The notes beneath the pieces were generated by a model. It was not told the DNA's origin. It saw only the letters and a program-made list of their open reading frames with translations, and made no database searches. A stretch of 26,042 bases of DNA from a virus: IMG/VR virus record IMGVR_UViG_3300027861_000179, positions 1-26,042 of that record, one strand, 5' to 3'. Of the stretch, positions 1 to 26,042 are shown one piece after another; within the stretch, counting starts at the first letter, position 1; every line of letters begins with the position of its first letter. A program made the translations under genes and the position numbers.

Positions 1-66
1 AACAAATTGCTTGAATTCCTCAACTGTTATGAGCTCTTCTTCGGTTGGTGCTATTACTCTATACAT
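1..66 (-). CDS. Partial head-tail connector-like protein (N-terminal 22 codons)
   Basis: The ATG is at 66-64 and the frame stays open to the window edge, so only 22 residues are seen, beginning MYRVIAPTEEELITVEEFK. The pattern of a short strand followed by 'PxxEE(L)xTxEEFK' is like the start of gp6/phiE125 gp8-type head-tail connector (adaptor) proteins, which typically begin with a similar 'EPVTLAEAK' segment. The position, directly downstream of capsid genes in an HK97-type cassette, fits that role. It starts 9 bases after the stop of the preceding gene, with an AAGGG sequence just upstream. The assignment is an inference from very few residues. Confidence 0.5.
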   Translation of the reverse strand, partial: MYRVIAPTEEELITVEEFKQFV

Positions 67-75
67 ATTTTACCC

Positions 76-663
76 TTATTTTAGGTAGAGTTCGTAAACG
101 AATTCAGCTAACTTATCGTCTAGCTTCATCCCCTTTTCATTCTCTACTTCATCTGTGACCTTATTATAAACGTTGAACCAAGCTCCACCCTTGCGTAGTG
201 CTACAAATTTTGCTCCTAATTCAACTTCGTCTTGTTTCTTGTCTGCTTTTTCGATGATCTCTTTTAGTTCATCAAGCTCTACAATTGTCTTGTAGGCAGG
301 GAAGTCTTCGTATTTCCCGACCTTCTCTTCAACTTGCTCACCCTCTTCGATAAGCTCACCATTAATCTCTACTGCATCATCTTCAAATGATAGATCGATT
401 TCAACTTCATCATCGCTTCCTAAAATGTCCTCGACCGTTGGCTCTTCAACGATCTCTTCAACGATCTCTTCAACCAATTCAACGATTTCTTCTTTCTTGT
501 TGCTTTCGTCAAGATATTTTGCTCTTGGTGGATCTCCTGCTGTTAGCTTCTTTGCTAACTTCTCGCTTACCATAAATTCCAAACCTTTAGGAGCAACTTC
601 GATACCCGTACCGTTTGGCGAATACTTAAACGTCATCAACGCTTCAATTTCTACTTCTTTCAT
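76..663 (-). CDS. Hypothetical acidic protein in the head cassette (195 aa)
   Basis: I do not recognise a family with confidence. The N-terminal ~50 residues (MKEVEIEALMTFKYSPNGTG...) look like the small beta-rich domain often found in proteins between the capsid and connector genes of HK97-type phages. Residues ~57-110 are extremely acidic and low-complexity (repeated EEIVEE, ELVEE), and the C-terminal ~75 residues return to ordinary composition (ALRKGGAWFNVYNKVTDE...). A GAGGTAAAGT ribosome-binding site precedes the ATG at 663. It lies just beyond a strong minus-strand terminator (684-720), so it may be expressed less than the capsid genes. A minor head or head-completion protein is plausible from position only. 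Confidence 0.75.
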   Translation of the reverse strand: MKEVEIEALMTFKYSPNGTGIEVAPKGLEFMVSEKLAKKLTAGDPPRAKYLDESNKKEEIVELVEEIVEEIVEEPTVEDILGSDDEVEIDLSFEDDAVEINGELIEEGEQVEEKVGKYEDFPAYKTIVELDELKEIIEKADKKQDEVELGAKFVALRKGGAWFNVYNKVTDEVENEKGMKLDDKLAEFVYELYLK

Positions 664-683
664 ACTTTACCTCGATATTAAAA

Positions 684-720
684 AAGGGTAGGGAGAGTGT
701 TAATACTCAACCCTACCCTT
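684..720 (-). terminator. Intrinsic terminator after the decoration-like gene
   Basis: Bases 684-693 (AAGGGTAGGG) pair perfectly with 711-720 (CCCTACCCTT), with a second inner stem GAGT/ACTC (695-698/705-708). Read on the minus strand, the hairpin is followed by a run of six T. It separates the highly expressed capsid genes from the acidic protein gene. Confidence 0.88.
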
Positions 721-734
721 AGAATTAAACTAGA

Positions 735-1091
735 TTATGCTTGTGGAGCATTCTCTGGATGTGTGCTAATTGCTTGAACAATTAGAGTACCATCAGTGTT
801 CGTAAGACGAACGAATCGCTTGTAACCAACATAACCAAGCTTCTGTGGCTCTGTGTCAGCGGCAAGCTGAATAGCAGGAGTACCAATTACTTGGTCAGTA
901 GCTACAGTAGTGTAAGTACCACCAACTGTGTCACACTCTTCAACTACAACAGGTGCAGTTTGGTTAACCGTAGCAGATGTAACGAACGCTAGTCCACGAA
1001 AACCTTGCATATCTACTGCTGTACTTGAACCTGCTCCTGCAACTGTTTCTGCTAGAAGTGGCTTGATATTTGAAACTGAATCTTTTTTCAT
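735..1091 (-). CDS. Small head/decoration-like structural protein (118 aa)
   Basis: A 118-residue protein with beta-rich, Thr/Val/Ala-rich composition and motifs such as GFRGLAFV, PVVVEECDT, GGTYTTV and YVGYKRFVRLTN. These resemble small head-surface or tail-associated structural proteins encoded next to the major capsid gene. The start is set to the ATG at 1091, because GGAGAAAAATAAA sits just upstream. A longer frame from a TTG at 1106 would place that ribosome-binding site inside the gene. It is flanked by hairpin terminators on both sides, which fits separate stoichiometric control of a structural gene. Capsid decoration is an inference from position and composition. Confidence 0.72.
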   Translation of the reverse strand: MKKDSVSNIKPLLAETVAGAGSSTAVDMQGFRGLAFVTSATVNQTAPVVVEECDTVGGTYTTVATDQVIGTPAIQLAADTEPQKLGYVGYKRFVRLTNTDGTLIVQAISTHPENAPQA

Positions 1092-1122
1092 TTTATTTTT
1101 CTCCAATAAAAATTTAAAATAT

Positions 1123-1148
1123 GGATGGCTATAAAATAACAGCCATCC
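1123..1148 (-). terminator. Hairpin terminator after the major capsid gene
   Basis: GGATGGCT (1123-1130) pairs with AGCCATCC (1141-1148). On the minus strand the hairpin is followed by the U-rich stretch ATATTTTAAATTTTT. It is weaker than the 684-720 terminator and may be partly read through into the next gene. Confidence 0.65.
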
Positions 1149-1165
1149 GATTGATTAATTTGTGA

Positions 1166-2395
1166 TTATCCTGTAACCATAAGCTTAAGAGCTTCGTAGT
1201 TTACAACATCTCCACCTGTACGCTTAGTAGTGTAGAATGAAACGTATGGGCGAGCTGTGAATGGGTCACGTAGAACGCGAACACCCATGCGGTCAACGAT
1301 CTGATAAGCTTCGCGCATGTCACCATAAGCAACAGATAGGCTATCAGTAGCAAGCTCTGGCATGTCTTCGAATAGAGCGTACTCTTTTCCAAGGATTGAG
1401 TTACCAACACCTTTAGAAAGACCTGGTTGCCATAGGTAGTTTCCATCACCATCTTTCAGTTTACGGATGTTCGTAAGTGTAGCGCGATTGAAGAAGAAAC
1501 GAGCGTTTGCATTGTAGTCAGCTTTAAGAGCCCCCTGTAGTTCAAACAACTGATCTGCATCAATTCCACCAACTTCTCCACTTCCAACTTGCTCGATTAG
1601 TTCGCGCTCACCTGTTGATCCGATTACACCATCAGCGTAAGTTAGGATACCACGTGGCTGAACAACACCATCACCGTTAACGAAAGCAGTGTTCTCAAGG
1701 CGAGAGAATTTGCGTGAAACTTTACCTGCAAGCCAGTTAGCTACATCGAAAGAAGCATCATCGATCATAGTCTGAGTAGCGCGAGGGTCAGCGTATAGTT
1801 CGTGAGTAGTTATAACTTTCTTACCAAGGTTAGGAGTAGAAGTCTGAGGTCGAGCCGAACGCTCACCAACCCATCCTGCACCTGCTTCATCGCTATCGAT
1901 AATAGCTTCCCACTCACCTGTAGAAATGTTACCAACTGAAGCATAAGCTCGCATTGGTGAAGTTTCGAACATGAAGTCGGTGATTTTAGCCGCTTGAGTA
2001 ACAGCTAGTCCAAATCCACCATTTCCATCTGTATCTGTAGCAAGAGCTTTCATTTGCTCTTCATCAAGAGCCTCTTTACCTTTCATAAGGAAAAGGTCAA
2101 CTGCTTTAGCGTGAAGGTCTTCTTTTTCAGCTTTTGACTCGCCACCACGGTTGAAAGCAACACGTAGTTCGTCAATTTCTGTAGCCATTTTCTCGGCTTT
2201 CTGCTCTGCAACTAGTTTAGCCGCTTGAGCTTCTTGGCTCTTTGTCTCAGAAGCGTCAAGATCAGCTTCGATCTTAGTCATCTTTGCTTCTAGTTCATCT
2301 ACACCAAGACCCTTTAGTTTTGAGTCGATAAGCTTTTCGTTTGTTTCTTTAAGGTGGTTAAACCCTTTCTGCATCTCTTCGATTACATCTGACAT
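1166..2395 (-). CDS. Major capsid protein, HK97 fold
   Basis: The 409-residue length and layout match HK97-type major capsid proteins. Residues ~1-105 form a charged, helical, coiled-coil-like segment (the delta/scaffold domain removed by the prohead protease in this family). It is followed by the capsid body with TSPMRAYASVGNIS, GWVGERSARPQT, HELYADPRATQTMIDDA, ENTAFVNGDG(VV)QPRGI, NANARFFFNRATL and VLRDPFTARPYVSFYTTKR. These are the usual N-arm, E-loop, spine-helix and P-domain signatures. AAGGAGACATTAAC precedes the ATG. The protease gene is directly upstream on the same strand and the portal gene precedes it, the standard HK97 order. Assembly role: it forms the icosahedral head shell. Confidence 0.95.
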   Translation of the reverse strand: MSDVIEEMQKGFNHLKETNEKLIDSKLKGLGVDELEAKMTKIEADLDASETKSQEAQAAKLVAEQKAEKMATEIDELRVAFNRGGESKAEKEDLHAKAVDLFLMKGKEALDEEQMKALATDTDGNGGFGLAVTQAAKITDFMFETSPMRAYASVGNISTGEWEAIIDSDEAGAGWVGERSARPQTSTPNLGKKVITTHELYADPRATQTMIDDASFDVANWLAGKVSRKFSRLENTAFVNGDGVVQPRGILTYADGVIGSTGERELIEQVGSGEVGGIDADQLFELQGALKADYNANARFFFNRATLTNIRKLKDGDGNYLWQPGLSKGVGNSILGKEYALFEDMPELATDSLSVAYGDMREAYQIVDRMGVRVLRDPFTARPYVSFYTTKRTGGDVVNYEALKLMVTG

Positions 2396-2423
2396 GTTAA
2401 TGTCTCCTTGTTTGTTTTTTTAA

Positions 2424-3212
2424 CTAATTGTTAAATAAATTTTTGATTTTTTGAGCTTCAAAGAATTCTTTGATTTCTAGAGCTACTGCTTCATCGCTCT
2501 TTTCTTCGTTTTCTTCTTTTGGCTCAACGTCTGCTGATTCATCGTTCTTTTCAACGATTTCCTCTTCTTCAATTGGTGGCAATTCTTTTTCACCATCAAC
2601 TTCTTTTTCTACATCATCAGCAGACTCCTCTCGAATCGCTTTCAGCAGAATATTTGCATATTTCTTAGCTAGGGAATTTGAGATAGCATCTACTTCGCGT
2701 AGACCTTTTTCTAGCTCTCTAGCGGTAATATCTTCTAGGCTTTTTACTTCTTCTAGGAAAGCGGCTTCGTTGCAGGCGAAAGTTACCTGTGATCCCTCAT
2801 GAAGGCTGATCGTTTTCAATACGAAGATTGTTTCATCAGCAATTTCTTTCCACTCATAGTCTTTGACTCTGTAACCAATACTCAAACCTGTAGTCAATCC
2901 ATTTTCTTGGTTTGCTTTGGCTAGTTCGTACTTTTCTTTTCCAAGATCCGTGTTAAGGTAGTATTTACACTTGACAAACAACCCTTTGTCATCCTCTATA
3001 CATGACATAACTCCAATTTGGAGAGAAGGGTCATGTTGGAATAAAAATGGGATGGTGTCTTTTGATTGGAGCGACTCTTTGAAGGCTCCCTTAACAACCA
3101 TATCCCCTGCGTGATCCACATTATTGAAGATGGAGAGATATCCACTTGCAACACCTTCTTCTTCGTTGAAGTCCGTGAACTTAACATCGAAATCTTTCAT
3201 TTTCTTTTTCAT
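2424..3212 (-). CDS. HK97-family prohead protease with acidic C-terminal region
   Basis: A herpesvirus-assemblin-like serine protease that trims the capsid scaffold during head maturation. Seen: a GYLSIFNNVDHAGDMVVKGAF start to the fold, His60 in FQHDP, Ser111 in TTGLSIGY, and the LHEGSQVTFACN strand (138-149) that is the position of the third active-site residue. The protease domain ends near residue 155. The rest (~155-262) is helical and highly acidic (PPIEEEEIVEK, EENEEKSDEA) and may act as an internal scaffold, as seen in protease-scaffold fusions. AGGA sits 7 bases before the ATG. Located between portal and capsid genes as expected. Confidence 0.92.
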   Translation of the reverse strand: MKKKMKDFDVKFTDFNEEEGVASGYLSIFNNVDHAGDMVVKGAFKESLQSKDTIPFLFQHDPSLQIGVMSCIEDDKGLFVKCKYYLNTDLGKEKYELAKANQENGLTTGLSIGYRVKDYEWKEIADETIFVLKTISLHEGSQVTFACNEAAFLEEVKSLEDITARELEKGLREVDAISNSLAKKYANILLKAIREESADDVEKEVDGEKELPPIEEEEIVEKNDESADVEPKEENEEKSDEAVALEIKEFFEAQKIKNLFNN

Positions 3213-3225
3213 ACTGTATTCCTAT

Positions 3226-5373
3226 TTATATATTAACTTCACTTGTTGGTATCATTCTCATTTTGCATCTACAATTGATAACATTGCCTGCACTCCCACT
3301 ACTATCGCCTGGGTGATCTAGTCCTTCTCCACCCACGTCAAAGCTTTCTTCGGAAGGAACAGTCTGTCCGTTAGCACTAGCGTGGCTAGATCTAACCTTC
3401 TCATCACCCATCGTAATCCACTCTTTGTGGTAGTGTTTGGAAGCTCTATTTGCAACTTCGTACATGGCGAATCCAATCGCCCCTTGCACTTCTGTTTCAG
3501 CTATCATCAAGAGTCTAGCAGGATCATCCATTTCTTCTTTAAGTGATGAAGCGATCTCTTCGTTGTTTAGCTCTTCTTCCCTACCCTTGCTAACTTTGTC
3601 TTCAACAATCTTCTGAGTTGTCTTTGTGACGTATTCAGCCCTATTGTAGAGTTCTTGTTCGATGAATGTATCAACTCGTCTGTTAAAACTACCTTCGTCA
3701 ACAATGAAGTCATCCATATCGTTCAATGCAAATCTAGAGAAATCATCAACCACCTTTTTAAGAGTGGGCTTATATGCGTTAGCTAAACGATCTTGGAGTA
3801 TTAGGAGTGAGATTGCTATTGCAACTTCCTCCCCCCTCTTGAATCCATCTTCAAGCTCTTGTCCGAAATCAGCGAATACTTTCTCAAGCTCTTCTTTGAG
3901 TTCTTCGTCATATCCACGAGCCATTTCATCTAACTTTGCTAGGTAATCTTCATTCGAAAGGGATTCTGCTTTAGTTGCCAATATCCCTTTCGCTAGGTAC
4001 TTTTTTTTTAAGCTCTTGGCAACATTTTCCTCAGATGGGGTTCCATCGCCACTAGTAGCACCTTCCGATGCGAGCTCATTCAAATCCCCTGCTGTATATC
4101 CTGCTCTCAATAAATCGTATGGCATATCACCACTTGATATCAAGATTGTTTCTCCTGTTCCATCTGGGAGTGGGGTAAATCCTGTCATCTTACGCTTTTC
4201 ATCAATCGTAAGATGATTTGCATTTCGTATTCTATCCCAAATTCTCTCTTGCTTAATAGAAAGGTCGGGAATTAAACTCAAATCCATTCCGAGCTCTAGT
4301 CCTTCACTCTTATCGAATAATGGTAGCAACTCAGTATTTAAGTGAGAGATGAATCGCCTCATCATTGGGAGAATTGCGTTTTCCCAAAGGAGTTCTTTGC
4401 TCTCACGCATATTATTGTATGCAGTGTCACCTTCAATACCTAACAATGAAGATGGAACTTTCAACGCTCTACAAATATCTTTCATTGTAGTGTGTCGGCT
4501 ATTCACATAGTCTAAGTCTTTTGCATTAAGACTCATTTGAACCCACTCTAATCCACCTTCAAGTAGAAGTGGTCGCCCTGCATTGGCATCTCCGCTAAAT
4601 TGCGTTTCGATCTCTTGCTTCAAGCGGTCGAAGGCTTCGTCTTCAAGAGCTAGTGGCTGACCATCCCCAGGTTTGTAACTTAATGCACCACTTGGGCGAG
4701 CTTGGTTCTTTAAGGTGTTGAAGTTGTGGCTATCGCCTGTATTTTGTATGTCAATACTTGTACGGGCTGATGATAGCGCACTGCTACCTTTATATTCCAC
4801 TAATGGATCAATATTTTTCCAATGGAGAAGATCGGAGTCTTTTGTGACAGGGCTTACTTTATAAACTCTGTCATTTCCATCTTCATCCTTTATAGTATAG
4901 GAAAGAAGTTTGTCATTTGCCGTTACGTTATAATCAACATTTTTTGGATTGTAAACGTTTAATTCTCGAACTACTCCATCTAGGATGTTTGGCTCTTGAA
5001 CTGCGTTTCCTCCAAGGAGGTAGAATGTAACAATTCGCTCAAGCCACTCGTAATAATCAACATTCGCTGATGGCTTTTCAAGCAACTTCAGAATTGGGTG
5101 ATTTTTCACTTCTGTTCTATCTTGACTATCATCTTCTTTTGTATAAAGCTTAAGAGGAATTGTTGTTGCTTTTTGAGCAATTAGAGATATACAAAAATAA
5201 ACCGTTGCCGTATTAAGGTAGGCATTTTTTGCATAAGACTCGTAATTGTCTGAAACGGGGATGGCTCTCTTGGAAGAGTTTCCTGTATTCATCCCATTTC
5301 TTATCAATTCTTCTAGTGGGGAAGATTTTTTGCTGACATTTGATTGTGCATTCTTCTTAAATATATTAAACAT
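3226..5373 (-). CDS. Portal protein fused to a MuF/SPP1 gp7-like head morphogenesis domain
   Basis: One reading frame holds two head proteins. Residues ~1-430 are an HK97-type portal (PF04860-like): AYLNTATVYFCISLIAQKA, GNAVQEPN, NARPSGALSYKPG, MKDICRALKVPSSLLGI, YNNMRESKELLWENAI. The C-terminal ~90 residues (from ~625) are a phage Mu F/SPP1 gp7-like minor head domain: AETEVQGAIGFAMYEVANRA, KEWITMGDEKVRSSH, DHPGD and the CRC near the end. A long charged helical linker (~450-600) joins them. The portal is the dodecameric DNA gate at one capsid vertex. The start is moved to the ATG at 5373: GAGGAAG lies 5-8 bases upstream of it, and the upstream ATG at 5388 overlaps this ribosome-binding site. 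Confidence 0.93.
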   Translation of the reverse strand: MFNIFKKNAQSNVSKKSSPLEELIRNGMNTGNSSKRAIPVSDNYESYAKNAYLNTATVYFCISLIAQKATTIPLKLYTKEDDSQDRTEVKNHPILKLLEKPSANVDYYEWLERIVTFYLLGGNAVQEPNILDGVVRELNVYNPKNVDYNVTANDKLLSYTIKDEDGNDRVYKVSPVTKDSDLLHWKNIDPLVEYKGSSALSSARTSIDIQNTGDSHNFNTLKNQARPSGALSYKPGDGQPLALEDEAFDRLKQEIETQFSGDANAGRPLLLEGGLEWVQMSLNAKDLDYVNSRHTTMKDICRALKVPSSLLGIEGDTAYNNMRESKELLWENAILPMMRRFISHLNTELLPLFDKSEGLELGMDLSLIPDLSIKQERIWDRIRNANHLTIDEKRKMTGFTPLPDGTGETILISSGDMPYDLLRAGYTAGDLNELASEGATSGDGTPSEENVAKSLKKKYLAKGILATKAESLSNEDYLAKLDEMARGYDEELKEELEKVFADFGQELEDGFKRGEEVAIAISLLILQDRLANAYKPTLKKVVDDFSRFALNDMDDFIVDEGSFNRRVDTFIEQELYNRAEYVTKTTQKIVEDKVSKGREEELNNEEIASSLKEEMDDPARLLMIAETEVQGAIGFAMYEVANRASKHYHKEWITMGDEKVRSSHASANGQTVPSEESFDVGGEGLDHPGDSSGSAGNVINCRCKMRMIPTSEVNI

Positions 5374-5455
5374 TAAATTCTTCCTCATGTATTTTTGTAT
5401 ATGAGTTAATTTAAAGATTAATTTATTTATTTTTATTTTTTTTGATTAGGTGGGT

Positions 5456-5461
5456 ATTATA
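5456..5461 (-). promoter_or_regulatory. Possible minus-strand -10 box upstream of the portal gene
   Basis: A TATAAT on the minus strand (complement of 5456-5461) sits in the 104-base gap between the terminase and portal genes, with TTTAAC 15 bases upstream as a poor -35. The gap also has T- and A-rich runs and no ORF. It could give extra head-gene transcription. The call rests on the -10 alone. Confidence 0.3.
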
Positions 5462-5477
5462 AGTAATACTTTAGTGG

Positions 5478-6932
5478 TTAAAGTTGTCTGATTCTAGCTT
5501 TTGCCGTTTTGTTTAGTTTTGCAAATGCGGATGAGCAGGCATCAACAATATCATCATGCTTACCTAGTGGGAATGATTGGAATTCATCTAGGAGCTCTTT
5601 GTTCCATTTTGCTTTAACCATTTTTACATTACTGATATTGATTTGAGCAGACAGAACTCCTGCCCTCGTCTCTTTGTTTCCAACTGGCTTCTCTTTTATT
5701 GCGTGAAATCCTGCCAAGGATCTAATTAATCCATCTGCCTGTTCCTTTCCTCCCGATCCTCCCTCCTGCTCGATTAAAATCTTAGCTCGTTTTCCATCCA
5801 TAGTTGCGGCTTGGTGGATTATTTTATTCCTTTTGTCTGCACTCCATCTTCCTCTTATAACATCTAGGATTATAAATGAGTTATCTTTCATTTTAGCCAT
5901 TTTTAGACCAACGGTGAAATCGGGATCTGGTTGTTTTCTAGTTGGGAGTGTTCCAGCCAAGTCCCAACTTCTAAATATATCAACTACATCATCTTTCTTT
6001 ATAGCTTGAACAACTTCGATATTCTCTGTCTCGAACATCGTACCGCCTTTTGCGAACGGCCTTTGTTGAAATTGACCTATGTATGCCCAAGTACCAAGAT
6101 CGAGCTCCATCTCCTTTAAGACCTTGCGATTCATTCGCTTTGGGTCTAGGAGTCCATCTATATATTTGTCTCTTAGTTTTACTGGAGTAACATTTTCGTC
6201 TAATTCTGCTGGTAAGCAGATGTGGAATAGATTTCCTTTGTTCTTGTTTATCAAGTAGCCCGTGGTATCATCGACTGCTAGGCGTTGCATTACCGTAAAT
6301 ACGATTGTTTTTTCTTTATCGGTTTTTCGCGTAGATAGTGTTGTTGATACCCATTCATTTGCCTTGTTCAATTCGACCAAACTAGTTGCCATCGAAGCCG
6401 AGAGCGGATCGTCGAGCACGAGCACTGAAAAATGTTTTCCAGTAATTGTTGCACCAACTGATGTTGCGTATCGCTCTCCACCTTGAACTGTAGCAAAGTG
6501 TGACTTGAGATTTTGGTCATCTCTCAACTTAACGTGAGGGAACAGTTTCATATATTTATCACTCTCTATGACTCTTCGGCATTTTTGACTCAAGCCATAG
6601 GAAAGCTCTTTTGAGTATGAAATACACCCTATTTTTTGGGTTGGGTCTCTCGCCAAAACGTAGGCAGGGAGCATGACGGAATATACGGTAGATTTGGATG
6701 TACCTGGAGGTACGTTCGTCAAACTATCATGTATTTTTGGGTTTCCTTCCAACAAATTATCTATCATTATTTGGGCTTCATCACACATCACCTGTATGTG
6801 CCACCCCATCACGAAGTCGCAGTCCTCTATTGTCTCCCACATCTCTTTTACGAAATGCGAGAAGCTTTGCATGCACATATCTGCATCTACTGCATTCATC
6901 ATGTCTTCTAAACTTAAATTCATATCGCTCAT
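5478..6932 (-). CDS. terL: Terminase large subunit (ATPase and nuclease)
   Basis: The DNA-packaging motor. Residues 73-82 (NVPPGTSKST) are the Walker A loop in the variant form typical of terminases. VLVLDDP (170-176) is Walker B, and residues ~210-216 (IVFTVMQR) are the coupling region. The C-terminal RNase H-like nuclease has SWDLAGT (Asp324), an acidic IEQE (387-390) and GKHDDIVDA (458-466). Its length (484) is normal. The start lies one base past the stop of the HNH gene, and the ribosome-binding site is weak (TGGAA inside the end of that gene), so expression may depend on read-through or coupling. No small terminase gene is recognised beside it. Confidence 0.95.
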   Translation of the reverse strand: MSDMNLSLEDMMNAVDADMCMQSFSHFVKEMWETIEDCDFVMGWHIQVMCDEAQIMIDNLLEGNPKIHDSLTNVPPGTSKSTVYSVMLPAYVLARDPTQKIGCISYSKELSYGLSQKCRRVIESDKYMKLFPHVKLRDDQNLKSHFATVQGGERYATSVGATITGKHFSVLVLDDPLSASMATSLVELNKANEWVSTTLSTRKTDKEKTIVFTVMQRLAVDDTTGYLINKNKGNLFHICLPAELDENVTPVKLRDKYIDGLLDPKRMNRKVLKEMELDLGTWAYIGQFQQRPFAKGGTMFETENIEVVQAIKKDDVVDIFRSWDLAGTLPTRKQPDPDFTVGLKMAKMKDNSFIILDVIRGRWSADKRNKIIHQAATMDGKRAKILIEQEGGSGGKEQADGLIRSLAGFHAIKEKPVGNKETRAGVLSAQINISNVKMVKAKWNKELLDEFQSFPLGKHDDIVDACSSAFAKLNKTAKARIRQL

Positions 6933-6933
6933 T

Positions 6934-7815
6934 TTATTTTATTCCATTTATTTCTTTAAATTTTCTTTTTGCTCTTTTATATGTAGCCTCACTGCCCCTT
7001 GATTTTGAAATAATGATCCACTTTTTAGTCTCCCCTTTGTCCAATAAATCAAGGATCATTCCCGTCTTCTCTGTTATTGGAGACCCATATTTTATGTAAA
7101 TTTCGTCCGTGCAGTTTGGGTGCTTATTGCAATTATCAAAATGATATTTCCTAAAGGTCGGTGAGTTTTTAGAAACCAATTTGCAGTGTGGGCACTCAGC
7201 CTCTCTGTTTGATATCTTTATGGATCTTTCTCTAATTCTTTCCTTGTCTTCGTCACTTAATTTTATACCGAGCTTTATTCTAGACTCTGACATTTTCTTC
7301 CTAGTTTCATTAGACACCTTTTTCCCTCTATGAACATCCCCTATCTTTTTTCTAGCCTCATCTGAGGCTTTACTTCCCGTTTGACTATCTGACATCTTCG
7401 CCCTAGTCTCATCAGACATCTTTTTCCCTCTATGGAAATCCCCTACAGCTTTCTTCCTCTCTTCCGATAATTTAACACCCCAACATGGATGATTCTCACC
7501 TTTCATATTCTCGCTAGCTATTATCCGAGCTCTCTCAAACTGCCGACTAGTTAACTTACGACTTCCATCTCGATCCATCGTTGTGGCATTCCATGCACAA
7601 GCCATCTCTTTAGTTTTATATACTTTATACAACAACCAATGGGCGATATAGTGCTCCCTCGCTGTCAACTCAACCAAATTTTCACTATCATTACTTCCAC
7701 CCATACTTTTAGGTACGATATGATGCCTTTCCGTGTAACATGAGGCCGTTTTCTTTGTCCACCCTCTCTTTACTCCTCTTTCGATCAACTCTTCGTACAC
7801 TCTCTTATAATTCAT
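6934..7815 (-). CDS. HNH homing-type endonuclease with NUMOD3 repeats
   Basis: The HNH nuclease motif is at residues ~29-62 (ERHHIVPKSMGGSND, NLVELTAREHYIAHWLL). It is followed by several NUMOD3-like DNA-binding repeats (RGKKMSDETRAKMSDS, GSKASDEARKKIGDVHRG, RGKKVSNETRKKMSES), then a Cys/His cluster (CPHC...H...CNKH) and a final helix-turn-helix-like segment (SRGSEATYKRAKRKFK). This architecture is typical of free-standing phage homing endonucleases, which cut DNA at a specific site and spread their own gene. It sits directly before terL with only one base between. AAGGTGGTG precedes the ATG. A packaging-associated HNH role is an alternative because of position, but the NUMOD3 repeats favour homing. 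Confidence 0.9.
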   Translation of the reverse strand: MNYKRVYEELIERGVKRGWTKKTASCYTERHHIVPKSMGGSNDSENLVELTAREHYIAHWLLYKVYKTKEMACAWNATTMDRDGSRKLTSRQFERARIIASENMKGENHPCWGVKLSEERKKAVGDFHRGKKMSDETRAKMSDSQTGSKASDEARKKIGDVHRGKKVSNETRKKMSESRIKLGIKLSDEDKERIRERSIKISNREAECPHCKLVSKNSPTFRKYHFDNCNKHPNCTDEIYIKYGSPITEKTGMILDLLDKGETKKWIIISKSRGSEATYKRAKRKFKEINGIK

Positions 7816-7851
7816 TTTAACACCACCTTTGATGTTTACCTATTAAAAATA

Positions 7852-7903
7852 ATTTGGCAGGGTAGTAGGTTGCTACCTCTTCGACCGCTAAATCTAGCCA
7901 AAT
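7852..7903 (-). other. Stem-closed RNA element upstream of the HNH gene
   Basis: ATTTGGC (7852-7858) pairs perfectly with GCCAAAT (7897-7903), enclosing a hairpin GGTAG/CTACC (7861-7865/7873-7877) with a 7-base loop. Read on the minus strand it is followed by TATTTTTAAT and then, about 25 bases on, the ribosome-binding site of the HNH gene. It may be a leader structure or a weak terminator. It lies in the 242-base divergent gap (7816-8057), which otherwise holds only AT-rich promoter-like sequence. Confidence 0.55.
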
Positions 7904-7939
7904 ATTAAAAAACTTTTGAAAAAGCTATATATTTTAACA

Positions 7940-7954
7940 TTTTTCGCGTATAAT
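7940..7954 (+). promoter_or_regulatory. Promoter for the redoxin operon
   Basis: A run of T (7940-7944), then CGCG, then a perfect TATAAT (7949-7954), about 100 bases before the redoxin start. No good -35 is seen. The layout (T-run, G, TATAAT, no -35) is shared with the tRNA promoter at 20771-20785 and resembles the Campylobacterota sigma70 pattern. The flanking sequence is also AT-rich on the other strand, so a divergent promoter for the HNH/late genes may overlap it. Confidence 0.55.
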
Positions 7955-8057
7955 ATATAATATAGAGAAAAAACAACCAAACATACAAAATTTCTTGAAA
8001 AAAGTTATTTTTGTGTTCAAGTTGAAAAATTTAAAAATAAACACAAAGAAGGAAACA

Positions 8058-8285
8058 ATGTTAAAAGTATTCACAAGTAAAACGTGCCAACCCTGTAAAT
8101 TGGCGAAGAGACAACTAGAAGATCGGCTTATTGATTTCGAGGAATTTGATGTTAATGAGAAAGAAGGAAAAAAAATAGCAACCGAATTTGGAATAGGCGG
8201 TCTACCATTCTTTATTTATGGGGATGAGCGGTTTGCAGGCTGGATCGGGAATATTGATGCGCTAATAGAACGATTGGGGATGTAA
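8058..8285 (+). CDS. Glutaredoxin/NrdH-like redoxin
   Basis: A 75-residue thioredoxin-fold protein: MLKVFTSKTCQPCKLAKRQL carries the CxxC redox motif (Cys10-Cys13), followed by FEEFDVNEKEGKKIATEF, the cis-Pro loop GGLPFFIY and a final GNIDALIERL helix. Size and motifs fit NrdH/glutaredoxin-like electron donors, which reduce ribonucleotide reductase. A reductase gene is encoded nearby on the other strand. The start is the ATG at 8058, with AAGGAAACA directly before it. An upstream in-frame ATG at 7995 has no ribosome-binding site and would add an unrelated Lys-rich tail. It is the first gene of a two-gene plus-strand operon, one of the few transcripts opposing the main direction. Confidence 0.87.
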   Translation: MLKVFTSKTCQPCKLAKRQLEDRLIDFEEFDVNEKEGKKIATEFGIGGLPFFIYGDERFAGWIGNIDALIERLGM

Positions 8286-8287
8286 TT

Positions 8288-8443
8288 ATGGAGGAAGCTA
8301 AAGAGTTAGAGAAGAGAGTTTCGGATTTAGAGGATTATGTTCAGCGATTGGCTATTTTGATTGCCAAGGTCGCCAAAACCCCAAGACAACCAAGTGAATT
8401 TGAACAGGTGAGAGCTTACAATCCTGTTGAGAATACAAAATAA
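8288..8443 (+). CDS. Small coiled-coil protein (51 aa)
   Basis: The ORF begins MEEAKELEKRVSDLEDYVQR, a clear heptad pattern, continues with LAILIAKVAKT and ends in a short polar tail. It starts two bases after the redoxin stop, with GGGGATGTAATT upstream, and ends three bases before a strong terminator, so it reads as the second gene of the same operon. Function unknown; it may be a small oligomeric or adaptor peptide. Confidence 0.68.
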   Translation: MEEAKELEKRVSDLEDYVQRLAILIAKVAKTPRQPSEFEQVRAYNPVENTK

Positions 8444-8445
8444 GA

Positions 8446-8488
8446 AAAGCCCCTAATGGATTTATCGTCCGTTAGGGGCTTTTTTTTT
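8446..8488. terminator. Convergent (two-way) intrinsic terminator
   Basis: A 14-bp stem, AAGCCCCTAATGGA pairing with TCCGTTAGGGGCTT (one G-U pair) around a 7-base loop, followed on the plus strand by eight or more T. Four A precede it, so it also has a short U-run on the minus strand. It closes the redoxin operon and probably the opposing operon too; the stop of the 31-aa minus-strand ORF lies in its T-run. Confidence 0.92.
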
Positions 8489-8582
8489 AGATGGATTCTG
8501 TGCTTCTTGCATCGCTTAGATCTCTAACTTTCCACTCTTCGCTCTTTCTCTGAACATGTTTACATCCATAGCCACTTTTCAC
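8487..8582 (-). CDS. Micro-protein (31 aa) with a perfect Shine-Dalgarno
   Basis: A GTG start at 8582 is preceded by AAAAAGGAGGTGATTGGTA, a full-length consensus Shine-Dalgarno. The product (MKSGYGCKHVQRKSEEWKVR..., 31 residues) is basic, with one Cys-Lys-His. The stop sits inside the T-run of the convergent terminator. I recognise no family. The strength of the ribosome-binding site, not the protein, is the main reason for calling it; it follows the 132-aa gene after 22 bases. Confidence 0.55.
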   Translation of the reverse strand: MKSGYGCKHVQRKSEEWKVRDLSDARSTESI

Positions 8583-8604
8583 TACCAATCACCTCCTTTT
8601 TATT

Positions 8605-9003
8605 TTAACTACCAAATATTTTCCAAAAGAAATCGAATTTTGATTCTTCTTCGGATTTTCCTCCACGCCATTCTTCAGCATATTTTTCATCTGCCCAAAC
8701 GTGGTGGTTGTCCCAATCCATCCCACTCTCTCTTGGATAGAATTCACCATCTCGATAGAGGTAGTCTTCTATTTCACTAGATGACATTTCACTCATATTT
8801 TGATAGCTTTGTTTTACTTCTTGTTCATCTTCCCATTGACACCTCTTTTTGTATAGATCTTTCCAAGATTTTGGGATTTTGATCCATTGGGTGTCCCATG
8901 AGTTTGGTAGGTTTGTTGAATTTCGTTTAGGGCGAACGTATTTCTTGTCACGTTGCGCCATTGTTCGTTCTTGCTTCGTTTTGAAGCTTCTCGTACATGC
9001 CAT
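8605..9003 (-). CDS. Hypothetical Trp-rich protein (132 aa)
   Basis: Unrecognised. The N-terminal half is basic (KTKQERTMAQRDKKYVRPKR). The remainder is acidic and rich in Trp, with ten across the protein (NSWDTQWIKIPKSWKDLY, MDWDNHHVWADEKYAEEWRGG). It ends in FDFFWKIFGS. AGGAGATTAGAAA precedes the ATG at 9003. It follows the ribonucleotide reductase gene and is preceded by a seven-codon ORF that also has a strong ribosome-binding site. It looks like a soluble phage accessory protein. Confidence 0.78.
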   Translation of the reverse strand: MACTRSFKTKQERTMAQRDKKYVRPKRNSTNLPNSWDTQWIKIPKSWKDLYKKRCQWEDEQEVKQSYQNMSEMSSSEIEDYLYRDGEFYPRESGMDWDNHHVWADEKYAEEWRGGKSEEESKFDFFWKIFGS

Positions 9004-9028
9004 TTTCTAATCTCCTAATTTATTATTA

Positions 9029-9052
9029 CTAGAAGACGCTACCTATTCTCAT
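9029..9052 (-). CDS. Possible 7-codon leader ORF (MRIGSVF)
   Basis: AAAAGGAGGAAAATA followed by ATG, six sense codons and TAG, ending 26 bases before the ATG of the 132-aa gene. The Shine-Dalgarno is near perfect, unlike chance expectation in this AT-rich gap. It may be a translated leader, a decoy ribosome site or the remnant of a deleted gene. Evidence is the ribosome-binding site only. Confidence 0.35.
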   Translation of the reverse strand: MRIGSVF

Positions 9053-9123
9053 TATTTTCCTCCTTTTAATTTACCCCCGACTTATTTTACTTGACTCGGG
9101 ACACATCAAGAATTTCTTTTATT

Positions 9124-11358
9124 TTATCCGCATTTTGAATAGCCACACTGCTGACAAGTGTAGCAACCACCGTTATTTAGCAATGCCTTCTCATTACATT
9201 CGAGACAATACTCAAACAAGCTATCATCCACCTTCTCGATCTCAACTCCACTCTCTTTCTCGAATGCTTGTGGAGCATCGTCTTCCAAGAAACAAATCTC
9301 CTTCAAGTGTTTTTCGATAGTATACCCTATATGAGCGATTAGGCTATTCATGTATCTACCATCTGCATAATATCCTCCTGTCGGATCGAAGATTGGCTTC
9401 AATTCATCAACGATATAACTTGGATCTCTATCGTGCCTAAACACCGCACTAATCAATCGTGTCATTGCACTTGTCCATGCTACGTTCTGTAGCTTCTTTG
9501 TGTTAATGAACATTTCGTATGGGCGAACAACTCCTTCGTCATCCACTTTGTCATTAATTGTAACATACAAACTTCCGTGTTGTGGAGATTTGAGTTTATA
9601 TGTCTGTCCACTAAGGATGTCTGGTCGCTTAGTCGTTATTTCTTTTTTAACCTCTTTTTCTTCTACTTTCTTTTCTTCTTTAACAGAAATCACACCTTGA
9701 ATATGCTCTGATGGTCGGAATGTTGTACACCCTTTCAACCCTCTCTCATAGGCACTCGTATAAATGTCTTTGAAATCCTCAAACGGGAAGTCTGTAGGGA
9801 CATTTATAGTTTTTGAGGTACTAGAGTCAATCCACCGTTGAATCGTTGCCTGTACGTCTATATGTTGCTGTGGAGTGATGTCTGCCGTTGTTACGAAATA
9901 GCTTGGTAGCTCTTTATCGTCTTCGACTGCTTCTCTATATTTTAGTAGTCCATAATCCACCATTTCAAATACTGATTCATCACCTTCTTGCCCATTTCTT
10001 ATTTTTCGATCATAAGACAAAGCAAATACAGGCTCTAGCCCACTCGATACATTCCCTGCGAACATGGATGTAGTTCCCGTTGGCGCAATTGTTGTTAGGT
10101 GGCTATTTCTGATTCCGCTTTCCATAATTCTTTCAGAGATTTCAACATCTAGACTTTGGATAAACTTGCTTTGAACGTATTTCTCCTTATTTAGAAGTGG
10201 GAAGCTACCTTTCTCTTCTGCCAAATCAATTGAAGTGTGATAAACATCTGTTGTGAAGTTTTCCATCAAATCGTCAATCAACTCTACCGACTCTTCGCTT
10301 CCGTATGTCACCCCTAGCATAGCGAGCATATTCGCTAACCCAGTGATGCCCAATCCAAGCCTACGCTTGTCGATGGCTTCCTGCCTTTGCTTCTCTAGTG
10401 GAAATTCACTATTCTCAATTACATTATCTAACAACCTAACTGCGATCTTAATTGTTTCTCCCAAATGTCCCCAATCAATTTTTGCAACTTCTGTAAATGG
10501 CTCTAATACAAATTTTGTCAAGTTGATTGCCCCAAGAAGACATGCTCCGTATGGTGGGAGTGGTTGTTCGCCACATGGGTTTGTCGATTTTAGATCTTCT
10601 ATGAACCAAAGGTTGTTCATTTTGTTGATTCGATCTAGGAATAGAACCCCAGGTTCAGCATAATCGTAAGTTGACTTGATGATTTTATCCCAAAGCTCAA
10701 CCGCCTTCACTGTTTTGTAAACTTTCCCATCGAAAACTAAATCCCAATCGCCTTTATTTCGAAGAGTTTCCATGAATTTATCGGAAACACCAACTGAAAT
10801 ATTGAACATTTGAAGAGCTTCATTTCCTCGTTTTGCTTCGATAAAATCTTCGATGTCGGGGTGGTCGATATTTAGGACTCCCATTTGAGCTCCACGCCTA
10901 TTGCCTGCCGACATGATCGTTCTGCAAGTAGCGTCAAAAACGTTCATGAAGCTGAGTGGGCCAGATGATTCTGACTCACACCCTTCTACCCAAGCACCTT
11001 TTGGTCTTAGTGTAGAGAAATTGAATCCAACTCCACCACCCATCTGCTGTGTCAATGCCGCTTCGCGTACGGTTTCAAAAATACCATCCATAGAATCGGG
11101 GAGATCTTTCATAACATAGCAGTTGAACATTGTCGCATTTTTGCGAGTAGTTCCTGCATTGGTTAGGATTCTCCCTGCTGGGATGAAATCGAAATTTGAT
11201 AATACTCCGTAAAACTCTGCCTCCCAAAAATTTGACTTCTTCTCCTTGGAGGCTAGTTGTTTCGCCACTCTTCGAAATGTTCCGTCCTTTGTTTCATTTT
11301 TATACTGATATTTTCTTTCGTGGATCTCTGTTGATATATCGAATACTTCTTTTGTCAT
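9124..11358 (-). CDS. nrdJ: Class II (adenosylcobalamin-dependent) ribonucleoside reductase
   Basis: Converts ribonucleotides to deoxyribonucleotides. Seen: Cys80 in FNCYV; QQMGGGVGFNFSTLRPKG (105-121); the thiyl-radical finger loop NPCGEQPLPPYGACLLGAINL (260-280) with Asn260, Cys262 and Glu264; and the phosphate-binding APTGTTSMFAGNVSSGLEP (425-443). A C-terminal TSCPD-type domain follows (QTYKLKSPQHGSLYVTIN...), and a zinc-ribbon/redox tail ends the protein (CLECNEKAL...CYTCQQCGYSKCG). A single 744-residue chain with the TSCPD and Cys-rich tail is the class II layout; no NrdB-type subunit or NrdD/NrdG is seen. Activity would need host B12. AAAGGAAGAAAA precedes the ATG. The redoxin gene at 8058 is a likely electron donor. 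Confidence 0.95.
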   Translation of the reverse strand: MTKEVFDISTEIHERKYQYKNETKDGTFRRVAKQLASKEKKSNFWEAEFYGVLSNFDFIPAGRILTNAGTTRKNATMFNCYVMKDLPDSMDGIFETVREAALTQQMGGGVGFNFSTLRPKGAWVEGCESESSGPLSFMNVFDATCRTIMSAGNRRGAQMGVLNIDHPDIEDFIEAKRGNEALQMFNISVGVSDKFMETLRNKGDWDLVFDGKVYKTVKAVELWDKIIKSTYDYAEPGVLFLDRINKMNNLWFIEDLKSTNPCGEQPLPPYGACLLGAINLTKFVLEPFTEVAKIDWGHLGETIKIAVRLLDNVIENSEFPLEKQRQEAIDKRRLGLGITGLANMLAMLGVTYGSEESVELIDDLMENFTTDVYHTSIDLAEEKGSFPLLNKEKYVQSKFIQSLDVEISERIMESGIRNSHLTTIAPTGTTSMFAGNVSSGLEPVFALSYDRKIRNGQEGDESVFEMVDYGLLKYREAVEDDKELPSYFVTTADITPQQHIDVQATIQRWIDSSTSKTINVPTDFPFEDFKDIYTSAYERGLKGCTTFRPSEHIQGVISVKEEKKVEEKEVKKEITTKRPDILSGQTYKLKSPQHGSLYVTINDKVDDEGVVRPYEMFINTKKLQNVAWTSAMTRLISAVFRHDRDPSYIVDELKPIFDPTGGYYADGRYMNSLIAHIGYTIEKHLKEICFLEDDAPQAFEKESGVEIEKVDDSLFEYCLECNEKALLNNGGCYTCQQCGYSKCG

Positions 11359-11373
11359 TTTTCTTCCTTTGTG

Positions 11374-11559
11374 TTAAATGCCCCGATGTGAGGTCATTTT
11401 TTGTATTTTTCTATCTAGATTTTCAATTATACCTAAATCGTAATCGGTTGGCTCATAATTCTCTCCAATTCTAACTGATGCATCGTGAGCTTTTCTCATA
11501 TTTGTTAACTTACTCTTCCTCATGTCAGATAGTTGTTTTAATAACACCTTATCCTTCAT
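11374..11559 (-). CDS. Small basic helical protein (61 aa)
   Basis: Begins MKDKVLLKQLSDMRKSKLTN and ends KIQKMTSHRGI; helical and basic, unrecognised. The ATG at 11559 overlaps the last 11 bases of the 47-aa gene upstream, so translation is probably coupled. An in-frame TTG at 11571 lacks a ribosome-binding site. It ends 15 bases before the start of the reductase gene. Confidence 0.65.
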   Translation of the reverse strand: MKDKVLLKQLSDMRKSKLTNMRKAHDASVRIGENYEPTDYDLGIIENLDRKIQKMTSHRGI

Positions 11560-11692
11560 AACTCCCACCAACCAAATAAAAATATTGATCGAACTCTAGC
11601 TCTCCATCTTCGTACAGCTCGTCTAGCCTGTCTAGAATTCTGCTATATTTTTCGTTTACTTCCATTAATTTTTCTATTTCTTCTTCGTTCAT
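11549..11692 (-). CDS. Small acidic protein (47 aa)
   Basis: The ORF starts MNEEEIEKLMEVNEKYSRIL and continues with an amphipathic helix (DRLDELYEDGELEFD), ending GGSYEG. AGGGGA lies 7 bases before the ATG at 11692. It begins one base after the 110-aa gene ends and overlaps the next gene by 11 bases, which supports real translation of this short frame. Function unknown. Confidence 0.65.
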   Translation of the reverse strand: MNEEEIEKLMEVNEKYSRILDRLDELYEDGELEFDQYFYLVGGSYEG

Positions 11693-11693
11693 A

Positions 11694-12026
11694 TTAAAAA
11701 TCCCCTGTTAAAAACTCAATAGTCCTGCCGATCTTACTGTCTCTATCTACACCGACATGCCCTCTAAAAAGATATTGGATTGGTATTGTAGCTACAAATA
11801 GAGGGGTGATCCAAAACAAATTGAGCCTTTGAATGAAAGTTTTCTTTACTTTCTTGTATTCGTAAAACTTAATGTCGCTCGCAATCCACCCATCTTCATC
11901 TCCGAACAAGAATTCTAGACAATCCTCCATTGTTGGGTTATCTTTGTGGGTGTGGTTCTTTATCTGTCGAGTTAGTTCGTTTTTATACCACCATTCTATT
12001 TTACTTTCTTTTCTATTTAGCTTCAT
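11694..12026 (-). CDS. Hypothetical protein with one membrane segment (110 aa)
   Basis: Residues 1-65 are hydrophilic (NRKESKIEWWYKNELTRQ, then an acidic FLFGDEDGW). Residues ~69-87 (NLFWITPLFVATIPIQYLF) are long and hydrophobic enough for a membrane helix, followed by a charged tail. It overlaps the end of the zinc-finger gene by four bases (ATGA), a sign of translational coupling. No family recognised. Confidence 0.72.
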   Translation of the reverse strand: MKLNRKESKIEWWYKNELTRQIKNHTHKDNPTMEDCLEFLFGDEDGWIASDIKFYEYKKVKKTFIQRLNLFWITPLFVATIPIQYLFRGHVGVDRDSKIGRTIEFLTGDF

Positions 12027-12172
12027 ATAATGCTTCGTCTTTTTTCTTTGTGTGAGTGTTTGATGTGCTGTTCAACGTAAAATCTACTTGTGAAATCTCT
12101 AGTTGGAGTGCAATATGGGCAGATGTTACCTACACTTTCGGCTGTGCGCTTTGGCTTCTTTTTATCTGACAT
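12023..12172 (-). CDS. Small C2H2-type zinc finger protein (49 aa)
   Basis: The product starts MSDKKKPKRTAESVGN and contains CPYC (Cys18, Cys21), then 14 residues, then HIKHSH (His36, His39/His41), a C2H2-like finger; both ends are strongly basic. Nucleic-acid binding is likely. The start is set at the ATG at 12172, one base after the upstream gene's stop. A longer frame from 12241 would overlap almost 70 bases of that gene. Confidence 0.75.
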   Translation of the reverse strand: MSDKKKPKRTAESVGNICPYCTPTRDFTSRFYVEQHIKHSHKEKRRSII

Positions 12173-12173
12173 C

Positions 12174-12371
12174 TTAAATCTCCATACAGAAGGCTTGTTT
12201 AGCGATTTTATTTTTCCCATCAAAATCAACATACTCAACATTTGATATGCACATTGATGTGCTGATTGGGTTATATCCGCTGTAATCTTCCTTTTCTACA
12301 AGCAATTCAACATCATCGCCAAAATGCTTTATTGCATACTCTAGATTTTGAATCATTGTTTTTGCTTTCAT
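12174..12371 (-). CDS. Hypothetical protein (65 aa)
   Basis: Begins MKAKTMIQNLEYAIKHFG; continues DDVELLVEKEDYSGYNPIS and CISNVEYVDFDGKNKI. The layout (a helix, then short strands) is like small phage proteins in which 'DDVEVxVE' is followed by a Tyr/Gly loop. The ATG at 12371 is preceded by GGAGGATAAA, which overlaps the end of thyX (stop at 12373). It is part of a chain of overlapping genes. Function unknown. Confidence 0.72.
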   Translation of the reverse strand: MKAKTMIQNLEYAIKHFGDDVELLVEKEDYSGYNPISTSMCISNVEYVDFDGKNKIAKQAFCMEI

Positions 12372-12372
12372 T

Positions 12373-12945
12373 TTATCCTCCAAATGTTAGTGGGAACTTC
12401 TCTATTAAAGCACCCTCCATCAATTTTGCAACGTCTTGAATTTCTTTTTGTGCTTTTTTTGATGCTCGCAACTCGATGAAGTGGAGGAATGCCTGTAGAT
12501 TCCCACTAACGTACATTTTTGTAGACGTATTCATCGGAAGTATTGATCGAGCATCTTCTTTTCTTACGCTCATCTCTCTCAATTTCTGATATACATATTC
12601 AGTAGCCACCACATGAGCCTCGATTAGCTTTTTAGCCTCATCTGAGCCATCTTTTAGATAATCCATACTAGGAGATACAAAATCCAACTTACTCTCGTCA
12701 CAGTAGCGCATAGAGCGCATTAGGTGGTTGAGAGTTTGGTGGGTACGTATCTGATCCGCACATGCTCTTGATATCCCACTTATTTCAAATGATGCGAAGG
12801 CATTTCTGAAACAAGATAGATGTCCCATATTCTTTAGGCGACTCACTCGACTCAGATCTGTTGGATCGCTGTCGTAACAAACGCTCCCTGCGTGAGATAT
12901 CGCTTCTTCTAGCTTTACGTTCCAATCTACCAACTCCACTTTCAT
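12373..12945 (-). CDS. thyX: Flavin-dependent thymidylate synthase
   Basis: Makes dTMP from dUMP using FAD, NADPH and methylene-tetrahydrofolate. Family marks: GHLSCFRNAFASFEISGISR (41-60), the ThyX signature region RTHQTLNHLMRSMRY (67-81), RSILPMNTSTKMYVSGN (133-149) and AFLHFIELRASKKAQKEIQDVA (152-173) with the AQxEI core. The signature is a variant: the usual RHR reads RTHQ here. The length of 190 is at the short end for the family. The start is the ATG at 12945, whose ATGA overlaps the stop of the upstream gene; an in-frame GTG lies 12 bases further upstream. Lies in the same operon as nrdJ, so both supply DNA precursors. Confidence 0.92.
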   Translation of the reverse strand: MKVELVDWNVKLEEAISHAGSVCYDSDPTDLSRVSRLKNMGHLSCFRNAFASFEISGISRACADQIRTHQTLNHLMRSMRYCDESKLDFVSPSMDYLKDGSDEAKKLIEAHVVATEYVYQKLREMSVRKEDARSILPMNTSTKMYVSGNLQAFLHFIELRASKKAQKEIQDVAKLMEGALIEKFPLTFGG

Positions 12946-13172
12946 CGTGCCACCCACTCGCTACACTCAACCCCTTTGTTCAAATCGAATTTATCTACCT
13001 CAGAACATAAAGTATACCCAAGAACATCAAATCCGCCTTGGAAGAATTTACACCCTCCACAACTCTTCCACTCTTGATCTTTAATATTGTCCATACCCTC
13101 ACTTAACTTTTCATGGTTGATTCGAGACCCGTCCGACCCCTTGCCAGTTCCGCCTTGTTTCCAATTTGCCAT
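12942..13172 (-). CDS. Small four-cysteine protein (76 aa)
   Basis: The N-terminal half is polar and Gly-rich (NWKQGGTGKGSDGSRINH). The C-terminal half has CGGCKFFQGG, then YTLC and ECSEW, giving Cys-x2-Cys...Cys...Cys, which is suitable for one metal (zinc or iron-sulfur). Similar tiny Cys4 proteins are common in phage early regions. Starts one base after the 90-aa gene's stop and ends with an ATGA overlap into thyX. Function unknown. Confidence 0.75.
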   Translation of the reverse strand: MANWKQGGTGKGSDGSRINHEKLSEGMDNIKDQEWKSCGGCKFFQGGFDVLGYTLCSEVDKFDLNKGVECSEWVAR

Positions 13173-13173
13173 C

Positions 13174-13446
13174 CTACTCTTCCTCCTCTAAAACTACATC
13201 CCAATCTGTTAGTACGAATTTTAGTGAGAGAATCCCGTTTCGATTTTCTGCGAGGAATCCACCTGTGGGTATTGCGCTTAGATCTTCTTCTACAACTCGA
13301 TTCAATAGTTTTATGGCAGTTAGTACCAACTCCCCTGTGGATGGAGCTTGAGTCTCAGAATGCCAATGCCAGTCTAGAGCTACCATCGCTATTCTTACTT
13401 TCTCAAAATCAAACCATCTGATTATTTCATCTATATCATCTTTCAT
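13174..13446 (-). CDS. Hypothetical phage protein (90 aa)
   Basis: Unrecognised, but the WHWHSETQAPSTGELVLTAIKLLNRV segment is distinctive; the aromatic-His cluster, then a helix and a final strand (SLKFVLTDWDVVLEEEE), suggest a compact alpha/beta fold. AAGGAGATTAATT precedes the ATG. Tightly spaced with neighbours on both sides. Confidence 0.75.
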   Translation of the reverse strand: MKDDIDEIIRWFDFEKVRIAMVALDWHWHSETQAPSTGELVLTAIKLLNRVVEEDLSAIPTGGFLAENRNGILSLKFVLTDWDVVLEEEE

Positions 13447-13457
13447 AATTAATCTCC

Positions 13458-13673
13458 TTAATCTACAAGCATTATTGTTACTATATCTTTGATTTCACCA
13501 GTCCCACAAATATCACACCCATATTCGCAACCAATATTAATCTCTGTTTCGTGGTTGCAATTGTCGCAAACTGCACCAACGAATTCATATTCGCTTTGGA
13601 TTTGTGCTTCCATTTCTGCTTCGTATTCTCCACCAAAGATGGATGAGAAGATTTCTCGATGTACGTTACTCAT
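13458..13673 (-). CDS. Small zinc-ribbon protein (71 aa)
   Basis: Two CxxC pairs: CDNC and, further on, CDIC after GCEYG; together they form a zinc ribbon after an acidic helical N-terminus (SSIFGGEYEAEMEAQIQ). The start overlaps the end of the upstream gene by 8 bases, with AAGGAAAAAACTA before the ATG. Probably a nucleic-acid or protein-binding accessory factor; no specific family recognised. Confidence 0.75.
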   Translation of the reverse strand: MSNVHREIFSSIFGGEYEAEMEAQIQSEYEFVGAVCDNCNHETEINIGCEYGCDICGTGEIKDIVTIMLVD

Positions 13674-13956
13674 TAGTTTTTTCCTTTTCTTCTTGTTCTG
13701 ATTTAGCGATTAATTCTTTCGCTTTTTTGATTTCTTGTTCTTTCATAATTTGAATTGATTGTTTTTTATCAACTATTTTAATTGTTTCATCGCATTTTTG
13801 ACAAGTTACACGATATATTTCGAACCCATCAAAAAATGATTGTACTCTAACGTAGATATCATTATGTGGACATAAATCTTGAACTATCGATTTTAGCTCG
13901 CGTATTTTTTTGTCTTGCGCTTCAAGCCTCTCTTCTATTCTCTTTCTTCCAAACAT
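13666..13956 (-). CDS. Coiled-coil protein with a Cys/His metal site (96 aa)
   Basis: The N-terminal 27 residues (FGRKRIEERLEAQDKKIREL) are an amphipathic helix. CPHND and later CQKCDE give a Cys...His...CxxC site. The C-terminal third (KEQEIKKAKELIAKSEQEEKE) is a charged helix. AGGAGATAGGAG precedes the ATG. Lies in the string of short genes between the replication-like gene and thyX. Unknown role. Confidence 0.75.
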   Translation of the reverse strand: MFGRKRIEERLEAQDKKIRELKSIVQDLCPHNDIYVRVQSFFDGFEIYRVTCQKCDETIKIVDKKQSIQIMKEQEIKKAKELIAKSEQEEKEKTNE

Positions 13957-13969
13957 CTCCTATCTCCTT

Positions 13970-14077
13970 TTATCCTCTTATAATTTTCGTTACAATTGCT
14001 TTTCCCACTGTGACAATTATCAGACCCCAAAAAATCGTTTCTCCTAGAACCGCTCCGATCTCTAAATTAATATCCAT
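13970..14077 (-). CDS. Small single-span membrane protein (35 aa)
   Basis: The product starts MDINLEIGAVLGETIFWGLI and continues IVTVGKAIVTKIIRG: one hydrophobic helix (~residues 8-25) and a positive C-terminal end, which predicts a cytoplasmic C-terminus. AAAAGGAGAAGGGG directly precedes the ATG at 14077. It fills the 133-base gap between neighbours and ends 13 bases before the next start. Phage micro-membrane proteins of this kind include lysis and exclusion factors, but nothing here decides the role. Confidence 0.65.
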   Translation of the reverse strand: MDINLEIGAVLGETIFWGLIIVTVGKAIVTKIIRG

Positions 14078-14089
14078 CCCCTTCTCCTT

Positions 14090-14275
14090 TTATCTATTCG
14101 CTATTTTCTTTCTTTTCTTTTTAGATTTAGTGAAATTGCACCCATGCTTTTTAGATTTCTTTCTAAATCCGTTTGGTGTTGTTGTTTGTAACCATGAATC
14201 ATCATATCCCCATGTTGGCATAAATTCCTCCGTTGGTTTGTGATAGTCTGTCCCATTCTCATTTGTTGATTGCAT
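14090..14275 (-). CDS. Small basic protein (61 aa)
   Basis: A polar N-terminal half (NENGTDYHKPTEEFMPTWGYDDSW) is followed by a strongly basic tail (NGFRKKSKKHGCNF, SKKKRKKIANR) that could bind nucleic acid. It starts one base after the 137-aa gene's stop. The ribosome-binding site (GAGAGAG) is distant, so coupling is likely. Function unknown. Confidence 0.62.
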   Translation of the reverse strand: MQSTNENGTDYHKPTEEFMPTWGYDDSWLQTTTPNGFRKKSKKHGCNFTKSKKKRKKIANR

Positions 14276-14276
14276 T

Positions 14277-14690
14277 TTATTTAATTACTCTCTCGATTTC
14301 TTTTAGATTAAAATCTTCCTTCGTATAATCTTTAATAAGCACTTCATAATCATATAATATATCGCAAGAAAGTGATAATTCGCACACTTTATCGAATTTC
14401 TTTGGATTTATTTTATATGACACTCCTGCCTGTATTCCATTTACGTCTTCATATACCCTAAGAAGACCTATTGAATCGAAGTATTCGCAAGCCTTTTTAA
14501 AACTGTGATAGGTAATGAATTTTGAATATTCTACTTGTTTCAACTTAAACTCTCGATCTTGTTCTACGGAGGATGTAAACTTATCCAACATTAGGGATAG
14601 TGCGATAGAGTTGTTCATTCCAAAAAATGTTGCCCATGGTTTAGGAATATTTAATCCTTTTTTCGATGATACTTTTAATATATTTTCCAT
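14277..14690 (-). CDS. Putative winged-helix DNA-binding / replication-related protein (137 aa)
   Basis: Starts MENILKVSSKKGLNIPKPW; then ATFFGMNNSIALSLMLDKF, YSKFITYHSFKKACEYFDSIGLLRVYEDV and GVSYKINPKKF. This order (a helix that mentions the organism's 'IALSL', a recognition-like helix, then 'GLLRV' and a beta wing) is the winged-helix pattern seen in phage replisome-organiser and DnaD-like N-terminal domains. The C-terminal part is short, with no DnaD-like domain. AAAGGAGAATTA precedes the ATG. Role inferred from fold only. Confidence 0.62.
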   Translation of the reverse strand: MENILKVSSKKGLNIPKPWATFFGMNNSIALSLMLDKFTSSVEQDREFKLKQVEYSKFITYHSFKKACEYFDSIGLLRVYEDVNGIQAGVSYKINPKKFDKVCELSLSCDILYDYEVLIKDYTKEDFNLKEIERVIK

Positions 14691-14740
14691 TAATTCTCCT
14701 TTGTTGAATACAAATTAGCATCATTATTCTTAATGTCAAA

Positions 14741-15802
14741 CTAATTAAAACCTATATTTGGATATTTATCAACATTATCGAAATAATCTTCTGGTACGAA
14801 GATATAATGATGACCTTCTTTATATTTTGCTAACTCTTCATATGTTATTCTATTTCCTTTGGATATATTATTAGATGCCTCTAAGATTTGGAGGTTATCT
14901 ATCCTATGGGCTCCGAGTACTCGCTTTCCGTCTGTCAATTTGCCTTGGAGCGGAACTATGTGGTCTACGTGATATTTTTCACCTGTTTCTTTTGTTAGTC
15001 TATCTGACTTGGAGTATAATTCCTTTGTTTTTCCAATCTCTTCTTTTTGTTGGTTTTTAGGAATAGCTCGTAGTTTGGTGGCTCTTCTTTTTGCATTTTT
15101 GGCGAAGAAATATTCCTTGTTCTTTTTATAGTACTCTTTTCTATGTCTTGCTTTATCCTCTTTGTTGTTGTGATAATATTTCCTGTCTCTTTCTAATTTT
15201 TTATCTCTATTCCTGTAGAGATACTCTCTACCTTTACTCAATATGGAATCTCTATTTTTAGAATAGTGTATTTTTCTATTGACTATAAGGCATTTATCAC
15301 AAATAGAAGAAAGCCCTCTATGTCCAGATTCATGCTCGTTAAACTTTGTAACATCGTTTTCCCCACATTTTGTGCATGGCTTTTCTTTCAACCCTCTTTC
15401 TTCACAGTGTTTTCGATATATCATCTGATTGTTTTTTTTGATAGCAGTCGAGTCTTTGTGTTTATTTCTAAAGCAGGATTTACAGACTGATTGTAATTCT
15501 TGATGCCCTCTCGAATTGGTGCTAAATTCACTTAATTTATTTTCTCCACACTTGGTGCATGGTCTTTCTTTCAACCCTTTACTTTTACAATATCTTGAGA
15601 AAGCAACTTCTTTCTCATAATTCCTTCCTTGCCTGTTCAGTTTAGCTTTCTTGTTGCACAATCTGCACGAAGCTTTAAGACCTTGGTGCCCACTTTTGTC
15701 TTTGTTAAATTTAGAAATATCATCTTCTCCACATGTCGTACACGACTTAATTTTCTTTTCGTAACTTGATAAATCTAAATCAAATAAAAATCCCTGTTTC
15801 AT
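14741..15802 (-). CDS. HNH endonuclease with three Cys4 zinc modules
   Basis: Three repeated Cys4 modules (CTTCGED...CRLC, CTKCGEN...CKSC, CTKCGEN...CDKC), each with a 'G-H-x-x-L' segment before the second pair, are followed by a basic Tyr/Arg/Lys-rich linker and a C-terminal HNH domain (YHVDHIVPLQGKL, LGAHRIDNLQILEASNN, KGNR). It is a homing-type nuclease; the zinc modules probably set DNA specificity. The start is the ATG at 15802, with AGGGAAA 9 bases upstream. Upstream in-frame codons to 15895 run through an RNA hairpin element and encode an unrelated Cys/Arg-rich tail, so they are excluded. It is a paralogue of the HNH gene at 22736-23581. Confidence 0.9.
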   Translation of the reverse strand: MKQGFLFDLDLSSYEKKIKSCTTCGEDDISKFNKDKSGHQGLKASCRLCNKKAKLNRQGRNYEKEVAFSRYCKSKGLKERPCTKCGENKLSEFSTNSRGHQELQSVCKSCFRNKHKDSTAIKKNNQMIYRKHCEERGLKEKPCTKCGENDVTKFNEHESGHRGLSSICDKCLIVNRKIHYSKNRDSILSKGREYLYRNRDKKLERDRKYYHNNKEDKARHRKEYYKKNKEYFFAKNAKRRATKLRAIPKNQQKEEIGKTKELYSKSDRLTKETGEKYHVDHIVPLQGKLTDGKRVLGAHRIDNLQILEASNNISKGNRITYEELAKYKEGHHYIFVPEDYFDNVDKYPNIGFN

Positions 15803-15824
15803 AATCATTTTCCCTAAACACAAA

Positions 15825-15906
15825 AAGCCCGACATATGAGAACGAATGACAGTTCTTGCTAATCGACAACACCACTTGTTTCGACAACATCTCATAAATC
15901 GGGCTT
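15825..15906 (-). ncRNA. Stem-closed structured RNA upstream of the zinc-module HNH gene
   Basis: AAGCCCGA (15825-15832) pairs with TCGGGCTT (15899-15906), and inside this ATGAG (15836-15840) pairs with CTCAT (15891-15895). The ~50-base interior can form two short hairpins on the minus strand (ACAA/TTGT and GAAC/GTTC). A short T-run follows, then the HNH ribosome-binding site. The same layout occurs at 23599-23682 before the paralogous HNH gene. It may be a regulatory leader or part of the homing element. The rest of the 15803-16037 gap holds no gene; a further AGGGCT/AGCCCT inverted repeat is at 15960-16016. Confidence 0.55.
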
Positions 15907-16037
15907 AAAATATAATTTGTTTTACATCTTGGATTGGTGTCCATTATTATATAGATGATAGGGCTGTCACCCTACCTCTATTAATTTAAACCAAAAAGTC
16001 CAAAACATATAGCCCTTTTGAAAAATAATTGAATATT

Positions 16038-17279
16038 TTATTTTGACTCCATCTCTAGTGTCTCTTGATATTCCATATTTACTGGGTTTTCGATCAATTC
16101 TATTTCATGCCCAAGTGCCTTTAGGGCTTGTTCAATCTCATATATGTTTGTGTAGAAATGTTCTTTCCTTCTGTTGGCCTTGTTTACCCTTTGTTTGTCG
16201 AAGATTGCATGAATGTCTTTTTCTAACTTTATACAATCTTCAGAGAACACCGCTCCGTGGATTGAAAATCGGAATGGTACACTTGCTGAACTTAACTCAT
16301 CTACCCTCTTCGTATAATCTAGTCGTCTAGAAATACCTAGTTTAAAAACACCTTCTCCAAAACTAGGGTTTGAAATTACATATAAATTTCCAGCGCGAGT
16401 TATCATCGCTTGACTGATCTTCCTTACATTTTCGCCTTTGTTTTCTAACTCTAATTTCAGTTTTTCTATTTTATCTTTCAACTTATCATTAAGTTTGTCC
16501 TTTTCTAGCAGTTTAGAGGCATTCTGAAGGTCTTTTAGCACTTTAGCTTCCTCAACTTCAGCCTTCTTCTTTTCGCATTCTAAAGCCTTTATCTCGGCCT
16601 GCTCCTGCTTCATCCTCTCTCTGATTTCTTTGGCTTCTTCTTTCTTCTTCTCTTTTAATCGTTCGTGCTCGTATGTACAGTTCAATTCTCTCAGCTTTAG
16701 CTGTAAATAGTTTCTGTCAATACTTACACTATAGAGTTCCCCGAATTTATTGATGGCTTTGAATGATTTTTTGATTCTCTCTGTAAAGGCGGTGATGTTT
16801 CCGAATCTTACTTTGGAAATTAGGGTGTCGCATTCACTATTTAGACATTTAAGCATAATCTTACTATATTGTGTTACTAGTTTACGCCCTCTTGCTTCGC
16901 TACCTCCTAATTTCCAATCCTTGTCACACCGTATGACATTATCGTGCTTCACTTCCCATTTCTGGTCGGCTTTTATGTTTTTTATCTCTTCTTTAAAACT
17001 TTCTTCATCATCGAAATCAAACACCTCACTATAAAATCCACACTCTATAATATCAAGATCAGATTCGTAATTTCGGATCTCCGCTTTTAACGATTCGATC
17101 TGAGATTGTTTAATTTTGTGTTCATTTGTCTTCTCTTCCAAAATAGACACAATATTTTTTAGCTGTTCTTTTCGATTCTCTAATTCTTGTTTACATTCTT
17201 CACATCGGGCATCTGTCTGATTGGGCTTTAGGCTCCATACGACAAAGGCCGTTAGTGCTATGATGATTAGGTATGTCAT
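16038..17279 (-). CDS. SNIPE-like membrane nuclease: TM helix + DUF4041 + T5orf172 (GIY-YIG-like)
   Basis: Residues 2-17 (TYLIIIALTAFVVWSL) form an N-terminal membrane helix followed by a coiled coil (~25-75). A DUF4041 domain spans ~75-225 (ECGFYSEVFDFDDEESFKEE, LVTQYSKIMLKCLNSECD, IKKSFKAINKFGELYSVSI). A second charged coiled coil (~205-285) precedes a T5orf172 / GIY-YIG-superfamily nuclease domain (~297-390): GNLYVISNP, KLGISRR, RVDELSSAS, KLEKDIHAIF, RRKEHFYTN. The same order is found in SNIPE, a bacterial defence protein reported to cut phage DNA as it is injected. In a phage this would suit superinfection exclusion. GGAGGAA lies upstream inside the preceding gene, whose TAA directly abuts the ATG. 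Confidence 0.85.
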   Translation of the reverse strand: MTYLIIIALTAFVVWSLKPNQTDARCEECKQELENRKEQLKNIVSILEEKTNEHKIKQSQIESLKAEIRNYESDLDIIECGFYSEVFDFDDEESFKEEIKNIKADQKWEVKHDNVIRCDKDWKLGGSEARGRKLVTQYSKIMLKCLNSECDTLISKVRFGNITAFTERIKKSFKAINKFGELYSVSIDRNYLQLKLRELNCTYEHERLKEKKKEEAKEIRERMKQEQAEIKALECEKKKAEVEEAKVLKDLQNASKLLEKDKLNDKLKDKIEKLKLELENKGENVRKISQAMITRAGNLYVISNPSFGEGVFKLGISRRLDYTKRVDELSSASVPFRFSIHGAVFSEDCIKLEKDIHAIFDKQRVNKANRRKEHFYTNIYEIEQALKALGHEIELIENPVNMEYQETLEMESK

Positions 17280-17525
17280 TTATTTGTCTTCCTCCAAAAT
17301 ATCATAATATAATTCGATATGTCGCTTGTCTACCAACTCCAAACTTCCATTAAAATCATTTCTGATGATGTAGCAATCATCCTCTTTTGTGATGAACTGA
17401 CACCCTCCGTTTGGTAGTATTTTATATTTGTGTCTATTCCCATGTATATTTGAATACATCTCTCCATCTTCCATACCTGCTTCAAATTTTGTTACAGTGA
17501 ATGTTGTTTTCTTTCTAACTTTCAT
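17280..17525 (-). CDS. Hypothetical protein (81 aa)
   Basis: Starts MKVRKKTTFTVTKFEAGMED and is mostly beta-type (KYKILPNGGCQFITKEDDCYIIRN, SLELVDKRHIELYYD). No family recognised. GAGGAAATGAAAA precedes the ATG; the same string precedes the methyltransferase gene upstream. Its stop is contiguous with the start of the SNIPE-like gene, so it may be co-translated with it and could be a partner or regulator; that is inference from spacing alone. Confidence 0.72.
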   Translation of the reverse strand: MKVRKKTTFTVTKFEAGMEDGEMYSNIHGNRHKYKILPNGGCQFITKEDDCYIIRNDFNGSLELVDKRHIELYYDILEEDK

Positions 17526-17541
17526 TTTTCATTTCCTCTTT

Positions 17542-18321
17542 TTAAAATAAATCCATTACTTTTTGCTTTTTTGCATTTTCTAATCGCTCTTCAATAATCT
17601 CACAGTACTCTTCTGAAACTTCACTACCGATGTATTTCCTATTATTCATTATCGCCATTTTTGCAGTTGTTCCACTTCCCATAAATGGGTCATAAACGAG
17701 ATCGCCACTGTTGCTCCATGAGATTATATGGTCGTTTGCTAGTTGTTCTGGAAATGGGGCTGTATGCTTGCCGTACTTATTGTTTTTAACCTCGTTTATT
17801 TGCCATATATTAAATCTTTTTCCATATTCTCCAATGGTTTTTGCACTCCTCTGACTCGTACTGCCATCAGCCTCTCGGAATGTAGTCGTTGTGCTTTTTC
17901 CTGCTTTTTTATTTTTTCTGTCTATTATTGGATTAAATGTCTTTGGTCTTCCTTTGCTCAAGATAAACATATATTCAAAAACATTATGATACATGTTTTT
18001 AATAGGTGAGCTAAAAGTACTTTTCTGCCATATCATAATATCGTGAACCAAAAAACCTAATTCTTGAAATTTTATAGCTTGTTTAAAGCTAGTTAAGCTT
18101 TTTCCACCATTAATCTTACAGTCATTAACATTCCACACAACTAGCCCCCCATCTTTGGTCACTCTGTATAGTTCCTTTGCTACCGACTCAAAGTCAAAAG
18201 AATACCCATTATATTCCCTTAGATTATCATAAGGTGGTGAAGTAACAGTTAAGTCCAAAAAATTATCTTCCATTTTTGCCATTGTATCAAGACAATTTTC
18301 ATTATATATCTTATTTTTCAT
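17542..18321 (-). CDS. DNA methyltransferase (SPPY type)
   Basis: A beta-class amino-methyltransferase: the catalytic TSPPYDN (27-33) comes first and the AdoMet-binding DPFMGSGTTAKMA (211-223) last, with KYIGSEVSEEY after it. SPPY occurs in both N4-cytosine and N6-adenine enzymes, so the base modified cannot be set. Its target-recognition part lies at ~95-200. The length (259) is normal. No restriction endonuclease is next to it, so it is probably an orphan phage methylase protecting or marking phage DNA. The C-terminus KKQKVMDLF resembles a sliding-clamp binding peptide and matches that of the second methyltransferase. The start overlaps the upstream gene by 11 bases. Confidence 0.92.
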   Translation of the reverse strand: MKNKIYNENCLDTMAKMEDNFLDLTVTSPPYDNLREYNGYSFDFESVAKELYRVTKDGGLVVWNVNDCKINGGKSLTSFKQAIKFQELGFLVHDIMIWQKSTFSSPIKNMYHNVFEYMFILSKGRPKTFNPIIDRKNKKAGKSTTTTFREADGSTSQRSAKTIGEYGKRFNIWQINEVKNNKYGKHTAPFPEQLANDHIISWSNSGDLVYDPFMGSGTTAKMAIMNNRKYIGSEVSEEYCEIIEERLENAKKQKVMDLF

Positions 18322-18781
18322 TTTTCATTTCCTCTTCGCTTACAATTACTATTTCTTCCCAATCTAACTCTTTACCGTTTTCATTATATGTTTTTAAAAG
18401 TGATTGTGGGACTAATTTAATTTCGTATTGGTATTTTAGTGGGGTGATGTACACTTCGTAGTAATCCCACTCGTTTTTCTCTTCTTTGTCAAAAATAACA
18501 TCAAAGCAAAATGTTTCGAATTCGATTTCGTCTTCGGGGACATCATCATATAAAGCCTCGATTCTATATAGTGTGCCTTTTTGATATTCGACCATACAAC
18601 TGATGTCGATACAACCTCCACTTTCTCCTCCATTATTTCCGCTACTCACATCCCAATACTTGAATCTCTTACTGTGGATATCTATGTCAACCACTCCATT
18701 TGGATTCTCTCTGATGTCTCTAATCTCAACAAAATCTTCTAGATTGCGATTGTTGGATTGGGTTATTTCAATTTTAATCAT
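18311..18781 (-). CDS. Hypothetical acidic protein (156 aa)
   Basis: No family recognised. A beta-rich, acidic protein: IKIEITQSNNRNLEDFVEIRD, GVVDIDIHSKRFKYWDVS, GGESGGCIDISCMVEYQKG, EIEFETFCFDVIFDKEE, YYEVYITPLKYQYEIKLVP. Ends in an acidic helix (SEEEMKNEK) that overlaps the methyltransferase start. AAAGGAG lies 8 bases before the ATG, inside the end of the 155-aa gene. An accessory protein of the methyltransferase operon; a DNA-mimic type inhibitor is conceivable from its charge but unsupported. Confidence 0.75.
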   Translation of the reverse strand: MIKIEITQSNNRNLEDFVEIRDIRENPNGVVDIDIHSKRFKYWDVSSGNNGGESGGCIDISCMVEYQKGTLYRIEALYDDVPEDEIEFETFCFDVIFDKEEKNEWDYYEVYITPLKYQYEIKLVPQSLLKTYNENGKELDWEEIVIVSEEEMKNEK

Positions 18782-18782
18782 C

Positions 18783-19250
18783 TTACAGCTCCTTTATCTT
18801 CGTTATTAAATTATCAATTTCACTTCCCTCTTTAATATAATCACCTTCGTGGCAAATATAAAGCTCTTTAACAAGTTTTATCACTTTTTCTTTCAAATTG
18901 TCTTCCGCGACCTTAATCAATAATTGTTCCGAATCGGTTTCAAAGCTATAGTTATCTAGTTTTAGTGGGGTGTACTTTGCTTTGTGGTTGGTTATCGACA
19001 TTTTTACATACTCTGTGACGATATTCCTAAAATCATCAGTTGTGTAGCAGAATGGCTTATCTCCAAAATTGAATCCTTCCTTAGATAATCGCTCCTTTTC
19101 TTTTGGTTTTATCCCACCCAAATCTAGCCCTGTTGATGGATTATTGAACCATTTTAGTGCTTTTTGTCCGATTTCTGGATAGCTAGTTTCAAACATTTCA
19201 TTGCAAAATTCTAAGTCTTCTACTAACGATTTTGGGACTCTAATATTCAT
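18783..19250 (-). CDS. Hypothetical protein (155 aa) with a ribbon-helix-helix-like start
   Basis: The first residues (MNIRVPKSLVEDLEFCNEMF) look like the strand and helix of a ribbon-helix-helix DNA-binding domain; the remainder is helical (GQKALKWFNNPSTG, DDFRNIVTEYVKMSITN, ELYICHEGDYIKEGSEIDN) and unrecognised. AAAAGGAGATAAAAAC precedes the ATG. It is the first gene downstream of the GCGAAC repeat region (19385-19624), so it might bind or be controlled by those repeats. A promoter-like TTGCAA/TATTTT pair (minus strand, 19320-19325 and 19298-19303, 16-base spacer) lies in its upstream region. Confidence 0.72.
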   Translation of the reverse strand: MNIRVPKSLVEDLEFCNEMFETSYPEIGQKALKWFNNPSTGLDLGGIKPKEKERLSKEGFNFGDKPFCYTTDDFRNIVTEYVKMSITNHKAKYTPLKLDNYSFETDSEQLLIKVAEDNLKEKVIKLVKELYICHEGDYIKEGSEIDNLITKIKEL

Positions 19251-19384
19251 GTTTTTATCTCCTTTTTATTTGTTGTTTTTGGATTGTTTATATCATCAAA
19301 ATAGCACGTTAATTTTGCATTGCAAGTTGTGAAAATTTTAAAAGTGAAAAATCGCTCCCCCCTCAAAATACCGAAAAGTGGATC

Positions 19385-19624
19385 GCGAACTATACGCCTA
19401 GAGCATCAACGACTTGTGGCTTTCGTTCGCACACCGTTCGCGAACCAATCGCGAACCTCCTGTTCAAAATTTAGCGAACCAATCGCGAACCTCCTGTTCA
19501 AAATTTAGCGAACCTTTAGCAAACTACATTCGTTGGGTATTAACAACTTATGACTTACGCTGTTCAAAATTTAGCGAACCAATCGCGAACCTCCTGTTCA
19601 AAATTTAGCGAACCAATCGCGAAC
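19385..19624. repeat. Iteron-like array of GCGAAC repeats
   Basis: GCGAAC starts at 19385, 19440, 19451, 19474, 19485, 19508, 19574, 19585, 19608 and 19619. Most spacings alternate 11 and 23 bases, so the sites repeat on a 34-base unit; full units lie at 19440-19473, 19474-19507 and 19574-19607. A diverged 21-base segment (ATyAACrACTTrTGrCTTwCG) precedes each of the two blocks, so the whole array looks tandemly duplicated. The phasing at about one and two helical turns suggests cooperative protein binding, as at iteron origins or multi-site operators. Confidence 0.85.
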
Positions 19625-19639
19625 CCTACCTCCGAATTT

Positions 19640-19921
19640 TAGCAACGATATAAGAATAAAAGAAACTAAGAATGAAAAGAATATAAACCTTATTGTCCAT
19701 TTGGATTTTTTTGGATGGATTTTAAAACAAAAATAAACCCACAAAAAATCAAAATTAATAATTCGAAAATTAAGAAAAAATAAAACCCACAAAAAAATAA
19801 ATTGATTGGATTTCAAAAACCAAAAAAAAATAAAAATAGAAAATTGGGGAATTAATAAAAAGATTGATAAACCCACAAAATGAAAATTGTGAAATTTAAT
19901 CAAACCCACAAAAACAAAAAA
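19640..19921. other. A-rich noncoding tract with AAACCCACAAAA repeats
   Basis: About 280 bases dominated by A runs on the plus strand. The 12-mer AAACCCACAAAA occurs at 19735, 19783, 19869 and 19902. The tract lies between the GCGAAC array and a strong terminator. Next to iteron-like repeats, an easily melted AT-rich stretch is what a replication origin would need; that role is inferred. A hydrophobic minus-strand frame through it lacks a ribosome-binding site and is not called. Confidence 0.6.
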
Positions 19922-19952
19922 AGAGCTAAGTGGGACAAGCCCACCTAACTCT
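19922..19952 (-). terminator. Strong intrinsic terminator
   Basis: A 13-bp stem (19922-19934 with 19940-19952, two G-U pairs when read on the minus strand) with a 5-base loop, followed on the minus strand by seven T and further U-rich sequence. It ends transcription coming from the 158-aa gene and the pseudoknotted RNA between them. Confidence 0.88.
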
Positions 19953-20163
19953 CAAGTTGCTGATTGATGATTGTAGTGATAAAAGATAATAATGGCGACA
20001 AACCATTAAAAACAAGCCAATTTATCACCGCGCCATCAAATTGCATCACAATTATAGATTGTAAATAGCGAAATGAAGCGATTTAAGGTATCTCTCGTTG
20101 CGATTGTGATGATATTCGCCTATTGACTTGGGTTTGGTATTTTGATAGGCTTAGAATCGCTTT
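19953..20163 (-). ncRNA. Candidate structured RNA with two pseudoknots
   Basis: Perfect complementary segments are arranged in crossing pairs. GTGATAAA (19976-19983) with TTTATCAC (20021-20028) crosses ATGGCG (19992-19997) with CGCCAT (20031-20036). ATCACAAT (20045-20052) with ATTGTGAT (20103-20110) crosses AAGCGATTTAAG (20076-20087) with CTTA-G-AATCGCTT (20150-20162). A nested GCCTAT/ATAGGC stem lies at 20118-20123/20145-20150. No ORF is present. The strong terminator at 19922-19952 on the minus strand ends the transcript. Whether it is a separate RNA or the 3' UTR of the 158-aa gene is not known. Confidence 0.5.
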
Positions 20164-20183
20164 AAATGGATTGTTTGGATTTA

Positions 20184-20660
20184 TTATTCAAAGATAAATT
20201 CGTTAATTTCCTCGAAGGTTTTAATTGTTAAATCAATTTCTTCCTCGCAATTCGAGTAAGACCAACCCTTAGAGTAGACCAACCTGTGGTCACAATAGAC
20301 TTCAAAATCAACAAAATAACCATGAGTAGAATCTTTCTTGAAACAATATTTAGTGGATGTTATATTCGTGAAGCATACAACGTCACTAACGATCTCTCCT
20401 CTAAAAACAACTTCCCCATCTCGATAATCAACCTTATTGTATTTTTCGTCTAGTGAATTTATTCCATGCAGATTCTCAAGCTGGATTAAGGTTTTGTCGT
20501 AAGAAGTGTGAGGTTTCGTTTTTATTGAGTACCCAATGCCATCGACACAATATGAAACTTCATCATAGTCTCCTTTTCTATGATCGAGTGGGCTAGATAT
20601 AAATTCTATCTTGAGTCTAGTTTGGGTCAATGGTCTTTTAACTTTTGGTGGGTAAATCAC
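20184..20660 (-). CDS. Hypothetical protein (158 aa), GTG start
   Basis: No family recognised. A beta-rich protein: RLKIEFISSPLDHRKGDYDE, YCVDGIGYSIKTKPHT, DGEVVFRGEIVSDVVCFTN, YFVDFEVYCDHRLVYSKGW, with a C-terminal acidic helix. The GTG at 20660 is used because AAAGGAGGATTAAGAG lies directly before it. It stands alone between the origin-like region and the divergent RNA operon, with a structured 3' region ending in a strong terminator. Confidence 0.72.
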   Translation of the reverse strand: MIYPPKVKRPLTQTRLKIEFISSPLDHRKGDYDEVSYCVDGIGYSIKTKPHTSYDKTLIQLENLHGINSLDEKYNKVDYRDGEVVFRGEIVSDVVCFTNITSTKYCFKKDSTHGYFVDFEVYCDHRLVYSKGWSYSNCEEEIDLTIKTFEEINEFIFE

Positions 20661-20770
20661 CTCTTAATCCTCCTTTGTGTTTGTTTAGTTGATGATTCAA
20701 ATCTACCACAAGAATCCACCATTACAAACAAATTTCAAACTTTTTTCTAAAATTGTTGTATGTTTTGGGA

Positions 20771-20785
20771 TTTTTTGCATATAAT
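20771..20785 (+). promoter_or_regulatory. Promoter of the tRNA/ribozyme operon
   Basis: TTTTTT (20771-20776), GCA, then a perfect TATAAT (20780-20785). TTGTAT 18 bases upstream could serve as a weak -35. Transcription would start near 20791, just before the first hairpin of the leader. The same T-run/G/TATAAT pattern is at 7940-7954. Confidence 0.65.
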
Positions 20786-20790
20786 AACCA

Positions 20791-21059
20791 AATGTAAGCC
20801 GAAAGGTTTATGTTTCATTTCCTCCTCGCCAACCACCATTCTCCGAAAACTCATGTGGTGGTTGGCACTTTGAGGAATATTCTACGCCTGATGATTCCGT
20901 AGGGATGAAATGCGAAAGTATAGCGTAGGCTCAATAGTTCATCTGTGATTGAGACAAGATCCTCCATTAGCACAAAGAGCATTCGAGTAGTGTTTTTCGT
21001 GCTAAGACTAGACAGGAGGGGTGTGGTATCTAGATACGAAGGTGAACACAATTTTATGT
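20791..21059 (+). ncRNA. Structured leader RNA of the tRNA operon
   Basis: No ORF, but dense perfect stems in order: TAAGCC-GAAA-GGTTTA (20795-20810, GNRA tetraloop); an 11-bp stem GCCAACCACCA/TGGTGGTTGGC (20828-20838/20856-20866); a hammerhead ribozyme (20870-20934); CTCAAT/ATTGAG (20930-20935/20948-20953), which competes with the ribozyme's outer stem I; CCTCC/GGAGG (20961-20965/21015-21019) around TTAGCAC/GTGCTAA (20967-20973/20999-21005); and the palindrome GTATCTAGATAC (21026-21037). It begins at the promoter and ends at tRNA-Leu. It resembles no RNA family I can name beyond the ribozyme. Confidence 0.7.
20870..20934 (+). ncRNA. Type I hammerhead self-cleaving ribozyme
   Basis: All core parts are present in the correct order. 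Stem I is CTACGC (20882-20887) with GCGTAG (20923-20928). CTGATGA (20888-20894) is the C3-A9 core. Stem II (20895-20906) has TCC/GGA with a GTAG loop and a U-U pair at 10.1-11.1. GAA (20907-20909) is G12-A14. Stem III is ATGC-GAAA-GTAT (20910-20921), including A15.1-U16.1. A20922 is position 17, giving an AUA cleavage triplet, with cleavage expected between 20922 and 20923. An outer stem I segment TTGAG/CTCAA (20870-20874/20930-20934) flanks an internal loop, as in natural type I hammerheads. The U-U pair at the base of stem II is the only unusual point. Confidence 0.85.
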
Positions 21060-21136
21060 GCGTCTGTAGCCGAATTGGCATAGGCATCTGGCTTAGACCC
21101 AGTAATTTGTAGGTTCGACTCCTACCAGGCGTACCA
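21060..21136 (+). tRNA. tRNA-Leu (anticodon UAG) with a short variable loop
   Basis: Acceptor GCGTCTG/CAGGCGT (two G-U pairs), T8-A9, a class II-like D-arm (GCC...GGC with GAATTGG), anticodon loop CTTAGAC (TAG), T-arm GTAGG-TTCGACT-CCTAC, A73 and encoded CCA. It should read CUA. The variable region is only about five bases, although bacterial tRNA-Leu normally has a long variable arm. The first anticodon-stem pair is T-T. Confidence 0.85.
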
Positions 21137-21146
21137 AATTTTATGT

Positions 21147-21222
21147 CAGCGTGTAAGTTAATCTGGTAGACACCTCCCCTTGGACGGGAGAAGTGAAGGT
21201 TCAAATCCTTCCTCGCTGACCA
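21147..21222 (+). tRNA. tRNA-Pro (anticodon UGG)
   Basis: Acceptor CAGCGTG/CTCGCTG (one T-T mismatch), a perfect anticodon stem CTCCC/GGGAG with loop CTTGGAC (TGG), T-arm GAAGG-TTCAAAT-CCTTC, A73 and encoded CCA. C1-G72 with A73 is the usual bacterial proline identity set. Reads CCA. The D-stem is weak. Confidence 0.88.
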
Positions 21223-21306
21223 TTTTAAAACAGAGCATAGTCGATTGAAAACTGTTTAGTCAAAAACCTATCGCCAATCCGATGAAAGGTCGGTACAATT
21301 TTATAT

Positions 21307-21381
21307 GCTAGATTAGCTCAGTGGTAGAGCATTTGATTTGTAATCAAACGGTCGTCAGTTCAACTCTGACATTTAGCTCCA
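21307..21381 (+). tRNA. tRNA-Thr (anticodon UGU)
   Basis: Acceptor GCTAGAT/ATTTAGC (one G-U), D-arm GCTC-AGTGGTA-GAGC, anticodon stem TTTGA/TCAAA with loop TTTGTAA (TGT), variable CGGTC, T-arm GTCAG-TTCAACT-CTGAC, T73 and encoded CCA. Reads ACA. The 84 bases before it (21223-21306) hold no tRNA, only short inverted repeats. Confidence 0.93.
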
Positions 21382-21390
21382 TTAAAATGC

Positions 21391-21430
21391 AAAAGCCCGT
21401 AACAGAACTTCTCCTCTGTTACGGGCTTTT
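21391..21430. terminator. Convergent intrinsic terminator after the tRNAs
   Basis: A perfect 16-bp stem (21391-21406 with 21415-21430) starting AAAAGCCCG and ending CGGGCTTTT, with an 8-base loop. U-runs are present on both strands, so it should stop the tRNA transcript and the opposing methyltransferase transcript. Confidence 0.93.
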
Positions 21431-21443
21431 CTTGTCTCTACTC

Positions 21444-22229
21444 CTAAAACAAATCCATTGCTTTTTGCTTCTCTGCTTCTTTTATTCTATCTTCAGCCAC
21501 TTTAAAATAATCTGTGGCTTTCTCATCGAACGTATCTCCTAACTCTATCCCAATAAAATCTCGCTTGGTATTTACGCAGGCAACGCCTGTTGTTCCACTC
21601 CCCATTGTGAAATCTAAGACCGATTCTCCTTCGTGAGTGTAGGTCTTGATTAAGTATTCCATTAACGCAACTGGCTTTTGAGTTGGGTGATCCTTTCCCT
21701 TATTTGCCTCCCATTTACCCTCTATTATCGTGTCTGGGTTTCGATGGGTATATGTATAAGATTTGCTTGAACTCCCATCTTGATTAATTTTGTAGCTACT
21801 ATCCTTACCCTTCTTTGAGTAGTTCTTCACTGTTACTAGCTTATCTCTAAGCGTCATCTGAGGAAAATATAAAGGTAGTTTACCATCATCTGAAAAAATA
21901 CTAACCATCTCATGCCTATTCATCGGCATTTTTTTAGCATTGGCAAAATTTCTAGGGATGTGTTTATCCCAAACCCAATCATATTTATAGTTTTTAATAT
22001 TACTCATTCTCAAAGCACTGCTAAATGGCTCAGAGCCGAAAAGAACAATTGCACCATTTGGTTTAATCAGTTTATTCAATCTCTCCCACATTGCATCGAA
22101 TGGGATGACGCTGTCCCATTTACAAGCCGTAGTACCATAAGGAGGATCGCAAATAATTGCATCAACAACCACCCCTTCCTCAATCAATTCGTCCATCTTC
22201 TCTAAACAACACCCTTTCATCAATCTCAT
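21444..22229 (-). CDS. DNA adenine-type methyltransferase (DPPY)
   Basis: A beta-class methyltransferase: CDPPYGT (27-33) is the catalytic motif, which in this class mostly means N6-adenine; AdoMet binding is by DFTMGSGTTGVACV (206-219) followed by RDFIGIELG. Residues ~75-190 (WVWDKHIPRNFANAKKMPMNRHEMV, GKDHPTQKPVALMEYLI) are the usual central and substrate regions. 261 residues is a normal length. GAGGAGTAGGGAT precedes the ATG. No restriction gene is adjacent. It ends EKQKAMDLF, like the other methyltransferase here, although the two are otherwise clearly different. Confidence 0.93.
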   Translation of the reverse strand: MRLMKGCCLEKMDELIEEGVVVDAIICDPPYGTTACKWDSVIPFDAMWERLNKLIKPNGAIVLFGSEPFSSALRMSNIKNYKYDWVWDKHIPRNFANAKKMPMNRHEMVSIFSDDGKLPLYFPQMTLRDKLVTVKNYSKKGKDSSYKINQDGSSSKSYTYTHRNPDTIIEGKWEANKGKDHPTQKPVALMEYLIKTYTHEGESVLDFTMGSGTTGVACVNTKRDFIGIELGDTFDEKATDYFKVAEDRIKEAEKQKAMDLF

Positions 22230-22233
22230 ATCC

Positions 22234-22458
22234 CTACTCCTCTATCCTATTAATCTTCATATCAAACCACCGACACAATTGATAATAAATTGTGGTGTCT
22301 ATCAATAATTCTCTATCAGACACAATTTCTATATCATCCTTCTCAACACATGCATCTTCGCTACATGGGAAATCAAATCTATTGAACCCAATGAAACAAA
22401 TTCGATAGAAGTCGTCCGTCTCCCCAATAATGTCATTCAGAATTTTAATCCTATTCAT
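22234..22458 (-). CDS. Hypothetical protein (74 aa)
   Basis: Unrecognised; MNRIKILNDIIGETDDFYRI, then CFIGFNRFDFPCSEDACVEKDD, and a helical end (TIYYQLCRWFDMKINRIEE). Four cysteines, not in CxxC pairs. GAGGAGCTATCGC precedes the ATG. The start overlaps the previous gene by 8 bases and the stop is four bases before the methyltransferase start, so the three look co-translated. Confidence 0.7.
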   Translation of the reverse strand: MNRIKILNDIIGETDDFYRICFIGFNRFDFPCSEDACVEKDDIEIVSDRELLIDTTIYYQLCRWFDMKINRIEE

Positions 22459-22654
22459 GCGATAGCTCCTCTACGAGCTTCACCGTTAGACGGGAGATGT
22501 TAGAACACAACTTTAGGCTATTCACTTCCTCAAGAGCCTCATATCCATCCCACATCTCTTTTCTGACACAACTTTGAACACCATCCTCGTCTTGGATAAA
22601 CTTTATTTCAAAATATTGATTTTCTTCTAACAACATCTCATTTATGTTTTGCAT
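22451..22654 (-). CDS. Hypothetical protein (67 aa)
   Basis: Unrecognised; MQNINEMLLEENQYFEIKFI, QDEDGVQSCVRKEMWDGYEAL and a C-terminal helix (NISRLTVKLVEELSHE). AAAAGGAACATAAA precedes the ATG. A perfect inverted repeat GTTCGC-GAATT-GCGAAC (22676-22692) lies just upstream of its ribosome-binding site, so this gene and the methyltransferase after it may be controlled by the protein that binds the GCGAAC repeats. Confidence 0.7.
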   Translation of the reverse strand: MQNINEMLLEENQYFEIKFIQDEDGVQSCVRKEMWDGYEALEEVNSLKLCSNISRLTVKLVEELSHE

Positions 22655-22675
22655 TTTATGTTCCTTTTATTTGCT

Positions 22676-22692
22676 GTTCGCGAATTGCGAAC
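22676..22692. promoter_or_regulatory. Palindromic GCGAAC operator-like site
   Basis: GTTCGC and GCGAAC face each other across GAATT, about 20 bases upstream of the 67-aa gene start. The half-site is the same hexamer that is repeated ten times at 19385-19624, here in inverted rather than direct orientation. Confidence 0.6.
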
Positions 22693-22735
22693 GTTATTTA
22701 TTTTTAACCTTATCGTATTCCATTACACCCCCAAG

Positions 22736-23581
22736 CTATTCAAAATAATATTTCTTGTATTTACTTGGATCTAAAAAATAACCCTTTGGCACTCGCAGAT
22801 AATGAAAGCCTTCTATTTTATCTATCAACTCATCTTCATTTATTTTATTTCCCTTAGCGTAGTTATCCTTAGGTTCCAATAACTGTAAATTATCCAACCT
22901 ATGAGATCCCATTATTCTATCTCCATTTGGCAGTTCACCCTGTAGTGGGATTATATGATCTACGTGCAGTTCAGAAGAAGAGTGTTTGTATAGATCGTCT
23001 ATCTGTAGCATCTCCTCTTCTGTGATGCTGATTGGAACTGCGTTAAATTTAATCGACCTACGAGTGGCCTCTTGTGAGTTAAGCCTCTTTCTGTTGGCAT
23101 TACTCCAATTCTTTCTCGACTCAGCCCTTCTTAACTTTGATGAGTCTTTACTCTCGCATCTTTTATTCGCATCTGCGATAGTGATTCTGTATGCCTCATC
23201 ACTTCTGTACCTATCTCTATTTCTCTTATTTGTTTTTTCTCTATTGTTTTTTGAATAATCAGAAGCATCTTTCTTCCTTTTCTCTTTGTTTTTCTCATAG
23301 TATTCATCAGCATTCTCCTTTTCGCACGTTTTACAATATGGCATTAGCCCCAAGTAACAATCATCCCTCTTGTTAAATTTAGTCAAGTCCAACTCTCCAC
23401 ATTTCTTGCACTCCTTAACTCTAACTTTCTTTGGGTTAAGCTTCTGTCTTAACTCAGTTCTTTCCCTTTTTGCCTTTTTATCACATTCTCTACATTTGCT
23501 TTGGAGACCACTTTTGCTCCTAGAACATTTAGAAAACTCCTCTAACCTACTTTCTCCACATTTGTAACATACATGAACCAT
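22736..23581 (-). CDS. HNH endonuclease with two Cys4 zinc modules
   Basis: Two Cys4 modules (CYKCGES...CREC and CKKCGEL...CKTC), a long Lys/Arg/Asn/Tyr-rich linker (~95-185) and a C-terminal HNH domain (LHVDHIIPLQGEL, GSHRLDNLQLLEPKDNYAKGNK). It is a paralogue of the endonuclease at 14741-15802, which has three such modules. Homing activity is likely. The start is the ATG at 23581 with AGGTG 4 bases upstream; an in-frame ATG at 23626 would begin inside a hairpin element and add a hydrophobic stretch, so it is not used. It interrupts a run of short minus-strand genes. Confidence 0.9.
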   Translation of the reverse strand: MVHVCYKCGESRLEEFSKCSRSKSGLQSKCRECDKKAKRERTELRQKLNPKKVRVKECKKCGELDLTKFNKRDDCYLGLMPYCKTCEKENADEYYEKNKEKRKKDASDYSKNNREKTNKRNRDRYRSDEAYRITIADANKRCESKDSSKLRRAESRKNWSNANRKRLNSQEATRRSIKFNAVPISITEEEMLQIDDLYKHSSSELHVDHIIPLQGELPNGDRIMGSHRLDNLQLLEPKDNYAKGNKINEDELIDKIEGFHYLRVPKGYFLDPSKYKKYYFE

Positions 23582-23598
23582 AATACACCTAACAAAAA

Positions 23599-23682
23599 AA
23601 GTCCATAAAACATAGAAGGTAAACAAGATACCTATCGCCTCTACATCATCACATGGTAGTGGTTTTCTATTTTCATGGACTT
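23599..23682 (-). ncRNA. Stem-closed structured RNA upstream of the second zinc-module HNH gene
   Basis: AAGTCCAT (23599-23606) pairs with ATGGACTT (23675-23682); inside it ATAGAA (23612-23617) pairs with TTCTAT (23665-23670). The interior can form two hairpins on the minus strand (CCACTAC/GTAGAGG with one mismatch and GGTA/TACC) joined by CGATA. Seven T follow on the minus strand, then the HNH ribosome-binding site. The architecture matches 15825-15906. It could be a terminator-like leader or an RNA with its own role. Confidence 0.6.
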
Positions 23683-23783
23683 AGATTTTTTATTTTATTA
23701 GCTTATATCTATCGTTTGATGACAATAATATAACGGCAATCTTGTTAATTACAAGTATAATATATCACGTTAATTGCTATTTC

Positions 23784-23876
23784 TCAAGCCCAAAAAGAAA
23801 AAAATAATGAAAATAAATACACTTCGTGATTGTGAACATCTTTTAAGAATCGCTCTTTTGTGCATTCGTATCTCAT
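23784..23876 (-). CDS. Micro-protein (30 aa) with hydrophobic C-terminus
   Basis: The product starts MRYECTKERFLKDVHNHEVY and ends in an aromatic hydrophobic stretch (LFSLFFSFWA). The ATG overlaps the stop of the upstream gene by four bases (ATGA) and AGGAGAAGAGAA precedes it, which supports coupled translation. A membrane-associated peptide is possible. Downstream, 23683-23783 holds only AT-rich, promoter-like sequence with no further gene. Confidence 0.5.
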   Translation of the reverse strand: MRYECTKERFLKDVHNHEVYLFSLFFSFWA

Positions 23877-24082
23877 TTCTCTTCTCCTGTCCATCCATAA
23901 TCTTTATCATAATCGTAGATAGAATCTTTAATGAATCCTGTTTCGTTGTAATCCTTAAATATCTCAAGGCACATGTTCCAATTGTGGTTGGCACGATCCC
24001 TAGTTTTCTCACCAATCGACATAAGAGTTCTGTTGGCTTGCTTTAGCTTGCGATTCTCTTCTTTTAATTTCTTATTAAACAT
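23873..24082 (-). CDS. Hypothetical coiled-coil protein (69 aa)
   Basis: MFNKKLKEENRKLKQANRTL is a clear charged helix, followed by GEKTRDRANHNWNMCLEIFKD and a Tyr/Asp-rich tail (DSIYDYDKDYGWTGEEK). Its start overlaps the previous gene by 8 bases. No family recognised. Confidence 0.72.
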   Translation of the reverse strand: MFNKKLKEENRKLKQANRTLMSIGEKTRDRANHNWNMCLEIFKDYNETGFIKDSIYDYDKDYGWTGEEK

Positions 24083-24287
24083 CTTTCAACTTCTCCTCAT
24101 AAACTTCACGTACATATTCAATCATCTTCTTCGCTTCAATCGCCCACCTATCATCCATACCATATTGCATATTCAACATTATCTTCTCATATCTAGAAGA
24201 AAGTTCCCATTGAACGAAACCACCTATAGCGTTGGCTAATTTGTCTAGCGGTTGTTCTTTAATCAAATCTTTAATCTTTTGGTTCAT
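24075..24287 (-). CDS. Hypothetical helical protein (70 aa)
   Basis: All-helical: MNQKIKDLIKEQPLDKLANA, GGFVQWELSSRYEKIMLNM, DDRWAIEAKKMIEYVREVYEE. The ATG at 24287 overlaps the stop of the 45-aa gene (TAATG) and has GGAGG 8 bases upstream; a TTG further upstream lacks support. Function unknown. Confidence 0.72.
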   Translation of the reverse strand: MNQKIKDLIKEQPLDKLANAIGGFVQWELSSRYEKIMLNMQYGMDDRWAIEAKKMIEYVREVYEEKLKDV

Positions 24288-24424
24288 TAAGAGATCCTCC
24301 AACTTAAATCAATCGCTTTAATAATAACAATACATAAATACATAAACGCCATATCATATTTCTTCTGCTCTATAAGCATTCCACTTAAAACAGAAAACAC
24401 CGCCAATATCAGAATATCAATCAT
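24287..24424 (-). CDS. Small membrane protein (45 aa)
   Basis: The ORF starts MIDILILAVFSVLSGMLIEQ and continues KKYDMAFMYLCIVIIKAID, ending LSWRIS: two hydrophobic segments (~3-18 and ~25-40) separated by a charged turn, so it may be a helical hairpin in the membrane. AAGGTGGTGAA precedes the ATG, which overlaps the upstream stop by four bases, and its own stop overlaps the next start. Coupling on both sides makes the frame credible. Confidence 0.65.
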   Translation of the reverse strand: MIDILILAVFSVLSGMLIEQKKYDMAFMYLCIVIIKAIDLSWRIS

Positions 24425-25020
24425 TTCACCACCTTAAAGTTATGCCCAACTAAATCGATGAGCTCTTCCATAGTGTATTCTTGGATATTATTCTCAATCT
24501 CTCCTGTAAGGAGGTCGATGGAATCATGTTTAGAAAAATCAATATTGTGGTGGGTCAAACCAAGGCAATAATATCCATTGAATCTACTAATATCATAAAA
24601 CTTTTCTCCCCTATCATGAACTTGACACCCACTACTCACCCACTCAACACCTAACGAAAACAAATATTCTTGGAATTGAAGTCGAATATCCACATCAACA
24701 TTTTCAAGATCAACAACAAATGGTTTCTCTTCTGAAACAAACGATTTAATAACAGTTCTAACTTTTTCGGATAGTGGGGTGTAGAGTTCTAGGGCTTCCT
24801 CTGGATACAGATAATGTTGCCCATCAACTTCAATCCCATAAATTAAATCCACTCGATCCTCATGGTATGATTTGGCTTTAACCACCACAACATCACCATT
24901 ATTACAAAGATCTCCCTCCACAAAATTACCCAACTCCATAACATCTCTAGCTAGGATGTCGTAAAAGTTGTAACCATAACCACTATCCTTCACAACCACT
25001 TTCTCTCCAATCTTAAACAT
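24421..25020 (-). CDS. Hypothetical protein (199 aa)
   Basis: Starts MFKIGEKVVVKDSGYGYNFY. The first ~85 residues look like a small KOW/SH3-type beta barrel (VVVKDSGYG, GDVVVVKAK, VDLIYGIEVDGQHYLYPEEALELY), found in many phage proteins of unknown role. Residues ~100-199 form a second domain (EKPFVVDLENVDVDIRLQFQEYLFSLG, HDRGEKFYDISRFNGYYCLGLTHH) resembling small alpha/beta phage domains that take part in binding. The ATG at 25020 is chosen because AGGAGAAAAGTAAG precedes it; frames from 25062 start in leader sequence. Confidence 0.72.
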   Translation of the reverse strand: MFKIGEKVVVKDSGYGYNFYDILARDVMELGNFVEGDLCNNGDVVVVKAKSYHEDRVDLIYGIEVDGQHYLYPEEALELYTPLSEKVRTVIKSFVSEEKPFVVDLENVDVDIRLQFQEYLFSLGVEWVSSGCQVHDRGEKFYDISRFNGYYCLGLTHHNIDFSKHDSIDLLTGEIENNIQEYTMEELIDLVGHNFKVVK

Positions 25021-25068
25021 CTTACTTTTCTCCTTTTTTGTTTTATGGGCTAATAAACCCAATATTAT

Positions 25069-25074
25069 ATTTTA
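25069..25074 (-). promoter_or_regulatory. Possible promoter -10 for the minus-strand gene run
   Basis: TATAAT on the minus strand, about 50 bases upstream of the ATG at 25020, in an A/T-rich stretch. No convincing -35. It would drive the small coupled genes from 25020 down. Confidence 0.35.
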
Positions 25075-25080
25075 TTTTTA

Positions 25081-25737
25081 ACTACTTTTAACTTTCTCCC
25101 CTCAAAACATCAATATTTCCTTATAGGGAAATCTTCTTTTCAAATTAACGAAAAAGACCGTTTTTTGGATCTGTTGATAAGAATATAGGTGGTGTTTATC
25201 ATAAGTCAAATAGATAAGTGCAGAAATGTTAAAGAAATAACAATATTCGAGAGACACTATTTATCAATCTTAGAATCGACTTAACAACAAAGCCAACTAT
25301 AGAGTGGGAAACAAGAACAATCGCGCTTAGAAATCCATAAAAGGGTATTCCCACGCCATAAGGAAATAAAGGAGTAGGGTGGACGAACGGCCTATATAGA
25401 GATATCAACAAAGGGGATAGGAAAAATTTTAGAAATTATAATATGGAAGTGGAATGGGGGGTAAGGATAATTGGGGATAGAAGAAGGTGGGGGGCTTATA
25501 GGAAAGGTGAAACAAGGGTAGGGAAAATTATTTTGAAATACATGGGGGTTCAAATGGATAGATTGTACACAACCGACTCTCTCTACTCTAAGTACCCCCC
25601 CTATACACTTAGGTATGCCTAACTAATACAATCGTTTTCAAGTTGGCATGAAAAAGCGTAAACAGCAGGCATATACAAGCAGTAGGCATATACGGGTAGT
25701 AGTTGAAAAGTCTATTAATGGCCTATTACTAGCTATT
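25081..25737. other. Gene-free region with hairpins, G-runs and short repeats
   Basis: No frame here has both a ribosome-binding site and protein-like composition. Seen: a hairpin ATTTCC/GGAAAT near 25115-25132; a purine-rich plus strand from ~25360 to 25560 with G-runs of four to six at 25413, 25456, 25473, 25489 and 25544; CTAAGT/ACTTAG around a C7 run near 25588-25613; the near-palindrome TTAGGTATGCCTAA just after it; and two copies of AGyAGGCATATAC at 25664-25676 and 25681-25693. Function unknown. Confidence 0.6.
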
Positions 25738-25765
25738 TTGATACAATCGGAGCTATCCATATAAT
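25738..25765 (+). promoter_or_regulatory. Near-consensus sigma70-type promoter
   Basis: TTGATA (25738-25743), a 16-base spacer and a perfect TATAAT (25760-25765). It points into a region without ORFs that is rich in complementary segments, so it probably makes an RNA. Confidence 0.68.
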
Positions 25766-25771
25766 GTAGTG

Positions 25772-26042
25772 TAGTTGTAACGTGTTAATACGTAACTACT
25801 TACAGTTTCAATGTCGCATAATATGCCTTATGTTAAGTGGTAGTTCGCGTTAACACGTTGCGCAGTAGGTAGTTAGTTATAGGTCGTAAATAAAGCAATT
25901 TAAGGTAGTTTACAGCACAATCGTGTATGACTGATACTTGCATACATATAACACCTTTTCACGGCATTGCCGTGCTCTGTGTGGTGTGAATAAGGTAAAA
26001 TAATTTTTCTATGCATAAGGCCGATTTGGACAACCAGACCTT
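25772..26042 (+). ncRNA. Candidate structured RNA running off the window
   Basis: Follows the promoter at 25738-25765. AACGTGTTAA (25779-25788) pairs perfectly with TTAACACGTT (25850-25859); this crosses AACTACTTAC (25794-25803) with GTAGGTAGTT (25865-25874, one G-U), giving a pseudoknot. CATAA/TTATG (25817-25821/25828-25832) forms an inner hairpin. Further on, CACGGC-ATT-GCCGTG (25960-25974) is enclosed by ACACC/GGTGT (25951-25955/25983-25987). No ORF. The 3' end is not in the window. Confidence 0.45.

What the first reader, a model, noticed from the sequence alone, without database searches (positions are those of the whole stretch)
20870..20934. Type I hammerhead ribozyme in the leader of a phage tRNA transcript
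Directly visible: stem I CTACGC/GCGTAG, core CTGATGA, a stem II hairpin, GAA, a stem III hairpin ATGC-GAAA-GTAT and an AUA cleavage triplet, joined in exactly the hammerhead order with no extra or missing core bases. An internal loop and outer TTGAG/CTCAA in stem I match the tertiary-contact layout of natural type I hammerheads. The placement is notable: between a promoter and three tRNAs, so cleavage at 20922/20923 would separate a ~130-base structured 5' RNA from the tRNA-bearing fragment, which would carry a 5'-hydroxyl end. The U-U pair at 10.1-11.1 may slow it.
Basis: partly seen in the sequence, partly recalled or inferred. Interest (0 to 1): 0.85.

Follow-up and report, generated by a model that had tools for sequence, protein, structure and literature searches.

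The report
Hammerhead-processed phage noncoding RNA
A virus of bacteria carries a genuine, evolutionarily conserved self-cutting RNA motif (a hammerhead ribozyme) fused to a second, uncatalogued knotted RNA domain; the same pair occurs in at least six other phage sequences, so it looks like a self-trimming small RNA that in this genome happens to sit in front of tRNA genes.

Summary
The hammerhead is real. Core and stems lie at 20882-20928 as described; a comparable match is expected about 2e-4 times per window. Rfam misses it, but also misses clear homologues. The rest is an uncatalogued domain with two pseudoknots. Across seven sequences 26 of 43 pairs change on both sides; covariation score 0.54 against at most 0.08 for slid controls. 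A model built without the window finds it at 144 bits. Homologue L233, found by the downstream domain alone, carries a complete hammerhead with different stems II and III. The U-U pair at 10.1-11.1 is a recurrent phage variant: 110 database stretches against ~1.5 expected, and reported active (PMC3088659). The 'tRNA leader' role is only partly supported: neighbouring genes differ everywhere, three homologues have a terminator close behind, and tRNA or tRNA-like elements follow in three of seven. Most likely the hammerhead sets the 5' end of a trans-acting phage RNA; cleavage is untested and the function of the body unknown.

The parts
20882..20928 (+). Type I hammerhead ribozyme (stems I-III and catalytic core)
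   Evidence: All core bases present; chance about 2e-4 per window; stems covary in seven homologues
20882..20887 (+). Stem I 5' strand CTACGC (pairs with 20923-20928)
   Evidence: 100% paired in 7 of 7; C-G changed to A-U in two relatives
20888..20894 (+). Catalytic core CTGATGA (C3-A9)
   Evidence: Invariant in 7 of 7; imposed by retrieval patterns except in the window and L233
20895..20906 (+). Stem II hairpin TTCC-GTAG-GGAT with U-U at 10.1-11.1
   Evidence: G-C at 10.1-11.1 in five relatives, U-U also in L312; UUCC/GGAU form strongly enriched in viral contigs
20907..20909 (+). Core GAA (G12-A14)
   Evidence: Invariant in 7 of 7
20910..20921 (+). Stem III hairpin ATGC-GAAA-GTAT, including A15.1-U16.1
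   Evidence: Three of four pairs change on both sides among homologues; A15.1-U16.1 invariant
20922..20923 (+). Predicted cleavage site, after A17 (20922)
   Evidence: Position follows from hammerhead anatomy; H17 is A or C in homologues; cleavage not tested
20923..21047 (+). Predicted 3' product: ncRNA body with a 5'-OH end, double-pseudoknot domain
   Evidence: Covariance model built without the window hits 20882-21051 at 144 bits
20930..20953 (+). Helix A: CTCAAT 20930-20935 with ATTGAG 20948-20953
   Evidence: 100% paired, four pairs with double changes
20937..20942 (+). Pseudoknot 5' strand GTTCAT, pairs with GTGAAC 21042-21047
   Evidence: All six pairs change on both sides, 100% paired
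21042..21047 (+). Pseudoknot 3' strand GTGAAC
20960..21020 (+). Helix B: TCCTCC 20960-20965 with GGAGGG 21015-21020
   Evidence: Three pairs with double changes, 92% paired
20967..21005 (+). Helix C hairpin: TTAGCAC/GTGCTAA plus an inner AAGAGCATT/AGTGTTTTT stem
   Evidence: Covaries; inner stem resembles a hairpin in Kuravirus-type phages
21008..21033 (+). Helix D: CTAG 21008-21011 with CTAG 21030-21033, pseudoknotted with helix B
   Evidence: Three of four pairs with double changes
21033..21041 (+). Conserved segment GATACGAAG
   Evidence: Same in six of seven, GGTACGAAG in L312; used in the pattern that retrieved L209, L212 and L219
21060..21136 (+). tRNA-Leu(UAG)
21147..21222 (+). tRNA-Pro(UGG)
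21307..21381 (+). tRNA-Thr(UGU)
21391..21430 (+). Intrinsic terminator-like hairpin, probable end of the transcript

Best explanation
This is a phage noncoding RNA of about 170 nt made of two parts: a type I hammerhead ribozyme at the 5' end and a compact domain with two pseudoknots directly behind it. After transcription the hammerhead cuts the RNA after A20922. That removes a 5' fragment and leaves a body that starts at G20923 with a 5'-hydroxyl; the folded domain begins seven bases further on. The body is the functional product and acts in trans, since its neighbouring genes differ in every phage. In this genome tRNA-Leu, -Pro and -Thr share the transcript and would be released by ordinary tRNA processing. 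Shown: the motif, its conservation with compensatory changes, the linkage of the two domains, the varied gene contexts. Inferred: cleavage in vivo, a mature RNA starting at 20923, action in trans. Guess: the body binds a host or phage protein, for example as a decoy or inhibitor.
For: Hammerhead anatomy complete and unlikely by chance. Homologues L087, L209, L219, L212 (L222 a near-copy), L233, L312. 96.6% of cells paired, 26 of 43 pairs with double changes, score 0.54 against 0.165 shuffled and at most 0.08 slid; all eight helices, including both pseudoknots and hammerhead stems I-III, show compensatory change. Leave-one-out model: 144 bits, E 4e-41 on the window. L233 was retrieved by the downstream domain only and still has a complete hammerhead with unrelated stems II and III. 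One copy per phage record. Neighbouring genes differ in each phage. Terminators close behind the body in L219 and, read directly, in L087 and L312. A U-U pair at 10.1-11.1 supports more cleavage than any other mispair and occurs in natural hammerheads (PMC3088659).
Against: No cleavage data. Rfam hammerhead models do not score the window. Native flanks favour a competing fold in silico. There is no obvious conserved loop I-loop II contact, which fast natural hammerheads use. Stem I is nearly invariant, so it could be constrained for another reason. Five of six homologues were retrieved with patterns containing part of the hammerhead core, which biases core conservation. No confirmed promoter in the window. 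tRNA or tRNA-like elements follow in three of seven, so a tRNA-linked role is not excluded.
Confidence: 0.66

Rival explanations
1. tRNA-leader processing element: the hammerhead's job is to cut the 5' leader off a tRNA transcript so that the tRNAs mature or are made in a regulated amount.
For: In the window three tRNAs follow on the same strand before one terminator. L212 and L312 carry degenerate tRNA-like elements within about 160 nt downstream; no other acceptor-plus-T-arm match occurs in 189 kb (both strands counted) of these loci. Other phage type I hammerheads sit just upstream of tRNAs: L100, L160/L289.
Against: Four of seven homologues have no tRNA-like element within 400 nt, and L087, L219 and L312 have a terminator soon after the body. 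A 125-nt conserved folded domain stands between the cut and the first tRNA, which tRNA maturation would not need. Of 81 U-U hammerheads in viral contigs only two have a tRNA within 1.5 kb downstream.
Confidence: 0.15
2. The hammerhead fold is conserved but is not a working ribozyme: it serves as a structural 5' cap or protein-binding element of the ncRNA.
For: Stem I nearly invariant; native-flank folding disfavours the hammerhead; no clear tertiary contacts.
Against: Catalytic bases invariant in all seven, including L233 which was not selected for them, while stems II and III vary. Retaining exactly C3-A9, G12-A14, A15.1-U16.1 and a non-G H17 without need for catalysis is unlikely.
Confidence: 0.1
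3. The body is a ligand- or protein-sensing domain that controls the hammerhead or the downstream genes in cis (a natural aptazyme or tRNA-operon regulator).
For: Tight, near-constant spacing between ribozyme and body; highly conserved unpaired bases in the body (ACAA, AAG-C, TACGAAG); in the window an upstream TTGAG copy can compete with helix A for CTCAA.
Against: Downstream genes differ in every phage and are sometimes preceded by a terminator; the competing upstream segment is not conserved.
Confidence: 0.08
4. Chance resemblance to a hammerhead.
For: Rfam negative.
Against: Descriptor expectation 1.8e-4 per window and homologues with compensatory changes.
Confidence: 0.01

Closest known systems
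Hammerhead ribozyme, type I (Rfam RF00163)
   Same: Same core CUGAUGA...GAA, A15.1-U16.1, H17, three stems, open stem I. One homologue (L209) scores 34.1 bits against the gathering score 34.
   Different: U-U at 10.1-11.1; not found by the Rfam model; fused to a conserved downstream double-pseudoknot domain.
Natural hammerheads with a U10.1-U11.1 mispair (Perreault et al. 2011, PMC3088659) and the PaP3-like phage copies
   Same: Same UUCC/GGAU stem II in the Bruynoghevirus Pa223 copy, which I read as type III just before the first annotated gene. The paper reports a natural U-U stem II and says U-U supports more cleavage than other mispairs.
   Different: Those at hand are type III in mRNA leaders; this one is type I heading a noncoding RNA. 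Which core variant the paper assigns to PaP3 could not be read from the text held.
HDV-like theta ribozymes of gut phages (PMC10879173)
   Same: Self-cleaving ribozymes next to phage tRNAs.
   Different: Different ribozyme class; proposed there to trim tRNA 3' trailers, whereas this cut lies upstream of the tRNAs and of a separate RNA domain. The word hammerhead does not occur in that paper.
GOLLD and ROOL ornate RNAs
   Same: From general knowledge: structured phage-associated RNAs, often near tRNAs, of unknown function.
   Different: Several times larger; no Rfam match here to these or any other family.

Membership tests
Hammerhead ribozyme (type I) | Core C3 U4 G5 A6 N7 G8 A9, G12 A13 A14, A15.1-U16.1, H17 | tested here: met
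   invariant in seven homologues
Hammerhead ribozyme (type I) | Three helices around the core, stem I open, stems II and III closed by loops | tested here: met
   compensatory changes in all three stems
Hammerhead ribozyme (type I) | Standard pair at 10.1-11.1 (usual, not strictly defining) | tested here: not met
   U-U in the window and L312, G-C in five relatives. U-U is a natural variant (PMC3088659) and recurrent in phages, so this does not exclude membership
Hammerhead ribozyme (type I) | Match to Rfam RF00163 at its cut-off (a curator's threshold, not a defining trait) | tested here: not met
   Rfam also misses L312 and L233 and just catches L209, so the model's reach is the limit
Hammerhead ribozyme (type I) | Loop I-loop II tertiary contact | tested here: inconclusive
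   No conserved peripheral sequence upstream of stem I in alignment A1; a contact through the body cannot be excluded
Hammerhead ribozyme (type I) | Self-cleavage after H17 | not testable with these tools
   needs in vitro transcription or 5'-end mapping
tRNA-leader element | Conserved position immediately upstream of tRNA genes | tested here: inconclusive
   tRNAs in the window, tRNA-like elements in L212 and L312, none within 400 nt in four others
Known structured RNA family (Rfam 15) for the downstream domain | Match to any of 4227 models | tested here: not met

The most novel reading that the evidence does not exclude
A previously unrecognised class of phage noncoding RNA in which a hammerhead ribozyme is a fixed module that makes the mature 5' end of a trans-acting double-pseudoknot RNA, shared among otherwise different phages.
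Probability: 0.5. Interest if true: 0.78.

Novelty: new variant of a known kind. Interest (0 to 1): 0.64.

Why it matters
Hammerheads are common in phages, but what they do there is an open question. Here one is tied, across several otherwise different phages, to a single conserved partner domain with strong covariation. That gives a concrete hypothesis (5'-end maturation of a phage RNA) and a compact, testable object. It also shows that the U-U stem II form is a major natural variant that the standard Rfam search overlooks.

Tried and rejected
Close relatives of the phage itself: none found with the neighbouring 158-aa protein or the terminase. The methylase gave many relatives, but the two closest (L002, L003) have no tRNAs and no match to model R1. 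An over-specific pattern found nothing. The domain-only pattern in 84,980 bacterial and archaeal species genomes gave 15 stretches, none alignable, so no prophage copies of that exact pattern. No cultured phage holds the body and no plasmid matches L087; weak hits are to the hammerhead core, the helix C hairpin or unrelated stretches. Rejected: the outer TTGAG/CTCAA stem as a tertiary-contact layout, because CTCAAT belongs to covarying helix A. Considered from topology: an HDV-like fold for the body (the order of helix A and pseudoknot resembles P1/P2, and CGAAG resembles J4/2), dropped because there is no P3 and no Rfam match; a group I core (helices B/D resemble P3/P7), dropped because P4-P6 and P8 are absent. 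L160, L100 and L227 hammerheads match the ribozyme part of the model but not convincingly the body. Literature searches found no report of this RNA, but the library holds only open-licence papers; the metatranscriptome motifs of PMC10085705 could not be compared because their alignments are supplementary.

Full report
What is there. The window holds phage head genes (major head protein, protease, portal) on the minus strand and three tRNAs at 21060-21381 on the plus strand. Upstream of the tRNAs the sequence 20882-20928 reads, without a missing or extra core base, as a type I hammerhead. A descriptor with stem I of at least 6 pairs, stem II of at least 3 with a free 10.1-11.1, stem III of at least 4 with A15.1-U16.1, and a non-G H17 occurs once in 141 Mb of dinucleotide-matched random sequence, 1.8e-4 per window. 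Rfam finds no hammerhead, even at E up to 10 with only 321 bases, or with the type I model alone. The isolated element folds as a hammerhead (also with a few flanking bases); with the native 5' flank other folds win.

Homologues. A pattern search of viral contigs for a hammerhead core with a short stem III returned L087, whose hammerhead and the roughly 120 bases behind it align with the window (local score 133; highest of 200 shuffles 54). A second pattern combining core and GATACGAAG gave L209, L219, L212 and its near-copy L222. A third pattern using only the downstream domain gave L233 as the sole new alignable relative. L312 came from a stem II pattern. That makes seven distinct sequences including the window.

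Structure. On these seven (alignment A2) a hand-drawn structure with hammerhead stems I-III, helices A, B, C, D and the pseudoknot from the loop of A is 96.6% paired; 26 of 43 pairs have changes on both sides; covariation is 0.540 against 0.165 in shuffles (0 of 500 reach it) and 0.055-0.081 when partners are slid. Every helix has at least one double change; the six-pair pseudoknot has six of six. B and D form a second pseudoknot. The structure was drawn from these sequences, so the percentage paired leans towards it; the double changes and slide controls are the stronger evidence. Core conservation is partly imposed by the retrieval patterns for L087, L209, L212, L219 and L312. L233 is free of that bias and has an intact hammerhead with different stems II and III. 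A model built from the other six finds the window at 144 bits, E 4e-41, with nothing else in the window up to E 10.

The U-U pair. The pattern CTGATGATTCC-N3-6-GGATGAAA occurs in 110 viral stretches. From the roughly 20 unrelated hits the collection offers about 1e11 positions, so about 1.5 would be expected; this is an estimate. Of 81 occurrences in the 80 loci examined, 78 can form stems I and III of a hammerhead (61 type III, 17 type I by my loose criteria; some loci are near-duplicates). Most appear to lie just before genes. Perreault et al. (PMC3088659) report natural U10.1-U11.1 hammerheads and cite that this mispair supports more cleavage than any other. So the U-U pair does not count against the window.

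Context and function. Each phage record has one copy (antisense matches to the near-palindromic helix C hairpin aside). Neighbouring genes differ in each phage: tRNAs here; structural-type genes in L209; a gene read as tail-type in L087; one read as a polymerase in L233; small genes in L312. These names are my reading of the sequences, except for the window's genes. L219 has a terminator-like hairpin 35 bases after the body; L087 and L312 have ones visible by eye, which the scan did not list. These point to a standalone transcript rather than a leader of one gene. Against that, three of seven (window, L212, L312) have an acceptor plus T-arm within 400 bases downstream, and no other such element occurs in these loci; the elements in L212 and L312 are not called by ARAGORN. 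A tRNA link is therefore possible but not general.

Mechanism proposed. Transcription, folding of the hammerhead, cleavage after A20922, release of the 5' piece, folding of the body from its new 5'-OH end; in this genome tRNA processing then separates the tRNAs. The motif, its conservation and its linkage to the body are shown; cleavage and action in trans are inferred; binding a protein is a guess.

Known and new. The ribozyme is a new member of a known family. The partner domain has no Rfam match in any member, and I found no paper describing the pair, within an open-licence library. I rate the whole as a new variant of a known kind.

Noticed in passing
L227:1500-1550 (+), L358:4460-4507 (-): Klebsiella phage BaqKoxi and Escherichia phage PD205 (Gamaleyavirus) have a noncoding stretch of 1.3 kb or more with tRNAs nearby that contains a type I hammerhead, also with U-U at 10.1-11.1.
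   Followed up: partly
L160:3450-3480 (-), L289:5000-5050 (+): Type I U-U hammerhead upstream of a tRNA cluster (ten tRNAs plus tmRNA in L160), with an internal loop and outer stem in stem I.
   Followed up: partly
L228:1105-1170: Bruynoghevirus Pa223 has about 950 bases without annotated genes near its left end, ending in a U-U hammerhead (type III by my reading) just before the first annotated gene.
   Followed up: partly
L229:1503-1541, L230:1503-1541: Kuravirus-type phages carry a hairpin (AAGTGCATTTGCGAGTGTATTT) almost identical to the inner part of helix C, without a hammerhead.
   Followed up: no
L249-L327: Dozens of type III hammerheads with UUCC/GGAU stem II, most apparently just before phage genes, often with a similar stem I loop (GAUGUGU-like).
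   Followed up: partly
L198:781 and L198:1085: Two similar hammerheads in tandem 300 bases apart; the second is a weak match to RAGATH-1-hammerhead.
   Followed up: no
L233:6146-6211 (-): A type II hammerhead above the Rfam cut-off elsewhere in the same phage contig as a family member.
   Followed up: no
L212:1446-1517, L312:1259-1342: Degenerate tRNA-like elements (7-bp acceptor and T-arm) downstream of the RNA, not called by ARAGORN.
   Followed up: partly
window:20870-20953: CTCAA (20930-20934) can pair with TTGAG upstream (20870-20874) or downstream (20949-20953): a possible before/after-cleavage switch, seen in this genome only.
   Followed up: partly
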